Positions 1 to 64,000 of a DNA stretch of 64,000 bases are shown piece after piece. The notes beneath the pieces are model-generated. The model searched no databases. It was given only the letters and a program-made list of their open reading frames with translations, and was not told the origin of the DNA. This stretch comes from Spirochaetia bacterium (GTDB lineage Bacteria > Spirochaetota > Spirochaetia > Treponematales > Rectinemataceae), in the NCBI GenBank assembly GCA_029975555.1, contig JARKOY010000109.1, positions 62,001 to 126,000 of the forward strand. Direction: 5' to 3'. Numbering within the stretch: the stretch's first letter is position 1; the number at the start of each line of letters is the position of its first letter. Both the position numbers and the translations under genes were made by a program.

Positions 1-1076
1 ATGCCAGCCCACTCCCAATTGCCGTGGACCTTGGGGTCGGCCGGAAAATTGACTCTCCGGAAGTAGAGATACCAGAGAGGTATGTAGCCTGTCCACCCGG
101 ATGTGCGGAGGAAGGCTTCCGAATCGTTGTAGGATCGATCGAGGGTAGGCGCCACGGAGATCGGGCCACGCGTCATAAAATTGCTGAAGTTGAAAAGGAC
201 GTTGGAGTTTGCATCCTCTCCTCCTTCCTTATACCATGACATGGCGAAAAACCCCGCCTTCGACATGTACGTTCTGAGCTTCTGAGGGGAGCGGGCCACG
301 ATGGCCCTGCGGATGCCGTTCACAAGCTCGTCGAGATCGGGGTAGGTCCAGTCTTTTGGGCTGTCGTTGAATTCGACGATGTTCCGTGCATAGTCGTGGG
401 CATCCGGATACCCCGGGACGGAGACTCCGAAATAGGGCAGAAATTGACGATATTCTTCTATCGCCTGAGACCAGAGACCGAGTTTTTCATACTCTTTAGC
501 CAGCAAAAAATGGAAAGGCCCGACTTCGTCCGCGTCGGGGAAGCGGCGGATGAACTCGCGGTACCATACGGCCTTTTTTTCCGGCCGGTTGTCGCTTTGG
601 AGCAGTTTCGCCAGGCAGGTGCGGTGGATCGATTGACCCTCTATCGTCATGTCCGGCAGGGTGTTGATGATGCGCTCGTAGAACAGCTGCGCGATGGGGC
701 CGCTGTCCATCGATTCGTACACGGCGGCGGCGGCGAAAAGGTACCACGCTTCGTACGCATCGTGTTCTTCGGCAAGCGAAGAGAGGAACCTCGCTGCCTC
801 CGCTTTTTGGCCGTCTTCGATGAGAATGGTGCTGATGCGTCGCGCCGCGAGCATCCGCTGCACAGGATAGTAGCCACTCTTTTTCAGTGGGGAGGACTGC
901 AGCACTTCGAGGGCGTCGCGCAGGTTTTTTCTTTGGGTTTTGTCCGAAACAGAAAACGCATGAGTTCCGACAAAGAATGGCACATGGAGATTGTCGCTGC
1001 AGGCACCCAGCACAAGCACAATCAGCATAGACAGAGCAAGGAGTCCTGTGGCTCTTTTTCCCTGCGGTTTCCTCAT
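1..1076 (-). CDS. TPR-like lipoprotein, 3' end outside window
   Basis: An open frame of 358 codons runs off the left edge of the window, so the C-terminus is missing. The start ATG at 1076-1074 follows an AAGG-type ribosome binding site. The N-terminus is a lipoprotein signal: basic MRKPQGKR, a hydrophobic stretch, and the lipobox LGAC with Cys26, so the protein is probably lipidated and membrane-anchored. The mature part is helical. It has tetratricopeptide-like stretches such as AEAARFLSSLAEEHDAYEAW and KEYEKLGLWSQAIEEYRQF around residues 90-215. The divergent TPR gene at 1169 shares its 92-bp promoter region, which suggests a joint envelope role. No enzymatic domain is recognised. Confidence 0.8.
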   Translation of the reverse strand, partial: MRKPQGKRATGLLALSMLIVLVLGACSDNLHVPFFVGTHAFSVSDKTQRKNLRDALEVLQSSPLKKSGYYPVQRMLAARRISTILIEDGQKAEAARFLSSLAEEHDAYEAWYLFAAAAVYESMDSGPIAQLFYERIINTLPDMTIEGQSIHRTCLAKLLQSDNRPEKKAVWYREFIRRFPDADEVGPFHFLLAKEYEKLGLWSQAIEEYRQFLPYFGVSVPGYPDAHDYARNIVEFNDSPKDWTYPDLDELVNGIRRAIVARSPQKLRTYMSKAGFFAMSWYKEGGEDANSNVLFNFSNFMTRGPISVAPTLDRSYNDSEAFLRTSGWTGYIPLWYLYFRRVNFPADPKVHGNWEWAG

Positions 1077-1127
1077 CCAGCTACCTTACCATGCATTGTT
1101 TTTTGGGAGCAAGCATCGGCGCTTTCC

Positions 1128-1156
1128 TTGTAACCTTCGCCGGTTTGCATTACTAT
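1128..1156 (+). promoter_or_regulatory. Possible sigma70 promoter for the TPR gene
   Basis: TTGTAA (1128-1133) and TACTAT (1151-1156) are separated by 17 bases. Each matches the sigma70 consensus at four of six positions. A start about 7 bases downstream would lie almost on the ATG at 1169, so the transcript may be nearly leaderless; there is also no clear Shine-Dalgarno before that ATG. Confidence 0.35.
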
Positions 1157-1168
1157 AAACAACTGAAC

Positions 1169-3094
1169 ATGAAGATTCGCTTCAGATTTTTGGCGACAAT
1201 TTTCGATCTCCTTCTTGCAAGCGTCCTGCTGGGAGGAGTGCTGACCTTTGTCCTGCCCGATATTGCCTGCGCTCAGCAAAGCATACCGAAGCTCGATGCC
1301 GAAACGCTCAAAAAAATAACAAGCGAAGCGTCTGCGCTCGAAGCGCTGATAGTCATGGCTACGCCGCAATCGATTGCACAGGCTCAAGCGCAAATCCGAA
1401 CATCTCCCTATCTTTCGGACCCTGATAAAGCTGCCCTCGACGTCATTGCCTGCGGTGTCAACCTTGCTGTGTATGGCACGAAGACTGCACGCATCGAGGT
1501 GCCGCCGGGGGCACAGGGCGCAAATACAAAATATATCACATGGTTGGTCGGGCTCATCGATGCGTTGTCAGGGAATCTTCCTCAGATTTTTCAGAACACC
1601 GGCTCCGCGAGGATGTCCGAATTCATCTCCTCCCTGGCCTTCTTCAGAGCTTCGCGGAACGAGACGCAAGAACAGGCGCTTGCTGCCTTGGCGCGGTTTG
1701 AGGCCCTGGGCGGCGCGTCGGTTGTCCCCATGCTCATCAGAGGGCAGATCGCCCTCGAATCGAAGCGCTATGACGACGCCGCGCAACAGTTTCGGAAGGC
1801 GCTCGAGCTCGATCCGCAGTCGCAGAAGGCTGCCTGTGGGCTTGCGCGGTCGTTGCTCGCCCTAGAGAAGCCGGAGGATGCGAAAAAGGCGCTCGATCCG
1901 ATTGTGGCGCAGGCCGGGGTAGGCGTGGCAGGTGCAGCGGCGCAGAACAGCCTGAGCGCCGAACTCAAAACGTTGTATGGGATGAGTCTATATAGCCTCA
2001 ACAAGGTGCTCGATGCAGAGCCGTGGCTCGCCAGTGCGCTCAAGGACGACCCGACCCGCGTGGAAGTGCTTGTTCCCCTCGCGGCGGCTGCGATGCAGCG
2101 GCGCGACTATGCGGCTGCCCTGCGGTATCTCGAAGGCGCTTCAAAGACAGCTTCCCAGGACCGGACCTGGCTCGTGCTGAAAAGTCAATTTGCGCTCGAA
2201 AATGCGCGACAGTCAGATGCCGAACGCTTTGCCCGTTCCGCAGTACGGTTTTTTCCCAAAGACCCCGTGGCGCTCGCCCAGCTCATCCGGGCTTTGCAAA
2301 AGGCCGACGACCAGGCGAGGCACGCGGAAGCCGCCGATCTCGCACACGTGGTGCTCGACCTGACGAAGGAACAGAATCCAAATTCCATCCCCATCGAACA
2401 GGCGCAGAGGGCTTTGGCGCAAAATACGGCCCTCCAATTCCTCGTGACCGAAAGCTATTGCCACCAAGATTGGGCCTCGGCGGCGAAGTACCTGCAGCAG
2501 GCGGGGAGCGCGGCCCTCGACAAGGAGATGGTGGCCACTGTTCTGAGGAAGTCCGGCAATGTGCGGGCGGCCGTGCAGTTCGCGTTGAGCTGGTACGCGC
2601 AGGAGCCGACGTCAGAACAGGCTGTGGAAGCATACCTGCGCAGCCTGGCCATGGCGATCGGTGGGGGGCTGGCTTCTGCTGTGCCGGCGAGCGATGCGCC
2701 GACAGGGCTCGGTATTGCACTCTCTGCGCTCGGCGTGACTCAGGGCGGAAACGCGAATGCGGCGATGCTCGAGGTGGTCGTAAAATTCATCGCCGCCCCG
2801 TTTTCAAAAGAGTTGAAGTCTTTCCTTTATTATATGTCGGCTTCTCTTCAGAACGACGAAAACAAGGCCATCGACCAGCTCAAAAATGCACTCGCCGAGA
2901 GGGCGGACAACGTCGAAGCGCTCGTCTCGCTCGCCTCGATATACCTCAATCGCTACAACCGCCAGTCGGATAAGCGCGACACCATAAACAGGGACAAGGC
3001 CCTCCGCTACCTCACGCAGGCAAAGGCGCTCAGTCCGACCGACCACGAGCTTTGCGCGCGCATCAGTGAATTGGAATCTAAAATCAAGCAATGA
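1169..3094 (+). CDS. Exported tetratricopeptide repeat protein
   Basis: This 641-aa protein has a signal peptide (MKIRF..., hydrophobic core, cleavage likely after ACA before QQSIPK), so it is probably periplasmic. TPR units are visible: one around residues 195-235 (AAQQFRKALELDPQSQKA...), another with EPWLASALKDDPTRVEVL, and two at the C-terminus (AIDQLKNALAERADNVEAL and ALRYLTQAKALSPTDHEL). The ATG at 1169 is preferred over an upstream in-frame ATG at 1091 because the signal peptide begins exactly there. TPR proteins act as protein-interaction scaffolds; the partner is unknown. Divergent from a lipoprotein gene and 39 bases before the TIGR02757 gene. Confidence 0.85.
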   Translation: MKIRFRFLATIFDLLLASVLLGGVLTFVLPDIACAQQSIPKLDAETLKKITSEASALEALIVMATPQSIAQAQAQIRTSPYLSDPDKAALDVIACGVNLAVYGTKTARIEVPPGAQGANTKYITWLVGLIDALSGNLPQIFQNTGSARMSEFISSLAFFRASRNETQEQALAALARFEALGGASVVPMLIRGQIALESKRYDDAAQQFRKALELDPQSQKAACGLARSLLALEKPEDAKKALDPIVAQAGVGVAGAAAQNSLSAELKTLYGMSLYSLNKVLDAEPWLASALKDDPTRVEVLVPLAAAAMQRRDYAAALRYLEGASKTASQDRTWLVLKSQFALENARQSDAERFARSAVRFFPKDPVALAQLIRALQKADDQARHAEAADLAHVVLDLTKEQNPNSIPIEQAQRALAQNTALQFLVTESYCHQDWASAAKYLQQAGSAALDKEMVATVLRKSGNVRAAVQFALSWYAQEPTSEQAVEAYLRSLAMAIGGGLASAVPASDAPTGLGIALSALGVTQGGNANAAMLEVVVKFIAAPFSKELKSFLYYMSASLQNDENKAIDQLKNALAERADNVEALVSLASIYLNRYNRQSDKRDTINRDKALRYLTQAKALSPTDHELCARISELESKIKQ

Positions 3095-3133
3095 AGTGCC
3101 TCAAAAAGAGCGCTGAGGTCGAAGAGGGCAGAA

Positions 3134-4183
3134 ATGGCCGAAGAGACTAGAAATGCCTGCGAAAAGGCAAGCGCCCCAGCTCACCGCAATAGAAGAGGGG
3201 GCCAGACCTCTGGTGCGGTCGAGCCCGTCGCCTACAGCCCCGAGATCGCCTGTTTTCTCGAAGAAATGTACGCTGCATGCAATCGCATCGAGCGGCTCAA
3301 CCTCGATCCCCTCGCCGTCGTGCGGCGGTATTCGGCGCCGGAGGACATTGAAGTCGCAGGGCTTGTGTGCGCTACCCTCGCATTCGGCTCCGTAAAACTC
3401 ATCGTACGCGCCTGCGAAACCGCCCTCAAGCCACTAGGCACACGGCCCGCAGAGGTCCTCTGTGGAATGAAGCAGCGCGACATCGAACGTACCTGGGCTT
3501 CGTTTCAGTACCGCTTCTGTTTTTCGAACGACATGGTGGCGCTCCTGTGGGCCATACGGAAGGCCTTGCTCGAGTACGGAAGCCTCGAAGCGCTTTTTTT
3601 AAAAGGAGATGGGGCTTCGATGCCGGAGGCGGCGTCGGCGTTTGTGCGGGCGTTGCGGCAGTTTGCGGTTGAGGCTGTGCCCTCCGGCCTGCGCAAGAAT
3701 CTGCTTCCTGACCCAGCCGACGGCTCAGCCTCGAAGCGCCTGTTTCTCTTTTTTCGCTGGATGATCCGCCGCGACGAAATCGACCCCGGCCCATGGTCTT
3801 CTGTCGATCCTGCGCGGCTCGTGGTGCCGATGGATGTGCACATGGCGCGCACCTGCGCCGAGCGACTGCATTTTCTGCCGCGGCGGGGACAAGGGAGACC
3901 CAGAGAAATGTTCAGCGCTGGCCGGCGCACCTCCTGCATCGATCCGCGCGAGGCCGACGACCGGACAGATGTCGGCCCGCTCGCACCCAGCGTCACCCTG
4001 CACAAGGTCAATACACAGGCCAAGGCCCGCGCTTCCGCACCCGGCATCAACCTGCGCACCGCCCTCCGCGTCACCGAAGCCTTCCGACTCTACGCCCCCG
4101 ACGATCCTGTCAAATACGACTTTGCGCTGACGCGCCCCGGCATCGATCCGCGCCCCGGAGACGAGCGCTTCGGTTGCCTCTGA
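3134..4183 (+). CDS. TIGR02757 (DUF2400) family protein
   Basis: This 349-aa protein shows the family's conserved blocks: DPLAVVRRYSAPEDIEVAGL and LAFGSVKLIV near residues 59-95, the SASKRLFLFFRWMIRRDEID block, the VVPMDVHMART block around residue 235, and the C-terminal LRTALRVTEAFRLYAPDDPVKYDFAL. The family is common in spirochaetes and Bacteroidetes, and its function is not established. A polar, low-complexity insert of about 50-60 residues (after RLHFL, before LRTALR) separates two blocks that lie close together in typical members. The N-terminal 30 residues are also unconserved-looking. A GAGGG ribosome binding site precedes the ATG. Confidence 0.85.
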   Translation: MAEETRNACEKASAPAHRNRRGGQTSGAVEPVAYSPEIACFLEEMYAACNRIERLNLDPLAVVRRYSAPEDIEVAGLVCATLAFGSVKLIVRACETALKPLGTRPAEVLCGMKQRDIERTWASFQYRFCFSNDMVALLWAIRKALLEYGSLEALFLKGDGASMPEAASAFVRALRQFAVEAVPSGLRKNLLPDPADGSASKRLFLFFRWMIRRDEIDPGPWSSVDPARLVVPMDVHMARTCAERLHFLPRRGQGRPREMFSAGRRTSCIDPREADDRTDVGPLAPSVTLHKVNTQAKARASAPGINLRTALRVTEAFRLYAPDDPVKYDFALTRPGIDPRPGDERFGCL

Positions 4184-4366
4184 CGGGCTGGCTTCCTAGG
4201 GCGTCGCCTCGTGCATCGTGGCCCCCCGCCGCCGTCTATCCTTACCGTGGCGCGGTTCGTTCTCGCCGCGCCCTGCCGCCCGCTTGGCACCTCGAGACTT
4301 TCGTGGAGCACCTTATCGTGGCACACCTCGTTGCCCCCAAGCATAGCGCCTGACACCTCCTTCGCA

Positions 4367-4396
4367 TTGACAACCGCACACCCGCTGTGCTACTTT
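4367..4396 (+). promoter_or_regulatory. Promoter of the tRNA-Pro gene
   Basis: A perfect TTGACA (4367-4372) is followed after 18 bases by TACTTT (4391-4396), which is preceded by TGC as in an extended -10 element. The tRNA starts 25 bases downstream. The 183 bases between the TIGR02757 gene and this promoter hold no gene that I can see. Confidence 0.6.
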
Positions 4397-4420
4397 ACTT
4401 AGGCCTTCAAACGGCACATC

Positions 4421-4494
4421 CGGGCAATAGCGCAGGTGGTTAGCGTACAAGTCTGGGGGACTTGGGGTCGCCAGTTCGAGTCTGGCTTGCCCGA
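4421..4494 (+). tRNA. tRNA-Pro (anticodon GGG)
   Basis: The cloverleaf folds by eye. The acceptor stem CGGGCAA pairs with TTGCCCG, followed by the discriminator base A. The anticodon stem CAAGT/ACTTG carries the loop CTGGGGG, giving anticodon GGG, which reads CCC/CCU proline codons. The T arm is GCCAG-TTCGAGT-CTGGC. The 3' CCA is not encoded. The gene stands alone with its own promoter and terminator. Confidence 0.95.
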
Positions 4495-4497
4495 ACG

Positions 4498-4540
4498 AGA
4501 GCACGTCGTTGCAATGCAATGATGTGCTCTTTTTGTTTTT
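4498..4540 (+). terminator. Intrinsic terminator of tRNA-Pro
   Basis: The arms GAGCACGTCGTTG (4499-4511) and CAATGATGTGCTC (4517-4529) pair over 13 bp with a 5-base loop. They are flanked by an A-T pair and followed by TTTTTGTTTTT. Confidence 0.9.
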
Positions 4541-4681
4541 GAATGCGGATACTGCACATCGCCGCGGCGTATGGCTGTTGTGCGCGAGGGGCTGCGGCGA
4601 CTTAACGGCGCGTAGCATGGAATGTGGACTGGAATGTGAGGGTGCGGCGTTCTCCGCGTTAACGACCGATGAATTTTCTAT

Positions 4682-4951
4682 TTATTGAAGTTCTCTGTTC
4701 ATGTTTTGAAGCAGCTCATCAGCCAGTCCATCGACTGTCGCCTGAATTTTTTGGATTAGATCCTTGGTTGCATTTTCATAGTGAATGCCACAGACTGCAA
4801 GAGTGACACATCCTAAGGCCTTTGCCAGGCGCACTGCGAGGAATTGGCTGATTGCATCATCTCGGTGGTTGGGTACCGTGAGCGTGGACACTGATGCGCT
4901 CATCGTTCCGCTCGCGTTGCGATAAGGAATCGCGAGAGATGCAGCACCAAC
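4682..4951 (-). pseudogene. IclR-family regulator, C-terminal fragment
   Basis: Read on the minus strand from 4951, the frame encodes VGAASLAIPYRNASG, then MSASVSTLTVPNHR, and runs to a stop at 4682. This matches the last ~90 residues of the IclR effector-binding domain, which ends with the conserved pattern of a small-molecule pocket strand followed by the final helix. The DNA-binding HTH and about two thirds of the protein are absent. Homology stops at ~4951, immediately beside the tctA remnant on the other strand. An internal ATG at 4903 could allow a 73-aa peptide, but no functional regulator is possible. Confidence 0.7.
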
Positions 4952-4957
4952 GTGGGG

Positions 4958-5953
4958 ACTGGGGGCCTTGGACTCTTGTTGTCGTTTGTCGGCCGCGATG
5001 TCGTGAGCGGATTTTTACGTTTCGATTTCGGCCTCCGCTCGCTGCAGAGTGGAATTAGTTTTATCCCCGTGAGCATTGGGCTGTTCGCGATTTCCCAGGC
5101 CATCATCTTGGCAGAAGAAGGGGCGTCTATATCGCAGACGGCGATCGAACCTAAAAACGAATACCTGTCTGGATTCAAAGCGGTGATCAAAAATTGGGTC
5201 ACCGTGGTTCGGTCATCGATTATCGGCCTTGTAATCGGCATAATGCCCGGCATTGGCATATCGATTTCCAACTTTCTCGCCTACTTAATAGAAAAAAGAG
5301 TCTCCAAAGATCCAGACAGCTTCGGCAAAGGCAACATTCGAGGCGTCCTGGCCCCAGAATCTGCCAATAAAGCGACAGTGGCCGGGGAACTCATCCCCGC
5401 TTTCTCATTAGGTATCCCTGGGGGGAGCACTGCGGCAATCTTCCTCGTAGGCATGACAATCCATGGCCTGCGCCCTGGAGCTGACCTCTATTCAACGAAC
5501 GCAACGATAATGTCGCTTATCTACTGGGCATTCATTGTCGGCCAGCTCTCGTATCTTGTCATTGGATTATTATTTTCAAAACCCTTGGCAAAAATTACAA
5601 AGATATCCAATACGGTACTGGTTCCTATTATATTGGTTCTGAGCTTCTTAGGGGCGTTCTCGTACCAAAACAGCATCACAGATGTCTTTATCGCCATCGT
5701 GTTTGGAATTTTAGGGTACATCATGCACAAACGCAAATATCCTGTGGCCTGCCTCATCATCGGCATGGTGCTGGGCCCAATCATGGAATCCAATTTCCAG
5801 CGCGCTCTGCTTCTCAGTGATGGATCGTATCTGACTTTCTTGAATCGTCCCCTGTCAATCGTTTTCTTCTTGATTACATTGGCATCCCTGATTATTCCAC
5901 CGATCTTTGATAAAGCAAAGAAAAGTTCTATGAAGATGGAGAAGATGCGGTGA
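4958..5953 (+). pseudogene. tctA: TctA-family permease, N-terminally truncated
   Basis: About 330 codons match the C-terminal two thirds of the large membrane subunit of tripartite tricarboxylate transporters, which normally has ~500 residues. Visible blocks are GLLLSFVGRDVVSGF..RFDFG, SGISFIPVSIGLFAISQA, the conserved GIMPGIG loop, NKATVAGELIPAFSLGIPGGSTAA and MVLGPIMESNFQRALLLS. The first ~165 residues, including the first transmembrane helices, are missing. No tctB or tctC is present. The frame starts at a GTG (4952) with no upstream ribosome binding site, so it is probably not functional. The remaining frame is still intact, which suggests recent decay. Confidence 0.75.
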
Positions 5954-5958
5954 TTGGT

Positions 5959-5998
5959 TTTCTTACCCCCTAACTGTCTAGAGTTAGGGGGTAAGAAA
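5959..5998. terminator. Perfect hairpin after the tctA remnant
   Basis: TTTCTTACCCCCTAACT (5959-5975) and its exact reverse complement (5982-5998) are separated by the loop GTCTAG. A clean T-run outside the stem is lacking on both strands, but the arm ends are themselves T-rich. It is probably the old terminator of the tct operon. Confidence 0.6.
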
Positions 5999-6148
5999 GG
6001 TATATAATTATTCAATATATGTGTAAACTTTACCCCGTTGAGGAAAATCAATAGGAGCCTGACCGAAAAGACCCGCACGCTCAGGCGAAAAGCCCAATTC
6101 GAAACATACCTGGCAGAAATAGACTTCTGGGAACGAGATGTCCCCTAA

Positions 6149-6268
6149 CGGTCCGCAGTAGACAGACTGCTCGATCCCACAAATGAGTCCGTTACACTCG
6201 TCACACTACAAAAGGCTGCCATGGTGATGGGGAAACGAATAAGGCTCGAGCTGATTCCCATGGATTGA
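6149..6268 (+). pseudogene. Remnant of an HTH antitoxin-like gene
   Basis: After an in-frame stop at 6146-6148, 39 codons read RSAVDRLLDPTNESVTL followed by VTLQKAAMVMGKRIRLEL and a stop. This resembles the C-terminal helix-turn-helix of HicB/XRE-type antitoxins (the RLLDP....TL..L.KAA..LGKRL pattern). No start codon, ribosome binding site or toxin gene is nearby. The same frame upstream of the stop (about 6070-6145) also lacks a start. The rest of 5999-6319 shows nothing else convincing. Confidence 0.35.
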
Positions 6269-6319
6269 AATTGAAATCGCTGAAGTTCAGAACTCCATCT
6301 TTTATTGACACCCGCCCTT

Positions 6320-7084
6320 TTATCTGACACGGACTTCTACAGTGAATTTATTTCTTTCACCATTGTAGTACGCTGTCGAGAACTCGATGGGTATGTTGTT
6401 TTCAATATATGCGACAGTCTGGATGAAATGTATGGGATCGCCCTCTTTTATATTGAGGAGTAAAGCTTCGTATTTGCCTGCTTTGCGTATTTCCAGTGTT
6501 CTCAACGTTCTTTCAATTTTATATCCATAATCGAGCTGAATAATGTGATAAAGCGATTCTTTTTCCATGTCTTTGGACAATATTCCTTTGAGCAAGCTGC
6601 CAGGAAGGTATGTGTTGACGAGGACGATAGGTTCGCCATTGATCGAACGCAGACGGCTCAAATAATATGTCAAATCCGTAGATTTGATCTCGAGGTTTTT
6701 AATGACTTCAGGTGTCGGTTTTCTTGTGCAGAAAGAAAGTACTTTCGTATCAGGCTTAAGGCCCTTGGCATGCATCTCGTCATTAAAGCTCATGATGTTG
6801 AGAAGGAAATCTTGAGGAATCTTTTTCTTATTAATGAATGAGCCGCGCCCTTTTTCTCTTACAATTAGTCCTTCGGTCACCAGTTCATTGATCGCCTGTC
6901 GAACTGTAGGGCGTGAGATGTTGTATATTGCACAGAGCTCATTTTCCGTAGGTATGGGAAAGCCATTATCGTGTTCGCTGATATAATTTTGGAGCACTTC
7001 TATGAGCTGATAGTAGAGAGGAATGGGTACTGATTTATCGAGAGGCCTATTTTTAAAGTAATCCGTGTCCGCAGAAATGAGCAT
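6320..7084 (-). CDS. GntR/HutC-family transcriptional regulator
   Basis: This 254-aa regulator has an N-terminal winged HTH: PIPLYYQLIEVLQNYI at ~22-37, then NELCAIYNISRPTVRQAINELVTEGLIVREKGRGSFI at ~48-84. A UTRA ligand-binding domain fills the rest, with SRLRSINGEPIVLVNTYLP and the C-terminal FSTAYYNGERNKFTVEVRV. UTRA domains bind phosphorylated or free sugars. It is transcribed divergently from the 12-kb sugar operon, with 328 AT-rich bases between them that carry clustered inverted repeats. It is therefore the likely local regulator, probably also of itself. A GGAGG-type site precedes the ATG. Confidence 0.92.
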   Translation of the reverse strand: MLISADTDYFKNRPLDKSVPIPLYYQLIEVLQNYISEHDNGFPIPTENELCAIYNISRPTVRQAINELVTEGLIVREKGRGSFINKKKIPQDFLLNIMSFNDEMHAKGLKPDTKVLSFCTRKPTPEVIKNLEIKSTDLTYYLSRLRSINGEPIVLVNTYLPGSLLKGILSKDMEKESLYHIIQLDYGYKIERTLRTLEIRKAGKYEALLLNIKEGDPIHFIQTVAYIENNIPIEFSTAYYNGERNKFTVEVRVR

Positions 7085-7275
7085 TATGGCTCCTCCTTTT
7101 AGGAATGTTCATTGTAGCAAGCAGCACTCTCGGTGTGGCATTATGGTAAACCCACCGTCTCATAATGTAAAGACATTATTATAAAAAAGCAAATAGGTAA
7201 AAAAATATATTATTCCATGTTTTTTGAAATTACATGTACATGATGTTTTGTATATAAAAAATTATATTAAATATA

Positions 7276-7314
7276 ATTACAATTTAATTGTAATATTACA
7301 AGTAATATTGTAAT
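7276..7314. promoter_or_regulatory. Array of alternating operator half-sites
   Basis: ATTACAA occurs at 7276-7282 and 7295-7301; its reverse complement TTGTAAT occurs at 7288-7294 and 7308-7314. This gives two dyads with 5- and 6-base spacers plus a 14-bp perfect palindrome between them (7288-7301). The array lies just upstream of the -35 box at 7333 and is a plausible GntR binding region. A further palindrome CATGTACATG lies at 7233-7242. Confidence 0.55.
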
Positions 7315-7332
7315 TATAATACAACATTTTTG

Positions 7333-7361
7333 TTGACATATAAGAAGAACGGGTTTACACT
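7333..7361 (+). promoter_or_regulatory. Sigma70 promoter of the sugar operon
   Basis: A perfect TTGACA (7333-7338) is followed, after 17 bases, by TACACT (7356-7361). The leader then contains a short hairpin (TTTGATTC ... GAATCAAA, about 7366-7389) and a GGGAGG ribosome binding site before the ATG at 7413. Confidence 0.7.
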
Positions 7362-7412
7362 TTTTTTGATTCGCATGCTGTGAATCAAAATAGTCTTTAG
7401 GGAGGTATCTTT

Positions 7413-8390
7413 ATGAAGAAGAGAGTAGCAATCATTGCGTTGCTTCTGCTTGGGATTGCGCTCATGCCGACGTTCGCCGCGACACCCAAAAAAGTTGCAG
7501 TCATCATCAAGGCGACAGATTCTGATTTCTGGCAGTATGTGTTGGTTGGTGCAACGAATTATGCGAAAGAGCATCCGGATCAGGTCGTAGTTACCACCTA
7601 TGGGCCGCCATCCGAGGCTGATATCGACAAACAGGTTGCCATTCTTGAAGATGTTGTCAACAGCAAACCCGACGCAATCGTCATCGCTTCGACAAGCTCT
7701 GATGCCACCGTGCCCGCCATTGAGCGAGCGACAAAACTTGGCATCCCCGTTATCACCATCGACAACAAGGTCAACACTAATGCTGTAAAATCCCACCTTG
7801 CGACCAACAACATCAAGGGAGGCGCCCTCGCTGCCGACATGATCGTAGAAAAACTCAAAGCGATGGGCAAACCACTCTCCGGCAAAGTAGCGCTTATCAG
7901 CGCCATGGCAGGCGTTCAAGTTCTCACCGACAGAGACACGGGTTTCCTCAACAGGATGAAAGAGATTGCCCCGAACATCAAAGTGCTTCCTACCAGATAC
8001 ATCGACAACGATATCATGAAAGCGCTCGCGGCAGCAGAAGATCTCTTTACTGCTAACCCTGATCTCATCGGATTCTTCGCCGACAACAACCACTCTGGTG
8101 ATGGAGTCGCGCGGGCGATAAAGGAAAGGAATCTTGGTGGGAAAATTGCCGCCGTAGCCTTTGATTCGGATCCTGAAGAAGTTCAGGCGCTTTCCGATGG
8201 TATACTCTATGCGCTGATACTTCAGGACCCTTATGGCATGGGTTATAAAGGAGTCGAGAGTGCGCTTCAGGCTTTGGCTGGGAAGACGCTTCCTTCTTAT
8301 GTCGATACTGGCGCCACTGCTGTTACCAAGGCGAACATGAATGAGCCGAAGATCAAAGGTCTTCTTGATCCAATGACGCTGAAGAAATAA
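7413..8390 (+). CDS. Ribose-type ABC transporter, substrate-binding protein
   Basis: This 325-aa periplasmic binding protein of the RbsB-like family has a signal peptide (MKKRVAIIALLLLGIALMP, cleaved near FAA-TPK). It then has the two-lobed type-1 fold: KKVAVIIKATDSDFWQYVLVGA, DKQVAILEDVVNSKPDAIVIAS, GIPVITIDN and the C-terminal lobe with PDLIGFFADNN and AAVAFDSDPEEVQAL. It captures a sugar for the ATPase and permease encoded next. It is the first gene of the operon. A terminator-like hairpin follows it, which fits the usual excess of binding protein over membrane subunits. The sequence does not reveal the exact sugar. Confidence 0.9.
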   Translation: MKKRVAIIALLLLGIALMPTFAATPKKVAVIIKATDSDFWQYVLVGATNYAKEHPDQVVVTTYGPPSEADIDKQVAILEDVVNSKPDAIVIASTSSDATVPAIERATKLGIPVITIDNKVNTNAVKSHLATNNIKGGALAADMIVEKLKAMGKPLSGKVALISAMAGVQVLTDRDTGFLNRMKEIAPNIKVLPTRYIDNDIMKALAAAEDLFTANPDLIGFFADNNHSGDGVARAIKERNLGGKIAAVAFDSDPEEVQALSDGILYALILQDPYGMGYKGVESALQALAGKTLPSYVDTGATAVTKANMNEPKIKGLLDPMTLKK

Positions 8391-8401
8391 CATTTTTCTG
8401 A

Positions 8402-8438
8402 GCGGAAGTCCTTGTCTAGGGCTTCCGCCTTCTTTTTT
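8402..8438 (+). terminator. Leaky intercistronic terminator
   Basis: GCGGAAG (8402-8408) pairs with CTTCCGC (8422-8428), extended inwards by CC/GG, and is followed by CTTCTTTTTT. It lies between the binding-protein gene and the ATPase gene, where partial termination would lower downstream expression. Confidence 0.75.
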
Positions 8439-8463
8439 AAATTTACGGCATTAGGAAGGAAAG

Positions 8464-9990
8464 ATGAGCGATTATATTGTCGAGATGAAAAATATTACCA
8501 AAACTTTTCCTGGTGTTCGCGCTCTTTCCAATGTCAATTTATCGGTAAAAAAAGGCGAAGTCCATGCACTTGTCGGTGAAAATGGTGCAGGAAAATCGAC
8601 GCTGATCAAGATTCTTACCGGCGCCTATCAAAAGGATGGTGGCTCGATACTCTTTGATGGAAGAGAAGTGGACATAAAGAACCCGCACTTTTCCAAAAGC
8701 ATTGGCATACATGCGGTGTATCAGGATATTATGCTTGCCCAGCACCTGTCGGTTGGAGAAAATTTCTTCCTTGGCGAACTGCCTATGAACTCGCCTTTCA
8801 CCGTAGACTGGAAGAAAGTGTACTCCGTGGCAGGCGAAGTGCTGCAGTCTCTCGATCTGAAAATCGATCCTTACACACTGGTGAAAAATCTGCCGGTTGC
8901 TCAACAGGAGATGGTGGCGATAGCGAAAGCGCTCTATGAAAAATCCAAGCTTATGATTTTTGATGAGCCTACCGCCTTGCTCACCAACGAAGAGAGCGAA
9001 GAACTGTTCAAGATCATTGCCCGTCTTAAATCTGAGGGTATCGGCATAATTTATATATCACACAGGCTCGAAGAAGTGTTCCGGTTCTGTGATACCGTGA
9101 CTATTCTTAAAGATGGCTATTATATCGCCTCGATGCCCACCGCCTCGATAAACGAGGATGATCTCATATCTATGATGGTGGGTAGAAAAATTGAAGAGAT
9201 GTACTATTTCGAGCACCACAATTCTCCTGAAGTTGTGCTGAGGGTGCGCAATCTGACCAAGGGGCATGTATTCAAGAATATCAACTTCGATCTTCACAGG
9301 GGTGAAATTTTGGGAATGTTCGGCCTTGTGGGTTCCGGGAGAACGGATATCGTTCTGTCGATTTTTGGAGCAGCCAAGTTCGATGAAGGACAGATTTCGC
9401 TGTTTGGGAAGCCCGTAGAGATAAAAAAGCCCAAAGATGCAATCGATCTGGGATTTGGTCTTGTTCCTGAAAACCGACGTACGCAGGGCCTTGCGCTTCC
9501 ACTTTCGGTAAAGATCAATATCAATTTGTTGCAATATAAAAAGTACAGCAGATTCGGTGTTGCGATCAATAAAAAACACGAATTAGAGAATGCAAGAACA
9601 TTCATCAAAGATCTCTCAATAAAAACACCGACGGAAGAGGCGATTGTCCGTAATCTCTCTGGCGGCAATCAGCAGAAGGTCGTCATAAGCAAGTGGCTAT
9701 CAAATAAGCCAAAAGTGATGATCTTCGATGAACCAACCGTTGGAATCGACGTTGGCTCGAAAGAAGAGATCTATAAACTGCTTGAAAAGCTCACACAGGA
9801 CGGTACATCGATCATATTCATCTCTTCATACCTGCCGGAAATCATTGGTGTTTCGGATAGGATCCTCGTAATTTCCGAGGGGCGCCAGATGGGTATTGTG
9901 GACCGCAAGGACGCCAGCGAAGAGTACATAATGAGACTTGCGAGTGGCATCGAAGAAACTACTGAAAGAATTGAGAGTGAGGCACTATGA
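8464..9990 (+). CDS. Sugar ABC transporter ATPase, RbsA/MglA type
   Basis: This 508-aa protein has two fused ABC domains, as in RbsA, MglA and XylG. The first has Walker A GENGAGKST near residue 40, signature-region LPVAQQEMVAIAKAL and Walker B LMIFDEPTA. The second has a degenerate Walker A (GLVGSGRTDIV), a proper signature NLSGGNQQKVVISKWL and Walker B VMIFDEPTVGIDVG. It powers the importer formed with the binding protein (7413) and the permease (9987). Its stop overlaps the permease start in an ATGA, so translation is coupled. Confidence 0.95.
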   Translation: MSDYIVEMKNITKTFPGVRALSNVNLSVKKGEVHALVGENGAGKSTLIKILTGAYQKDGGSILFDGREVDIKNPHFSKSIGIHAVYQDIMLAQHLSVGENFFLGELPMNSPFTVDWKKVYSVAGEVLQSLDLKIDPYTLVKNLPVAQQEMVAIAKALYEKSKLMIFDEPTALLTNEESEELFKIIARLKSEGIGIIYISHRLEEVFRFCDTVTILKDGYYIASMPTASINEDDLISMMVGRKIEEMYYFEHHNSPEVVLRVRNLTKGHVFKNINFDLHRGEILGMFGLVGSGRTDIVLSIFGAAKFDEGQISLFGKPVEIKKPKDAIDLGFGLVPENRRTQGLALPLSVKININLLQYKKYSRFGVAINKKHELENARTFIKDLSIKTPTEEAIVRNLSGGNQQKVVISKWLSNKPKVMIFDEPTVGIDVGSKEEIYKLLEKLTQDGTSIIFISSYLPEIIGVSDRILVISEGRQMGIVDRKDASEEYIMRLASGIEETTERIESEAL

Positions 9991-10958
9991 AAGCGCAGTT
10001 GACAGAGATAGAGGCAAAAGGCAAGAGAAAATTCAAGCTAAGAACTGAAAGCACGCTGGCGCTGCTTTTGTTGGTGCTTGCGGTGTGTCTGACCATCTTT
10101 ACGAAAGGCTTCTTGACGGGCACAAATCTGTCGAACCTCGTTCGTCAGACGGCAATCAACGGAATAGTGGCGTTGGGCATGACGATGGTCATCATCGCAG
10201 GAGGGATCGATCTATCCGTCGGTTCGGTCGTTGGCTTTTCCGGGATATTCGCAGCGCTTCTTATGAAGAACGGTGTTCCCGTCATCTGGGCTGTACTTCT
10301 TTCGATCCTTGTATCGTTTATAATGGGTGGAATAAACGGATTCATGGTCTTTGATGGCCGTATTCCTCCATTCATCGCTACTTTGGGCTCAATGGCGATT
10401 ATTCGCGGTGCGATTATGCTCGTCTCAGGCGCAAGGATGATCGCGGGGTTACCGAAGTCTTTTTTGGACTTTGCGCAGGCCACGGTGTTAGGTTTCCCTT
10501 CTCTATTTCTTGTCTGGTTCTTTTTAATCCTCTTCAGCATATTACTCACGAGGCATACGCCCTTTGGCCGAAATGTATACACAATCGGAAGCAGCATTGA
10601 AGTGGCTCGACTTTCGGGTATCAATATACGATTGACCACGTACATGATCTATGGATTGTCGGGGCTGATGTCGGGCATCGCGGGGATTCTGATGACAAGC
10701 CGTCTTGCGAACGGTATTCCAACAGGCGGTCAGGGCTATGAGATGGACGCCATCGCATCCTGCGTCATCGGTGGTGCGAGTCTGTCGGGAGCTGAGGGTA
10801 CGATCCTCGGCACAGTGATGGGCGCATTCATCATCGCGACACTGAGAAATGGAGGCAACTTGCTCGGAATCGATCCTTTCATTCTTCAGATTGTCAACGG
10901 AATCATCATCGTCGCCGCAGTCTACGTCGATCAATACAGAAAAGCCCACCAGAAATAA
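9987..10958 (+). CDS. Sugar ABC transporter permease, RbsC type
   Basis: This 323-aa polytopic membrane protein of the BPD_transp_2 family has about 8-10 hydrophobic segments. Conserved blocks are INGIVALGMTMVIIAGGIDLSVGSVVGFSG (~53-82), PPFIATLGSMAIIRG and the EAA-like region GSSIEVARLSGINIR, followed by GILMTSRLANGIPTGGQGYEMDAIASCVIGGASLSGAEGT. It forms the channel of the ribose-type importer, presumably as a homodimer. It starts inside the ATPase stop codon and ends 19 bases before the FGGY kinase start. Confidence 0.94.
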   Translation: MKAQLTEIEAKGKRKFKLRTESTLALLLLVLAVCLTIFTKGFLTGTNLSNLVRQTAINGIVALGMTMVIIAGGIDLSVGSVVGFSGIFAALLMKNGVPVIWAVLLSILVSFIMGGINGFMVFDGRIPPFIATLGSMAIIRGAIMLVSGARMIAGLPKSFLDFAQATVLGFPSLFLVWFFLILFSILLTRHTPFGRNVYTIGSSIEVARLSGINIRLTTYMIYGLSGLMSGIAGILMTSRLANGIPTGGQGYEMDAIASCVIGGASLSGAEGTILGTVMGAFIIATLRNGGNLLGIDPFILQIVNGIIIVAAVYVDQYRKAHQK

Positions 10959-10977
10959 ATGGCGGAGAGGAATTTTG

Positions 10978-12495
10978 ATGCAGTATATTATTGCGCACGA
11001 CCTGGGGACGAGCGGCAACAAGGCTACCCTGTACGATGAACAGGGAGCGCTGGTAGCCGCTTCCACATTCGAGTATCCGACCCACATTGGACAAGGTGGA
11101 GTGGTGGAGCAAGATGCAAACTCATGGTGGAATGCTGTCATCCAATCGACGCGCAAGCTGCTGAACGACGCGAATGTTCGTAACACCGACATCGCTTGCG
11201 TGAGCTTCTCTGGTCAAATGATGGGGTGTCTGGCGGTCGATAAAGAAGGAAATCCATTGCGCCCTGCGATTATCTGGGCAGACATGCGCTCGGAAAAACA
11301 GGCCGATCAGCTCAGAGCTTCTGTGCCAGAACGCGAATTCTACAGAATCGTCTGGCACAGACCAATAAGTTCCTACACGCTGACAAAATTGATGTGGGTT
11401 CGTGACAATGAGCCTGATATCTATCGCAGGATGTACAAAACACTTCAAGCAAAGGATTTTATTGTCCAAAAACTCACCGGGACATTTGCGACAGATTACT
11501 CTGACGCGTCGGGTACCAATGCCTTTGATCTCGTTGGAAAGACATGGTCGGAAGAGATTTTGGGCGCCGTAGGCATCGATAAAGAGGTCTTTCCTGACCC
11601 CTATCCTTCGACTACCGTGATCGGTAAGGTCAGCCCCGAGGCAGCCCGGCTCACGGGGCTTGCTGAAGGCACGCCTGTGGTGCTGGGTGGTGGGGATGGC
11701 TCCTGTGCCATCGTGGGGGCTGGCATTTTTGGCGCGCAGAAAGCGTACGCGATCCTCGGCTCTTCGTCATGGGTGGCATTCGAAACCGAGGCTCCGCTTG
11801 ACGATGAACAGATGCGCTACGTCACGTGGGCACACCTCGATGGCTCAAAATATCAGCCTTGCGGAACAATGCAGGCTGCAGGACTTTCAATTTCATGGAT
11901 GAAACAAAACCTGGCGGGTTACGAGACATATGCCGAAAAAGAGCTCGGCAAAAATGCGTTCGATCTTATTGAAGAAGGTGCTCAGCGGGCACCTGTCGGT
12001 TCAAACAGCCTCTTGTATCTGCCGTATCTTCTCGGAGAGCGAAGCCCTCGCTGGGATCCTTCTGCAAAAGGCTGTTTCATTGGGCTCACATCGAAGCATT
12101 CAAAAGAAGATGTGTTCCGGTCCGTATACGAAGGAATAGCGTATAACCTCAAGACGATCATCAATGCATTTGAGCTCAAAACCTATCTGAAAGAGATCAC
12201 GCTCATCGGAGGCGGTGCACGGAGCAAGCTCTGGCGCCAGATTCTCGCCGATGTATGGGAAAAACCGATTCTTGTGCCGCAGTATCTCGAAGAGGCCACA
12301 TCGATGGGGGCCGCGATCGCAGGCGGCGTGGGCGTTGGGATATTTAAGGACTTTTCGATTGGCGAACGTTTAAATCCTGCCATGATCAGAATCGAGCCCA
12401 ACTCGTCCAATGCGCAGGTGTACCGCACGCTGTACCCTCTCTTTGAAGAGAGCTACGCAAACCTCAAAAATATATTTCGCAAACTTGGGAAATGA
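10978..12495 (+). CDS. FGGY-family carbohydrate kinase, xylulokinase-like
   Basis: This 505-aa protein has the two actin-like FGGY domains: N-terminal AHDLGTSGNKATLYDEQG (phosphate 1 motif), FSGQMMGCLAVDKEGNPLRPAIIWADMRS, and C-terminal VVLGGGDGSCAIVGAGIFG with the likely catalytic Asp, then LPYLLGERSPRWDP and ITLIGGGARSKLWRQILADV. Family members phosphorylate xylulose, gluconate, erythritol or related sugars; XylB-like features dominate, but the substrate is not certain. The chosen ATG has GGAGAGGA upstream; an in-frame ATG at 10849 lies inside the permease gene. The 3' end overlaps the next gene. Confidence 0.9.
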   Translation: MQYIIAHDLGTSGNKATLYDEQGALVAASTFEYPTHIGQGGVVEQDANSWWNAVIQSTRKLLNDANVRNTDIACVSFSGQMMGCLAVDKEGNPLRPAIIWADMRSEKQADQLRASVPEREFYRIVWHRPISSYTLTKLMWVRDNEPDIYRRMYKTLQAKDFIVQKLTGTFATDYSDASGTNAFDLVGKTWSEEILGAVGIDKEVFPDPYPSTTVIGKVSPEAARLTGLAEGTPVVLGGGDGSCAIVGAGIFGAQKAYAILGSSSWVAFETEAPLDDEQMRYVTWAHLDGSKYQPCGTMQAAGLSISWMKQNLAGYETYAEKELGKNAFDLIEEGAQRAPVGSNSLLYLPYLLGERSPRWDPSAKGCFIGLTSKHSKEDVFRSVYEGIAYNLKTIINAFELKTYLKEITLIGGGARSKLWRQILADVWEKPILVPQYLEEATSMGAAIAGGVGVGIFKDFSIGERLNPAMIRIEPNSSNAQVYRTLYPLFEESYANLKNIFRKLGK

Positions 12496-13469
12496 ATATG
12501 GAGAATATGAACAGAATGAATGAACCTACACCAACGCCGCGCATCATTGTGATGGGAAGCTATGTGACCGATCTCATGGGACGGGCCGCGCATATCCCTG
12601 TCGAAGGCGAGACTGTGAAGGGCAATTTCTTCAAAGTCGGCCCTGGCGGAAAAGGTGGGAATCAGGCTGTGGCCGCCGCGAGGGCCGGAGGGAATGTGGC
12701 AATGATCACTAAGCTTGGCCAAGATGCCTTTGGCGACATGGCGCAGGAAAATTTTATCAAGGAAGGGATTGACGCCCGATACGTGCTTCGTTCCGATGAG
12801 TATGCCACAGGTGCGGCGCTCATCATGGTGAGCGAGGCGACGGGTCAGAATTCTATCATTGTGATTCCTGGGGCGTGTGGGCAGCTGGGCGAAGATGAAG
12901 TGCGCGAGGCGATCCGTGCGCTGAGCCCTGCGTCAGTGCTCGTGCTTCAGCTTGAAACGAACCTCGAGGCGATCGCGGTGAGCCTCAAAATGGGCACCGA
13001 GCTAGGGATGAAGATTCTCATGAACCCTGCGCCGGCCCATAAAATTCCCGACGAGTACTATTCGATGATCGATTATCTGACCCCTAACGAAACCGAAGCA
13101 TCCACACTTTCGGGCGTGCGGGTCGTGAGTATTGAAGACGCAAGGCGCGCCGCGCAGCTGCTTCAATCGAAGGGAGCCAAGAATATTATCATCACGCTCG
13201 GCGAGAAAGGTGCTCTCGTATTGGACAGTGAGGGCAAGTTCAGGCACGTGCCATCATTCAAGGTCGACGCAGTGGATACGACCGGTGCTGGCGACGCTTT
13301 TAATGGTGCATTCGCCCTCGCACTGGCTGAGGGAAAGGATATCTACCGCGCCACTGTATTTGCGAATGCTGCTGCTGCCCTTTCGGTGACGCGCATCGGC
13401 ACCGCACCTGCGATGGCGTTTAGAAAAGAGATCGACGCGTTTTTGCGCGAGCGACGTGTGGAGGTATGA
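12492..13469 (+). CDS. PfkB-family sugar kinase, ribokinase-like
   Basis: This 325-aa protein has the PfkB signature regions GPGGKGGNQAVAAARAGG (~49-66, as in RbsK) and VDTTGAGDAFNGAFALAL, whose Asp in GAGD is the catalytic base. It also has the ATP-binding LNPAPAHKIP and TPNETEA blocks typical of ribokinases. An unusual Met/Asn-rich N-terminal tail of ~15 residues precedes the fold, and one of several in-frame ATGs just downstream may be the true start. The start overlaps the FGGY kinase stop (ATGA). Two different sugar kinases in one operon suggest either two substrates or sequential phosphorylation. Confidence 0.9.
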   Translation: MNMENMNRMNEPTPTPRIIVMGSYVTDLMGRAAHIPVEGETVKGNFFKVGPGGKGGNQAVAAARAGGNVAMITKLGQDAFGDMAQENFIKEGIDARYVLRSDEYATGAALIMVSEATGQNSIIVIPGACGQLGEDEVREAIRALSPASVLVLQLETNLEAIAVSLKMGTELGMKILMNPAPAHKIPDEYYSMIDYLTPNETEASTLSGVRVVSIEDARRAAQLLQSKGAKNIIITLGEKGALVLDSEGKFRHVPSFKVDAVDTTGAGDAFNGAFALALAEGKDIYRATVFANAAAALSVTRIGTAPAMAFRKEIDAFLRERRVEV

Positions 13470-13542
13470 TCAATAGGCGTATCCTCAAGGACGTATCATG
13501 TAAAAGGAGCGCCGCGGTTGGTTTTGGGAAGGAGAGGATAAC

Positions 13543-14019
13543 ATGAAAAAAGGCAGAATTCTGAATCAGAAACTGAGCGAGGCCATTGCCTCCATGGGAC
13601 ACGGTGATTGGATTTTGATCACCGATGCCGGATTTCCGATTCCCAACGATGCGCGACGAATCGATTTGGCGCTCGAGGCGAATGTCCCGACCGTGCAGCA
13701 AGTACTTGCCGCGATTTTAAGCGATTTCGTATACGAACGCTGTGTGGTTACCCTAGAACAGAAGACAAATCATCCGAAACTCTATGCGGACATTGCCTCG
13801 ATGATAGATCGATGCACGATTGAAATGTTGCCGTATCCGCAGTTTATGTCCGAGTTTGCAGTAAAACCCAAATTCTTTGTGCGTACGGGAGCATTTGAGC
13901 CCTGGGGTAATGTTGCACTCTGCTCTGGGGTAGATGCGCCGCGGTGGTTCCTGAAAGAAAAAGGGATCATCGTTCCAGAATACTACGTGGATCGGGTGAA
14001 CTATAGGGAGCGATCCTAG
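13543..14019 (+). CDS. RbsD/FucU-family sugar mutarotase
   Basis: This 158-aa protein resembles D-ribose pyranase and fucose mutarotase. It opens with MKKGRILNQKLSEAIASMGHGDWILITDAGFPIP; the His in MGHGD and the Asp in TDAGFPIP are the family's conserved active-site residues. The enzyme interconverts pyranose and furanose or anomeric forms after import and so feeds a kinase. It lies directly after the ribokinase-like gene, as rbsD and rbsK often do. A GGAGAGG site precedes the ATG. Confidence 0.88.
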   Translation: MKKGRILNQKLSEAIASMGHGDWILITDAGFPIPNDARRIDLALEANVPTVQQVLAAILSDFVYERCVVTLEQKTNHPKLYADIASMIDRCTIEMLPYPQFMSEFAVKPKFFVRTGAFEPWGNVALCSGVDAPRWFLKEKGIIVPEYYVDRVNYRERS

Positions 14020-14093
14020 CGCGGCGTTTGGGGATGTTTTACGCGTTGAGCAATCTACGAGATGAGGTTCGTGACAGAAGGAGATTGTGACTC

Positions 14094-15047
14094 ATGCCAG
14101 CTCTCAGGCTAGAAAAAGCGATACAGCCAACATTCTATTTTATTGGTGTCACCACAGGGAAATCATCAATCATGCGCGTTTTCCCACAATGGGTGAACTA
14201 TCTGAACTACGGAGACGTGGTAATTAAGGGGATTGACTGCAAAATCCATGATGACCCGCAGGTGTATCGTGAAATTGTCGCATTTATAAAAAATGATCCG
14301 CTTTCTCTTGGGGGCCTGGTAACCACGCACAAAATGGATCTTCTTACGGCGGCTCGAGATTACTTTGAGTACCTCGATCCTTATGCAGAGCTCTTGGGTG
14401 AAATTTCTTCGATTTCCAAGCGTCTGGGCCAGCTTTGTGGCCATGCCAAAGACCCAATTACGAGCGGCCTTGCGATGGAAGCCTTTGTGCCGAAATTTCA
14501 CTGGGAAAAAACCGGCGCTGAGATCTGCATTCTCGGTGCAGGAGGATCATCTTTAGCCCTCACCTGTTACATCATGAAACAAAAACCACCCAGCGAGTGG
14601 CCCTCCAAGATTATTGTCACGAACAGGAGCGAATTCCGGCTCGAGCACATGAAGGCTATTCATGCGAAAATAAATCCTGGCATTTCTGTGGAATACGTGT
14701 GTGCGCCCGAGTCATCGATCAACGACGCAGTGGTTGGATCGCTCAAACCAGCATCGCTCGTCGTCAATGCGACGGGGCTTGGAAAAGATCAAGAGGGGAG
14801 TCCACTTACCGATCGCGCACAATTCCCCGAGCGTGGACTCGTGTGGGAATTCAACTATCGAGGAAATCTTGTATTCCTTGATCAGGCGAGACAGCAAGAG
14901 AAATCGAAAGCGCTGAAAATAGAAGATGGCTGGATTTACTTTATACATGGCTGGACACGCGTCATGGCGGAAGTCTTTCACCGAGATATTCCAGTGTCAG
15001 GGCCGGTGTTCGATGATCTCTGCAGAATCGCAGCGGAATACCGCTGA
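14094..15047 (+). CDS. Shikimate-dehydrogenase-like oxidoreductase
   Basis: This 317-aa protein has the AroE layout. The N-terminal substrate domain has VKGIDCKIHDDPQ-like elements and GGLVTTHKMDLL, where the Lys corresponds to the catalytic Lys of AroE (usually NVTxPxK). It then has GHAKDPITSGLAMEAF with a conserved Asp, and a Rossmann domain with ICILGAGGSSLALT and IIVTNRSEFRLEHM. The NVTVP-type motif is altered to VTTHK, and aromatic-pathway genes are absent. It probably oxidises or reduces a sugar-derived polyol or acid rather than shikimate. AAGGAG precedes the start. Confidence 0.8.
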   Translation: MPALRLEKAIQPTFYFIGVTTGKSSIMRVFPQWVNYLNYGDVVIKGIDCKIHDDPQVYREIVAFIKNDPLSLGGLVTTHKMDLLTAARDYFEYLDPYAELLGEISSISKRLGQLCGHAKDPITSGLAMEAFVPKFHWEKTGAEICILGAGGSSLALTCYIMKQKPPSEWPSKIIVTNRSEFRLEHMKAIHAKINPGISVEYVCAPESSINDAVVGSLKPASLVVNATGLGKDQEGSPLTDRAQFPERGLVWEFNYRGNLVFLDQARQQEKSKALKIEDGWIYFIHGWTRVMAEVFHRDIPVSGPVFDDLCRIAAEYR

Positions 15048-15058
15048 AAGGATTACCT

Positions 15059-15631
15059 ATGGATATTGAGAGAATAGGAAATTACATGGCTCCATTCGTC
15101 TTTGATCTGGATGTTACCACAGGCGTAATGAAGGGCTTCAAAAATCATATTGAGCGGCGAGCTTCTTCGATGAGGGGATACTACGCGGACGAAGCTGCGC
15201 TCGAATCCATTATTGCAGGCGGAGATCCCATTCTCTACGAGGTTTTTGAGTGCACCGTTCCCGAACTGTACGGGCATTTGACGGTGGGTATCTCCAAACT
15301 TTACCCGGGCACGGTGGGGCAGGAGTGCTTCATGACGAAAGGACACTATCACCAGGTCATTGAGACTGGCGAAGTATATCTTTGTCTTGGGGGCAGTGGA
15401 TATCTCCTCATGAAAACAAAAGATGGAGATTTTTCGGCTCTCCCAATGGAGCGTGGAAAGGTGGTATACGTACCACCTTCATGGGCGCATCGCTCGGTAA
15501 ACTGTGGAAATGTCCCGCTTGTTTCCTTCTTTGTGTATAATGCCGAATCCGGGCACAACTACGGCGACATAGAAACAGAGGGCTTCATCAAGCGTGTCTT
15601 TAAGCGCGATGGCTCTGTCGTAATAGAGTAG
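15059..15631 (+). CDS. Cupin-type phosphoglucose isomerase-like protein
   Basis: This 190-aa protein matches the archaeal/cupin glucose-6-phosphate isomerase family (PF06560). The core shows TKGHYHQVIETGEVYLCLGGSGYLLM with the metal-binding His-x-His and Glu, later VYVPPSWAHRSVN with the second His. The TVGISKLYPGTVG block is also typical. The family is a metal-dependent aldose-ketose phosphate isomerase; here it may act on the phosphorylated intermediate made by one of the two kinases. It is 12 bases after the shikimate-dehydrogenase-like gene, with AAGGA before the ATG. Confidence 0.85.
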   Translation: MDIERIGNYMAPFVFDLDVTTGVMKGFKNHIERRASSMRGYYADEAALESIIAGGDPILYEVFECTVPELYGHLTVGISKLYPGTVGQECFMTKGHYHQVIETGEVYLCLGGSGYLLMKTKDGDFSALPMERGKVVYVPPSWAHRSVNCGNVPLVSFFVYNAESGHNYGDIETEGFIKRVFKRDGSVVIE

Positions 15632-15637
15632 ATCGAC

Positions 15638-16567
15638 ATGGACAACATTATAGTGACACCGCGATCACTTTCGAAAGGGGATCATCCATTTCTGAAGAAA
15701 TTGACTGATGCGGGATACCATTTGGTCTTTCCCAGCCCTGGTCGCCAGCCGACTGAGCAGGAACTCGCTGCGGTCATTGGAGATGCCGTGGGCTATGTTG
15801 CCGGAGTCGAGCCTATTACAGCTGCAACGCTCGCAAAGGCGTCGAAGCTGAGGGTAATAAGCCGCAACGGCACAGGCATCGACAATATCGACACAGAGGC
15901 TGCGGCGAGGCAGTGCATCGTGATTAGAAAGGCAGAAGGCGCAAACGCGAGGGGGGTTGCAGAGCTGACGATAGGACTCATGCTGGCAGCGGTGCGCAGC
16001 ATACCTACGAGCGATCGGAGTCTCAAGGCCGAGCAATGGAAGAGAATTCAAGGATTTGAACTCGAAGGCAAAACGCTCGGTATCATCGGTTGTGGCAAGA
16101 TTGGGAAACTTGTTGCTAGTTTTGCGCTCGCATTTGGTATGAAGGTGCTTGCATACGATGCATATCCCGATCGAAACTTTTCGCCATCGACAGAATTCGA
16201 GTATGTCGCGCTGGAAAATCTTCTTGAGAACTCCGCCATCGTGACACTGCACTGCCCGCCACTTACAGAGAAAAAGCCGCTTATAGGCGAACAGCAGCTA
16301 TCCATCATGCGACGCGGAGCAATTATCATCAACACTGCACGACAGAGCCTCGTCGATGAGGCCTCACTTGTCCGCAGCCTTGATAGTGGCGCTATCGCTT
16401 GCTATGCGATCGATGCGTTCGACAAAGAACCTCCCGAGGATTTTTCGCTCGTGAAGCATGAACACGTCATTGTCACACCCCATATAGGCGGATATACGGC
16501 TGAGAGCATTGATCGTGCGGCGGAAGCGGCCATCGATAATCTTCTTGAAACATTACGCAATGCATGA
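15638..16567 (+). CDS. D-2-hydroxyacid dehydrogenase, SerA-like
   Basis: This 309-aa NAD-dependent dehydrogenase has the substrate domain (SRNGTGIDNIDTEAA) and a Rossmann fold with LGIIGCGKIGKLVASFALAFGMKVLAYD. The catalytic set is visible: Arg in INTARQSLVDE, Glu in DAFDKEPP and His in VTPHIGGYTAES. The family converts 2-keto and 2-hydroxy acids. Its short spacing to the isomerase (6 bases) and overlap with the next gene place it in the pathway, perhaps oxidising a phosphorylated aldonate. There is no regulatory ACT domain, so serine synthesis is less likely. Confidence 0.87.
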   Translation: MDNIIVTPRSLSKGDHPFLKKLTDAGYHLVFPSPGRQPTEQELAAVIGDAVGYVAGVEPITAATLAKASKLRVISRNGTGIDNIDTEAAARQCIVIRKAEGANARGVAELTIGLMLAAVRSIPTSDRSLKAEQWKRIQGFELEGKTLGIIGCGKIGKLVASFALAFGMKVLAYDAYPDRNFSPSTEFEYVALENLLENSAIVTLHCPPLTEKKPLIGEQQLSIMRRGAIIINTARQSLVDEASLVRSLDSGAIACYAIDAFDKEPPEDFSLVKHEHVIVTPHIGGYTAESIDRAAEAAIDNLLETLRNA

Positions 16568-17439
16568 GGAAGATATATGAGGAGAATATGGCTGCCTCTT
16601 TAAAAATTGTTGAGCGACAGGGTATGGCGCTCGATCTTCTCACTCCGGATGCGCGCACGCGAGCCCGGATTCAATGGCTCGGGCAAGCTGGATTTCTCAT
16701 CGATACACTTTCCGCGAGGATTATTATTGATCCCTATCTTTCGAACAGCCTCGGTGTGAAATATCGTGGCGCACGATTTTCGCATGTGCGCATGATGCCA
16801 GTACCGATCGACCCCTATGACATTCGGTCGGTGTGCGTCTATCTCGCGACTCATCACCACGGCGACCATCTAGACGCCGATACGCTTGCGGCGATTGCTT
16901 CGAAAAATCCGGAATGCACCTTTGTGGTACCTGCTGCGACCAGAGAGAACACAAAGCTGCATACTGCGCCTCCTGAGAAAGTTTTGGGGGCGGATGCATT
17001 TGCATCTATGAAACTGGGCTCTGTCCAGATTTATCCTATACCCTCCGCGCACGAAGAACTCACCATCGACGAGGCAGGGCACCATGTATTTTTAGGGTAT
17101 GTGATCTCGGTCGACGGGCTGACCATCTATCACTCTGGTGACTGCACGCCATACGAAGGGCTTGGAAAGAACTTGGCGCACTTTAAGATCGACCTGGCGC
17201 TTGTACCTGTGAATGGCCGGGACAAGGAGAGAAGAGACGCAGGAATCCTTGGCAACTTTTCTCTCGAGGAGGCGGCACAGTTGTCACGGAATGCAGGTTT
17301 TGTTCACACTATTGGGCACCATTTTGGAATGTTCGATTTTAACACCATCGATGTCGCCGAGGCTGTACGTTGGCTCAAAGCTGAGAACATACTCAATTTT
17401 CACTTAGCGCGGATGAATTGTGTCTACGAATTGGAATAG
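16564..17439 (+). CDS. UlaG-like metallo-beta-lactamase-fold hydrolase
   Basis: This 291-aa MBL-fold enzyme has the metal motif THHHGDHLD (~99-107), plus IPSAHEEL, YHSGDCTP (bridging Asp) and IGHHFGMFD. The length and pattern WLGQAGFLIDTLSARIIIDPYLS fit the UlaG branch (L-ascorbate-6-phosphate lactonase). The operon context suggests hydrolysis of a sugar lactone or its phosphate. The first ATG overlaps the previous stop (ATGA), but a second in-frame ATG at 16588 has GGAG just upstream and could be the real start. Confidence 0.82.
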   Translation: MRKIYEENMAASLKIVERQGMALDLLTPDARTRARIQWLGQAGFLIDTLSARIIIDPYLSNSLGVKYRGARFSHVRMMPVPIDPYDIRSVCVYLATHHHGDHLDADTLAAIASKNPECTFVVPAATRENTKLHTAPPEKVLGADAFASMKLGSVQIYPIPSAHEELTIDEAGHHVFLGYVISVDGLTIYHSGDCTPYEGLGKNLAHFKIDLALVPVNGRDKERRDAGILGNFSLEEAAQLSRNAGFVHTIGHHFGMFDFNTIDVAEAVRWLKAENILNFHLARMNCVYELE

Positions 17440-17482
17440 AGCTTCTATGTGGCATTGATTTTCTTAATTTGGAGGATACACG

Positions 17483-18121
17483 ATGAGTTCGATTTTTGAT
17501 GAGATACGACGGTACGGTATAGTGCCTGTCATCAAGCTCGCTCAGCCTTCAGAGGCCATTCCTCTCGCGCGTGCGCTGCTCGAAGCGGGCTTGCCGGTCG
17601 CCGAGATTACCTTCAGAACTGGAGCGGCAAAAGAAGCAATAAAGACGATGCGGGCCAAGTTTCCCACTATGCTCATAGGCGCGGGCACGGTGATCACGCT
17701 CGAGCAGATTGCCGCAGCGCAGGAGGCCGGCGCAATGTTCATCGTGACACCAGGCTTTAACCCAAAAATTGTCGATGCATGTCGAGGGCGCGAGCTCCCC
17801 ATCATCCCCGGAGTCAACGCTCCAAGTCAAGTCGAACAAGGTCTCGAGCGAGGGCTCTCCATGCTGAAGTTTTTTCCGGCCGAGGCTTCTGGCGGTATCA
17901 AAATGCTCAAAGCGCTTCAAGGGCCTTACAGCGATGTGTCCTTTGTGCCAACAGGGGGCATTGATAGCACGAACCTTGCCAATTACATCAAACTGAGCAA
18001 TGTCGCGGCAATCGGCGGCAGCTGGATGGTAAAAGAAGAATTGATCTCTTCAGGCAAATTTGAAGAAATTACGGCGCTGTGCAAAGAGGCTTTGGCCATC
18101 GTGCGTCAAGCCCGCATATGA
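17483..18121 (+). CDS. KDPG/KHG aldolase family protein
   Basis: This 212-aa class I aldolase is full length for the Eda family. The proton-relay Glu41 (AEITFRTGAA), the GAGTVIT phosphate-loop region, TPGFNP, and the Schiff-base Lys129 in LKFFPAEASGG are present, followed by VPTGGID and AIGGSWM. It cleaves 2-keto-3-deoxy-6-phosphoaldonates to pyruvate and an aldehyde phosphate. In this operon it offers a pyruvate-forming exit for an oxidised sugar. GGAGG precedes the ATG. Confidence 0.9.
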   Translation: MSSIFDEIRRYGIVPVIKLAQPSEAIPLARALLEAGLPVAEITFRTGAAKEAIKTMRAKFPTMLIGAGTVITLEQIAAAQEAGAMFIVTPGFNPKIVDACRGRELPIIPGVNAPSQVEQGLERGLSMLKFFPAEASGGIKMLKALQGPYSDVSFVPTGGIDSTNLANYIKLSNVAAIGGSWMVKEELISSGKFEEITALCKEALAIVRQARI

Positions 18122-18139
18122 AAAACAAAGAAGATTGCT

Positions 18140-19153
18140 ATGAAATATCGATACTTTGGAACCACTGGCCTTAAGATAAGCGAAATCAGCTTCGGCACGC
18201 AGACGTTTGGCTGGACCACGGGGGAGGAGGATGCTTTCAGCCTCCTCGATTACTACACGCAGGAAGGCGGCAACTACCTAGATACCGCCGATTCCTATAA
18301 TAATGGTGCATCGGAAGAGATTCTTGGCGCGTGGCTCAGACAGCGTAAGAAGCACGACGACCTCCTGATCGGTACAAAGGTATTCTTCAACGATCGGGTG
18401 GGTGAAGGGTCGAATGAGGTTGGGCATTCGAGGAAGCATATTGTACGCTCGCTCGAAACGAGCCTGCGACGGCTCGGCGTCGAAGCTATCGATCTGTACC
18501 AGCTCCACTGTTACGACCGCGGCGTCGATGTCGAACTCGTTGTCGACACGCTGGAAATGCTTATCAGGCAAGGAAAGATACTTCACTATGGGCTTTCGAA
18601 CTTTATGCCGTCCACCATCATGAAAATGATCATGCTTGGCCGCCTGAAAGGCGTAGCTCGGCCAGCTTCGCTTCAGCTTGAGTACAGCCTCCTTGTGCGG
18701 AGTCCTGAATGGGAATTGCTGCCCCTTTGCGCTGAAGAAGGTATCGGCACCCTCGCATGGTCGCCGCTTGCAGGCGGGTGGCTCACCGGCAAGTACAAGA
18801 GAAACGCCGAAGTGCCAAAAAACAGCCGCGTCGGCCGCAAAGACCGCGAGTACGATCAGCCTGACAAACGCGATGGTGAAAGAACTTGGGCGATTCTCGA
18901 CACCTTGGAAACTATCGCCCAGGCGAGGGGTGTTCCTGTTTCGCAGGTAGCGCTCAATTGGCTGCGAACAAAACACCATGTTTCCTCGGTGCTGATTGGA
19001 GCTCGGACCATGGAGCAGCTCAAAGAAAATCTTTCCTGTGTAAGGTGGGATCTTACCAGCGACGAGATCGACATCTTGGATTCGGCGAGCGCAGTGCCTA
19101 CGCCATATCCTTACAGCTTCATCGAGACTTATAGCAGGCCATCATATCACTGA
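18140..19153 (+). CDS. Aldo/keto reductase
   Basis: This 337-aa TIM-barrel oxidoreductase of the AKR superfamily (Tas/YajO-like branch) has the N-terminal KYRYFGTTGLKISEISFGT. The catalytic set is Asp/Tyr in DTADSYNNGASEEILG, Lys in LIGTKVF and His in YQLHCYDRG; the C-terminal nucleotide-binding region is SVLIGARTMEQLKENL. It is NADPH-dependent and acts on aldehydes, ketoses or glycosides. It is 18 bases after the aldolase, with only a weak AAGAAG site before the ATG. Confidence 0.9.
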   Translation: MKYRYFGTTGLKISEISFGTQTFGWTTGEEDAFSLLDYYTQEGGNYLDTADSYNNGASEEILGAWLRQRKKHDDLLIGTKVFFNDRVGEGSNEVGHSRKHIVRSLETSLRRLGVEAIDLYQLHCYDRGVDVELVVDTLEMLIRQGKILHYGLSNFMPSTIMKMIMLGRLKGVARPASLQLEYSLLVRSPEWELLPLCAEEGIGTLAWSPLAGGWLTGKYKRNAEVPKNSRVGRKDREYDQPDKRDGERTWAILDTLETIAQARGVPVSQVALNWLRTKHHVSSVLIGARTMEQLKENLSCVRWDLTSDEIDILDSASAVPTPYPYSFIETYSRPSYH

Positions 19154-19168
19154 AAGAGAGGTGTAATC

Positions 19169-19843
19169 ATGACAAAGGACGAATTGGCAAAAAGCATAGA
19201 ATATACCCTTTTAAAGCCCACCGCAACGGCACCGATGATCACTAAACTCTGTGAAGAGGCTCGGCAGTACCATTTTGCCTGTGTCGCAGTCAATCTCTGT
19301 TGGGTTCCGCTGTGCGCCACGCTTTTGAAGGGGTCTGGCGTATCGGTGTGTACGGGTATTGGTTTTCCCCTTGGCGCCACGGCTACCGCAATCAAAGTGG
19401 AAGAAGCAAAGCTTGCGATTGCGCAGGGGGCAAGCGAAGTCGATGTGGTCATCAATATTGGAAAGGCAAAAGAGGGAGACTGGAAGGCGGTTCAGGAAGA
19501 GCTCATGGCCGTCGCCGCGGTGGCCAAACCCTTGGCCACCATGAAGGTCATCCTCGAAACCTGTTACCTAACCGACGCGGAGAAGATCGAAGTCTGCAAA
19601 GCGGCGCTCGCCTGCGGAGCTGATTACGTCAAGACCAGCACAGGCTTTGGTACCGCCGGCGCAACGATAGAGGATGTCAAATTGATGCGGAGCACCGTGG
19701 GAACAAAGATGAAAGTAAAAGCCTCCGGTGGGATCAAGACGCTGGATGACGCATTTGCACTGCTCGATGCCGGCGCGGCACGCCTCGGCACGTCGAACGG
19801 TGTTTCGATTATGGAAGAGTTCGTTCGCCGCACAAAGAATTGA
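19169..19843 (+). CDS. deoC: Deoxyribose-phosphate aldolase
   Basis: This 224-aa class I aldolase has DeoC residues in place: Asp92 (EVDVVINIG), Schiff-base Lys155 (ADYVKTSTGF) and Lys184 (KASGGIK). It cleaves 2-deoxyribose-5-phosphate to glyceraldehyde-3-phosphate and acetaldehyde, although cluster context may mean a related substrate. It is the last gene of the operon, with GAGAGGTG before the ATG. No strong terminator was seen after it, only a weakly structured, gene-free stretch to the frl promoter (19844-20093). Confidence 0.93.
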   Translation: MTKDELAKSIEYTLLKPTATAPMITKLCEEARQYHFACVAVNLCWVPLCATLLKGSGVSVCTGIGFPLGATATAIKVEEAKLAIAQGASEVDVVINIGKAKEGDWKAVQEELMAVAAVAKPLATMKVILETCYLTDAEKIEVCKAALACGADYVKTSTGFGTAGATIEDVKLMRSTVGTKMKVKASGGIKTLDDAFALLDAGAARLGTSNGVSIMEEFVRRTKN

Positions 19844-20093
19844 GCTTCAAAGGCTCGTAACATCGTAACATAAGAGAGCGACTTCGTTTCATCATCCGTC
19901 TACAGGGAGCTACAGCCTCATCGAGATCGTCAAAGCCGACGCGCATGAGCCATACAAGCATCGAAGAGCGTAAATGAGACACAGGCGCTCTTGCCGTACT
20001 CCTGGGACCTGGGGTCTATTGATTGTTACGCAATAGGGTAAAAATTTACGGTTACGAAATCTACGCATACCTCCGTTTCTTAAATATTGAGTC

Positions 20094-20122
20094 TTGACAA
20101 TTGGTACGAGCAGCAGTAATAT
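20094..20122 (+). promoter_or_regulatory. Sigma70 promoter of the frl operon
   Basis: Perfect TTGACA (20094-20099), a 17-base spacer and TAATAT (20117-20122). It lies directly upstream of the operator-like repeats and 53 bases before the frlB start. Confidence 0.7.
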
Positions 20123-20157
20123 AACATCTGTATACATCTTATGATGTATTATGTTAT
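20121..20157. promoter_or_regulatory. Candidate FrlR operator
   Basis: Nested inverted repeats overlap the transcription start region: ATAACAT (20121-20127) with ATGTTAT (20151-20157), and ATACATC (20132-20138) with GATGTAT (20143-20149). They contain the palindrome TGTATACA (20129-20136), which resembles operators of HutC-type GntR regulators. Occupancy here would block the frl promoter. Confidence 0.6.
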
Positions 20158-20174
20158 ATTATACGGAGGGCAAG

Positions 20175-21149
20175 ATGGCATCCCATCATGAAGAGCTCCT
20201 ACAAACAGCAATCGCCGCGGCTGCAAAAGAAAAGCCACGAAATATTTATTTTGTCGCCTGTGGTGGATCTCTTGCGTTTATGTACAACCAGCAATATATC
20301 ATCGATAGAGAGACCGACATTCCGAGTTTTATTTACTCATCGAATGAATTCATCCATCGCTCTCCGAAGTCATTAGGTCCGGGGTCTCTCGTCATTACGT
20401 GTAGTCATTCAGGCAATACTCCAGAGACTGTCGAGGCCACGAAGTTTGCGCGCGAAAAAGGTGCGCTGACTGTCTCATACTCCTTTAAAGAAGATTCTCC
20501 ACTCTGGCGGACTGCGGAATACAACCTTCACTACGACTGGGGACCTGATTCGAATGCGTACGACCATCGGTCTGGCATGGCGATTCGTTTTATTTTTGGT
20601 TTTCTTAATGCATTGCAACATAATGAAATGTATGGCATGGCGCTGGAAGCTGTCAAAGGTCTTCAGAATATTTTCAATCGTAATAAGGCGAAATTTTCGA
20701 AAGCGGCGGATGCCTTCGGATCGGACCATAAGCGGGAACCCATTATTTATACTATGGGATCAGGTCCCCTTTATGGGGAGGCTTACTCATTCGCGATTTG
20801 TCTGCTTCAGGAGATGCAGTGGATCCACGCTGCAGCGATTCATTCCGGTGAATATTTTCATGGTCCCTTCGAAATCACGGACTATGATGTTCCTTTCCTT
20901 ATTTTGAAGACGGACGGAGAAACGCGGCCTCTCGACGATCGGGCGTACGATTTTGCTTCGAAGTTCAGTAAAAAGGTGACGGTGGTTGATGCCAAGGAAT
21001 TCGACTGGGCAGGAATCGATGAGTCTCTTCACAGTTATTTTGCTACTCCCCTTATGGGGGCCGTGCTTCGCACCTATGCCGAAAGACTCGCCGAACACAG
21101 GGGTCATCCGCTCTCGGTTCGCCGTTATATGTGGAAGATGGAGTATTGA
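20175..21149 (+). CDS. frlB: Fructoselysine-6-phosphate deglycase
   Basis: This 324-aa SIS-domain protein has NIYFVACGGSLAFMY (~25-39), VITCSHSGNTPETVEATKFAREKGALTVSYS in the first SIS lobe, and TMGSGPLYGEAYS and AAIHSGEYFHGPFEI in the second. These are the positions used by FrlB, where the Glu/His pair of SGEYFHGPFE is catalytic. The enzyme splits fructoselysine-6-phosphate into glucose-6-phosphate and lysine. The start at 20175 is supported by GGAGGG four bases upstream; an in-frame ATG at 20151 lies inside the operator. It is the first gene of a frl operon. Confidence 0.9.
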   Translation: MASHHEELLQTAIAAAAKEKPRNIYFVACGGSLAFMYNQQYIIDRETDIPSFIYSSNEFIHRSPKSLGPGSLVITCSHSGNTPETVEATKFAREKGALTVSYSFKEDSPLWRTAEYNLHYDWGPDSNAYDHRSGMAIRFIFGFLNALQHNEMYGMALEAVKGLQNIFNRNKAKFSKAADAFGSDHKREPIIYTMGSGPLYGEAYSFAICLLQEMQWIHAAAIHSGEYFHGPFEITDYDVPFLILKTDGETRPLDDRAYDFASKFSKKVTVVDAKEFDWAGIDESLHSYFATPLMGAVLRTYAERLAEHRGHPLSVRRYMWKMEY

Positions 21150-21237
21150 TCGGGCGAGCGCACCCATCGAACGCCGATCATGCTCGTCGATATATGACAT
21201 TCCTCGTGGAGAGGGATGTATTACAAGGAGGTTTCAG

Positions 21238-22506
21238 ATGTCAAAACGCGTTGTACTTCTTATCAGCGGTCTTCTGTTGGTAACGTCGTTGATGAGTGCA
21301 CAGCAGGTCACTCTCCGCTTTTTCCATCGCTGGCCACAAGAACCAAGAAAGAGCTACTATGATGCGCTCGTCGCGGAATTCGAAAAACAAAATCCCGATA
21401 TAAAGATTGTCATGGACAGTGTGGTCAACGATTCGTATAAGGAAAAAATCAGGGTGCTCGTCTCTTCTGATGATATCCCCGATGTGTTCTGCAGCTGGTC
21501 AGACTCGTTTGCGTACAACCTCGTGAAATCAGGGAGGATTAAACCGCTTAACGATATGTTGGCCAAAGATAAGGCGTTCGCCGACAGCTTTATTCAATCG
21601 CAGATAAAATCGTTCACGTTCGATGGCAAAATATATGGATTGCCTCAGACGATGGATGGAAAAGTATTCATCTACAACAGAGAGATATTCAATAAGGCTG
21701 GTATTACGAAATTGCCTTCGAACTACGACGAGCTCATTGAGCTCTTTGAGGCGCTCCAAAAGAAAGGCTACAAGACTCCTATTCTTGAAGGCCTCCAGGA
21801 CCCGTGGACGATTTCCCATTATCTCGGCTCGATGTTCCAGCTCTATCTTCCTGCGAGCGTGACGCAGAAGGATTATGCCGAGGCGACGGGGGCGTTCACC
21901 GATGCGGGGTATAAAGTCGTTTTGGAGCGCTTTAAGCAGATCGTAAAGTATATGGGGCCGAACGCGACCTCGATGACACACACCGATGTCCGAAACCTCT
22001 TCGCTGCAGGCAAACTTCCTGTGATGTACGTTCAGCTGGCCGAATTCGGGCTCATTCGTCAATCGAACCCGAATCTTAAATACGGCTACTTCGGATTTCC
22101 TCCATTTAAAGATGGGAAAGGTGAGGTCGGTTATATCGAGGGAGCTCCGGAGGGTTTTATGATGTCCAGTACCTGTAAAAACCCTGCAGCCGCCGAAAAA
22201 TTCCTCAAATTTATCTTCTCTCTGCAGAACGCGCAGAAATTCGTAAAGGATATTGGTGCACCGGTGGCTATCAAGGGGGCGGTGACGAAAGAAAATTCTT
22301 TCCCTGAACTGCTCGATGCGGTAGAAATATTGAATGAAGCAAAAGGCATGGTCCCTTGGTTTGACAATGCGGTCAACATCAAAGTAGCCGATGCCTTCAT
22401 GAGGGGCTGTCAAGCATTAGCCACCAACGACAAAACTATAGACCAGGTCATGGCTGATGTTCAGACGGCAGCGAAGATTGTCGCAAGCGAAGCTAAGAAG
22501 AAGTAA
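21238..22506 (+). CDS. frlO: Amino-sugar ABC transporter, substrate-binding protein
   Basis: This 422-aa CUT1-type extracellular binding protein has a signal peptide (MSKRVVLLISGLLLVTSLMSA, then QQVTLRFFHRW). It then has the type-1 pattern: YDALVAEFEKQNPDIKIVMD, VLVSSDDIPDVFCSWSD, YGLPQTMDGKVFIYNREIFNKAGI and GYFGFPPFKDGKGE. Its place between frlB and the two permeases matches FrlO of Bacillus, so the ligand is probably fructoselysine or another Amadori compound. AAGGAGG precedes the ATG. A hairpin follows the gene. Confidence 0.85.
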   Translation: MSKRVVLLISGLLLVTSLMSAQQVTLRFFHRWPQEPRKSYYDALVAEFEKQNPDIKIVMDSVVNDSYKEKIRVLVSSDDIPDVFCSWSDSFAYNLVKSGRIKPLNDMLAKDKAFADSFIQSQIKSFTFDGKIYGLPQTMDGKVFIYNREIFNKAGITKLPSNYDELIELFEALQKKGYKTPILEGLQDPWTISHYLGSMFQLYLPASVTQKDYAEATGAFTDAGYKVVLERFKQIVKYMGPNATSMTHTDVRNLFAAGKLPVMYVQLAEFGLIRQSNPNLKYGYFGFPPFKDGKGEVGYIEGAPEGFMMSSTCKNPAAAEKFLKFIFSLQNAQKFVKDIGAPVAIKGAVTKENSFPELLDAVEILNEAKGMVPWFDNAVNIKVADAFMRGCQALATNDKTIDQVMADVQTAAKIVASEAKKK

Positions 22507-22525
22507 TGATTTTATAATTGAATTG

Positions 22526-22559
22526 GGCAGGAGGCGCGATTGCGCTCCTCCTGCCTTTT
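22526..22559 (+). terminator. Intercistronic hairpin after frlO
   Basis: GGCAGGAG (from 22526) pairs with CTCCTGCC (to 22555), with an inner GCGC/GCGC stem, and TTTT follows. It lies between the binding-protein and permease genes and probably reduces expression of the membrane subunits. Confidence 0.7.
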
Positions 22560-22587
22560 CTAAAATTCTATACGAAGAAGAGAAAGC

Positions 22588-23478
22588 ATGACAAAGCGAC
22601 AATTGAGAACGACATTCGAACCGGTTCTATTCGTGCTCCCGAGCGTGCTGTTGCTTGGTGTTTTCATGTACTATCCGCTTGTCCAAAACTTTGTCTACAG
22701 TTTTTTCCGATTCTCTGCCTTCTCCTCAAGCAAAGTATTTATCGGCTTTCAAAATTATACACATCTTTTGAAAGATGATATCGTCATCACCGCGCTGAGA
22801 AACAATCTGCGATATGCGATTGTGTCTGTCATCTTTCAGGTCTGTTTTGGGCTTGTACTTGCAGCGATTCTGGAGGATCGTGCATTTAGGCGCGTCTCGC
22901 CTTTATTCCGGACAATGTTCTTCATCCCCGTCACCATTTCGATCTCGGTCATATGTCTTTTGTTTGGTTTCATCTATCGGCCGATGGACGGCCTTTTGAA
23001 TCAGTTCTTGAGCCTCATAGGCCTTGATGTTCTGACGCGACCATGGCTTGGATCGGCGAAGACTGCGATCTGGGCTACAATCGCTGTGTCTCAGTGGCAG
23101 AGCATCGGATATGTAATGATGTTGTTCATCGTTGCGATTCAAAAGATTCCCGAAGAGTTGTATGAAGCCGCCGAGATCGATGGAGCTACCAAAATTCGAA
23201 GATTTTTTGCGATAACGCTTCCTCAGGTCAAGGAGATGTTCTTTGTGACGACGCTGATCACCGTGACCGGTTCTGTTATGGTCTTCAACGAACCTTACAT
23301 TTTGACTCAGGGAGGCGGCCCCGGCACAAGTTCCATCACGATTGCGGTGCACATGTATCAATCTGGTTTTTTCAAGGACATGATGGGGTATGCATCAACT
23401 CTCGCTGTGGTGATATTCCTCATTTCGATTATACTCGGCATTCTTCAGCTTGCGGTGTTCAAATCCGGGGAGGATTGA
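22588..23478 (+). CDS. frlN: Amino-sugar ABC transporter permease 1
   Basis: This 296-aa MalF/UgpA-like membrane protein has about six transmembrane segments, starting FVLPSVLLLGVFMYYPLVQNF. The cytoplasmic EAA loop is PEELYEAAEIDGATKIRRFFAITLPQVKEM (~190-219), which docks on the ATPase. It works with FrlM and FrlO. No ABC ATPase gene is present in the operon, as in Bacillus, where a shared MsmX-type ATPase serves the system. The next gene begins 3 bases after the stop. Confidence 0.87.
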   Translation: MTKRQLRTTFEPVLFVLPSVLLLGVFMYYPLVQNFVYSFFRFSAFSSSKVFIGFQNYTHLLKDDIVITALRNNLRYAIVSVIFQVCFGLVLAAILEDRAFRRVSPLFRTMFFIPVTISISVICLLFGFIYRPMDGLLNQFLSLIGLDVLTRPWLGSAKTAIWATIAVSQWQSIGYVMMLFIVAIQKIPEELYEAAEIDGATKIRRFFAITLPQVKEMFFVTTLITVTGSVMVFNEPYILTQGGGPGTSSITIAVHMYQSGFFKDMMGYASTLAVVIFLISIILGILQLAVFKSGED

Positions 23479-23481
23479 GAG

Positions 23482-24336
23482 ATGTATGGAGTGAAACCTA
23501 GAAATCATCGCCGCGATGCTTTGAGTTTGAGCCAGGTTCCAATATTAATCATACTGTTAGTATATTTTGCGATCATAGCATATCCTCTCTTCTGGATTCT
23601 GATGTCGTCGCTCAAGACGACCGAGGATATTTCGGTGAATATATGGGCTCTCCCCAAAGTTCCCCAGTGGCATAACTACACCGATGCCTGGCGGTTTGGC
23701 ATCTCAGGCTATTTTATCAACAGCATCATTGTTACAGTCTCGACAATTTTTGCAGTTTTGGTCATCGCTTCGCTTGGAGCCTATGGATTATCTCGGTTTA
23801 AGGTTTCATGGCTAAAATATGTGCTGATATTTGTGATGGGCGGAATGATGCTTAATCCTCAGGTCTGCCTTATCCCTCTGTACAAGCTTCTCACTGCGCT
23901 GAAACTCCGCAATACATATTGGGCCCTCATTATACCTTACACAACATTCAGATTGCCCCTGAATATCCTTTTGATCAGGACGTTTTTTCTCTCAATACCG
24001 AAAGAAATTGAAGAATCGGCGAAGCTCGACGGTTGCACGAATTTGCAGACATACGCTCGGATTTTTGTTCCTATGTCGACGCCGATCATGATCACAGGGG
24101 CAATTTTGACTGCATACTACGCATGGAATGAATTCATGTTCGCTATAATATTCATCGATTCTAATAAATACCGGACTATTCCCGCTGGCTTGATGGCCTT
24201 CCGAGATGCCTTGCAGATAAATTGGGGTCCTCTTATTGCAGGTATGGTTATCGCTTCTCTACCACTGGTTCTCTTCTTCTTATTTGCGCAAAAACAGTTT
24301 ATTCGAGGCATGACGGCTGGTTCGGTAAAGGGCTGA
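23482..24336 (+). CDS. frlM: Amino-sugar ABC transporter permease 2
   Basis: This 284-aa MalG/UgpE-like permease has six hydrophobic segments. It includes the typical YPLFWILMSSLKTTEDI start, FVMGGMMLNPQVCLIPLYKLL, the EAA loop PKEIEESAKLDGCTNLQTYARIFVPMSTP (~174-202) and the C-terminal FFLFAQKQFIRGMTAGSVKG motif common to this group. It pairs with FrlN to form the channel. GGGGAGG precedes the ATG. Confidence 0.88.
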   Translation: MYGVKPRNHRRDALSLSQVPILIILLVYFAIIAYPLFWILMSSLKTTEDISVNIWALPKVPQWHNYTDAWRFGISGYFINSIIVTVSTIFAVLVIASLGAYGLSRFKVSWLKYVLIFVMGGMMLNPQVCLIPLYKLLTALKLRNTYWALIIPYTTFRLPLNILLIRTFFLSIPKEIEESAKLDGCTNLQTYARIFVPMSTPIMITGAILTAYYAWNEFMFAIIFIDSNKYRTIPAGLMAFRDALQINWGPLIAGMVIASLPLVLFFLFAQKQFIRGMTAGSVKG

Positions 24337-24372
24337 GCTTGTCTCGTGCACATAACTTCAAGAGGTTGAAAC

Positions 24373-25200
24373 ATGAAAATTATAGGCGTCGGCGATAATG
24401 TCGTGGATTGCTATCTGGATCAAAGACTTTACTATCCTGGTGGGAATGCGCTTAACGTCGCAGTCAATTGCAAGCGCAATGGAGTCGAAAGGGCAGCCTA
24501 TCTTGGGGTATTTGGGGACGATGAGGCGGCCGAACATATCAAGCGTTGTTTGAGGCAAGAAGAAGTATCGTACCAGTATTCACGAAAAGTATATGCTCGA
24601 AGCGGTCATCCATCGGTCAATTTGACTCCTGCAGGAGACCGCGTGTTCTGCGGAGGCCCCCGAGACACAGCCCAGCATATTCTCCGTATTCGACTTACAC
24701 AACAAGATATCGACTACATCAGCAGCTTCGATTGCTGTCACACGAGCTGTTTTTCGGGAATCGAACCGGAACTGCCCATCCTCGCAACATGTTGCGATGT
24801 CTCGTTCGATTTTTCAACTCGAACAGAGAAAGAGTATATCGAGCTTGTGAGTCCGCACACGCGCTTTGCCTTTTTCTCTGGCGCTTCGCTTACCGATGAG
24901 CAGATATCATCCATCTTCGATCTTTGTCACTCAAATGGCACAGAGATTGTGGGGATTACCCTCGGCGAGAAGGGTGCTCTATTTTCGCACAGGGGAGAGC
25001 GATTTTTTCAGCCAATCAAGTCAGCCGGAAAGGTCATTGACACCATGGGGGCAGGTGATAGTTTTATTGCTGGCTTTCTTACGCGCTTCTATGATATAAA
25101 TGATATGAAAGCGGCATTGGACTATGCTGCGGATAGGGCGGCGATTACGTGCACGTTTTATGGCGCGTTTGGCTATCCTCATCCTTTCGATGATGAGTAG
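24373..25200 (+). CDS. frlD: Fructoselysine 6-kinase
   Basis: This 275-aa PfkB-family kinase closely follows FrlD: N-terminal GDNVVDCYLDQRLYYPGGNALNVAVNCKRNG, and C-terminal GITLEKGA-like block (GITLGEKGALF) with VIDTMGAGDSFIAGFLTRF holding the catalytic Asp. It phosphorylates fructoselysine at C6 so that FrlB can cleave it. It lies between the permease genes and the regulator, as in Bacillus. GAGG precedes the start. Confidence 0.9.
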   Translation: MKIIGVGDNVVDCYLDQRLYYPGGNALNVAVNCKRNGVERAAYLGVFGDDEAAEHIKRCLRQEEVSYQYSRKVYARSGHPSVNLTPAGDRVFCGGPRDTAQHILRIRLTQQDIDYISSFDCCHTSCFSGIEPELPILATCCDVSFDFSTRTEKEYIELVSPHTRFAFFSGASLTDEQISSIFDLCHSNGTEIVGITLGEKGALFSHRGERFFQPIKSAGKVIDTMGAGDSFIAGFLTRFYDINDMKAALDYAADRAAITCTFYGAFGYPHPFDDE

Positions 25201-25212
25201 GCAGAATGGGAT

Positions 25213-25989
25213 ATGCTGGAACAAAACAGTTCACAACCTTTATATGATCAGCTCAAACAAATCATTATCAGTGGGATATTATCTGGGCAGTACAAGCATG
25301 GTCAGCGTCTTCCCAGCGAAACCCAATTAGCCGAAATGTATGGTATAAGCCGAATAACCGTTCGGCGTGCTCTCGCAGAGCTTGAAGCGGAAGGATATCT
25401 CTCTACCCAGCAAGGAAGAGGCACTTTTATTAATTTCATAAAAGGTGAAATTCGTCTCATGTCATTTGCGACCATGAGCGACAATTCCACCGATGCCTCA
25501 TTGCGAAGAACGAACCGCATCATTTCAAAGACCTTTATTGATGCAGATGCCACCTTGGCAAAGTATCTCAAGGTGCCGATTGGAACAAAATTGATACGTC
25601 TCTACAGAGTCATGCTGGAAAATGATAAGCCATATTCTCTTGATACGGCATTCTTCATTGTCGATAGATATCCCAACATCTTTGAAAAGATTGTCGATAA
25701 TGTCTCTACGTTTGAAATACTTACACGAGATTATGGCGTCAAGTTCGACAAGGCGGTCAAAGTGATGGGGATCCTCCGTGCCGGGGTTGAAGAGGCGAAA
25801 CTCCTTCAGTGTGCACCCGGCGATCCGCTCTTCTCCATCTCAAAAGTGATGTACGATGCCAACGATGTTCCTCTTCATTATTCGCATTACCTCGTATTGG
25901 GAGATCGATGCGTCTACACGTTGACGGTGACGCACGACATGATGGATACCCAGGTGCGTTATCGAGAGAAGTATTTTGGCCCTGATTGA
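25213..25989 (+). CDS. frlR: GntR/HutC-family regulator of the frl operon
   Basis: This 258-aa regulator has a winged HTH (QPLYDQLKQIIISGILSGQY at ~8-27, then TQLAEMYGISRITVRRALAELEAEGYLSTQQGRGTFI) and a UTRA domain ending with DVPLHYSHYLVLGDRCVYTLTVTHD. It is the last gene of the frl operon, 12 bases after frlD, so it is probably autoregulated. The likely target is the dyad at 20121-20157, and the likely inducer is a phosphorylated Amadori product; both are inferences. Assignment as FrlR rests on family and context. Confidence 0.85.
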   Translation: MLEQNSSQPLYDQLKQIIISGILSGQYKHGQRLPSETQLAEMYGISRITVRRALAELEAEGYLSTQQGRGTFINFIKGEIRLMSFATMSDNSTDASLRRTNRIISKTFIDADATLAKYLKVPIGTKLIRLYRVMLENDKPYSLDTAFFIVDRYPNIFEKIVDNVSTFEILTRDYGVKFDKAVKVMGILRAGVEEAKLLQCAPGDPLFSISKVMYDANDVPLHYSHYLVLGDRCVYTLTVTHDMMDTQVRYREKYFGPD

Positions 25990-26038
25990 TGACGGGCGCA
26001 CATTTTTTTTGAATGCCTACCGTATTTAAGCCGTTCTC

Positions 26039-26067
26039 TTGACACATTGATGCATTGTTTCTACAAT
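26039..26067 (+). promoter_or_regulatory. Strong sigma70 promoter with ArsR-like half-site
   Basis: TTGACA (26039-26044), a 17-base spacer and TACAAT (26062-26067). The -10 lies inside TTCTACAATT (26059-26068), the same ten bases found in the operator of the metal regulator at 28893-28902. It drives the small redox protein and the ArsP-like permease. Confidence 0.75.
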
Positions 26068-26098
26068 TTGCAACATAATGTGCACTATGGAGGTTCAC

Positions 26099-26338
26099 AT
26101 GAAAGTACAGATTCTCGGTTCGGGATGCCCGAAGTGCAGGCTCCTCGAGCAGCACGCTCGCGAGGCGATCGCGGAGCTCGGCATCGCGGCTGATATCGAG
26201 AAGGTCACTGACATCGACGCGATCATGGGAATGGGAGTCATGATGACCCCGGCCCTCGCGGTGGACGGCCAGGTGAAGAGCATGGGGAGGGTTCTGACGA
26301 AGGATCAGATTGTTCCCTATCTTCAAGGAAAGAAGTGA
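26099..26338 (+). CDS. Thioredoxin-like small CxxC protein (redox-active disulfide protein 2)
   Basis: This 79-aa protein begins MKVQILGSGCPKCRLLEQHA with the active-site pair Cys10/Cys13. It ends in a thioredoxin-like fold with the cis-Pro region GVMMTPALAVDG. It belongs to the TM0996/MTH895-type family of minimal thioredoxins. Such genes often sit beside permeases of the ArsP/DUF318 type, as here. A thiol-handling role with the neighbouring exporter is plausible. GGAGG lies 5 bases before the chosen ATG. Confidence 0.88.
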   Translation: MKVQILGSGCPKCRLLEQHAREAIAELGIAADIEKVTDIDAIMGMGVMMTPALAVDGQVKSMGRVLTKDQIVPYLQGKK

Positions 26339-26339
26339 C

Positions 26340-26429
26340 ATGAGCAGAGCTGCCCGTGGGGCGGCGAGGAACGGCGCTCCGATCGGGAACGTCGCGGATC
26401 GATGTTTAGCTTTTGAGGTCAACGCATGA
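26340..26429 (+). CDS. Possible 29-codon coupling ORF
   Basis: The frame begins one base after the preceding stop and ends with a TGA that overlaps the ATG of the permease gene (ATGA). It encodes a basic, Ala/Arg-rich peptide starting MSRAARGAARNGAP. No ribosome binding site is visible. It could simply carry ribosomes across the 87-base gap. No homologue is recognised. Confidence 0.2.
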   Translation: MSRAARGAARNGAPIGNVADRCLAFEVNA

Positions 26430-27610
26430 GTAAGAAAGAGTGGTCTCCGAATGCAAGGCTCCTCGTGGTCTTTGGTGTCTTCCTTGCGGCGTATTTCATC
26501 CCGTGGGGCGCTCCGCGGGTTCTCGGCGCGACGAACGAAGCCTTTCTCATGCTCGGCGAGTATGCCCGACAGCACGTGCTTCTCTGCCTTGTCCCGGCGA
26601 TGTTCATCGCGGGGGCGATCACGGTTTTTCTCAACCAACAGGCGGTGATGCGTTACCTTGGCCCTGCTGCCAACCCTTTTATGGCGTATGGTGTTGCCTC
26701 TGTGTCGGGGGCGATCCTGGCGGTGTGCTCCTGCACGGTTCTGCCTATATTCAAAGGTATCTACAAGAAAGGCGCGGGCCTTGGTCCGGCGGTGGCCTTT
26801 CTCTACTCGGGTCCAGCGATCAACATCCTCGCGATCGTGCTTTCGGTCAAGGTTTTTGGCTGGAAGCTTGGGCTTGCGAGGGCGGTGGGCGCGATGTTGT
26901 TTTCGATCCTGATAGGGTTTGTCATGGCACTGATCTTTCGGAAAGAGGACAAACAGCGCGCCGCAGATGCCCGCATGTTCGCTGGATCCGACGAGAAGCC
27001 AGCACGGAGTCTCGGTCAGATGATCGTCTACATGGCGAGCATGATCGGCATCCTCGTCTTTGTGAACTGGGCGAATTCTAAGGGAGGCAGCGGCGCCTGG
27101 GACGCGATCTATTCGGTCAAGTACTGGATCACGGGGGCGTTCGCCCTTCTGCTCGGGTACAGCCTGATCAAGTGGTTCACGAAGGACGACCTGAAGGAAT
27201 GGCTGACCGCGACGCGGGATTTTGCCGTGCAGATTCTCCCGCTCTTGTTCGGCGGTGTCCTGGTCGCGGGCTTTCTGCTTGGGCGTCCGGGGCACGACGC
27301 GCTCATCCCCAGCGCGTGGATAGGGAGCCTCCTCGGTGGCAATTCGATTCTCTCCAACTTTTTCGCCTCTTTTGCGGGGGCGCTGATGTACTTCGCCACG
27401 CTCACGGAGATTCCTATTGTCCAGGGACTGCTCGGTGCAGGCATGGGGCAGGGGCCTGCGCTTGCGCTTCTTCTTGCGGGCCCGAGCCTCTCGCTGCCCT
27501 CGATACTCGTCATTGCGGGCGAGCTGGGTTGGAAGAAGACCTTGGTCTATGTCGGCCTCGTGGTTGTCTTGTCGACGCTCGCGGGCCTCGCGTTCGGGGT
27601 GATGGCCTGA
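26426..27610 (+). CDS. ArsP/DUF318-family permease
   Basis: This 394-aa membrane protein of the PF03773 permease family has 8-10 transmembrane segments. It shows the conserved AVCSCTVLPIFKGIYKKGAGLGPAVAFLYSGPAIN block (~103-137) and a repeated C-terminal half with TEIPIVQGLLGAGMGQGPALALLLAGPSLSLPS. Members export organoarsenicals or other soft metal compounds. The CSC cysteines near residue 106 and the adjacent CxxC protein fit thiol-dependent transport. The end overlaps the convergent DUF4105 gene by 64 bases. Confidence 0.85.
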   Translation: MSKKEWSPNARLLVVFGVFLAAYFIPWGAPRVLGATNEAFLMLGEYARQHVLLCLVPAMFIAGAITVFLNQQAVMRYLGPAANPFMAYGVASVSGAILAVCSCTVLPIFKGIYKKGAGLGPAVAFLYSGPAINILAIVLSVKVFGWKLGLARAVGAMLFSILIGFVMALIFRKEDKQRAADARMFAGSDEKPARSLGQMIVYMASMIGILVFVNWANSKGGSGAWDAIYSVKYWITGAFALLLGYSLIKWFTKDDLKEWLTATRDFAVQILPLLFGGVLVAGFLLGRPGHDALIPSAWIGSLLGGNSILSNFFASFAGALMYFATLTEIPIVQGLLGAGMGQGPALALLLAGPSLSLPSILVIAGELGWKKTLVYVGLVVVLSTLAGLAFGVMA

Positions 27611-28767
27611 GAGAGACATCGCACGCCCACCGCCAGGGCGACGATTCTGAGTTCGACTGGGATGTGCTGAAGCCCGAGTCCGCCTGTGGCGGCGCAGAGG
27701 AAGGCGAGGGCCGCGGTCAAGGCTGAGAGCGTCCTCGATGCGTGCGATTTTGGCGCGAGGCGGGAAACGATGAGCGCCGCCAGGGGGAGTGGATTGGCCC
27801 ACAAGAGGTTCAGGTTGCATGCGACTTCGGGGTAGCCGGCAGCAAGCCAGAAGAGGAGAATGCACGCGCCTGCGACGGTCGCCAACGCGAAAAGGGCGGC
27901 GTCGAAGATCAGCATCCTTTTTCCGACCGATGGGAATAGGGAGATGAGCGACACCGTGAGGATGAGGATGGATGTGGCCAGTGGTGTTATGCTCAGTGCC
28001 GGGACGGGCGCTTTTTTTGCCTGGAACACCACCGACGAGCTTTGTATGAATGGAACTTGTCCGGAGCGCCCGGCGACATTGGATGCCGCCGCCGTATCCA
28101 TCAGCTGTTTGGGTAGGAACAGCGGGGCAGTGTGGGGCTGGGGTCTATCTGCGATGGGGCCGAGGAGAAGATCGATGGTGGTGCGGAGCCAGGCGCTGTC
28201 TGCCATTGCTCGGTGGAGCTGATCCCGCAGCGTTGGTTGAGGCTGCGCCACATCCTTTCCCTCGAGAGAAACACAAAGAGGGGCTAAAAGCTCCCACACT
28301 CGCGTCGCGCAGTTGTCCGAGAAATAGCGATAATTGTAGATCCGATTTTCGGGGCGGATGTCGTGTTTCAGCGTGGACATGAGCGTGTCGATCTGGGCTG
28401 CGTCGAGGTTCAGCACTTGTTCGATGATGGTGCGATTCTCGACTTCGCTGTAGAAGGCGAAGCTCTCTTGGGTGTTTAAGGCGGCAACCATGAACTCCAT
28501 GTGGCCTGTCAGCATGCCCAGCACGAACCGCGCATCGAAGGGACGGACGGAGAGCCCATAATTGTAGAGTCTGTCCGTGCCTTTCTGTCGGTCTACGATG
28601 CGGATCGCGCTGTGGCCGAAGGCCGAGTAGAGGGAACGTCCGGGGAGTATGGTGATCAATGATACGGTGATCCCGTCGGAAGAGGCGGAAAAGATGGCAG
28701 CGGGGCGTGCGGCTACGACGGCTGCGAGGACTAATGCCAGGATGATACTGCGAGAGTTTTTGTACAC
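27547..28767 (-). CDS. DUF4105-domain membrane protein
   Basis: This 406-aa protein has an N-terminal signal or anchor (SRSIILALVLAAVVAARPAAIFSA). The DUF4105 domain follows (~30-210), with ITILPGRSLYSAFGHSAIRIVD, LYNYGLSV, and YRYFSDNCATRVWELL, whose His and Cys resemble a hydrolase-like active site. The C-terminal third holds four or five hydrophobic helices (from ~LSITPLATSILILTV). The function of the domain is not established. It is convergent with the ArsP-like gene and divergent from the metal regulator at 28948. Confidence 0.8.
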   Translation of the reverse strand: MYKNSRSIILALVLAAVVAARPAAIFSASSDGITVSLITILPGRSLYSAFGHSAIRIVDRQKGTDRLYNYGLSVRPFDARFVLGMLTGHMEFMVAALNTQESFAFYSEVENRTIIEQVLNLDAAQIDTLMSTLKHDIRPENRIYNYRYFSDNCATRVWELLAPLCVSLEGKDVAQPQPTLRDQLHRAMADSAWLRTTIDLLLGPIADRPQPHTAPLFLPKQLMDTAAASNVAGRSGQVPFIQSSSVVFQAKKAPVPALSITPLATSILILTVSLISLFPSVGKRMLIFDAALFALATVAGACILLFWLAAGYPEVACNLNLLWANPLPLAALIVSRLAPKSHASRTLSALTAALAFLCAATGGLGLQHIPVELRIVALAVGVRCLSQAITPNARPASVDKTTTRPT

Positions 28768-28867
28768 GTCAGCACTATATTCCTCTTAGAGGGGCAGATG
28801 CAAGCGCGTTTCTGAGTGCACTCCATAAAAGTGAGGAAGCGGGTTTCGATCTGCGCACGTTCTGTGC

Positions 28868-28936
28868 TTGACAGAATTGTAGAGATTTTATATTCTACAA
28901 TTAATCAATTGTTTAATTGATTAATTGTAGAATATA
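28868..28936 (+). promoter_or_regulatory. Promoter and operator of the metal-efflux operon
   Basis: TTGACA (28868-28873) is followed by TATATT or TATTCT as -10 (spacers 15 or 17). A perfect inverted repeat with 22-bp arms (28889-28910 and 28915-28936, loop GTTT) covers the start region. Three copies of the half-site AATTGTAGA/TTCTACAATT lie at 28875, 28893 and 28923. This fits binding by the ArsR-family repressor encoded next. Confidence 0.75.
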
Positions 28937-28947
28937 GAGGGGAAGCT

Positions 28948-29298
28948 ATGCCGGACGATATCTGCAGTCAATACAGCGTCAACTGTCGAGACCGCGCCGA
29001 GGCTCTGAAAGAATCGTTGCTTTCGGTCGCAGGGCTCTCCGAGCTGTACAAGGTCTTGGCCGACGAAACGCGCATCAAGATTCTCTATCTGCTTTCACAA
29101 GAAGAGTTGTGCGTCTGTGACCTGGCTTTTTTGCTCGATACGACGCTGCCCGTGATTTCTCACCACCTGCGCCTTCTCCGCGCGCTCAGGCTCGTGCGCA
29201 GTAGGCGGGAGGGGAAGATGGTTTTTTACCGCCTCGATGACGATCACGTCCTCGCCCTCATCGAGCAGGCGAAGGAACACTACATCGACAGAACTTGA
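28948..29298 (+). CDS. ArsR/SmtB-family metal-responsive repressor, CadC-like
   Basis: This 116-aa winged-helix repressor has the core LSELYKVLADETRIKILYLLS and ELCVCDLAFLLDTTLPVISHHLRLLRALRLVRSRREGKMVFYRL. Cys55 and Cys57 (CVC) together with N-terminal Cys6 and Cys13 match the alpha3N ligand set of CadC-type sensors of Cd/Pb/Zn. It derepresses when metal binds. The following P1B ATPase overlaps its stop region, so the two are co-transcribed. AGGGGA precedes the ATG. Confidence 0.92.
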   Translation: MPDDICSQYSVNCRDRAEALKESLLSVAGLSELYKVLADETRIKILYLLSQEELCVCDLAFLLDTTLPVISHHLRLLRALRLVRSRREGKMVFYRLDDDHVLALIEQAKEHYIDRT

Positions 29299-29312
29299 TA
29301 TGGAGCATTGAA

Positions 29313-31412
29313 ATGAAAAAGTACAAAATTAAAGGACTCGACTGCGCACAGTGCGCCAACGAGATAGAGTGCGCCCTTCAGAAGACGCCGGGGCTTGAAC
29401 GCACCCGTCTCAGCTTTGCGACGGAGACGATTGTTTTGGATTCTCGGCACGAGGACAGGGCGCGCGAGATCATCGGCCGGATGGAGCCTGGGGCGACCCT
29501 TGTTCCCTTCGAAGAAATCGTGGCTGAAGAGAAGGAAGGGGGCGTGGGCAAAGGGCAGCTGCTTCGCCTCATCGTCGCGACGGTCTTTTTCGCCGTAGGT
29601 TCGATCTTCAATCAGGCCTTGCACGATACTCCTTACTCCCTCGCCGAATACATTGTGCTGCTGTCGGCCTATCTCCTCGTGGGATGGCCCGTGCTCGCCT
29701 CGGCTTTCAAGAATACGGTGCGTGGACGGCTCTTCAACGAGACCTTCCTCATGAGCGTGGCGACGATCGGAGCAATCGCGATCCACCAGCTCCCCGACGC
29801 GGTCGGTGTGATGCTCTTTTACTCTGTCGGCGAATACCTCCAGGACAGGGCGGTCGATAGTTCGAAACGCTCGATTGCCTCACTCATGGACCTGCGCCCC
29901 GACTCGGCGAGGCTGATCGTGGACGGCGAACGACGGATCATCTCGCCTGTGGAGGCCAGTGTGGGCGACACAATTGAAGTGCTCCCCGGTGAGCGCATTC
30001 CCCTCGACGGCGAGGTGATCGAGGGCTCGTCCTCTGTCAACACATCCTCGCTCACCGGGGAGTCGGTGCCCCGGAGGGTCGAGTCAGGGAGCAAGGTTCT
30101 CGCTGGTTTCGTCAACGATGAGGGGCGCATCATCGTCAAGGTGGAAAAGAAGTTCGACCAGAGCACGGCGGCCAGGATTCTGGAACTTGTGGAGAACGCA
30201 GCCTCTCAAAAGGCGCCGACCGAGAAATTCATCACGCGCTTTGCCGCCGTCTACACGCCGGTCGTGGTCTCGATCGCCCTGCTCGTAGCATTCGTCCCGC
30301 CGATCTTCGTCCCTGGCGCAACGCTCAAGGAGTGGGCATACCGCGCCTTGGTCATGCTCGTCATCTCTTGCCCCTGCGCGCTCGTCGTCTCCATCCCCCT
30401 CGGATACTTCGGAGGAATCGGAAGGGCATCGCGCCACAAGCTCTTGATCAAAGGCTCGAACTACATCGATGCGCTCACGAGGGTCGACACGGTGGTCTTC
30501 GACAAGACCGGCACGTTGACTGAAGGCGTATTCGCCGTAGTGGATGTGGTCAGCCGCAATGGTTTTTCGAAAGAGGAACTTCTGGCGTGGGCGGCAGCCG
30601 CCGAATCGCGCTCCTCGCATCCAATCGCCCGTTCCATCAGAGAAGCGGCCGGAGAGAGTGTCCCCGTCGCTGAGGATATCCGCGAGGTCAAGGGCTACGG
30701 ACTTGTCGCCCGCGTCGGAGACCGGAGGATTGCAGTGGGCAATGACCGACTCCTCCACAGAGAAAACATCGTTCATACGGACTGCGATGTGGAGGGTACC
30801 ATCGTCTATGTCGCGGTGGACAATGTCTATGCCGGCTACATTGTCATATCGGACCGCATAAAAAAGGCCGCCGCGAAGACTGTCTCCGAGCTCAAGGCCC
30901 TCGGCGTCCGCACGGTGGCGATGCTCACCGGCGACGATGCCACCGTTGCCGCCCGCGTCGCGAACGAGATCGGCCTCGACGACTACAGGGCCGAACTTCT
31001 GCCCGACAGCAAGGTGTCGGTGCTGGAAGAGTTCATGAAGGACTCGAGGCGGAAGGGCGCAGTCGTGTTCGTCGGCGACGGCATGAATGACGCCCCTGTG
31101 CTTGTCCGCGCCGACGTCGGGTTCGCCATGGGTGGCCTTGGCTCGGACGCCGCGATCGAAGCCGCGGACGTCGTCGTCATGGACGATGATGTTGCGCGCG
31201 TCCCAATGGCGCTGAAAATCGCCTCGTTCACCCGGCGGATCGTCATCGAGAACATCGTGCTCGCCCTTGCGGTGAAAGGCATCTTCATCGCGCTCGGGGC
31301 TTTCGGCGCCGCGGATATGTGGGAGGCTGTGATCGCAGATGTCGGCGTCTCGCTCCTTGCGGTCCTCAATGCGCTGCGGACCGCAACATTTGATGCGTCG
31401 AAAGTTTTGTAG
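29313..31412 (+). CDS. P1B-type ATPase, Zn/Cd/Pb efflux
   Basis: This 699-aa heavy-metal ATPase has an N-terminal HMA domain with GLDCAQC (Cys11, Cys14) and eight predicted membrane helices. It has the actuator motif TGES (SLTGESVP), the metal-site CPC in SCPCALV (~352), the phosphorylation site DKTGT (~396), the HP locus SSHPIA, and GDGMNDAPVL (~587). The C-terminal ADVGVSLLAVLNALR Asp is typical of the Zn/Cd/Pb subgroup (ZntA/CadA). The start at 29313 has GGAG 7 bases upstream; an earlier in-frame start overlaps the repressor gene. Confidence 0.93.
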   Translation: MKKYKIKGLDCAQCANEIECALQKTPGLERTRLSFATETIVLDSRHEDRAREIIGRMEPGATLVPFEEIVAEEKEGGVGKGQLLRLIVATVFFAVGSIFNQALHDTPYSLAEYIVLLSAYLLVGWPVLASAFKNTVRGRLFNETFLMSVATIGAIAIHQLPDAVGVMLFYSVGEYLQDRAVDSSKRSIASLMDLRPDSARLIVDGERRIISPVEASVGDTIEVLPGERIPLDGEVIEGSSSVNTSSLTGESVPRRVESGSKVLAGFVNDEGRIIVKVEKKFDQSTAARILELVENAASQKAPTEKFITRFAAVYTPVVVSIALLVAFVPPIFVPGATLKEWAYRALVMLVISCPCALVVSIPLGYFGGIGRASRHKLLIKGSNYIDALTRVDTVVFDKTGTLTEGVFAVVDVVSRNGFSKEELLAWAAAAESRSSHPIARSIREAAGESVPVAEDIREVKGYGLVARVGDRRIAVGNDRLLHRENIVHTDCDVEGTIVYVAVDNVYAGYIVISDRIKKAAAKTVSELKALGVRTVAMLTGDDATVAARVANEIGLDDYRAELLPDSKVSVLEEFMKDSRRKGAVVFVGDGMNDAPVLVRADVGFAMGGLGSDAAIEAADVVVMDDDVARVPMALKIASFTRRIVIENIVLALAVKGIFIALGAFGAADMWEAVIADVGVSLLAVLNALRTATFDASKVL

Positions 31413-31424
31413 TAGAGTATTCTC

Positions 31425-32861
31425 ATGCTGATTACCGAGAAACGGCAGCTCGTTGAGTTGTTTGAGTCCCAGGCCAAGCGGCGCTGGGAGCTCGCCGCCA
31501 CGGGCCCTGCCGAGCGGATCGCTAAGCTGAATAGATTGCGCGCAGGGCTTCTGGCTCGGAGTGAGGAGCTCTACGCCGCGGTCAAGGCGGATTACGGCAA
31601 GCCGGCCTTCGAGGCGTGGCTCACCGAAATTTTCCCTTCGATTGAGGAAATAGACTGCGCGACGAAGCATCTGAAGGCATGGATGAAGGGGAGACGCGCG
31701 AAGAGGGCGCTGATTCTTCCCCTCGCCTCGACACGGGTGCGGTATGAGCCCAAGGGGCGCGTCCTCATCATGTCGCCGTGGAACTATCCCGTCCAGCTCC
31801 TCATCGCACCCCTCGTCGCTGCGGTGGCGGCCGGCAACTGCGTCATCGCAAAGCCGTCGAACAAGACGCCGCATACGGCGGCCTTCCTTGCAGACCTCAT
31901 AGGGAGCGTGTTCCCTCCAGAGGAAGTCGCCGTGGTCGAGGGGCCGGGAAGCACGGTCGGAGACTTTCTTCTCGAGCTCCCATTCGATCACATGTTCTTC
32001 ACAGGAAGCCCAGCGGTCGGGGTGAAGGTGGGGGAGGCGGCCGCGCGCGTGCACGCGGGGCTCACCCTCGAGCTGGGCGGCAAGTCGCCGACCATCCTCC
32101 TGCGGGGCGCGAACATGCGCCAGGCGGCCCGCCGCATCGCCTGGGGGAAATGCCTCAACGCGGGCCAGACCTGCATCGCCCCTGACTACCTCTTGTGTCC
32201 TTCCGAGCTTGTCGAGGACTTTGCGGCAGAAATGCGGCGGGCCGTGGAATCCTTTTACGGCAAGACAGAGGAAGCGCGCGCCGCCTCGCCCGATTTTGCG
32301 CGCATCGTGGACAAGGCCGCCTGCGCCCGCCTCGAGCGGCTCGTCGCAGACGCGATCTCCAGGGGGGCAAGGCTGGAATTCGGCGGCCGCTTCGATGTGG
32401 AGCAGCGCTACGCCGCCCCGACGCTGCTCACCGGCGTGCGGCCCGACATGGCCGTCATGGCGGAGGAGATTTTCGGACCGATCCTACCAGTTCTCTCCTA
32501 CGACTCGCTGGATGAGGCCGTCGACTTCATCAGGGCCAGGCCGAAACCGCTCGCCCTCTACATCCTCGGCCGCGACAAAAAGAGCGCGGAGCGCCTCATC
32601 GTCTCCACTACGTCGGGAAGCGCGGCGATCAACGACCTCCTCGTGCAGATCGAAAACCCCGATGCTCCCTTCGGTGGGGTTGGCATGAGCGGCACGGGCA
32701 ACTACCACGGCTTCTACGGCTTTAAGACCTTCTCCCACGAGCGCAATGTCCTGTACCAGGGGCCAGTGAGCGCTGCCGAGTGGTTCTACCCGCCTTACGG
32801 TACTCCAGTCCAAGAGCGGCTGCGAAGCGCTCTGAAAGCGGTCAAAAAGCTCAACAGGTGA
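31425..32861 (+). CDS. Aldehyde dehydrogenase, class 3-like
   Basis: This 478-aa NAD(P)-dependent dehydrogenase has MSPWNYPVQLLIAPL with Asn120, the cofactor loop FFTGSPAVGVKV, catalytic Glu216 in LTLELGGKSP and catalytic Cys250 in GQTCIAPDY. The short length and C-terminal LERNVLY-like block (SHERNVLYQGP) match class 3 (fatty or aromatic aldehyde) enzymes. It begins 12 bases after the metal ATPase but with only a weak ribosome site, so the linkage may be incidental. A 9-bp hairpin (CAACAGGTG / CACCTGTTG) spans its stop codon. Confidence 0.92.
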   Translation: MLITEKRQLVELFESQAKRRWELAATGPAERIAKLNRLRAGLLARSEELYAAVKADYGKPAFEAWLTEIFPSIEEIDCATKHLKAWMKGRRAKRALILPLASTRVRYEPKGRVLIMSPWNYPVQLLIAPLVAAVAAGNCVIAKPSNKTPHTAAFLADLIGSVFPPEEVAVVEGPGSTVGDFLLELPFDHMFFTGSPAVGVKVGEAAARVHAGLTLELGGKSPTILLRGANMRQAARRIAWGKCLNAGQTCIAPDYLLCPSELVEDFAAEMRRAVESFYGKTEEARAASPDFARIVDKAACARLERLVADAISRGARLEFGGRFDVEQRYAAPTLLTGVRPDMAVMAEEIFGPILPVLSYDSLDEAVDFIRARPKPLALYILGRDKKSAERLIVSTTSGSAAINDLLVQIENPDAPFGGVGMSGTGNYHGFYGFKTFSHERNVLYQGPVSAAEWFYPPYGTPVQERLRSALKAVKKLNR

Positions 32862-33020
32862 GCCCTGGCCGCAGCCACACCTGTTGCCTATAATCGCAAA
32901 CGTCACTTGCGTGTTCGGCGTTTCGGGCGCATACTGTCTCGTCGTGAAATGACTGTTTTCTGCGGTCTGATTCCATTTTGGAGGAAAGGCAGGCGGCAGT
33001 CTCGTCAACAGGAGGAGATA

Positions 33021-34262
33021 ATGAAAAAGAGTAGGCCGTGCGTATGTGTGCTCCTTGCTCTGCCCTTTGTCGTTCTGTGTGCATTGATTTTCGCCGCGGT
33101 GCCCGCGTGGGCGGATGATCCGGCTGGCCTTGTGCCCTCTGGGGCATTTGAGGGAGGTCAGGCATGGGGAAGTTCTGTCGGCGGATACCCAGTGCTCTCG
33201 CTCAAGGGCAGTTGGCATGAGATGGGACGGCAGTACGGTGGTCTCCTTTCGCCTCAGCTTCAGGAATTCTACATGGCGATCAAGGCCGATCTCGAGGCGC
33301 GCGGCCTTAGGCCCGAGCACCTCGAGGGGGTGCGAGAGATATTCGATACGTATTCCGATCCGATGAAGGAGCTTTTGCAGGGCATGTCGGAGACTTCCGG
33401 GCTCAGCCTTGAGGAGCACATCCTTCTTGAGACTTCCTTCTATATTTTGCCTGATCTTGTCATCGAACAGTCAAAGAAGGCGCCGTCGTGCAGCGGTATC
33501 GCGGTGGCCGCCCCGAGGACTGCCGATGGCAAGCTGTATTTTGCGCGCAACTGGGACATGACACAGACCGCGATGCGCCCTTATCTGAAATATCTCGCGC
33601 TCGTGGCCCTCAATCCCAACGATGGCTCGCTCGCCTTCGCCAACATCAGGCCCATCGGCCAGGTGTATGTGGAGACCGGCATCAACGAGAAAGGCATTCT
33701 CATCGAGGTGAACAACGGTGCAGGCTCGGACCCGACAGAGAACCCGGACGGCACATTCGTTCCTATCGAGCTCTTCAATCTCCTGAACGAATGTTCGGCA
33801 TTCGATGAAGTGATATCGAGGCTGAGGGCGGACAAGCTCGACGCTTCGTACCTGGTGCAGGTCGCGGACGCCGAAAGGGCGGTGTCCGTGGAAAAGCCGA
33901 CCTTCGACACTCACATCGTGGAGTTGAAAGACGGCGAACTCTATGCGCTCAACAATTTTGTCCAGCCCATACCGCCTGCATGGAAGGGTAGGATCAACGA
34001 GATTCCGGCGGGCTATCGCGACGACCGCCAGCCCGTCCTGAACGCGATCTTCGCCAGCGACGAGTGGAATGGTCATGTCACGCTTGAATCGGTAAAGGCC
34101 ATGATGGAAAAGACGATCGACAAGGGTGGGCCCGTTGTCGAAGGCCCCTTCGGCACGGTCGTGCAGGTGATCGTCGTTCCTGCGGATTCCGTGGTGCTGT
34201 TCAGGGCATGGGGATATTCAGGCTGGGCCCAGGTGAATCTGACCGATCTGTTCAGGAGGTGA
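33021..34262 (+). CDS. Exported C45-like (acyltransferase/amidohydrolase) protein
   Basis: This 413-aa Ntn-hydrolase-fold protein has a signal peptide (MKKSRPCVCVLLALPFVVL...VPAWA). The core motif PSCSGIAVAAPRTADGKLYFARNWDM is typical of the AAT/C45 family, with Cys157 as likely nucleophile after cleavage, followed by INEKGILIEVNNGAG. The upstream WHEMGRQYGGLL block (~65-76) is also conserved. Family members process acyl-amino acids or phospholipid-like amides. GGAGGAG lies close before the ATG. The next gene starts 5 bases after its stop, so both exported proteins are co-expressed. Confidence 0.83.
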   Translation: MKKSRPCVCVLLALPFVVLCALIFAAVPAWADDPAGLVPSGAFEGGQAWGSSVGGYPVLSLKGSWHEMGRQYGGLLSPQLQEFYMAIKADLEARGLRPEHLEGVREIFDTYSDPMKELLQGMSETSGLSLEEHILLETSFYILPDLVIEQSKKAPSCSGIAVAAPRTADGKLYFARNWDMTQTAMRPYLKYLALVALNPNDGSLAFANIRPIGQVYVETGINEKGILIEVNNGAGSDPTENPDGTFVPIELFNLLNECSAFDEVISRLRADKLDASYLVQVADAERAVSVEKPTFDTHIVELKDGELYALNNFVQPIPPAWKGRINEIPAGYRDDRQPVLNAIFASDEWNGHVTLESVKAMMEKTIDKGGPVVEGPFGTVVQVIVVPADSVVLFRAWGYSGWAQVNLTDLFRR

Positions 34263-34267
34263 GTCCG

Positions 34268-35782
34268 GTGCGCTCGAAAAAGGATGCCGGGCGGGGGGCC
34301 CTTGCGGTAGCGGTTTTGGCTCTCGCGCTCTGTGCGGATATGCCAGCGCAGATTCCCGCTCAGGATAACGCTTTCTCCCCAGATGCCTTTTCCTTTCCGG
34401 CAGAAGGCGATTTCAGTGGTTTGGGCTGGAGTCAGGCATTCTTTGCGGTGCATGACTTTTTCTCGCGCACCTATGCCTTCGGTGACTGGAAGAAAATTCC
34501 CTGGGACCGGATGGCCGCCTATTACGGGCAGAAGATTGCGGCTGCCGAAGCCAGGGGCGATAGGGATGCCTACCGGATCGCGATGGTGGAGTACCTCAAG
34601 GAGATTCCCGACGGCCACCTCAAGATGACGGCCGACACCGACGACCTGAGAGAGAGGTTCATCGGCGGCAGCTATGGTCTTGGGCTCGCAGAGCTCGACG
34701 ACGGGTCGATCGTCGCCGCGGCGGTGCGCACGGGCGGACCCGCGGGAAAGGCCGGGATGCCTGCTGGCGCGCGAATTCTGTCGTGGAACGGTGTGCCTGC
34801 GGAAAAAGCGCTTTTGTCCGCGGATATACGCTGGTTCAAGAATGCCGCGACGCGCGACGACCTCGAACTCGAACGCCTGCAGGGGATAACGCGCGCGCCG
34901 GTGGGAACTCGCGCCACTGTCGTCTTCGAGCCGCCTTCAGCCGGCCCAGCCGCGGCTTCAACAGGAGGACGGAGCTTCACTGTCGAGCTCGTCGCGCAGC
35001 ACGACGGCTTTGCCGACCTCGGCCTCTTCGATATTGCCCCGATTCCCTCGATGGACGAGCTCCACCGGAATGTTGTATGGAAGATTCTTGATGGGAATAT
35101 CGGCTATCTGAGGATTTACCACGTGATTCATTTCGACGATATCACAAAGTATCCGACCGAGGTCACCGACGCGGTTGTCGAGGCATTGAAGGCCTTTAAG
35201 GCAGCCGGTGTCACCTCGCTCGTGCTCGACCTGCGCGGGAACCGTGGTGGTTCCGATCAAGTTGCGGCCGACATCTCGGGCTTTTTTGCCGGCGAGGAGG
35301 TCTTTTACGAGCGCACCGCTTGGTACAACGCCAGTTCCGGCCGCTTTGACCTCGCCTATTCCGATCTTTTTGCCCAGACTTTTGAGCTGAGCGATAAGGC
35401 GCTCTGGGTTGTGCCCCGGGAACCTCATTTCGAAGGAGAAATTGTCGTGCTGGTGAATCCGGCGACAATCAGCTCCGGAGAAGGGCTTGCGATGGCGATA
35501 GGAAGACTCCCCGGCGCAAAAGTGCTGGGCTTCTACGGCACGCACGGCTCCTTCGGGCTTATTCCCTGGCCCGTGGCGATGCCCGAAGGCTTTGCCTTCG
35601 AATATCCTATCGGGCGATCGCTCGACGCTTCAGGAAAGATCCAGATCGACGCCGATGCGTCCTGTTCGGGGGGAATCCAGCCTTCAATCCGGGTTCCGCG
35701 CACCGTGGAGACGATGGCCGCCTTTGCATCCGGCACCGACGTGGAGCTCGAATATGCGCGCAGGTGGCTTATATCGCATTGA
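34268..35782 (+). CDS. Exported S41-family peptidase
   Basis: This 504-aa protein is read from a GTG with AGGAGG 8 bases upstream. It has an N-terminal hydrophobic signal (ALAVAVLALALCADMPA) and a PDZ-like region (YGLGLAELDDGSIVAAAVRTGGPAGKAGM..GARILSWNG, ~138-178). The S41 catalytic core is IGYLRIYH, SLVLDLRGNRGGSDQVAADI and LVNPATISSGEGLAMAIG, where the Ser is the likely nucleophile. The spacing suggests a Tsp/CtpA-like tail-specific protease or tricorn-type enzyme. Its end overlaps the convergent GH2 gene by 14 bases. Confidence 0.85.
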   Translation: MRSKKDAGRGALAVAVLALALCADMPAQIPAQDNAFSPDAFSFPAEGDFSGLGWSQAFFAVHDFFSRTYAFGDWKKIPWDRMAAYYGQKIAAAEARGDRDAYRIAMVEYLKEIPDGHLKMTADTDDLRERFIGGSYGLGLAELDDGSIVAAAVRTGGPAGKAGMPAGARILSWNGVPAEKALLSADIRWFKNAATRDDLELERLQGITRAPVGTRATVVFEPPSAGPAAASTGGRSFTVELVAQHDGFADLGLFDIAPIPSMDELHRNVVWKILDGNIGYLRIYHVIHFDDITKYPTEVTDAVVEALKAFKAAGVTSLVLDLRGNRGGSDQVAADISGFFAGEEVFYERTAWYNASSGRFDLAYSDLFAQTFELSDKALWVVPREPHFEGEIVVLVNPATISSGEGLAMAIGRLPGAKVLGFYGTHGSFGLIPWPVAMPEGFAFEYPIGRSLDASGKIQIDADASCSGGIQPSIRVPRTVETMAAFASGTDVELEYARRWLISH

Positions 35783-37571
35783 TCGACCTCAGGCGGTCCA
35801 CGTCGATCTTGGGCTCTCTTTCAAAGGTAAACAGCCCGTTTGTCTCGTCGCCGACATCGTAGAGCTGAGTATAGCAGTAGCCGCAGAACAGCTTAGATGC
35901 GACGATGTCTCGGGTATACTCTTCAATGATGTCATCAATCGAGCCCCGGTGCTCGGACGTATACCAGCCGAATCCTCCGTACTCGCTGAGGAGGATTTTC
36001 GATCGCGCCTGCGCGCGCGCATCGTCGTTGTGAGACCGTTCCAGGAACACTGAGCGGGTTTTGGTCGACACGTGCCCAAAGAGATAGAATGCCAGAACCT
36101 TCCACACCGAAAAGCCGAACAGGATGCGCTCGTCTTTTTTTGCAATGCCGGCATAGAGGGACCGCGCAAGGGTAGCGCTGCGGAGATAGTGGTGGAAGTC
36201 CACGATGTCGGTATTGAGATGTTCCCAGCCGCTGTTGTCGATGATTGGGCGGGAAGGGTCCAGCGCTCTTGCCAGCTCGATCATGCGCAGCACGAATTTT
36301 CTTGTTGTGGACCGCTTGCCGTATATCCCCCAGATGCCCCACGTCTCATTGAACAGTATTCTGAAGATACACGAGGGGTGCCCGGCGTCTCTCTCTATAA
36401 GCTCTTTGAGTTCTTGCTCGTAGGCGCCGAAGGCCGCTTTTGAGGGCAGGTAGAACGAGGGCATCTCGAAGCTAGTGAACAGTCCCAGTTTGTCGCACAG
36501 GTAGTGAAAGTAGGGGCTCTCGACCTTTTCGTGAATTCGCGCGCCGTTGTAGCCCATCGCTTTGATGCTCAGAATGTCATCTTCCATTATTTTTTTATTC
36601 TGGGGCGTATAGGTGCCCTTCGGGTAATACCCCTGCACGAGGACCATGCGGAGGAATACTCGCGTGCCGTTTATCTCAAAACCGTCGGCGTCGAAGCGTA
36701 CGCGCCTGAGGCCGAAATAACTCTCGACGGTGTCGACGCAATCGCCGTTCATGGAGAGGTGGTATTGTATGCGGTACAAATAAGGGCTCTCTGGAGACCA
36801 GAACTTCGCGCCGATCTCAGAGAAAGAGAATTGAAAGTCGAAGTGGCCGTCGCCGTCTGCCAGGATGGGGGGAAGCTCGACGGTGGTGCGATCGGGGCCG
36901 ATTATTTCAAGCGTGAGCGAATAGTCTTTGCGCGCCTCCGCGCCACGCTTGGAAGTCTTTGTAGGCTGAGGGAGGCTGGCCTGTGCCCACCCCCGTACAA
37001 TCTCCGCGTCGAAGTCCTGCACAAGTCTTGCCCGTTCGAGGTGTACCCGGTGGACGCGCTCTATCCACACGCTCTGCCAGACTCCAGCTATCCCCCGGTA
37101 CCACACGTAAAACGGCTTGCGGAGGAATGTCTGTTTCCCTCTCACTTGGAAGGGGCTGTGGGAATCCTTCACGAGCAGCGCTATCTGGTTGGTCCCTGCC
37201 CTGACGAGGTCCGTAATATCGAAGGCGAACGACGCATACCCACCGACATGGTTCCCTATCCTCGTGGCGTTGACGAACACCGTGGTTTCGTAGTCGCATG
37301 CGCCGATGTGGAGGATGAGCCGCTCCTCCTCCTTAGGGCCTTCGATTTCAAAGTCCCTCCGGTAGACAAAGGTTCCTCTGTCTGGGTAATCCACGCCTGA
37401 CAGTTCGCTTCCGATTGGATAGGGGACCTGAATTTGTCCTCTATGCCCGTTATGTTCGATCTCCCATGTGCCGTCGAGGGATATCCACGTGCGGCGAGCC
37501 CATGCCGGGTTGGGATGGTCCTCGAAGATTGAAGTATTTATCATGGAGTTGTAATGCGTGTGCGAGTTCAT
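35769..37571 (-). CDS. Glycoside hydrolase family 2 enzyme
   Basis: This 600-aa protein has the GH2 order: sugar-binding jelly roll (SLDGTWEIEHNGHRGQI to TNQIALLVKD), an immunoglobulin-like domain, and a TIM barrel. The acid/base Glu409 is in FNETWGIWG and the likely nucleophile Glu530 in LLSEYGGFG. No signal peptide is present, so it acts in the cytoplasm on an imported oligosaccharide or glycoside. The size fits beta-glucuronidase or beta-galactosidase-like members; the precise substrate is not readable. It is the last gene of the LacI-controlled operon, 3 bases after the permease. Confidence 0.88.
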   Translation of the reverse strand: MNSHTHYNSMINTSIFEDHPNPAWARRTWISLDGTWEIEHNGHRGQIQVPYPIGSELSGVDYPDRGTFVYRRDFEIEGPKEEERLILHIGACDYETTVFVNATRIGNHVGGYASFAFDITDLVRAGTNQIALLVKDSHSPFQVRGKQTFLRKPFYVWYRGIAGVWQSVWIERVHRVHLERARLVQDFDAEIVRGWAQASLPQPTKTSKRGAEARKDYSLTLEIIGPDRTTVELPPILADGDGHFDFQFSFSEIGAKFWSPESPYLYRIQYHLSMNGDCVDTVESYFGLRRVRFDADGFEINGTRVFLRMVLVQGYYPKGTYTPQNKKIMEDDILSIKAMGYNGARIHEKVESPYFHYLCDKLGLFTSFEMPSFYLPSKAAFGAYEQELKELIERDAGHPSCIFRILFNETWGIWGIYGKRSTTRKFVLRMIELARALDPSRPIIDNSGWEHLNTDIVDFHHYLRSATLARSLYAGIAKKDERILFGFSVWKVLAFYLFGHVSTKTRSVFLERSHNDDARAQARSKILLSEYGGFGWYTSEHRGSIDDIIEEYTRDIVASKLFCGYCYTQLYDVGDETNGLFTFEREPKIDVDRLRSINAI

Positions 37572-37574
37572 CGT

Positions 37575-38390
37575 TCATTCCTTTATGCCTGTCATGGCGA
37601 TGCTTTTGACAATGTTTTTCTTAAATAAGAGATACATTATTATCTGGGGAATCGAAGCGAGGACTGCCCCCGCCATGATGAGCGAATATTCCGTTCCGTG
37701 CGTCCCCTGGAAGTTCGCAATGCCGACGGTGATTGTGTATTTTTCCGAGCTCGAAATGGCGACGAGCGGCCACAAAAAATCGTTCCACGCATTGATGAAG
37801 GCGATGATGGCGACGGCGAATATCGCCGATTTGCTCAGGGGGAGGATGATTGTCCTAAAGACCGTGAATCTGCTTGCGCCATCAATGAAGGCTGCTTCTT
37901 CGAGCACAGACGGAATGGCCTTGAAAAATTGGGTCAGAATGAAGACTCCGATGGGAAGGGCCAGCCGCGGCAGGATGACGGCCACCAGTGTATTCGCCAG
38001 ACCCAGCGTAGTGCATTCGAGGTAGAGCTGAATGATGAGGACCTCGAACGGAATCATCATGCCGGCGAGGATGAAGAGAAAGAGCGCGTTTCTTCCTCGG
38101 AACGGTATGCGGGCGAGCACATATGCCATGGTGGAATCGATGAGCACGGTCAGGATCGTGGTGATGACCGCCACCGCCAGGGAGTTGAGCATCCATCTCC
38201 CGAGGAGCGTGCTCGCGAAAGCCTTGCGGTAGTTTTCGAGTGTGGGCGCAAACACGAACGACAGGGTCGACGACATCACCGTGTTCTCCGATTTGAGCGA
38301 GGTGACGACAAGCCACACCAGCGGCATGATCCATAGGACCGTGAGAAGTGCGATGAACAGTTCTCCAAGGATTGCAAGCGGTTTTTTCAT
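37575..38390 (-). CDS. Sugar ABC transporter permease, MalG/UgpE type
   Basis: This 271-aa permease has six hydrophobic segments. It contains PLVWLVVTSLKSENTVM, FILAGMMIPFEVLIIQLYL, the EAA loop PSVLEEAAFIDGASRFTVFRTIILPLSK (~160-187) and the C-terminal LLFKKNIVKSIAMTGIKE. It pairs with the permease encoded just upstream, whose end it overlaps by 4 bases. It belongs to a CUT1 importer with no ATPase gene in the operon. Confidence 0.9.
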   Translation of the reverse strand: MKKPLAILGELFIALLTVLWIMPLVWLVVTSLKSENTVMSSTLSFVFAPTLENYRKAFASTLLGRWMLNSLAVAVITTILTVLIDSTMAYVLARIPFRGRNALFLFILAGMMIPFEVLIIQLYLECTTLGLANTLVAVILPRLALPIGVFILTQFFKAIPSVLEEAAFIDGASRFTVFRTIILPLSKSAIFAVAIIAFINAWNDFLWPLVAISSSEKYTITVGIANFQGTHGTEYSLIMAGAVLASIPQIIMYLLFKKNIVKSIAMTGIKE

Positions 38391-39262
38391 TGTGTGTTAT
38401 CCGACTTTCTGAAGAGTTGAATGACGGATACGAGCAGAATGACCACGAAAAGGATAATGGACATGGCCGAGGCGTACCCAAGCCTGAAGTAGCTAAAACC
38501 TGTTTTGTACACATACTGGACGAGGACCCTCGTCGTCCCGTAGGGACCACCGCCGGTCATCACGTACACCTGTCCGAATACCTTGAATGAGGCGATGACC
38601 TGCAGCACCAGCACGAGGAGCGATGTCTCCTTTAGAAGGGGAATGGTGATCTTCGTCAATGTCGTGAAGCTCCCGGCGCCGTCGATCTTGGCCGCGTCGT
38701 AGATTTCTTCGGGAATCTGCTTCATTCCTGCCGAGAAGAGTATCATGTTGAAGCCCGCGGTCCACCACAGCGTCGCAATGATGATGGATGTCATGGCGAC
38801 AGCGGGGTCTGTCAGCCAGCCCACGGGGCTGAGGCCGACCGATGTCAGCACTTGGTTGGCGAGTCCGTAATTTTTCTGGAATATCCACGCCCAGAGCGTG
38901 CCTACCACGGAGGTGGACAGCATGTACGGAAGGAAGAAAACCGTTTCAGCAATTTTGCCTGTCTTCGTCGGCCGCACGGCAATCATGGCCATGATGAACC
39001 CGACGACGATGATGAGCGGCGTGGAGATGAGGACAAACTGGAGCGTGTGGGAAAAGGACGACAGAAATTCCGGATCTCTGAATGCTTCAACATAGTTCTT
39101 GAGGCCGATGAAGACCTTCGTCGAAAGAATGTTCCAGTCGAAAAAGCTTAGGTAGAGGCCATACACCACAGGGAAAACCATGAATGCGACGTAAACGGTC
39201 AGGTAGGGGAGAGAAAAAAACAGAATGTCTCTTTTCTTGTGGTCAACGTCGCGCGACAGCAT
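38387..39262 (-). CDS. Sugar ABC transporter permease, MalF/UgpA type
   Basis: This 291-aa permease has six transmembrane segments: LPYLTVYVAFMVFPVVYGLYLSF at the start and the EAA loop PEEIYDAAKIDGAGSFTTLTKITIPLLKE (~185-213). GGGPYGTTRVLVQYVYKTGF is the usual CUT1 periplasmic/TM5 block. GGAGAG precedes the start. It is separated from the binding-protein gene by 111 bases that contain a long hairpin. Confidence 0.9.
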   Translation of the reverse strand: MLSRDVDHKKRDILFFSLPYLTVYVAFMVFPVVYGLYLSFFDWNILSTKVFIGLKNYVEAFRDPEFLSSFSHTLQFVLISTPLIIVVGFIMAMIAVRPTKTGKIAETVFFLPYMLSTSVVGTLWAWIFQKNYGLANQVLTSVGLSPVGWLTDPAVAMTSIIIATLWWTAGFNMILFSAGMKQIPEEIYDAAKIDGAGSFTTLTKITIPLLKETSLLVLVLQVIASFKVFGQVYVMTGGGPYGTTRVLVQYVYKTGFSYFRLGYASAMSIILFVVILLVSVIQLFRKSDNTQ

Positions 39263-39304
39263 GCAGAGCTCTCCATTGCATAAATCTCATTTTGGCGTAA
39301 AGAG

Positions 39305-39344
39305 GGCGCTTGAAGGAAGCCCTCGCTGGCTCCCTTCAAGCGCC
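39305..39344 (-). other. Intercistronic mRNA hairpin
   Basis: GGCGCTTGAAGG (39305-39316) pairs perfectly with CCTTCAAGCGCC (39333-39344), extended inwards by AGCC/GGCT across one mismatch. No T-run follows on the minus strand. It is thus more likely an RNA-stability or processing element that protects the binding-protein message than a terminator. Confidence 0.6.
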
Positions 39345-39373
39345 TGGCAATGATCTTCTCGGGCGGATGGCCC

Positions 39374-40627
39374 TTATTTTTTCAGAATATCGTTGATGGT
39401 CTGCTCCATTCTGGCCAGGGCGGTCTTCGCGTCTCTGCCATTGGCAATGGCTTCTTCAAGAGAATCGGAGATCGCGTCGTAGCACTGAGGCCACTTGGGC
39501 GTCGCCGGCGTGGAGAACACATACTTGGCGGCGTCCGCGTAATCGGAGCGGTGGGGCAGGGCCTTGAATTCCGGAGTATTCACCGCAGTTTTTCTGGTGG
39601 GGACATGCCCGGCCTTTGCCCACAGGTATCCGTGGTTCGTCATCCAGTCGATGAACTTCATGGCGCCCATGATCTTCTTTTCGTCGATGGTTTTCTGGAC
39701 AGGGATGGCGAATGTGTGGGACCCTGCCCATGCTGCGTTCTTGCCGAACAGCGCAGGGAATTTGACCGCGATGAAGTTGAGGCCCGGCTGCTGCTCAAAC
39801 AGGCCGGTCACCCAGACGCCGTTGAAGTGAATGGCGGCCTTGCCGAGTTTGAAATCGGCCACGGAAGAATCGTAGTCGAGCCCTTTGGGCGTCACCTTGT
39901 ATTTGTTCACCATGTCGGAGAGCGCCTGATAGGCTTTGACGCCGGCTTCATTGTTGAAATTCGCCTTCGTGTTGTCCGCGTTGAAAACCGTGACCCCCTG
40001 CTCCATGAGCATGGAGAGGAACATTCTCGTCAGCGTGTAGGCCTTGTAGGTCGCGGTGGTGTTGTCGGCCGCAATGCCCTCCGCGCCGGTCTTTTTCTGG
40101 ATAGTTTCGGCGGTGGAGAAGAGCTCAGAGAGGCTTTCCGGCAGCTTTGTTATGCCCGCCTTTGCGAACAGGTCCAGATTGCAGTACATGATGAGGGGAT
40201 GAACATCGAGCGGGATGGCATACAGTTTATTGTCGATTCTGCAGTTGTTCAGCGGCGCCTGCTCGAAGCTCGCAAGATCGATGCCTGCCTTCTGAGCGTA
40301 GGCGTCGAGGGGGAGCAGCACTCCGTTCGGCACGAAGGTGCTCAGGCGGTCCTGGTGCATGACGACCACGTCCGGAGCCGTTTTGGCCGCGAGGGCCGCG
40401 GTGAGCTTCGTGTAGTAGTCGTCGAACTTGACGGTGTCGGTCTTCATGACGATCTCATGCTGAGATGCGTTGAACTCTTTGACCATCGCATCGAAGAATT
40501 CGCCATCTCCGCCGGTGAAGAGCGACCAGAACGTGATCTCCAGCGGCTTCTGCGTGCTCTGGGCGCCGATCGGCACGATCGACGCGAGCACCAGCGCCAC
40601 CATCGCAAGGCCTGTCATCTTTTTCAT
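39374..40627 (-). CDS. Sugar ABC transporter, substrate-binding protein
   Basis: This 417-aa CUT1 binding protein has a signal peptide (MKKMTGLAMVALVLASIVPIGA, then QSTQKPLEITFWSLFTGGDG). The body shows MVKEFNASQHEIVMKTDTVKFDDYYTKLTAALAAKTAPDVVVMHQDRL and YAIPLDVHPLIMYCNLDLFAKAGI. It delivers an oligosaccharide to the two permeases. GGAGG precedes the ATG, 26 bases after lacI, so lacI and the transport genes share one transcript. Confidence 0.9.
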   Translation of the reverse strand: MKKMTGLAMVALVLASIVPIGAQSTQKPLEITFWSLFTGGDGEFFDAMVKEFNASQHEIVMKTDTVKFDDYYTKLTAALAAKTAPDVVVMHQDRLSTFVPNGVLLPLDAYAQKAGIDLASFEQAPLNNCRIDNKLYAIPLDVHPLIMYCNLDLFAKAGITKLPESLSELFSTAETIQKKTGAEGIAADNTTATYKAYTLTRMFLSMLMEQGVTVFNADNTKANFNNEAGVKAYQALSDMVNKYKVTPKGLDYDSSVADFKLGKAAIHFNGVWVTGLFEQQPGLNFIAVKFPALFGKNAAWAGSHTFAIPVQKTIDEKKIMGAMKFIDWMTNHGYLWAKAGHVPTRKTAVNTPEFKALPHRSDYADAAKYVFSTPATPKWPQCYDAISDSLEEAIANGRDAKTALARMEQTINDILKK

Positions 40628-40654
40628 GGAAAACCTCCTATTTAATATGAACCT

Positions 40655-41662
40655 CTAGGGCTCCTGTTCCAATGTTGTCTCGCGAAACACGATTCGCGAC
40701 GCCACTGTCTTTTTGGTGTATGGGGCCTCGGGATTCTCGATATGATCGAGCAAGGTCTTGAAGGCCAGCGTGCCTAAGGTCTTCTTGGGTATGCTCACCG
40801 AGCTCAGGCTGAGATGCAGGTACTTCGAGAAATTGAGGTCGTCGAAACCGATCACTTCGACTTCTTTGGGGACTTTTAGGCCGGATTCCTTGAGGGCCCT
40901 CAGGGCGCCCACTGCGACCAAATCGTTGAAGGCGAAGATTGCGGAGATTTTTCTTTCGTTGCGTATCAGGGCGCTGACTTCGTGGTAGCCGTCTTCGAGG
41001 TGCCCTTTCGTCTCGATGATCAGCTCTTCCTGGATGGGCATGTGGGCCTCCGCGTAGGCATCTCGATATCCTCGGAGCCTGTCCACGGAGCTGCTCACAC
41101 AGGAGGGACCTGCGAGGTGGAGAATGTCAGTGTGGCCATTCTTGAGGAAATACAGGACGACCTCTTTGGCTTTTTCATATTCGTCCGACATGACCGAATG
41201 GTCTTCCAGCCCGGGGAGCCACCTGCCGACGATGATGTAAGGCACGTCGAGGGATTTGATGTAGTGGCCGTTGTTGTGCTGCTGCAGGACGGGCATCAGC
41301 AGGAGGCCGTCGACCTGTTTCCCCAGGAGCACGCTGATGGCCTCGCGTTCGCGCTCGGTAGATTCTTCAGTGTTGGTCAGAAGAATGTGGTAGCCGCTCG
41401 CCCGTGCGGCATTCTCGATCCCCATGATCACCTCTGCGAAGAATGGGTTCGAGGAGTCCGCCGAGATGACGCCGATGGTGTTCGTCTTGCCGGTCCTCAG
41501 GCTTTTTGCCACGCTGTTGTTCACATAGCCCAATTCGGCGGCCAGGGCCCGGATCTTCTTCTTGGTCTCTGGGCTCACGTCGTCCTTGTCCCTCAGCGCG
41601 CGGGATACGGTGTTGATCGAGTATCCGCTCGCCGCGGCGAGCTGTTTTAAGAGCACTGCCAT
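40655..41662 (-). CDS. LacI-family transcriptional regulator
   Basis: This 335-aa repressor has the LacI HTH and hinge (LLKQLAAASGYSINTVSRALRDKDDVSPETKKKI, then LGYVNNSVAKSLRTGKTNTIGVI). The periplasmic-binding-protein-like sensor follows (SSNPFFAEVIMGIENAARASGYHILLTNTEES, FAFNDLVAVGALRALKESGLKVPKEVEVIGFDD). It heads the operon lacI-SBP-permease-permease-GH2. Perfect operators overlap its promoter, so it is autoregulated. The start codon has no Shine-Dalgarno; the operator occupies that position and translation may be from a nearly leaderless message. Confidence 0.93.
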   Translation of the reverse strand: MAVLLKQLAAASGYSINTVSRALRDKDDVSPETKKKIRALAAELGYVNNSVAKSLRTGKTNTIGVISADSSNPFFAEVIMGIENAARASGYHILLTNTEESTEREREAISVLLGKQVDGLLLMPVLQQHNNGHYIKSLDVPYIIVGRWLPGLEDHSVMSDEYEKAKEVVLYFLKNGHTDILHLAGPSCVSSSVDRLRGYRDAYAEAHMPIQEELIIETKGHLEDGYHEVSALIRNERKISAIFAFNDLVAVGALRALKESGLKVPKEVEVIGFDDLNFSKYLHLSLSSVSIPKKTLGTLAFKTLLDHIENPEAPYTKKTVASRIVFRETTLEQEP

Positions 41663-41665
41663 AAT

Positions 41666-41704
41666 ATTAACGTTAATGTTAAATCCTGATTTTCAGGCTG
41701 TCAA
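41666..41704 (-). promoter_or_regulatory. LacI-operon promoter with overlapping operator
   Basis: On the minus strand, TTGACA (41704-41699), a 17-base spacer and TAACAT (41681-41676) form the promoter. The palindrome ATTAACGTTAAT (41666-41677), with the central CG typical of LacI-family operators, overlaps the -10 and the start point. The ATG is only 4 bases past the operator. Confidence 0.8.
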
Positions 41705-41804
41705 GAAGAAAAATTTAATAATTTTGAAAGGGATTGGTGGGCCACTTTTGTGTAAAATTGAACCAGTGGCGGGGGTTTGAGCCTTGGTCAGGGTGAATGA
41801 CGAA

Positions 41805-41818
41805 CATTAACGTTAATG
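41805..41818. promoter_or_regulatory. Second, upstream LacI-type operator
   Basis: CATTAACGTTAATG is a perfect 14-bp palindrome, identical in its inner 12 bases to the operator at 41666. The centres are 140 bases apart, a spacing compatible with DNA looping by a tetramer or binding of two dimers. No gene lies in 41678-41905. Confidence 0.75.
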
Positions 41819-41905
41819 AAATCCCTTTGGAGTATGCGCGCCGGCGCCCTTTGCGACGCTGCCGGAGCACCTCAGGCCCCGACAGCGTGCGGCGCACGGT
41901 GGGGG

Positions 41906-42721
41906 TCACCGAACCTTGAGACCGACAAAAAGTTCGATCGTGACCGGTTTGCCGGGAGCGACCTCGAAGTCATCTTCGAAGTGTAAATCTCTGTAGATCA
42001 GCACCAGACTGTGTCTGCCCGGCCTGATCCTGCCCGTAAGACGCTCCAGTCGGTTTCCGTCGAGGTAGAGTTCAAGGTCATTGAACTTGCCGGGCCTTTC
42101 CCATGCATCGGAGAGGCCGTCCGGCAAGATTATTTCGTACTCGACGGTGAGCGGCGAGAGGGAGATGTTGAGCCTCGTGTAGCTATCCACGAACACGTTG
42201 TCTACATAGTCGGCGTAGCCTGGAGCCGAGATGCGGACCCTGTAGTATCCGCGCGGCCATATGCCCTGGTAGGGGGTGGTGCCCACATAGGCACCATTGA
42301 TATAGATGCCGGCGCCGCTGATGCCTGCATCGATGAAAAGTCGCCCGGTTGGCGAAGGCAGACCTGGCGAGGGGGCTGGGATGCTCGGTGTGGGCGGCAT
42401 CTGGGGGCTAGACGGCGTCGGAGGAGTCTGCGGCGTTCCTCCCACCAGGTTTGCGATGATGGTGATGGGTCCCTGTACCGCCACGACACTTGTCCTGAAC
42501 TCGGAGTATCCTGCCTTCACGACCCTGATGGTATACGTCCCCGGAAAGACCTGAATGCTGAGGTCGGGCGACGTGTAGCCCGCAAGATTGTTGTCGAGAT
42601 AGACCTGGGCATCCGACAGATTGCACCGGATGGTGAGCAATACCTTCACCTGGGCAAAGACCAGGCCGCCTGCGGCGAGCAGCACCATGGCGGCGAGGAG
42701 AATTTTTCTTTTAGCGTTCAT
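41906..42721 (-). CDS. Exported PEGA-domain protein
   Basis: This 271-aa protein has a signal peptide (MNAKRKILLAAMVLLAAGGLVFA). A first PEGA-like beta-domain follows (NLSDAQVYLDNNLAGYTSPDLSIQVFPGTYTIRVVKAGYSEF, ~34-75), then a Pro-rich linker (~95-123). A second PEGA unit (GRLFIDAGISGAGIYINGAYVGTTPYQGIWPRGYYRVRISAPGY) and a C-terminal beta-rich segment complete it. PEGA domains decorate envelope proteins; no enzymatic role is visible. The start at 42721 has AGGGGA upstream. It lies 11 bases after a small lipoprotein gene. Confidence 0.83.
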   Translation of the reverse strand: MNAKRKILLAAMVLLAAGGLVFAQVKVLLTIRCNLSDAQVYLDNNLAGYTSPDLSIQVFPGTYTIRVVKAGYSEFRTSVVAVQGPITIIANLVGGTPQTPPTPSSPQMPPTPSIPAPSPGLPSPTGRLFIDAGISGAGIYINGAYVGTTPYQGIWPRGYYRVRISAPGYADYVDNVFVDSYTRLNISLSPLTVEYEIILPDGLSDAWERPGKFNDLELYLDGNRLERLTGRIRPGRHSLVLIYRDLHFEDDFEVAPGKPVTIELFVGLKVR

Positions 42722-42732
42722 CGATGCATCCC

Positions 42733-43179
42733 CTATTCTATCGATTCGCCCGAAGGCGTAAGGCCGCCGGAAGCAGAGGGTGTGAGGCTCTTGTTGCCTC
42801 GTATGCCCCGGTATGCATACCACGTGCCGTAGCGTGTAATGCCGTAGACGTCTGGCCCCTGCATGGTTCCGCTCATATAGGAAGAAGAGTACATGTTCCC
42901 TGTGTAGACGGTGCCGGAGTAAATGTTGGATGAGTAGCTGCTGCTGTAGGACAACTGAAAGAGGTTGCCCTGGAGGCTCCAGTACCCTGTTCCGTCGTAG
43001 TTGTCTACGAACGTCCCGTCGGAGTAGAGCGTCCAGACGGCATATCTTTCTGGCCAGCCCTGCCATGTATAGTAGAGGCTCCACTCGACGCCGGTCGGCC
43101 TGATCACAATCGTGCATGCGGAAAGGAGGATCGTCATGGCCGCTACGATCATCAGCGCCGCCTTTAGTCTTCGCTTCAT
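42733..43179 (-). CDS. Small Tyr/Ser-rich lipoprotein
   Basis: This 148-aa protein has a lipoprotein signal peptide with lipobox LSAC (MKRRLKAALMIVAAMTILLSAC, Cys22). The mature part resembles a lipocalin-like or META-like beta strand array (WTLYSDGTFVDNYDGTGYWSLQGNLFQLSY) followed by a Ser/Tyr/Thr-rich stretch with repeated YSS/YSG units (~78-107). No family is recognised with confidence. It precedes the PEGA gene in the same direction and is probably co-transcribed. Confidence 0.75.
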   Translation of the reverse strand: MKRRLKAALMIVAAMTILLSACTIVIRPTGVEWSLYYTWQGWPERYAVWTLYSDGTFVDNYDGTGYWSLQGNLFQLSYSSSYSSNIYSGTVYTGNMYSSSYMSGTMQGPDVYGITRYGTWYAYRGIRGNKSLTPSASGGLTPSGESIE

Positions 43180-43281
43180 ACAGTTGTTCCTCTCTCAAGA
43201 ATATATCACGGTTCGTTAAATACAATCCAATGCAGCGTTCAATTATCATGAAAACCGGGTAGGCGTCCACTCCTCGTACAA

Positions 43282-44169
43282 TCAAGTATTCGTGCCGACA
43301 CTCTCCCCGCGCCTGTCGCCGCGCAGCGCGGATGCCTGCGTATCCGCGATTCCCTTGATATACACGTCCCGCTTCGGATACGGAATCTCGATGCCTTCCT
43401 CTGCGAACCTGGTCTGGATGTCCATGATGATCGAATTTCGCAGATCGACGAGCTTCGACTGCTCGAACCACACGCCGAACAGGATGGTGATGCCCGAAGT
43501 GTCGAATTTGTCGATGTAGATGAGCGGTTCTGGGTTGTTGAGCGCGTTGAGGTTCTTCGAGGCGATATCCTTGAGCGTTTCGGTGACCTTCTTCAGGTCC
43601 GAACTGTACGAGACGGTCACCCAGACGTCGAGCCTCCGGATGGGGAAGCGCGTGGTGTTGATCACATTCGATTTGATGATGCTCTCGTTCGGTATGCGCA
43701 CGAAGCGGTTGTCGAATGTCTGCAGTTTGATCGAGAGCAGATCGATCGACATCACGATGCCCGTAATGTCGCCGACTTGAATGACATCGCCGATTTGAAA
43801 GGGCCTTTCCGAGATGAGGAATATGCCGCTGATCAGATTCGACACCGATGTCTGCGCGGCGAAGCCGATCGCGATGCCCGCGATCCCCGCTGCTCCCAAA
43901 AGTGCCGAAAGGTTGACGCCCATGCTCTCCAGCACAGAAATGACGACGATGACCCAACCTGTATATTGGATCGCCTTTTTGACGAGCCGGGATTTCTGTT
44001 CTGGCATGGTCTTTTTTACGGCTCGGCTCACCACCACCTGCAGGACGCGGAAGAAGGCGAGGATGAGGACCGCGGCGAGGAGGACGCTGAGCGCCTTTTT
44101 CCAGAATTCGGGAGTAAATGCATTTTGGAATAGGCGATTTATGCCATCAGGAAGAATTGTCGTATCCAT
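43282..44169 (-). CDS. mscS: Small-conductance mechanosensitive channel, MscS family
   Basis: This 295-aa protein has transmembrane segments around residues 20-100. The pore-lining TM3 is glycine/alanine-rich (LSALLGAAGIAGIAIGFAAQTSVSNLISGIFLI), followed by the beta domain PFQIGDVIQVGDITGIVMSIDLLSIKLQTFDNRFVRIPNESI and a C-terminal alpha/beta domain. It opens under membrane tension on osmotic downshock. The ATG at 44169 is chosen because GGGAGGGG lies just upstream and would be inside the frame from 44181. The DUF432 gene lies directly upstream. Confidence 0.92.
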   Translation of the reverse strand: MDTTILPDGINRLFQNAFTPEFWKKALSVLLAAVLILAFFRVLQVVVSRAVKKTMPEQKSRLVKKAIQYTGWVIVVISVLESMGVNLSALLGAAGIAGIAIGFAAQTSVSNLISGIFLISERPFQIGDVIQVGDITGIVMSIDLLSIKLQTFDNRFVRIPNESIIKSNVINTTRFPIRRLDVWVTVSYSSDLKKVTETLKDIASKNLNALNNPEPLIYIDKFDTSGITILFGVWFEQSKLVDLRNSIIMDIQTRFAEEGIEIPYPKRDVYIKGIADTQASALRGDRRGESVGTNT

Positions 44170-44180
44170 AACCCCTCCCA

Positions 44181-45050
44181 TTAGAGCCCGGTGATGCGGC
44201 GCAGAAAGCTGACCCCGCGCCGAATGAGCACTTCATTGAGGCCGGTTTTCGCGGCGATATGGATTTTTTGAAGCCCCCTGGAGTCGCTGTCGTCGATATT
44301 GGTCTGGAGCGAGCCATCCGCGGTCCCCGTGATGACCACCGTGTCCGAGACGAGGGTGCCCTCCTTTTCGTAGACGTTCATGAGGTCGGTGAAAATGGCC
44401 AGCCGCTCTACGTCGAGGGGATCCTTCGACCGATTTTTGATGACGATCCTACAGTGGATGAGGGACTTGCACGCAAGATACTGTGCGGCCCGCTGCAGGG
44501 ATTCCCGCATGCTGAACGATATGGAGGAGGGCCCCTCGGTTGCAAGCCCCAGCCCGGCGCTGTGCTCGTCGCTGGCGACGGGGCTCTGCTCGTTTTTGCA
44601 CTCGGGGTCGAGCTCGATGGGAAGCGAGAGGCAGAGGTTGCCGCTCGTCTTGTCGCCGAACCAGGTGGTGGTGGTCGTGAAGGGAGAGCCCTCAAAGAGG
44701 GTGTAGCCTGAGTCGAGCTCAAGCCGCAGCACGGGCGGCAGCGCGATGGTGAACCATGCCTCGGTGCCTGGGTGGATCGTCACGTCGTTTCTGGCCGAAA
44801 TGAGGTAGGGAATGGGACTCGGGCGGGGGCGAAGGGCGACCCTTGTGCCTGCCGAGACTGCGAGCGAAGCTGAGATGCCCTCGGGCGGATCCACAGGAGA
44901 AGGGCCGTCTGCGTCGCTTTGAAGATGCTTGAACGGCATGGTTTTGAGCGCAAAGCGCCACTCTTCGCCATTTCTGTACATCCAAAAGGATGCGCCATCC
45001 AGCTTCCAGCGGTACCACTGCGAATTTTTTGGCTCAAAGAAATTCCACAT
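44181..45050 (-). CDS. DUF432 family protein
   Basis: This 289-aa, mostly beta-rich soluble protein matches the DUF432 family, whose genes are often next to mscS in archaea and some bacteria. Visible features are WYRWKLDGASFWMYRNGEEWRFAL at the start, an all-beta middle (GTEAWFTIALPPVLRLEL), and the C-terminal GLNEVLIRRGVSFLRRITGL. The function is unknown; the repeated pairing with MscS suggests a channel-modifying role. Its stop codon overlaps the region of the mscS ribosome binding site. No Shine-Dalgarno was seen before its own ATG. Confidence 0.78.
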   Translation of the reverse strand: MWNFFEPKNSQWYRWKLDGASFWMYRNGEEWRFALKTMPFKHLQSDADGPSPVDPPEGISASLAVSAGTRVALRPRPSPIPYLISARNDVTIHPGTEAWFTIALPPVLRLELDSGYTLFEGSPFTTTTTWFGDKTSGNLCLSLPIELDPECKNEQSPVASDEHSAGLGLATEGPSSISFSMRESLQRAAQYLACKSLIHCRIVIKNRSKDPLDVERLAIFTDLMNVYEKEGTLVSDTVVITGTADGSLQTNIDDSDSRGLQKIHIAAKTGLNEVLIRRGVSFLRRITGL

Positions 45051-45080
45051 GCGTACATCATAGCGTATGTGGAATGCTTT

Positions 45081-46247
45081 TCAAAGTTTTTTGTAGACGG
45101 CCTGTGCGGCGGCCACTGCGGCGCCTGCGTCGAAGGCGTACCCAGACTTCGCGAGGCCGCGCTCTATGGCGCCGAGCGTCGCGAGAATCTCCGAGGCGTC
45201 GCTCATGCCCATGTGTCCGATGCGGAAATATTTCGTCTTGATGGATGGATGCAGGCCTCCCGCGAGCACGACCCCCTCTTCAGCAATGCGCGACAAAAGA
45301 CCAGCGTCGACGCCTTCGGGATAATAGGCCGCCGTCAGCGTGTTTGCATAGAGCTCCTCGCGCACGGGCACATAGGTGAGCCCGATGGCAGAGAGCCCTG
45401 CGCGGAACGCGCGCGCATTGCGCGCATGCCGCATGAATCGGGCATCTATCCCTTCTATCAGGATCTGTGCAAGGCTTACGTTCAGGGCCCTCACGAGGTT
45501 GACTGGAGGCGTGCCGAAGTATGCAGGCTTTCGCGCCTCGTAGGCCTGCATGACCGGTAGCCAGTACTGCCAGTCGCAATAGTACGCGCGGACAGGGGTC
45601 TTTCGCGCATTGAAGGCGGCGAGGGCCTTTTCGCTCGCGACGAGGAGGGCGAGGCCCGGCGGCACGCCGATCGCCTTCTGCGAAGCGGTGAGCGCAATGT
45701 CCACCCCCCAGTCCTCCATGCGCAGCTCTTCTCCTGCGACTGCGCAGACGCCGTCGACCACGACGAGTGCGCCTGTTTCGCGAGCCGCGGCGGCGAGGTT
45801 CTTGACATCGGCGCGGACGCCCGTGCTCGTGTCGACGTGGGTTACGCTGAGTGCCTTGTACTTTTTTGCCTTGAGCTGGGCGCGGATTGCTTCGGGACCG
45901 GGCAGGTCCCCGACAGCGCTCGGCACGATGTCGACGTTCGCCCCATGCAGCCTGAAGATGTCGGCCATGCGGTCGCTGAAGTAGCCGGTGTGCACGACGA
46001 GCACATTGTCGCCCGGTTCGGTGATGTTCGCCGCGGCGAGCTCCATGGCGAGCGTGCCGCTCCCGGCGACGGCGAAGGGCTGACCATGAGGGGCGAGCCA
46101 GACTCTGCGCATTTTTTCGAGCGCTTGACCGAACTCTTCGATGAATGCAGGGTCGAGGTGGCTCAGCGTCGGTTTTGACATCTCATCGAGCACCTCATCG
46201 GTGAACTCGATGGGCCCCGGAATCATCAAAAGGCGTCTTTCTTTCAT
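45081..46247 (-). CDS. Class V aminotransferase, alanine-glyoxylate/serine-pyruvate type
   Basis: This 388-aa PLP enzyme has the AGT/SPT layout: MIPGPIEFTDEVL (~8-20), LSHLDPAF, VAGSGTLAMELA (PLP phosphate region), HVDTSTGVRAD, VVDGVCAVAGEE (Asp165) and the Schiff-base Lys191 in LTASQKAIG. It transfers amino groups among alanine, serine, glyoxylate or similar acids, and phosphonate relatives are possible. It is 30 bases upstream of the DUF432 gene in the same direction. GGGGGTG precedes the start. Confidence 0.9.
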   Translation of the reverse strand: MKERRLLMIPGPIEFTDEVLDEMSKPTLSHLDPAFIEEFGQALEKMRRVWLAPHGQPFAVAGSGTLAMELAAANITEPGDNVLVVHTGYFSDRMADIFRLHGANVDIVPSAVGDLPGPEAIRAQLKAKKYKALSVTHVDTSTGVRADVKNLAAAARETGALVVVDGVCAVAGEELRMEDWGVDIALTASQKAIGVPPGLALLVASEKALAAFNARKTPVRAYYCDWQYWLPVMQAYEARKPAYFGTPPVNLVRALNVSLAQILIEGIDARFMRHARNARAFRAGLSAIGLTYVPVREELYANTLTAAYYPEGVDAGLLSRIAEEGVVLAGGLHPSIKTKYFRIGHMGMSDASEILATLGAIERGLAKSGYAFDAGAAVAAAQAVYKKL

Positions 46248-46389
46248 AGCACACCCCCGTATAGAGTTCCGATCTCATCTTTTTCTAATTGTAACGCTGG
46301 AGTGGCGTATTGTCATGCACGCCAACGGTCATATCGGGGGCCCCGCCGACAGGGTAGATGCAGCTTCTCGGTAAGCGCTCCCTTGCCCC

Positions 46390-47226
46390 TCAGTGCAGAT
46401 ATTCCGGATGGTTTTTCAGCGTGCCGGCGATGTAGGCAGCCGCCGCCTCATCGATGAGCTGCATGTCGGTCACGATCGGCTCGATGCCGGCGCTCTGGAG
46501 ACTCGCGTATGCGCCCGTGCCCATGCCGCCCGCGATGAGGGCCTTGCAGTCGAGAATCGGCGCTACCATGCTGGCATGGCGCTCCTGGGCGCCGGCTTCA
46601 AAACCGTGCCCTGCACTGGAGCCGTGTCCGTGATGCTCCTCGTGCTGTCCTGCAAAATGCCCGTGGCCGAGCTTCGGCAGCTGGTCTTGCTGCACGACCT
46701 TGCCATCCTCAATGGTGAGCACGACGTAGTACGCTGCTCTCCCAAAGTGTCGAGAAATGGTCTTCCCATCGTCCGAAATGAATGCGATTTTCATGGTTTT
46801 CTCCCGTAATGGTAGTGATGCGGAAGCATCTTGTGTCTGCTTCTGGTCGCCGGAGGAACCGCCGTCGCGAAGGTCCGCCGCCATGTCGGGACGCTCTGCG
46901 AAAGGAGGCCGCTCGAGGCAGGGAGCCTTTGCCCGTTCGATTGTGAGCGCCTTGCCGTTCACGATGGCGTCGGCGACTTTTTTGTGGGCCCGCTCCAGAA
47001 TGCGTCCGAAGGTCTGCCTCGAAATGTCCATCATGCGCGCCGCCTCTTCCTGGTAGAGACCTTCGAGGTCGGCGAGCCGCAGCGCCTCGACTTCGTCGGG
47101 CAGGAGCACGATGCACTCAGCCCCGGCGAGGAGCTCTTGGACAACCTGCGCGTCTTCTCCAAACGAAACGATTGAGCGGGCGCGGATTTCCGCGCTGATA
47201 CGGCGGACGCAGCAGGGGCGCGGCAT
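46390..47226 (-). CDS. DUF134-NifX fusion protein with His-rich linker
   Basis: This 278-aa protein joins two domains that are usually separate genes. Residues 1-~105 are DUF134 (MPRPCCVRRISAEIRARSI; VLLPDEVEALRLADLEGLYQEEAARMMDISRQTFGRILERAHKKVADAI), an HTH of the sigma-r4 type. Residues ~140-278 are a NifX/NifB-type dinitrogenase cofactor-binding domain (MKIAFISDDGKTISRHFGRAAYYVV; GMGTGAYASLQSAGIEPIVTD). A His-rich loop (GHGHFAGQHEEHHGHG) is inserted in it. A metal or Fe-S binding regulator is plausible. It starts 4 bases after the Mrp gene. Confidence 0.85.
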   Translation of the reverse strand: MPRPCCVRRISAEIRARSIVSFGEDAQVVQELLAGAECIVLLPDEVEALRLADLEGLYQEEAARMMDISRQTFGRILERAHKKVADAIVNGKALTIERAKAPCLERPPFAERPDMAADLRDGGSSGDQKQTQDASASLPLREKTMKIAFISDDGKTISRHFGRAAYYVVLTIEDGKVVQQDQLPKLGHGHFAGQHEEHHGHGSSAGHGFEAGAQERHASMVAPILDCKALIAGGMGTGAYASLQSAGIEPIVTDMQLIDEAAAAYIAGTLKNHPEYLH

Positions 47227-47230
47227 AGAA

Positions 47231-48037
47231 TTAGCCTTGAGAGGCCGAGCTGCCGGATGACAGGGATGCAAGCGCCAGCTCCACTTCGTTCGCGAGGATC
47301 TCTGCATCTCTGTGGACTGCGCTGCTCAGCTCGGACCAGCGGAGCGCGCGCGACTGCGCCAATTCCTTTCTCCAAGGCAGGCTCGCGAGGAGGGGCAGGC
47401 CCATGCGCTGGGCGCCGTTCTGCGTGCCGTCGTCGAACAAGGCGATTTCGCTGCCGCAGTGTGGGCAGACCATCGTGCGCATGTTCTCCACCACGCCGAG
47501 GACCGGTGTTTTGAGCATCGAGGCCATGTTGATCGATTTGCGCACGATCATCGACACATAATCCTGCGGCGTGGCCACGACGACGATGCCGGAGAATGGA
47601 ATGATCTGGAAGGATGTAAGCACTACGTCCGAGGTTCCGGGCGGAAAGTCGATGATGAGATAGTCGAGCTCTCCCCAGACCGTATCCGACCAGAACTGGT
47701 CGATGGCCTTGGCGAGCAGTGGCCCCCGCCATATCACAGGCTCGTCTTCCTTTTCGTTGAAAAGATTGATTGAAAGTACTTTGATGCCCTCTTCGTTTTC
47801 GATGGGATAGAGGTGTTCGCCGTCGGATTCGGCTCGAAAACTGTCGATGCCGAGCATGCGCGGTATGCTGGGGCCCGTGATGTCCGCATCGAGCAGGCCG
47901 ACGTTCAGGCCGCGCGAGGCGAAGGACTCTGCGAGGAGCGAGGCCACCATCGATTTGCCGACACCGCCTTTGCCGCTGACCACGCCGATGACGCGCTTCA
48001 CCGCAGGGTTCTGCTTTTTTTCAGGGATGAGACTCAT
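47231..48037 (-). CDS. mrp: Mrp/NBP35-family Fe-S cluster carrier ATPase
   Basis: This 268-aa P-loop ATPase has the deviant Walker A GVVSGKGGVGKSMVASLLAES (~17-37), LLDADITGPSIPRMLG, LIIDFPPGTSD (Walker B-like) and the CPHC motif in MVCPHCGSEIALF (~190-203), which holds a bridging Fe-S cluster in the dimer. It assembles or delivers Fe-S clusters. AAGGAG precedes the ATG. Together with the DUF134-NifX gene it forms a two-gene operon behind a 30-bp palindrome. Confidence 0.93.
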   Translation of the reverse strand: MSLIPEKKQNPAVKRVIGVVSGKGGVGKSMVASLLAESFASRGLNVGLLDADITGPSIPRMLGIDSFRAESDGEHLYPIENEEGIKVLSINLFNEKEDEPVIWRGPLLAKAIDQFWSDTVWGELDYLIIDFPPGTSDVVLTSFQIIPFSGIVVVATPQDYVSMIVRKSINMASMLKTPVLGVVENMRTMVCPHCGSEIALFDDGTQNGAQRMGLPLLASLPWRKELAQSRALRWSELSSAVHRDAEILANEVELALASLSSGSSASQG

Positions 48038-48066
48038 TGTGACTCCTTAGGCACCCATGATCTGGC

Positions 48067-48096
48067 CAGTATTATGAGCATATGCTCATAATACTG
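48067..48096. promoter_or_regulatory. Perfect 30-bp palindrome upstream of mrp
   Basis: The left half is CAGTATTATGAGCAT (48067-48081) and the right half is its exact reverse complement. The inner core TGAGCATATGCTCA reads like a protein binding site. It is 30 bases before the mrp ATG and 33 bases from the end of the patatin-like gene, so it is well placed for control of the mrp operon. Confidence 0.7.
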
Positions 48097-48129
48097 CATC
48101 GCGTCGTGAGCGTCAAGGCAGGGCTTGCG

Positions 48130-49197
48130 CTATTCTTTCCAACCGAAGCGCTCTTTGAGGGCAGCAAAGAATTTCGACCACGGAGTCCGGGATTCGAAGA
48201 ATTTCGAGGCGGCCGCATATCCCGAGTCGAAGAGGCTGTTGTACCGCGTATCTCCACGCTCAATGTCGAAATCCGTGGCCTCGATGCCGCAGTCGTCGAT
48301 GAAGATGGTCCGCGAATAATTTTTCTCCGTGCGGATGACGAGCTGCTCCTGAACGAGCGAGATGCTCTCGAAGAGTGCCTCCATGTAGTCGATCATCGAT
48401 TTTACAGGCTTATAGCGAGTTTTCTTCTCGGAGGAATACAGAAAGAGGCCGAGCGTCTCCTCGTTTACACCATTGGACAGCCTTTTGGCGTACTTTTCGT
48501 CGTCGAACATATCGATCGGGTAGTTCCACATGAGTCCGCCGTCGACGTAGCACTGCTCTTCGTCTGTTCCTGGGTACTGGTACTGCACTGCCTCGAAGAA
48601 AAGGGGGATCGACATCGAAATGCGCACCGCCAGCGCCACCTCCATGTCGGGCGTGGTCTCCAAGGAAAACAGGCGCGGCGTGCGGTTCGTGATGTCGGTG
48701 CCCGTGATGTAGAGCAGGGGAAAGGCCTGGCCGTCCTTGTGGATGTTGGGGTCGTTGAAGTCCGCAAAGGTGTACGCCTCTTTGGTGACGGTGAAGCGCT
48801 CGGCGATGACCGAACGGAGCCACTGGTAGAGATAGGCGCTTGAATACCAGCCCTTTTCTTGCAAGAGGCGCATGGAGCACTGGAGGTTCTTGAAGAGGGC
48901 CAGGTCCCTATAGAGTTCGGTGAGTGCGGCGAGGCGCTTATTCTCGGGCGTGTGCGTGCGCTCATCGTTCTCCGCCGGGACTCTGCGGTAGTCGAGGCTG
49001 TCCGCCATCGTTTTGAACTGCGCAAAGTCAGAAGGGTACAGTGCCACGCCGAGCGCGGTGATGGCCCCTGCAGAAGTGCCTGCCACGCGTTCGAGCTTGG
49101 ACATGAGGCCGCGCTCGTAGAGATACTTCAGCGCGCCTAGGTATGCGATGCCGCGGACACCTCCACCTTTGAACACGAGATTGCGATAGCGGGCCAT
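48130..49197 (-). CDS. Patatin-like phospholipase
   Basis: This 355-aa lipid acyl hydrolase has the oxyanion loop GGGVRG (11-16), the nucleophile Ser42 in AGTSAGAIT (GxSxG) and the Asp of the Ser-Asp dyad in YVDGGLMWNYP. The start at 49197 is chosen because GGAGGAG lies 6 bases upstream; earlier in-frame starts lack one. It has no signal peptide. It is 41 bases after a TetR gene in the same direction, so it is probably co-transcribed and regulated by that repressor. Confidence 0.88.
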   Translation of the reverse strand: MARYRNLVFKGGGVRGIAYLGALKYLYERGLMSKLERVAGTSAGAITALGVALYPSDFAQFKTMADSLDYRRVPAENDERTHTPENKRLAALTELYRDLALFKNLQCSMRLLQEKGWYSSAYLYQWLRSVIAERFTVTKEAYTFADFNDPNIHKDGQAFPLLYITGTDITNRTPRLFSLETTPDMEVALAVRISMSIPLFFEAVQYQYPGTDEEQCYVDGGLMWNYPIDMFDDEKYAKRLSNGVNEETLGLFLYSSEKKTRYKPVKSMIDYMEALFESISLVQEQLVIRTEKNYSRTIFIDDCGIEATDFDIERGDTRYNSLFDSGYAAASKFFESRTPWSKFFAALKERFGWKE

Positions 49198-49238
49198 AGG
49201 TGTCTCCTCCTTTCCGCTCTTTTCCAGCGGGTACATAA

Positions 49239-49865
49239 TTATGCCTCCACCCGATTCATGCACAGCGCAGGCAGCACAAATTCACTGAAAAAGCGCATGC
49301 CGTCCTTCCGTACGTCGATCGCCCCCTTCGAGATTGCCCAGTCGAGGAAGAAGCCGCGCATGCAGCGGTTCATCCATTCGGCGAGCTCCACCGGATCGCC
49401 TGGCCGTATCTGGCCTGCAGCCTGGCCCTCGGCGATGATCTTGGACACAATGCGCACGAGAGGCCGTTCGCGGTTGGAGAGTATCTTCTGGTCGTAGAAT
49501 GTCGACATCTGGTTGATGTAGAGAATCGAGAGGGTGCGGTACCCCATGTGCTTATGGATATAGTCGAGCTGATGGCGCGTAAAGGCGACTAGTCGGGAAG
49601 CAGCGTCGGGATTGTTCAGGATTGCGGTTTCTTTTTTCTCGTAGAAATAATCGATGCGACGGAACTCTTCGATAATGATGTCGCTTTTCGTCTGGAAATA
49701 TGTATAGAATGAGCCCTTGGAGACGCCTGCGCTGGACGTGATTTCGTCGATCGAGACCTGGTCGAAGCCCTTTTCGCGGAAGAGCGAGAGCGCAGTCTCA
49801 AGGATGCGCTTCCGTGTCTCGCGGGCCTGGAGTTTTCGTCTGGTGAGAGGAGGGTCTTCTTCCAT
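49239..49865 (-). CDS. TetR-family transcriptional regulator
   Basis: This 208-aa repressor has the N-terminal TetR HTH (RKRILETALSLFREKGFDQVSIDEITSSAGVSKGSFYTYFQTKSDII, ~19-65) and an all-helical ligand domain. It is divergent from the SDR gene at 50001, with 135 bases between them holding the palindrome TGACTTAAGTCA. The ATG at 49865 has GGAG upstream. Fatty-acyl or hydrophobic ligands are common in the family, which would fit the neighbouring lipase and dehydrogenase. Confidence 0.9.
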   Translation of the reverse strand: MEEDPPLTRRKLQARETRKRILETALSLFREKGFDQVSIDEITSSAGVSKGSFYTYFQTKSDIIIEEFRRIDYFYEKKETAILNNPDAASRLVAFTRHQLDYIHKHMGYRTLSILYINQMSTFYDQKILSNRERPLVRIVSKIIAEGQAAGQIRPGDPVELAEWMNRCMRGFFLDWAISKGAIDVRKDGMRFFSEFVLPALCMNRVEA

Positions 49866-49925
49866 CGCTGTCTCCTTCAAATGGAGGATAGCCTGATTCC
49901 CTTATGCCGTCAATGAGAATCGTTG

Positions 49926-49978
49926 TTGACAAGTGCGGAAAGTCATGTGAAAATAACCGAGTTCAATGACTTAAGTCA
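49926..49978 (+). promoter_or_regulatory. SDR promoter and TetR-type operator
   Basis: TTGACA (49926-49931) is followed after 17 bases by GAAAAT (49949-49954), which is preceded by TGT as an extended -10. Downstream, TGACTTAAGTCA (49967-49978) is a perfect palindrome flanked by TTCAA/CAATGAA, and would lie at the transcription start. Probable target of the divergent TetR repressor. Confidence 0.55.
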
Positions 49979-50000
49979 ATGAAATAGGAGGGCGGTGCCT

Positions 50001-50798
50001 ATGAACTTGAAAGAAGCAGTGGCAGTTGTTACCGGTGGTGCGAGCGGCATAGGCGAGACGGTCGCCACGTATTTCGCTTCGAACGGCGCGAGGGTGGTGA
50101 TCGGCGACGTGGTTCAGGAGAGCATCGATCGCGTCGTCGGAGAGATCACAGCGGCGGGCGGAAGGGTGGTGGGCCTAAAGACCGACGTCACAAAGGATGC
50201 CGACGTGGCAGCCCTCATGGACGCCGCGGTATCGACGTTCGGCGCAATCAATGTCGTGGTCCCTTGCGCGGGGATCATCCGCGACGGCGTCATGATCAAC
50301 ACCGACAGAGAGACCGGCAAGGTCAAGCGCGTCATGGAGACAGACCAGTTCCGCGCCGTCGTCGAAGTCAACCTCGTCGGCTCTTTCATAACCTTGCGCG
50401 AGGCCGCCCGCCGCATGGTGGACAATAACTGGCGGGGTGTCCTCTTCACGATCTCGAGCGTGAACAAGGTCGGCCAGGTCGGACAGATCAACTATTCGTC
50501 CACCAAGGCGGCCGTGGCGATATGGCCGCGCATCCTCGCAGGCGAATTTCAGATGAAGGGCATAAAGGGAATTCGCGTCGTGAGCGTCGCGCCAGGCTAC
50601 GTCGGCACGCCCATGGTGAGGGGGATGAATCAGGACGCGCTCAACGAGATTCTCAAGGATGTGCACATAGGACGCCTCATCGAGCCCGAGGAGATCGCGC
50701 GCGCCATCGCGATGGTGGTTGAGAATGAGGCCTTCGACGGGACATGCCTCGAGATCACGGGAGGCGTCACCTACGGCGCAAGGTCAATCGCGAAGTAG
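50001..50798 (+). CDS. Short-chain dehydrogenase/reductase
   Basis: This 265-aa SDR has cofactor motif TGGASGIGE (~12-20), the CAGII block in place of NNAG, the catalytic Ser/Tyr/Lys set in ISSVNKVGQVGQINYSSTKAA, and VAPGYVGTPMVRGM. It is NAD(P)-dependent and probably acts on a hydroxyacyl or alcohol substrate. The ATG at 50001 has GGAGGG upstream. It is divergent from TetR and followed by a clear terminator. Confidence 0.92.
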   Translation: MNLKEAVAVVTGGASGIGETVATYFASNGARVVIGDVVQESIDRVVGEITAAGGRVVGLKTDVTKDADVAALMDAAVSTFGAINVVVPCAGIIRDGVMINTDRETGKVKRVMETDQFRAVVEVNLVGSFITLREAARRMVDNNWRGVLFTISSVNKVGQVGQINYSSTKAAVAIWPRILAGEFQMKGIKGIRVVSVAPGYVGTPMVRGMNQDALNEILKDVHIGRLIEPEEIARAIAMVVENEAFDGTCLEITGGVTYGARSIAK

Positions 50799-50827
50799 TT
50801 TCCGGCCGAAGAATCCAAGAGCAAAGC

Positions 50828-50859
50828 AAGCAGCCCCGGAATCGGCGGCCTGCTTTTTT
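50828..50859 (+). terminator. Intrinsic terminator of the SDR gene
   Basis: AAGCAG (50828-50833) pairs with CTGCTT (50850-50855), extended by CC/GG pairs with small bulges, and is followed by TTTTTTA. Confidence 0.8.
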
Positions 50860-50860
50860 A

Positions 50861-50900
50861 TTGTCTGATTTTCTTTTATTATATATAGTGTGATCTATAT
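50861..50900 (+). promoter_or_regulatory. Promoter and dyad upstream of the ZIP gene
   Basis: TTGTCT (50861-50866), 17 bases, TATAGT (50884-50889). The dyad ATATAG (50883-50888) ... CTATAT (50895-50900) overlaps the -10 and may bind a metal-responsive repressor. Confidence 0.5.
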
Positions 50901-50921
50901 GGCGCGACCTAAGGTAAGAGC

Positions 50922-51722
50922 ATGAACATTGAAAATCCAATAATGCAGACCTTTTTGGCGACGCTCTTCACGTGGGGAGTGACGGCCCTTGGCGCCGCCA
51001 TGGTCTTCTTTTTCAAGGAAATCAACAAAAAGGTCCTCGACGCGATGCTCGGGTTCGCGGCGGGGGTGATGATCGCGGCGAGTTTCTGGTCCCTGCTGGC
51101 GCCAGCCATCGAATTGTCGGAGGCCATGGGCCTGATCCCCTGGCTGCCGGCGGTGATAGGGTTTCTGCTCGGCGGTGTTTTTCTGTCTGGGGTCGATCAC
51201 GTGCTGCCTCACCTTCACCTCGGGGCGAACATGAGCGAGGCCGAAGGCATCCACACGACGTGGAGACGGAGCATCCTGCTCGTCCTCGCCATCACCCTGC
51301 ACAACATCCCCGAGGGGCTCGCGGTCGGCGTGGGGTTCGGCGCGGTCGCCGCAGGCATCCCCAGCGCGAGTCTTTCGGGGGCGGTGGCGCTGGCGATCGG
51401 CATCGGACTGCAGAACTTTCCCGAAGGGGCGGCGGTTTCGATACCCCTGCGCAGGGAGGGCCTGTCGCGGTGGAAGAGTTTTGTCTACGGCCAGGCTTCG
51501 GGGGTCGTCGAGCCGATCGCGGGACTTCTGGGGGCGGTCTTAGTGCTTGCGATGCGTCCCATCCTCCCTTATGCGCTGGCATTCGCCGCCGGCGCCATGA
51601 TCTATGTCGTCGCTGAGGAAGTACTGCCTGAGGCCAGCCGGGGATCGAACGGCCACCTCGCCACGATGGGGACGATGGTGGGTTTCGCGCTCATGATGCT
51701 GCTCGACGTCGCCCTCGGTTGA
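50922..51722 (+). CDS. ZIP-family divalent metal transporter
   Basis: This 266-aa membrane protein has eight predicted helices and the ZIP motifs: [21 protein letters not shown] in TM4 (metal-binding His, Asn, Glu) and [14 protein letters not shown] in TM5. A His-containing loop ([12 protein letters not shown], ~84-95) precedes them. It imports zinc or related ions into the cytoplasm. It has its own promoter after the SDR terminator. Confidence 0.92.
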
Positions 51723-51781
51723 GGAGGCTGAATCGAATCCAAGGGGCTCCCACGAGGCGCGCTTGACGGTGAATCAGGTAT

Positions 51782-51820
51782 TGTACAAGGTTCCCGCTGC
51801 GGGAGCCTTGTACAGGTGTT
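51782..51820. terminator. Terminator between convergent genes
   Basis: TGTACAAGGTTCCCGC (51782-51797) pairs with GCGGGAGCCTTGTACA (51799-51814) with one G-T pair and is followed on the plus strand by GGTGTTTTT. It ends the ZIP transcript and may also act on the opposite one. Confidence 0.85.
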
Positions 51821-51822
51821 TT

Positions 51823-53457
51823 TCAGTCATCTCCCATCATGAAGGGATAGCGCCACGAGGAAGGCGGCGCGAAATTTTCTTTGATGGCGACGGCGCTGAC
51901 CCAGCGCAGGAGGTTGAGGTAGCTACCCGCCTTGTCGTTGGTGCCCGAAGCGCGGGCGCCGCCGAAAGGCTGTCTACCGACGACGGCCCCCGTGGGTTTG
52001 TCGTTGATGTAAAGGTTGCCGGCGGCGTTCTGCAGGGCTGTCAGTGCCCGGTTGATGCGCCCTCTGTCCGTGGCCATGATGGCGCCAGTGAGCCCGTAGG
52101 GTGAGGTGGAATCGACAAGCCGATACGCTGCTTCCATGTCCCGGTCGTCGTAGACATAGGCGGTGAGCACCGGGCCGAAGATTTCGTTCACCATGGACTC
52201 CGACCGCGGGTCCTCCGTGAGGATGAGCGTGGGTTCGATGAACCAGCCCTTCGACTTGTCGCAGGTGCCACCCGCGAGGATGCGCGCCTGCCCGCTGTTT
52301 TTGGCGCGCTCGATGTAGCCGCGGATGGTGTCGAATGCCGTCTCGTCGATCACCGCGCCCATAAAATTCCGAAAATCGGTGATTTCTCCCATGGGGATCG
52401 CCGAAATTTCTTCCACAAGCGCCTCGGTGAACTCCTTTGCGCGCGAGGCCGGAAGGTAGAGCCTCGACGCAGCCGAGCATTTCTGTCCCTGGTATTCGAA
52501 GGCTCCCCGCAGGACCGCCGCGACCGTCGAAGGAAGGTCGGCGCTGGGATCGATGAGGATGAAGTCCTTGCCCCCCGTTTCGCCCACGATGCGCGGGTAC
52601 GTCCTGTAGCGTTCTAGGTTCGAGGCGATCTGTTTCCAGAGCGAGCGGAAGACCTCCGTCGAGCCGGTGAAATGAAAGCCCGCAAAGTCTGGGCTCGAGA
52701 GGACGACATTCGAGATGAGTCCTCCGCTCCCCGGCAGGAAATTGATGACGCCGGGGGGAAGGCCTGCCTCCATATAGAGCTTCATGAGCATGTAGTTGGA
52801 ATAGACGGCGTTCGACGCAGGCTTCCAGACCACCGTGTTGCCCATCATCGCGGGTGCGCTCGGCAGGTTGGCGGCGATCGAGGTAAAATTGAAGGGCGTG
52901 ACTGCGTAAACGAAGCCTTCGAGCGGCCGATAGGCCGAGCGGTTCCATTCGCCTTTTACGTTCTCAGGCTGCTGTGCGTAGATCTGCTCCATGTACAGGG
53001 GGTTAAAGCGCAGAAAATCGGTCACTTCGCAGACGGCGTCGATTTCCGCCTGGTGTGCTGTTTTGGACTGGCAGAGCATGGTGGAGGCGTCCATGAGCGC
53101 GCGGTACTTTACAGAAATCAATTCTGAGGTCTTGAGGAATACGGCGGCCCGCTCCTCCCAGGGCAGGGCTGCCCACTCGGCCTTGGCGGCCATCGCCGCC
53201 TCGATCGCCATGCGGACCTCGGCCTCGCCCGCAAGGTGGTAGACGCCGAGCACTTCCCCGTGGGCATCGGGGCGGCGGATGGGCGCCGTCTTTCCGGTGC
53301 GCACTTCTTTGCCGCCGATTATGAGGGGAATGTCGAGCTGTGTTGCCCGCAGACGCGCTATCTCTTTCTTGAGCGCAGTCCGTTCGGGAGAGCCAGGGGC
53401 ATAACCGAAGACAGGTTCATTGACAGGGTGGGGAATGTGAAAAATCCCATTGTTCAT
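51823..53457 (-). CDS. pruA: 1-pyrroline-5-carboxylate dehydrogenase
   Basis: This 544-aa protein has the length and motifs of the mitochondrial-type P5C dehydrogenase: YAVTPFNFTSIAANLPSAPAMMGNTVVWKPAS, FTGSTEVFRSLW, catalytic Glu in PRIVGETGGKDF and catalytic Cys in EYQGQKCSAASRLY. It oxidises glutamate semialdehyde to glutamate in proline catabolism. The start at 53457 follows AAGGAG; an earlier in-frame start at 53595 would overlap the divergent gene. No proline dehydrogenase is in the window. Confidence 0.92.
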   Translation of the reverse strand: MNNGIFHIPHPVNEPVFGYAPGSPERTALKKEIARLRATQLDIPLIIGGKEVRTGKTAPIRRPDAHGEVLGVYHLAGEAEVRMAIEAAMAAKAEWAALPWEERAAVFLKTSELISVKYRALMDASTMLCQSKTAHQAEIDAVCEVTDFLRFNPLYMEQIYAQQPENVKGEWNRSAYRPLEGFVYAVTPFNFTSIAANLPSAPAMMGNTVVWKPASNAVYSNYMLMKLYMEAGLPPGVINFLPGSGGLISNVVLSSPDFAGFHFTGSTEVFRSLWKQIASNLERYRTYPRIVGETGGKDFILIDPSADLPSTVAAVLRGAFEYQGQKCSAASRLYLPASRAKEFTEALVEEISAIPMGEITDFRNFMGAVIDETAFDTIRGYIERAKNSGQARILAGGTCDKSKGWFIEPTLILTEDPRSESMVNEIFGPVLTAYVYDDRDMEAAYRLVDSTSPYGLTGAIMATDRGRINRALTALQNAAGNLYINDKPTGAVVGRQPFGGARASGTNDKAGSYLNLLRWVSAVAIKENFAPPSSWRYPFMMGDD

Positions 53458-53573
53458 CACGGACTCCTTTTTCATGCATTTTGAGGGCAACATTGGCGTT
53501 TCGTCAAGGCGAGGTATCGTGATTCGACTCTTGATCGCCCCGCGACATGGCTTTAGGATGACCTGGGAGGTGG

Positions 53574-54842
53574 ATGGTGCAGGGGACAAGAACACTCGAG
53601 GTGTTTGTGCTCACCGTCATGCTGGGGCTTTTTCTTGCAGGGATGCTGAGTGGGGATGCCGTGCAGACCCTCCATGGATTTTTTCGGCTTCAGGTCACGC
53701 CGGCGCGCCTTGTGAGCGATTTTACCGCCGTGGCGGGTGTAGGGCCGACATTGCTCAACGTAGCCGCCGTCGGGTGTTTGGGCTATCTTTTTTTGATCTT
53801 GAACAAGCTTCAGGTCAGCGGGGCTGGGCTTGCTGCCCTGTTCACCATGATGGGTTTCGCCTTTTTCGGTAAGACGCTCTTCAACTGTATCCCGATCATG
53901 CTGGGGGTTTCGGTCTCTGCGCTCGTCGTCAAGAAGAAGCCCCAAGATTACGCGCTCATCGCCATGTTCGGCACGGCGATGGGCCCGCTCATCACCTTCA
54001 TAGCCTTCGAGCTCGGCATGCGCCGCATCTTTGCGCTGCCGGGCTCGTTTGCTGTAGGCATCCTTACAGGGATCGTGATGCCTCCCCTCGCAATAGCCAT
54101 GCTTCGCCTCCACCAGGGGTACAACCTCTACAACATCGGCCTTTCGGCAGGCTTCGTCGGACTTTTTACCGCATCGCTGTCTCACGCCGCCGGCGCCGAT
54201 ATTCTGCCCCTTGCGATGTGGAGCACGGCTGTCGAACCATTGCTCGTCGCGGTGGTTCCGGTGATCGCGCTCCTTGCGATCGTCTGCATCGTGGCCGAGA
54301 GCCCCAGGCGTGTCGGACAGGGACTCGCAGAGGCCTTCCGCGATTTTCGGAAGATCCTTACAATGAGCGGACGACTGCCGAGCGATTTTGCCGATTATGT
54401 CTCGCCGAAGGGCGCGCTCTTGAACGCGGCGGTGTTGGGGATCCTGTTCTGGCTCGGGATGGTGCTGCTCGGTGCACCTTTCAACGGCCCTGTGTTGGGC
54501 GGCATGTTCACCATAGTGGGTTTTTCGTTTTTCGGAAAGCATCCCAAAAATGTGCTTCCTGTGGTGTGTGGCGTCCTCGTGGCGATCTTTCTGTTCGGAA
54601 AGGACATCTATGCCCCGACTCCTCTGCTTGCGATCCTGTTTGGAACGGCCTTGGCGCCGCTTGCGGGGGAATTTGGGCCGGCCATAGGCTTTCTCGCAGG
54701 GTTCTTGCATCTTGTGATCGTGGACAGAACCAGCGTGTGGCATGGGGGGATGGACCTCTACAACAATGGATTTGCAGCGGGCCTCACCGCGACGCTGATT
54801 GTCTCGATCATCGAGTGGTACAGGTCGACGCGGAACGAGTGA
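53574..54842 (+). CDS. DUF1576 family membrane protein
   Basis: This 422-aa polytopic membrane protein has about 11-12 hydrophobic segments in two similar halves. Both halves contain a GFxFFGK motif (MMGFAFFGKTLFN around residue 100; IVGFSFFGKHPKN around 320), and a YNNGFAAG/YNIGLSAGF element follows each. The duplication and conserved glycines suggest a transporter, but the family is uncharacterised. GGGAGG precedes the ATG. Divergent from pruA with a 116-base spacer. Confidence 0.83.
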   Translation: MVQGTRTLEVFVLTVMLGLFLAGMLSGDAVQTLHGFFRLQVTPARLVSDFTAVAGVGPTLLNVAAVGCLGYLFLILNKLQVSGAGLAALFTMMGFAFFGKTLFNCIPIMLGVSVSALVVKKKPQDYALIAMFGTAMGPLITFIAFELGMRRIFALPGSFAVGILTGIVMPPLAIAMLRLHQGYNLYNIGLSAGFVGLFTASLSHAAGADILPLAMWSTAVEPLLVAVVPVIALLAIVCIVAESPRRVGQGLAEAFRDFRKILTMSGRLPSDFADYVSPKGALLNAAVLGILFWLGMVLLGAPFNGPVLGGMFTIVGFSFFGKHPKNVLPVVCGVLVAIFLFGKDIYAPTPLLAILFGTALAPLAGEFGPAIGFLAGFLHLVIVDRTSVWHGGMDLYNNGFAAGLTATLIVSIIEWYRSTRNE

Positions 54843-54887
54843 ACGGGCAGGGCAGGTCTATTGTATGTTTTTAAGGAGAATAGTCGG

Positions 54888-55280
54888 ATGAAGCGGCACG
54901 AACTGTATGTCCAGCTCATAAGCGAGCTGGCGAATTATATACTTCGCGGCAACCCCAAGAAGATGGTCATCTCGCTGCACATGGAGCCTGACGGGTTCCA
55001 TATCGCAGCCATCGACGACAGGCCTCGAACGGACGAGGAGATCGCCGAGATCGAACACAGCCTTATGCTGCATCAGCGGCCTGAACTCGCTTCGTACTAC
55101 GGCACAATGGTGGGGCACGACCTTTTGGGCTCTGCGCGGCTGGAACTCATCGGGTTTCAGGTCAAAGGAGTAAAGGTCGAAAGAATTCCTGAGGGTGGGG
55201 TGATGATCAACCTCTGGGTCGGCTCGGAAGATTTCGATCCCGGGCTGTTCACCATCAATGAGAAGGCGCGGGGGGTGTAG
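54888..55280 (+). CDS. Conserved hypothetical, 130 aa
   Basis: I do not recognise a family. The protein is small, soluble and acidic: MKRHELYVQLISELANYIL at the start, a beta-hairpin-like middle (MVISLHMEPDGFHIAAIDDRPRTDEEIAEIEHSL) and a C-terminus with GGVMINLWVGSEDFDPGLF. AGGAG precedes the ATG. It ends 5 bases before the exonuclease I gene, so the two are almost certainly co-translated, which hints at a DNA-related or accessory role. Confidence 0.7.
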   Translation: MKRHELYVQLISELANYILRGNPKKMVISLHMEPDGFHIAAIDDRPRTDEEIAEIEHSLMLHQRPELASYYGTMVGHDLLGSARLELIGFQVKGVKVERIPEGGVMINLWVGSEDFDPGLFTINEKARGV

Positions 55281-55285
55281 GCCAC

Positions 55286-56755
55286 ATGCCTGCGTCCATT
55301 CTTTGGTACGATCTTGAGACCTTCGGCCGCGATCCTCAGCACGACAGGATTGCCCAGTGCGCCTTTATCCGCACGAACGAGGCGCTTGAAGAGATCGCAC
55401 CGCCGGTCGTCCTGTACTGCCGTCTGCCTCCCGATTATCTTCCCGATCCTGAAGCCTGCTACATCCACGGCATAACGCCCCAGGAAGTCGAGCGGAACGG
55501 ACTGTGCGAGTACGAATTTGCCCAGCGCATCATGCGTGAAATGAGTGTCCCCAACACGACGGTCGCAGGCTACAATTCCATTCAGTTCGACGACGAGTTC
55601 ATCCGCCGCCTCTTCTACCGCAACCTCCTCGATCCCTATACACGGGAATATAAGAACGACAATTCGCGCTGGGACGTCATCAATCTCCTGCGCGCCGTAC
55701 ACGACCTGAAATACGAGGGTTTCATCTGGCCCGTCAACGGAGACGGTAACCCTTCGTTCAAGCTGGAAGAGCTCGCCAAGGCGAACGGCGTCGCGCACGA
55801 GAACGCTCACGACGCGCTGTTCGACGTGCGCGCGACCATCGGACTAGCGCAGAAGGTGCGCAGGACCTATCCTCGGCTGTACCAGTGGTATTTCCAGCAC
55901 AGGCGTCGAGAGAAATTGACTCCTTTAGTCAACCTTTCGCTGCGCGAGAACATGCTCGTGCATACCTCGCAGCTGTATACGAGGGCGGGAGGCTGCTCGA
56001 CGGTGATCACTCCCCTCGGGCTCGTCGAGGCCGACCGCCACGCCCTTGTGGCGTACGATTTGCGCTTCAGCCCAGTTCCTTTTTACGGGATGTCGGAAGA
56101 CGAGCTGCGCGACCTGGTGTTCACCGAGCGCCTCGAAGGGGGACCGGTGCCTCCTCCCATCACCATGATCCGGCTCAACAGCTGTCCGTATTTGGCCCCC
56201 CTCTCTGTGCTCGACGGGCGGGCGGCAAAGAGGCTCGACATCGACATTGAAGCGTGTAGGCGGCACTTAGGCGAGCTCGAAGCAGTTTCAGGTCTAAAGG
56301 AGCGGCTCGTCGCGGCGTACCGCTCCGAGCGAAAGCCTCTGGACCTGGACGAGCTCGATCCGGAGTACGCGCTGTACGGGGGAGGCTTTTATCCCGATGA
56401 AGACAGAAGAGTGCTCGAGCGTTTCCACGAGGTGCTACAGCACGAAGGGCCGCACGCGGCCAAAAATAAATTTTTGCGCGTCCAATTCCGCGATCCGAGG
56501 ATACTCACCCTCATGGGCAGGCTCTTGGCGCGCAACTTTCCTGAAACCTTGACCGCGGAGCAGCATTTATCGTGGAGGAAGCACGCGTATGGATGGGTTC
56601 AACTCCCTCTGGAGAAAGGCGCCACGGCGCTCGCGGATTACGTCCGCCTGGAGCAACAGCTCGGGGAGATGAGCGCCGATGACCCGCGCAGGCCGATCGC
56701 GGTGGCACTCCTCGCATGGAAGGAGAAAATCGAGAAGTTCATCCGCGAGCAGTAG
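55286..56755 (+). CDS. sbcB: Exodeoxyribonuclease I
   Basis: This 489-aa DEDDh exonuclease is full length for the SbcB family. Catalytic acids are Asp9 and Glu11 (WYDLETFG), Asp in YNSIQFDDEF and the His/Asp of NAHDALFDVRATI. The family-specific SH3-like and C-terminal parts are present (LNSCPYLAPLSVLDGRAAKRLDID; LLARNFPETLTAEQHLSW). It degrades single-stranded DNA 3' to 5' in recombination and repair. The family is best known from Gammaproteobacteria. Confidence 0.93.
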   Translation: MPASILWYDLETFGRDPQHDRIAQCAFIRTNEALEEIAPPVVLYCRLPPDYLPDPEACYIHGITPQEVERNGLCEYEFAQRIMREMSVPNTTVAGYNSIQFDDEFIRRLFYRNLLDPYTREYKNDNSRWDVINLLRAVHDLKYEGFIWPVNGDGNPSFKLEELAKANGVAHENAHDALFDVRATIGLAQKVRRTYPRLYQWYFQHRRREKLTPLVNLSLRENMLVHTSQLYTRAGGCSTVITPLGLVEADRHALVAYDLRFSPVPFYGMSEDELRDLVFTERLEGGPVPPPITMIRLNSCPYLAPLSVLDGRAAKRLDIDIEACRRHLGELEAVSGLKERLVAAYRSERKPLDLDELDPEYALYGGGFYPDEDRRVLERFHEVLQHEGPHAAKNKFLRVQFRDPRILTLMGRLLARNFPETLTAEQHLSWRKHAYGWVQLPLEKGATALADYVRLEQQLGEMSADDPRRPIAVALLAWKEKIEKFIREQ

Positions 56756-56825
56756 GGAGTGCTGAAAATTGCGGCGGGTTGCGGCATAATTGTAAGTGTA
56801 CAAGAGTGTACAAGGGGGCGTTGCA

Positions 56826-57317
56826 ATGAAGTGCAGGTGTGGTGTAGCAATTTTTTTCGCCGTACTGGCGATGTGTGCGGCCGTCGCGCAGACGACGCCT
56901 TTGGACAGCACCATGCTCATCAAGGTCGAAAGGGCAGCGTTGCGCACCGCACCCTCCTTTGCTGCTCCTGTCATGGTCTTCGCGGCGTATCGGACTCCCT
57001 TTGCCGTCATACGCAGGATCGACGACTGGGTCTACGGCTATGTCCAGGGATCCAGACTGCCCGGATACCTCCATATCAGCGCCCTTTCTCCCGCCAAGCT
57101 TCCCTTGGGCGCAGAAGCTGCCTCTACGCCGCCCGCACTGCAGGAGAGCGAGATCGTGCTCGCCGGCAAAGGGTTTTCGTCGAGCCTCGAGGCGGCGCTC
57201 AAGGAAGGCAGCGCCTTCAATTTCTCTGCGGTGGACGATATGGTACGACTGACGTATTCGTATGCAGACTGTCTGGCATTCATCCAGGGAGCTGATATCT
57301 CGTCCGGAGCACCGTGA
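56826..57317 (+). CDS. Exported SH3-like domain protein
   Basis: This 163-aa protein has a signal peptide (MKCRCGVAIFFAVLAMCAAVAQ) and an SH3b-like fold: VERAALRTAPSFAAPVMVFAAYRTPFAVIRRIDDWVYGYVQGSRLPGYLHISAL (~34-87). The C-terminal third is unassigned. It is separated by a TGAC from the GTG start of the M48 lipoprotein gene, so they are translationally coupled. Bacterial SH3 domains often bind cell wall or protein ligands; the role here is open. Confidence 0.78.
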   Translation: MKCRCGVAIFFAVLAMCAAVAQTTPLDSTMLIKVERAALRTAPSFAAPVMVFAAYRTPFAVIRRIDDWVYGYVQGSRLPGYLHISALSPAKLPLGAEAASTPPALQESEIVLAGKGFSSSLEAALKEGSAFNFSAVDDMVRLTYSYADCLAFIQGADISSGAP

Positions 57318-57318
57318 C

Positions 57319-58401
57319 GTGCACGCAGTCGCACGCCGATTTCGCACGGTGGCGGTCCTCCTCGCCCTGTGCTTGGCCGCCTCATCCTTCGTGTCGTGCA
57401 CCGTCTCGCCCGAGGCTCTCCAGCTCTTTTTGGATCAGGCGCTTCTTCAGGGCATGATCACGCCCGAGCAGGCCAGGCTCATTCGCGAAGCCGCGCGCTC
57501 CTTTCAAGCTGAAGCCAGACCATTCACCTACGAGGAGGAGTACGCCATAGGACGAGTGGTCGCGGCCGCCGTGCTTTCTCAGTATCCGGTCTACGATCAG
57601 CCTGAACTCACCGCGTACGTGAACAAGATAGGGCAGGGCCTGGCGTTCTTCTCTGCGCGGCCGCTCTTGCCCCAGGGCTACCATATGCTGATCCTCGACA
57701 GCGAGGAGGCGCATGCCTTCGCAGCGCCAGGGGGGCTCGTGCTCGTCACGCGAGGGCTTCTGAGGCTCGCAGGTTCCGAGGACATGCTCGCAGCGCTGCT
57801 CGCGCATGAAATTTCGCACACGGCACTCGGGCACGGGCTGGTTTCCCTCGCGAGCTACCGCATGGGGGACCTGGCCGTGCAGTACGCGACACTCTCGACG
57901 CAGCACGCGAATGCCGGCAATAAAGAGGCGGCGGCGCTCTTGTCGGCGGCGGTCCACGATTTCGTTTCTCTGATTTCGGTGCAGGGATATTCACAGACCA
58001 TGGAGTTCGAGGCGGATGCCGAGGCCCTGCGCATGCTGTACCTGGCCGGGTACAGGACTTCCGCGCTCGAGAGTTTCATACAGGTGCTGGCGAATTCCCA
58101 TGACGAGCGCACGCAGCAATATTCGATGCAGCATCCTTTGCCGGCTGAAAGACTGAAAAGAATCAGCGCGATCGAAGCGCAGTACGCGCAGGCGGCGGCG
58201 CGCGCTGTCCGACTGCAGCGTTCACGGGGCATCGCTTCGCTCCTCCGCGTGGAAGGTGAATCGATGGATGTCGGCTATCCGGCTGCCGAAAGAAGTTTTT
58301 CGGGGCTGGACCTCGAAACGGGGAACGGTGAGTTGATGAGCGTGGCGCCCCTTGAGCTCATCCGGCGGGAACGTTTCGAGGCGATGCGGCTGTTGTTCTA
58401 G
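57319..58401 (+). CDS. M48-family metallopeptidase lipoprotein
   Basis: This 360-aa protein is read from a GTG one base after the previous stop, with GGAGC upstream. It has a lipoprotein signal with lipobox FVSC (Cys27). The zinc peptidase core is LAALLAHEISHTALGHG (HExxH at ~163) with the third ligand Glu in MEFEADAEALRML. PGGLVLVTRGLL and QYSMQHPLPAERLKRI are typical of the BepA/YfgC group, which handles outer-membrane protein assembly or degradation. Periplasmic, membrane-anchored. Confidence 0.9.
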   Translation: MHAVARRFRTVAVLLALCLAASSFVSCTVSPEALQLFLDQALLQGMITPEQARLIREAARSFQAEARPFTYEEEYAIGRVVAAAVLSQYPVYDQPELTAYVNKIGQGLAFFSARPLLPQGYHMLILDSEEAHAFAAPGGLVLVTRGLLRLAGSEDMLAALLAHEISHTALGHGLVSLASYRMGDLAVQYATLSTQHANAGNKEAAALLSAAVHDFVSLISVQGYSQTMEFEADAEALRMLYLAGYRTSALESFIQVLANSHDERTQQYSMQHPLPAERLKRISAIEAQYAQAAARAVRLQRSRGIASLLRVEGESMDVGYPAAERSFSGLDLETGNGELMSVAPLELIRRERFEAMRLLF

Positions 58402-58409
58402 GAGGCCCT

Positions 58410-60461
58410 ATGGCGGGGAGCGCCCGAGGCTCGGCATTGAAGTCCCATTCGAGGATGAATAGAGTTGCGCGGTTTCTGTGCGCCGTGGCTGTTGGCGTGG
58501 CGGCTGCGCTTGTGGCTCTTTGGACGGGAACCTCGGAAAAGCTCGGGATGGCCATCTACGACAGTCAGATGCGAGCGCTCGTCAGTCGTCCCGGGGGGCA
58601 GGCCGTTGTCGCCCCCCTTGGAATCTTACGTAAAATTCGGGGTACGGCAAATCAGGATAGGTCAAATTCTGGTAACTCCGCCGCTCCAGAAATCTTACGT
58701 AAGATTACGGGCACGTCAAGTTCTGACAAACCCCCGTCCCACTCCGCGCTCCTTCCCGCCGACACCTCGCCGATCGTCCTCGTCATGATCGATCAGTCCA
58801 GCCTCGACTGGGTCCAGAAAGAGCTTGGGCTCGGCTGGCCCTGGCCGAGAGAACTCTATGGCGTGATGGCCTCGTATCTGCGCGACGCCAGCGTGCAGGC
58901 TTACGATATCCTGTTCACTGAACCTTCTACGTTCGGGCCAGAGGATGATGCCCGATGTTCGAAGGCGATGACCGAGGCCGGCAATGTGGTGCTTGCCACA
59001 CTGACGGACAAAAGGCCCGTGCTCGATGTGCCCAACGCGCTGTTTGGGCACGTGAACGCAGCACTCGACGCCGACGGTATCTGCAGAAAATATCGAGTGT
59101 GGCTGGGCCGCGACGGCGAGCGGATCCCTTCGCTCGGCCTTGCGGCGCTTCGTGCGGCGGGCGTGGAGAGCATCGTGCCTCGGTCCGGCGAAGTGCTGCT
59201 CAGATTCGAACATCCGTCGAGGTTCGAGCGGTACAGCGCGGCGCAGATCATCGCCGCCTCATTCCACGCTTCGGGTGAAAGTCTACGCATCGATGTACAA
59301 GATAAAATCGTGCTGGTCGGCCTCACCGCGCCCGGGCTCATGGACAGACAGGCGACGCCGATCAGCCCCGCGCTGCCGGGCGTAGAGGTGCATGCGACAT
59401 TCATCAGCGACGCTCTTTCCGCCTCCTTCATGCGGCGCGCATCGCCCTGGCTCGAGATGCTCGTGGCCGTGGCCGCCATCGCGCTCGTCGGCTATTTCCC
59501 ACTGCTGCGCAAAAAGTGGTTGGCGGCTCTGGGAACCGCGGCGACGGCAAGTCTTCCCATCGCCCTGAGCCTGATGCTGTTCCCATGTCGGCTCTTCTAT
59601 AATCCGGTTCTGGCGCTCTCAGGCGAACTTTTTGCCTTTGTTGCGGCGATAGCCCTCGGCTATCGGGCAGAGGGCAGGCAGCGGGCCTATCTCCGCAAGG
59701 CCTTTGCCCAATACCTCTCTCCCGAAGTGATCTCTGTCCTGGTGGAGCGGCCGGAGAGCCTCAGGCTGGGCGGCGAATCCAAGATCATCACGACCCTGTT
59801 TTCCGACATGGCAGGCTTCAGTTCGGTTTCAGAACGACTCGCCCCCGAACGGCTCGCACAGTTCATGAACGAGTATCTGGGCATCATCAGCGAAGAGATC
59901 CTCGCACAGGGCGGAACGCTGGACAAGTACGTCGGCGATGCGGTGGTGGCTTTCTGGAATGCGCCCCTGGACTCGCAGGATCATGCATACAGAGCCCTCG
60001 TCGCCGCGGCGCTCGTGCAGGAAAAATTGCTGGCGAGAAGGAGTGAATTTGAGCAGCGCTTTGGGATCTTTCCACGGACGCGGATCGGCATCGCGACGGG
60101 ACAGGCCGTGGTGGGGAATCTCGGTTCGAACAAGCGCTTCGCCTACACCGCGGTGGGTGATTCGGTGAACATTGCGAGCCGACTTGAGGCCGCAAACAAG
60201 GCGCTCGGCACATCCGTCCTGACGATGCAGGATACGGTCGCTTCGGCTGTGAACGCCGAAGGCGCAGGGGGTCTTCCGCCCGAACTGCGGCGGCCGCTGC
60301 CCGGCGGCGGAAGTCTCATCCTGCGCAGGTTGGGACCTACCCTCGTGGAAGGTAAGACCCAGCCCATCGAGCTGTGGTCCGTCGAAACGCCGGACAGTCA
60401 AGGCGTAAGGCTGCCGGACTGCGTTGAGCCCTGGAGTGAGGTCCGGCATCTCTCAAAATGA
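58410..60461 (+). CDS. CHASE2-domain adenylate cyclase
   Basis: This 683-aa protein has one N-terminal transmembrane helix (~20-40) and a periplasmic CHASE2 sensor (~118-340; PIVLVMIDQSSLDWVQ, GWPWPRELY). Three transmembrane helices (~345-425) and a cytoplasmic class III cyclase follow. Metal-binding Asp residues lie in LFSDMAGFSS (~465) and YVGDAVVAFW (~509). Lys in DKYVGDA and the YTAVGDSVNIASRLE block favour ATP over GTP. The linker between the first helix and CHASE2 is 55-60 residues instead of a short one and contains a duplicated ILRKI(R/T)GT peptide, coded by a repeated palindromic element. Confidence 0.92.
   Translation: MAGSARGSALKSHSRMNRVARFLCAVAVGVAAALVALWTGTSEKLGMAIYDSQMRALVSRPGGQAVVAPLGILRKIRGTANQDRSNSGNSAAPEILRKITGTSSSDKPPSHSALLPADTSPIVLVMIDQSSLDWVQKELGLGWPWPRELYGVMASYLRDASVQAYDILFTEPSTFGPEDDARCSKAMTEAGNVVLATLTDKRPVLDVPNALFGHVNAALDADGICRKYRVWLGRDGERIPSLGLAALRAAGVESIVPRSGEVLLRFEHPSRFERYSAAQIIAASFHASGESLRIDVQDKIVLVGLTAPGLMDRQATPISPALPGVEVHATFISDALSASFMRRASPWLEMLVAVAAIALVGYFPLLRKKWLAALGTAATASLPIALSLMLFPCRLFYNPVLALSGELFAFVAAIALGYRAEGRQRAYLRKAFAQYLSPEVISVLVERPESLRLGGESKIITTLFSDMAGFSSVSERLAPERLAQFMNEYLGIISEEILAQGGTLDKYVGDAVVAFWNAPLDSQDHAYRALVAAALVQEKLLARRSEFEQRFGIFPRTRIGIATGQAVVGNLGSNKRFAYTAVGDSVNIASRLEAANKALGTSVLTMQDTVASAVNAEGAGGLPPELRRPLPGGGSLILRRLGPTLVEGKTQPIELWSVETPDSQGVRLPDCVEPWSEVRHLSK
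58622..58730 (+). repeat. Two copies of a palindromic element inside the cyclase gene
   Basis: AATCTTACGTAA begins both copies (58622 and 58691). The second copy has the perfect palindrome AATCTTACGTAAGATT, then CGGGCACGTCAAGTTCTG; the first has a variant with an extra ~14 bases before TCAAATTCTG. Both are in frame and encode ILRKI(R/T)GT. They lie in the linker before the CHASE2 domain. Confidence 0.75.
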
Positions 60462-60512
60462 GGGGCGAGCGCTGTCAGAGAGGTTTTCGGCACTCATTCT
60501 GTGTCTCACTCA

Positions 60513-61271
60513 TTACAATAAAAACAACAATGCGGCGAGGCCTAGGAGCCCCCAGTCCCAGCCTGTAAATTTTTTCAGCCTCAGACTTCTTTGGGGCGAG
60601 TAGCCTCGGGCTTCCATCGCCACCGCGGTCCGCCATGCCTGGACCATGCTGCCGATGATCAATTGTTCGAGCATGAGGAGTGTGCGTCGGACGTTTCGCC
60701 TTGAGAGCCCTATGCCCCGAACTTCTCCGGCTTCCTTGATCCGCTGGTAGGTGTCGAAAATCCGCGGCAGAAAGAGCAGCACGAGCGAAAACAGCATGCC
60801 GGGGTCCCCCATGATGCCTGGCTCTTTCTCCTGAGCGCTTCTCCTTTTCCGAATGAGCCTGCGGACCACGCGTACGGCGGCCGTCATCCAGTCGCCTATT
60901 TCGCCCACGCGGGTGGTCGCGTAGAAGAGTCTCGAGTAGACATACACGGTGAAGAGCCTCAGCGCGTAGAGGCCGGACGCAGGCAGCGTCGTGAGGTCGA
61001 AGAGCCGGCCGTCGCCGGGCAGCACCCCCCGCGCAAGTGCCGCAAATGCCGCCAGCGCTGCGATGGACAACAGGGCTCCACCGGCGACTTTAGGCAATCG
61101 CATCAGCGCGAGAATGCCGAGCGCAAAGAGCACCACCATGACGCCGAGACTAGACCGCATCGCCGCAGATGCAACCCCCAGCAGAAATACGAGCTTTGCG
61201 AGGGGATGCATCGTCGCCAGCGCACTCTTCCCAGGCTCGAACGCAAAAGGATTCGCTAGTCGATTCGCCAT
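60513..61271 (-). CDS. ecfT: ECF transporter transmembrane component
   Basis: This 252-aa membrane protein of the CbiQ/EcfT family has about five hydrophobic segments and the coupling region with Ala-Arg-Gly motifs (EAGEVRGIGLSRRNVRRTL and MEARGYSPQRSLR, which contain the characteristic xRG/ARG signatures). It couples the ATPase to the substrate-binding S component. The ATG at 61271 overlaps the end of the ATPase gene; an upstream GTG at 61295 is possible but has no better ribosome site. Confidence 0.87.
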   Translation of the reverse strand: MANRLANPFAFEPGKSALATMHPLAKLVFLLGVASAAMRSSLGVMVVLFALGILALMRLPKVAGGALLSIAALAAFAALARGVLPGDGRLFDLTTLPASGLYALRLFTVYVYSRLFYATTRVGEIGDWMTAAVRVVRRLIRKRRSAQEKEPGIMGDPGMLFSLVLLFLPRIFDTYQRIKEAGEVRGIGLSRRNVRRTLLMLEQLIIGSMVQAWRTAVAMEARGYSPQRSLRLKKFTGWDWGLLGLAALLFLL

Positions 61272-61999
61272 GGATAGCACTCGCGGTAGGGGCACACGAG
61301 CCCAGTCTGCACAAAGACCTCTTTGGGGGCCTGGCGTGGGGGTGCGTCAAAGACAAGCCTGCCATGATCGAGGATCACGAGCCTCGATGCCAGAGAAAAG
61401 ACTTTCTCAATTTCGTGGGTGAGCACGATGAGGGTCTTGCCCTCCGCGCGCAGCGCTGTGAGCACGTCGATGATTTCCATAGCGGAGGGAAAATCCAAAT
61501 TCGCGAACGGCTCGTCGAGGATCACGCAGCGCGGCTTCATGGCGAGGACGCCCGCAATGGCGAGCCTGCGTTTTTCGCCGCCGGAGAGCGTGAGAGGCCG
61601 GCGGTCCGACATCCCCTCGAGGCGGGCCTCGCGGAGCGCCTGGCGGACGGCTTCTTCGAGCTCTTTTCCACGAATGCCCAGGTTCGCGGGCCCGAATGCC
61701 AGGTCCTCTTCCACGGTCTGTCCGAAAATCTGGGCTTCGGTGTCTTGAAAGACATAGCCGACTTCCTTCCGGATCAGCGGAATCTGCGACGCGATGGGTG
61801 CGCCGCGATACAAAATAGCCCCTGAGCTTGGTTTGGAGAGGCCTATGAAGTGCCGCATGAGCAGCGATTTGCCCGCGCCGTTCTTCCCTGCGACGATGAC
61901 GAACTCTCCCTCGTCGATGGAGAGCGACAGGTCCTCGAGACCGACCTTGCCGTCCGGAAACAGGTGTCCAAGCCCCTCCGCGCGAAAAAGTTCAGCCAT
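61256..61999 (-). CDS. ecfA: ECF transporter ATPase
   Basis: This 247-aa ABC ATPase has Walker A GKNGAGKSLL (~38-47), the Q-loop GYVFQDTEAQIFG typical of ECF ATPases, the signature LSGGEKRRLAIAGVLAM and Walker B CVILDEPFANLD. The switch His is in VLTHE. It provides energy for the S component encoded just upstream; the start overlaps the end of bioY by 8 bases. Confidence 0.93.
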   Translation of the reverse strand: MAELFRAEGLGHLFPDGKVGLEDLSLSIDEGEFVIVAGKNGAGKSLLMRHFIGLSKPSSGAILYRGAPIASQIPLIRKEVGYVFQDTEAQIFGQTVEEDLAFGPANLGIRGKELEEAVRQALREARLEGMSDRRPLTLSGGEKRRLAIAGVLAMKPRCVILDEPFANLDFPSAMEIIDVLTALRAEGKTLIVLTHEIEKVFSLASRLVILDHGRLVFDAPPRQAPKEVFVQTGLVCPYRECYPWRID

Positions 62000-62555
62000 C
62001 GCTCGTCTGCTGCTCGATGTGGCGCAGCGCTTTCAAAATTGGAGGCGCGAGGATGGAAGCGACGATGATCTTTGCGATATCGCCGGGAATGAAGGGAACA
62101 AGACCCATGGCGAGGGCCTTCGTCCAGTCCACGCCGAGAACTGCCTTCAGCCTGGCCACGCCGAACACGTAGACGACGGCCATGCCGACGACCCCTGCCA
62201 TCACATTGAAATACCACCGCTGCTTGCCAAGTCTTGAGAGAAGGCCGAAGGCGACCACTCCCGGCATGAAGCCGAAGAGATACCCGCCGGTCGGCCCCGC
62301 AAACTTAACTAGTCCGCCCGTACCGCCCGAGAATACGGGCAAACCCGCGGCTCCCAAGATCAAATAGAAGACGACCGAGGCGAGCCCCCACCATGGCCCG
62401 AGGATGAATCCTGCGAGAAGGATGAACATGTTCTGAAGCACGATCGGCACCGGTGTTCCCGGAATCGGAATTGCGATGTAGGCGCCGATGGAAATCAGGG
62501 CAGCGAAGAGGCACGCCATAATTGCACGGGTGAGTTTGGAATCAATGTTCTCCAT
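61992..62555 (-). CDS. bioY: Biotin transporter S component BioY
   Basis: This 187-aa membrane protein has six hydrophobic segments and the BioY signature: AYIAIPIPGTPVPIVLQNMFILLAGFILG (~25-53), GAAGLPVFSGGTGGL, and GPTGGYLFGFMPG. It binds biotin and works with EcfA and EcfT as a dedicated vitamin importer. It is the first gene of the three-gene minus-strand operon. Divergent from the asparagine attenuator region. Confidence 0.93.
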   Translation of the reverse strand: MENIDSKLTRAIMACLFAALISIGAYIAIPIPGTPVPIVLQNMFILLAGFILGPWWGLASVVFYLILGAAGLPVFSGGTGGLVKFAGPTGGYLFGFMPGVVAFGLLSRLGKQRWYFNVMAGVVGMAVVYVFGVARLKAVLGVDWTKALAMGLVPFIPGDIAKIIVASILAPPILKALRHIEQQTSDG

Positions 62556-62615
62556 AGGCCGGACTATGGCTCAAATGTGGAATATTGGTCAAGAGCAGCG
62601 CCCTGTGGATGGCTA

Positions 62616-62644
62616 TTGACATAATTATGCAGTTGGAGTAAAAA
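62616..62644 (+). promoter_or_regulatory. Promoter of the asparagine leader
   Basis: TTGACA (62616-62621), 17 bases, TAAAAA (62639-62644) would start the transcript at the leader ATG. Alternatively TGACATAAT (62617-62625) is an extended -10 with a start near 62632, which would keep the GGAG at 62635-62638 in the RNA. Confidence 0.55.
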
Positions 62645-62651
62645 AATATGT

Positions 62652-62735
62652 ATGGTGCGAGCAGTATTCGGCAATAACGGCAATCTCCTCAACAATAACG
62701 CCGCTTTCGGAGCGGGGCCGGAGCCGAATATATAG
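62652..62735 (+). CDS. Asn-rich leader peptide of the asparagine synthetase gene
   Basis: This 27-codon ORF encodes MVRAVFGNNGNLLNNNAA followed by a short tail, and ends with TAG at 62733-62735. Seven of 27 residues are Asn, six of them within nine codons (62673-62699). GGAG lies 13 bases upstream of the ATG. It is followed by a strong terminator and then by an asparagine synthetase gene. This composition and position are those of an attenuator leader peptide, which senses charged tRNA-Asn through ribosome stalling. An alternative ATG at 62648 reads only a 9-codon frame. Confidence 0.75.
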   Translation: MVRAVFGNNGNLLNNNAAFGAGPEPNI

Positions 62736-62797
62736 GCGCGCATTCGTGGCGCTGACAGATAAGGCCGGTCCCGTAGGGGGCCGGCCTTTTTGTTTTT
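62714..62797 (+). terminator. Attenuator: terminator with competing antiterminator
   Basis: The terminator stem is AAGGCCGGTCCC (62761-62772) with GGGGCCGGCCTT (62777-62788), loop GTAG, then TTTGTTTTT. GGGGCCGG at 62714-62721 can pair with CCGGTCCC (62765-62772, one G-U pair) and would block the terminator. That segment is itself partly held by the small hairpin CCGCT/AGCGG (62701-62715), directly after the last Asn codons. Confidence 0.75.
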
Positions 62798-62841
62798 GTC
62801 GCCACCGAAGGCGCGAGCTTTTCGTTATGGAGGTGAGGGGG

Positions 62842-62892
62842 ATGACAGCGCGAGTCTGCGTCCCCAGTGGTAATGGGGCTTTGTTCTGGTAG
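62842..62892 (+). CDS. Possible 16-codon ORF after the attenuator
   Basis: An ATG with GGAGGTGAGGGGG just upstream opens a 16-codon frame that ends at a TAG. It lies between the terminator and the synthetase gene. It encodes MTARVCVPSGNGALFW and has no recognised homologue. The ribosome binding site is good, but the peptide is short; low support. Confidence 0.2.
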   Translation: MTARVCVPSGNGALFW

Positions 62893-62962
62893 TCCGGCAC
62901 GCAGGGGCAGCGTTGCTGTCGCGGTGCTGGAGATCGAACAACCCTTTCCGCTGGAGTACACT

Positions 62963-64000
62963 ATGAAATCATGTGATGCGGTGGATGTCGCGGGCACCAC
63001 GATAGGCGATTCCTTGGAATTTTTTCAGACAAAGCTTGCGGGTCAGGGCGTGTCGTTCAGCCAATACCTGCTCGATTCCTACGTAAAGAAGTGGACGGGC
63101 GAGCAATTGGCGCATGCGCTCAAGGTCAGGACGGCCCTCGTGCTCGGCCTTCAAGAGTTTCTGGTCTCGAGGGGTATCATCAACATCGACAGGGTCTCGC
63201 TCTCTCCCGTCACCGATCCTCTCTGCCACAGCGTCGAGCATGTGCCTGTGATCCTCTTTCAGAACACGCCGTACCGCACGACGCATTCGATGATCTATTC
63301 GAAGATGCTCGCGTGCATAAGTCCTCATGTGCCCGGCGTCTACATCGATTCGCCGAACATCAGGCTCGAACTGCCCTCCGATACGCCGAGGCACAAATAT
63401 CTGATCGATTTTTCGCAGATGGATATCGAGCTCAAGCGTACGCAGCAATTGAGCGAGGAAGACTACTTCGATAGACCGCAAGAGACGGCGGCCGCGCTGG
63501 CGCAGGAGCGGGACCGCGCCCTCGACTTCTTCGAGGATGTGATCATCTACAGCGTAAAGAAAATCCTCGCGCTCGCAGGCGACAGTCTGACCGCCCTCGG
63601 CGTGACGCTGGCGGTACCGCAGAAGCCCTTTCCACGTTTCTATAAGGATGAAGAGGATGGCCACGATGGTCCGTCCTTCGAAAAGCGTCTGGGAAAGAAG
63701 GCGGGCGTGCAGTTCTTCTGGGTGCTGGGGCTTTTGAGGGAGAACTACGATCTCGTCTATCCCTATCTGTCGAGAGACGGCGCAAGGCCAGCGAGAGAGA
63801 GCATTTCTTCCCGTCAGGTGTTCAACTACGACCTGTGCGCAGCTCCACTCTACACCGACGGTACCTTGGGCGACGCGTACGAGGTCCTCTCGGGAGGCTT
63901 GCGCGAGTGGGTGTACGATGCGATCGTGGCGCGGCTCCTCGACAACGGCATTCTGCGCGAGGCTCCCCAGTTTGACGAAAAAGGAAACCTTCTGAACATG
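62963..64000 (+). CDS. Asparagine synthetase, archaeal (AsnRS-related) type, 3' end outside window
   Basis: At least 346 codons are open to the window edge. The sequence follows the archaeal asparagine synthetase that evolved from an AsnRS catalytic domain: LSPVTDPLCHSVEHVPVI, TTHSMIYSKMLA, the class II motif 2 region SPNIRLE...HKYLIDFSQMDIEL (~130-157) and SGGLREWVYDAIVARLL (~310-326). No N-terminal anticodon-binding domain is present, so it is not a tRNA synthetase. It would make asparagine from aspartate and ammonia. GGAG precedes the ATG by 6 bases. It is preceded by the Asn-rich leader and terminator. The C-terminal motif 3 is beyond the window. Confidence 0.82.
   Translation, partial: MKSCDAVDVAGTTIGDSLEFFQTKLAGQGVSFSQYLLDSYVKKWTGEQLAHALKVRTALVLGLQEFLVSRGIINIDRVSLSPVTDPLCHSVEHVPVILFQNTPYRTTHSMIYSKMLACISPHVPGVYIDSPNIRLELPSDTPRHKYLIDFSQMDIELKRTQQLSEEDYFDRPQETAAALAQERDRALDFFEDVIIYSVKKILALAGDSLTALGVTLAVPQKPFPRFYKDEEDGHDGPSFEKRLGKKAGVQFFWVLGLLRENYDLVYPYLSRDGARPARESISSRQVFNYDLCAAPLYTDGTLGDAYEVLSGGLREWVYDAIVARLLDNGILREAPQFDEKGNLLNM

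Follow-up and report, generated by a model that had tools for sequence, protein, structure and literature searches.

Tandem ACGT-centred palindromes in a CHASE2 cyclase gene and other genes of a spirochaete genus: predicted binding sites, likely of a MerR-family regulator

In the 64-kb window (the whole stretch of spirochaete DNA that was analysed, 64,000 nucleotides), a gene for a CHASE2/class III nucleotide cyclase carries two copies of a tandem palindromic site, which recurs in other genes and intergenic regions across the genus. Based on sequence comparison, these tandem sites are predicted to be DNA-binding sites, likely of a MerR-family regulator, and on balance, with modest confidence, we expect them to act locally, by repression at a promoter and as roadblocks within genes. 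Two ACGT-centred palindromes 16-17 bp apart would fit two protein dimers bound side by side, and the likely binder would be a four-cysteine MerR-family regulator encoded elsewhere in the genome, beside a BMP-family transporter operon. In the intergenic region between the MerR and BMP genes, the tandem site lies just after the promoter-like -10 of the transporter, where binding could repress the BMP promoter. In seven conserved genes a site in the middle of the gene is retained by selection on codon choice, and in the cyclase linker it has been duplicated. Two dimers bound inside a gene could then form a switchable roadblock to RNA polymerase, and a roadblock is a plausible, if tentative, explanation of how binding inside genes would work.

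The tandem site in the cyclase gene and across the genus

The cyclase gene, which hosts both sites, is an ORF of 683 aa on the forward strand (58410-60461), and its product matched the CHASE2 (E 2.3e-42) and Guanylate_cyc (E 3.5e-12) domains. The CHASE2 domain (residues 118-361; 58761-59492, forward strand) lies 3' of the linker that bears the sites. The earlier note had described two imperfect copies of an element, in frame in this gene and between its first transmembrane helix and the CHASE2 domain, and this description holds: both copies are in frame in the ORF, between an N-terminal hydrophobic segment (approximately residues 21-40, read by eye) and CHASE2, they encode ILRKIRGT and ILRKITGT as the note had read them, and they are indeed AT-richer than the surrounding DNA, with a local GC content of approximately 0.48-0.53 compared to approximately 0.6-0.65 in the flanks.

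Profile R1, a sequence-only profile built from 22 sites, matched the window at 58621-58652 (site 1; 23.2 bits, E 4.6e-6) and at 58689-58724 (site 2; 34.3 bits, E 1.5e-9). The first unit of site 1 is the palindrome AATCTTACGTAAAATT with one mismatch (58622-58637), while the first unit of site 2 is AATCTTACGTAAGATT (58691-58706), the perfect 16-bp palindrome that had been reported for the second copy. When up to three mismatches were allowed, the palindrome matched the window just twice, compared to 0.08 matches expected from shuffling. The repeated unit exceeds the palindrome, as a second ACGT-centred unit of degenerate sequence lies at +16 behind each copy (GTACGGCAAAT; GCACGTCAAGTT), also written TACGGCAAAT and CACGTCAAGTT in the comparison with relatives. 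These second units were placed by alignment and R1, and, like the first units, were given no strand. The one of site 1 (58638-58653, CGGGGTACGGCAAATC) is degenerate in the window genome and better kept in copy 1 of the related genome G007 (TACGTCAGGTT), and the one of site 2 (58707-58722, ACGGGCACGTCAAGTT) keeps the ACGT and has as its core CACGTCAA, a string already named in the earlier note. The whole site therefore consists of two TnACGTnA-type palindromes 16-17 bp apart, with a conserved unit of approximately 33-37 bp; in the genus a 17-bp spacing is typical, and in the cyclase and SbcC sites the second unit is degenerate and spaced at 16 bp.

Both sites lie in a 69-bp tandem duplication (58610-58719, forward strand; copies 58610-58650 and 58679-58719), in which the copies, a direct repeat of 41 nt, are 76% identical and offset by 69 bp. 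The cyclase gene of G007 also has two sites, at 100835 and 100904, with the identical 69-bp spacing. Among the cyclase orthologues, the linker has 36 residues in the site-less gene of G002, 43-53 residues with one copy and 73-78 residues with two copies (G007 and the window genome). The linker is therefore lengthened, as had been proposed, but by approximately 20-40 residues and not by approximately 50. Only the additional 69-bp copy in the cyclase gene of the window genome and G007 seems to be gained sequence, through tandem duplication. The neighbourhood of the gene (55286-62555) contains an exonuclease I-like gene and an M48 peptidase gene upstream, and CbiQ-like, ABC ATPase-like and BioY-like genes downstream on the opposite strand; the M48-cyclase gene pair is preserved in G002 and G004.

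The earlier note had proposed looking for further copies in the whole genome, in related spirochaetes and in intergenic DNA, and copies were found in all three. Related palindromes are present in the same genome at C111:18613, C111:154752 and C70:152831, coding and intergenic copies occur both there and in relatives, and the palindrome core recurs at orthologous positions among ten genomes of the genus. The long pattern CTTACGTAAGATTNNNGGCACGTCAAATTC matched the cyclase copies only and, taken alone, would suggest a repeat restricted to the cyclase gene; this was rejected, as shorter patterns and the profile found other loci. Two weak palindrome matches (C65:19151 and C151:42803) were regarded as chance, being absent among the listed profile matches.

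A search of the ten genus genomes, which like all genomes compared are draft assemblies, gave more than 100 strand matches to R1 (E up to 10; best E 3.6e-10), whereas the reversed profile, which has the same composition and is also palindromic, gave 11 matches with a best E of 0.026. The refined profile R3, for which 111 matches were aligned, listed no site in the ten genomes beyond those already known. As R3 added nothing and the control gave only few and weak matches, the set of sites can be regarded as small and closed; every one of the ten genomes has some, from one (G006) to approximately ten.

Mid-coding sites were found in seven gene families: in the cyclase linker, in SbcC (codon 451-500), in a YkgJ-type gene (Pfam PF03692; codon ~39-70) located just 5' of a deoxynucleoside-kinase-like gene, in a predicted exported protein of approximately 1000 aa without a Pfam match (codon 365-462), in an ABC transporter ATPase (codon 104), in an aldolase-family gene (codon 239-246) and in SpeE (codon ~206-212). 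The functions of the host genes have no obvious common theme. Two recurrent loci are intergenic: the divergent region that separates the MerR-family gene from that of the BMP-family transporter, and the DNA upstream of a radical-SAM gene (TIGR03916) with a putative role in DNA modification/repair. The four lineage-specific sites (two in G002, one each in G003 and G004) are all intergenic, that of G003 being between convergent genes.

Local regulation or chromosome landmarks

Local action through a roadblock is slightly favoured over a role of the sites as chromosome landmarks, in which a MerR-family protein would organise, anchor or mark the chromosome by binding the approximately ten dispersed sites, whose location within genes would be irrelevant. 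This role is somewhat unlikely but has several observations in its favour. The sites are in unrelated genes at very different depths (codons 39 to ~500), and once between convergent genes, which is an odd place for either a roadblock or a promoter site. They are also scattered among contigs: the 605-kb origin contig of G007 carries one, and that of G000 carries none.

Proteins binding dispersed chromosomal sites include RacA, SlmA and Noc as well as RefZ, which is a precedent for landmarks. RefZ of Bacillus has five near-palindromic sites, the RBMs, with positions conserved across the genus (PMC6657595), and the sites described here resemble them in being a handful of near-palindromes per genome at positions conserved across the genus, as was found in most of the ten genomes. 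However, RefZ belongs to the TetR family while the candidate binder here is of the MerR family, and the genus sites differ in being tandem, with a 16-17 bp period, and mostly coding under constraint at the codon level. Against landmarks, it is the same gene, and not just the same region, that is retained across the genus, a site is present at the MerR/BMP promoter throughout, and the intergenic location of all four lineage-specific sites suits regulation. A combined possibility, that a local MerR-type transporter regulator was recruited as a chromosome organiser with approximately ten landmarks mostly in the codons of unrelated genes, is also unlikely.

Diverged parS sites were rejected as a candidate. 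The genus sites lack the canonical TGTTTCACGTGAAACA, and separate parS-like sites (zero or one mismatch) adjoin gyrA-like sequence in both loci read; therefore, the tandem sites are not parS. Close parS-like pairs with one mismatch were observed by gyrA-like sequence at C151:163202/163291 in G000 and C4:284311/284358 in G007, and such pairs probably mark the origin region in the genus. In the draft assembly of G007, the site on the parS contig is 229 kb from parS.

A MerR-family regulator as the candidate binder

Whether its role is local or not, the tandem site is likely bound by the MerR-family protein, judging from the association of the palindrome with its gene. The gene (L101:1476-1943, reverse strand) and its orthologues encode a cysteine-rich C-terminus, FFSCPGxxCxxC...C, with four invariant cysteines (C-x4-C-x2-C-x5-C) in eight aligned sequences, and the gene is linked to the BMP transporter, an alcohol dehydrogenase-like gene and an FGGY kinase gene. 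The protein matched the Pfam models MerR_1 (E 5.3e-17) and MerR (E 8.5e-16), and the solved structures nearest to it in sequence belong to MerR-type regulators, CueR and CadR among them, so that a regulator with a MerR HTH domain is encoded beside the putative operator.

An orthologue search detected the gene in 46 of the 149 genomes of the order. Each of the 30 best loci, which came from two families of the order, has TnACGTnA no more than 140 bp upstream of the MerR coding match, compared to 4 of 582 background tiles, making the MerR protein the likely binder. Outside the genus, 5 out of 20 genomes from the other genera of the family had profile matches (E up to 0.003), and in these five, belonging to three genera (g6, g12 and g13), all matches adjoin the same MerR-family gene. 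The site is most likely the operator of the MerR regulator, which would originally have stood at the regulator's own locus and been joined by further sites in the genus. In several other Spirochaetales (L212, L213, L219 and L220), the two ACGT cores observed upstream of the MerR gene are separated by only approximately 10 bp, as in CTAACGTAATACGTAAGG, and this spacing differs from the 16-17 bp of the genus sites.

As in operators of the MerR, CueR, ZntR and CadR type, a palindrome stands at the promoter of a regulator and its linked transporter, and the candidate protein matches the MerR Pfam models and solved MerR-type regulators. The position of the sites is different. Known MerR-type regulators bind within an unusual promoter spacer of 19-20 bp (PMC1526738), whereas the genus sites are tandem, apparently outside such a spacer and in many cases in the middle of a gene. 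With promoters read by eye, the site in the BMP promoter region directly follows a -10-like TATACT and the radical-SAM site is upstream of a candidate -35 TTGACA, so neither appears to be in a 19-20 bp spacer. The published consensuses of MerR-family metal regulators also differ from the ACGT-centred palindrome of the genus.

This atypical operator position could mean that the sites are real but belong to another DNA-binding protein, for which the MerR gene would be one target. The same could be suggested by G008 and G003, which keep sites and in which an orthologue of the MerR gene was not found (assemblies 93% and 69% complete). However, the core accompanies the MerR gene in all 30 genomes examined from two families, matches outside the genus are solely at this gene, and no other regulator gene was recognised in the neighbourhoods inspected, which leaves a different binder improbable.

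Constraint on the coding sites

The earlier note had compared the cyclase insert with the mobile palindromes that colonise coding sequences in Rickettsia. The resemblance stands insofar as the genus sites are palindromic, duplicated in the cyclase gene, recurrent and present in both coding and intergenic DNA, with the cyclase and SbcC sites sharing a reading frame; Rickettsia palindromic elements are likewise in-frame palindromes of protein genes and intergenic DNA, with orthologous positions common to species. What did not stand is mobile insertion, and a dispersed mobile element inserted in frame is very improbable here. The set is closed, with approximately 1-10 sites per genome at orthologous positions and none added by R3, the coding sites are read in three different frames, giving unrelated peptides, and their synonymous codons are conserved. 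The site in the ABC ATPase encodes KLPKEEILRKV and aligns across the site without a gap to 2yyz and PotA, and that in SpeE encodes KTLREVFLCVKS and is likewise gap-free in the alignment with 3anx and 1uir. Therefore, in these two genes the site is spelled by codon choice and nothing was inserted, which refutes the mobile reading for both; unlike in the Rickettsia elements, no residue is displaced. Length variation was seen in the cyclase linker only. The sites are also approximately 33 bp long, compared to 105-146 bp inserts with long stem-loops, and the features that define membership of the Rickettsia elements (added residues, 105-146 bp with a long stem-loop, and a dispersed multicopy family) were not found for the genus sites.

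Codon choice was assessed in two ways. With a weight matrix derived from intergenic sites only, the coding sites in 42 genes outscored 4000 synonymous recodings drawn with the codon use of the species (simulation p from 0.00025, the floor, to 0.0015), and the site-less cyclase of G002 gave p 0.32. As the genes were chosen from a genome-wide scan, the single p values look better than they should, and more weight belongs to the recurrence of the sites in several species. The second test was independent of the motif and measured synonymous-codon identity in 11-codon windows, which was at or near the maximum of the gene at the site in all seven families. For the aldolase, the exported protein, the YkgJ-type gene and the cyclase, none of the background windows reached the identity of the site, and for SbcC, the ABC ATPase and SpeE, 6 of 954, 4 of 324 and 18 of 280 windows did, respectively. 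The Fisher combined p for the seven families is approximately 1e-9, a value uncorrected for overlapping windows and shared ancestry. Judging by these conserved synonymous codons, selection acts on the DNA itself at the coding sites.

A functional LRKIxGT peptide selected at the protein level in the cyclase linker could be suggested by the recurrence of ILRKI-type peptides in the cyclase and SbcC orthologues, but is scarcely credible, as unrelated peptides are encoded in other frames elsewhere (KFNVRFFFTLN, ILTLDLIFRK, KLPKEEISRKV), the intergenic copies are non-coding, synonymous positions are constrained, and a conserved peptide with free codon choice was not seen. Least probable of all is an mRNA hairpin, to which a 6-bp stem and an ACGU loop could be assigned, but the 22 distinct sites contain no two-sided pair change, pair no better than shuffled sequences, are most conserved in the ACGT loop itself, and are near-symmetric and found on either strand.

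Regulator sites within bacterial genes are usually viewed as unconserved noise. In E. coli, most intragenic PhoB sites are unconserved and look inert (PMC10294691), and a number of intragenic sigma54 sites are conserved (PMC4591121). The genus sites are like these in being predicted regulator sites within genes, but, in contrast to those of PhoB, the coding sites are nearly all genus-wide and constrained at synonymous positions. What stands out is that the set is small, closed and shared across the genus, that synonymous codons preserve seven of its sites within unrelated genes, and that one particular protein, of the MerR family, is a candidate binder. Such a set would show the extent to which DNA-binding constraint shapes coding sequence, and may turn out to be a roadblock regulon or else a landmark system, which would be the first such system in spirochaetes as far as we know from a search that was not exhaustive.

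The G002 assembly contains the cyclase locus (C41/C91) and the aldolase locus (C1/C97) twice each, with equal scores, which is probably assembly redundancy.
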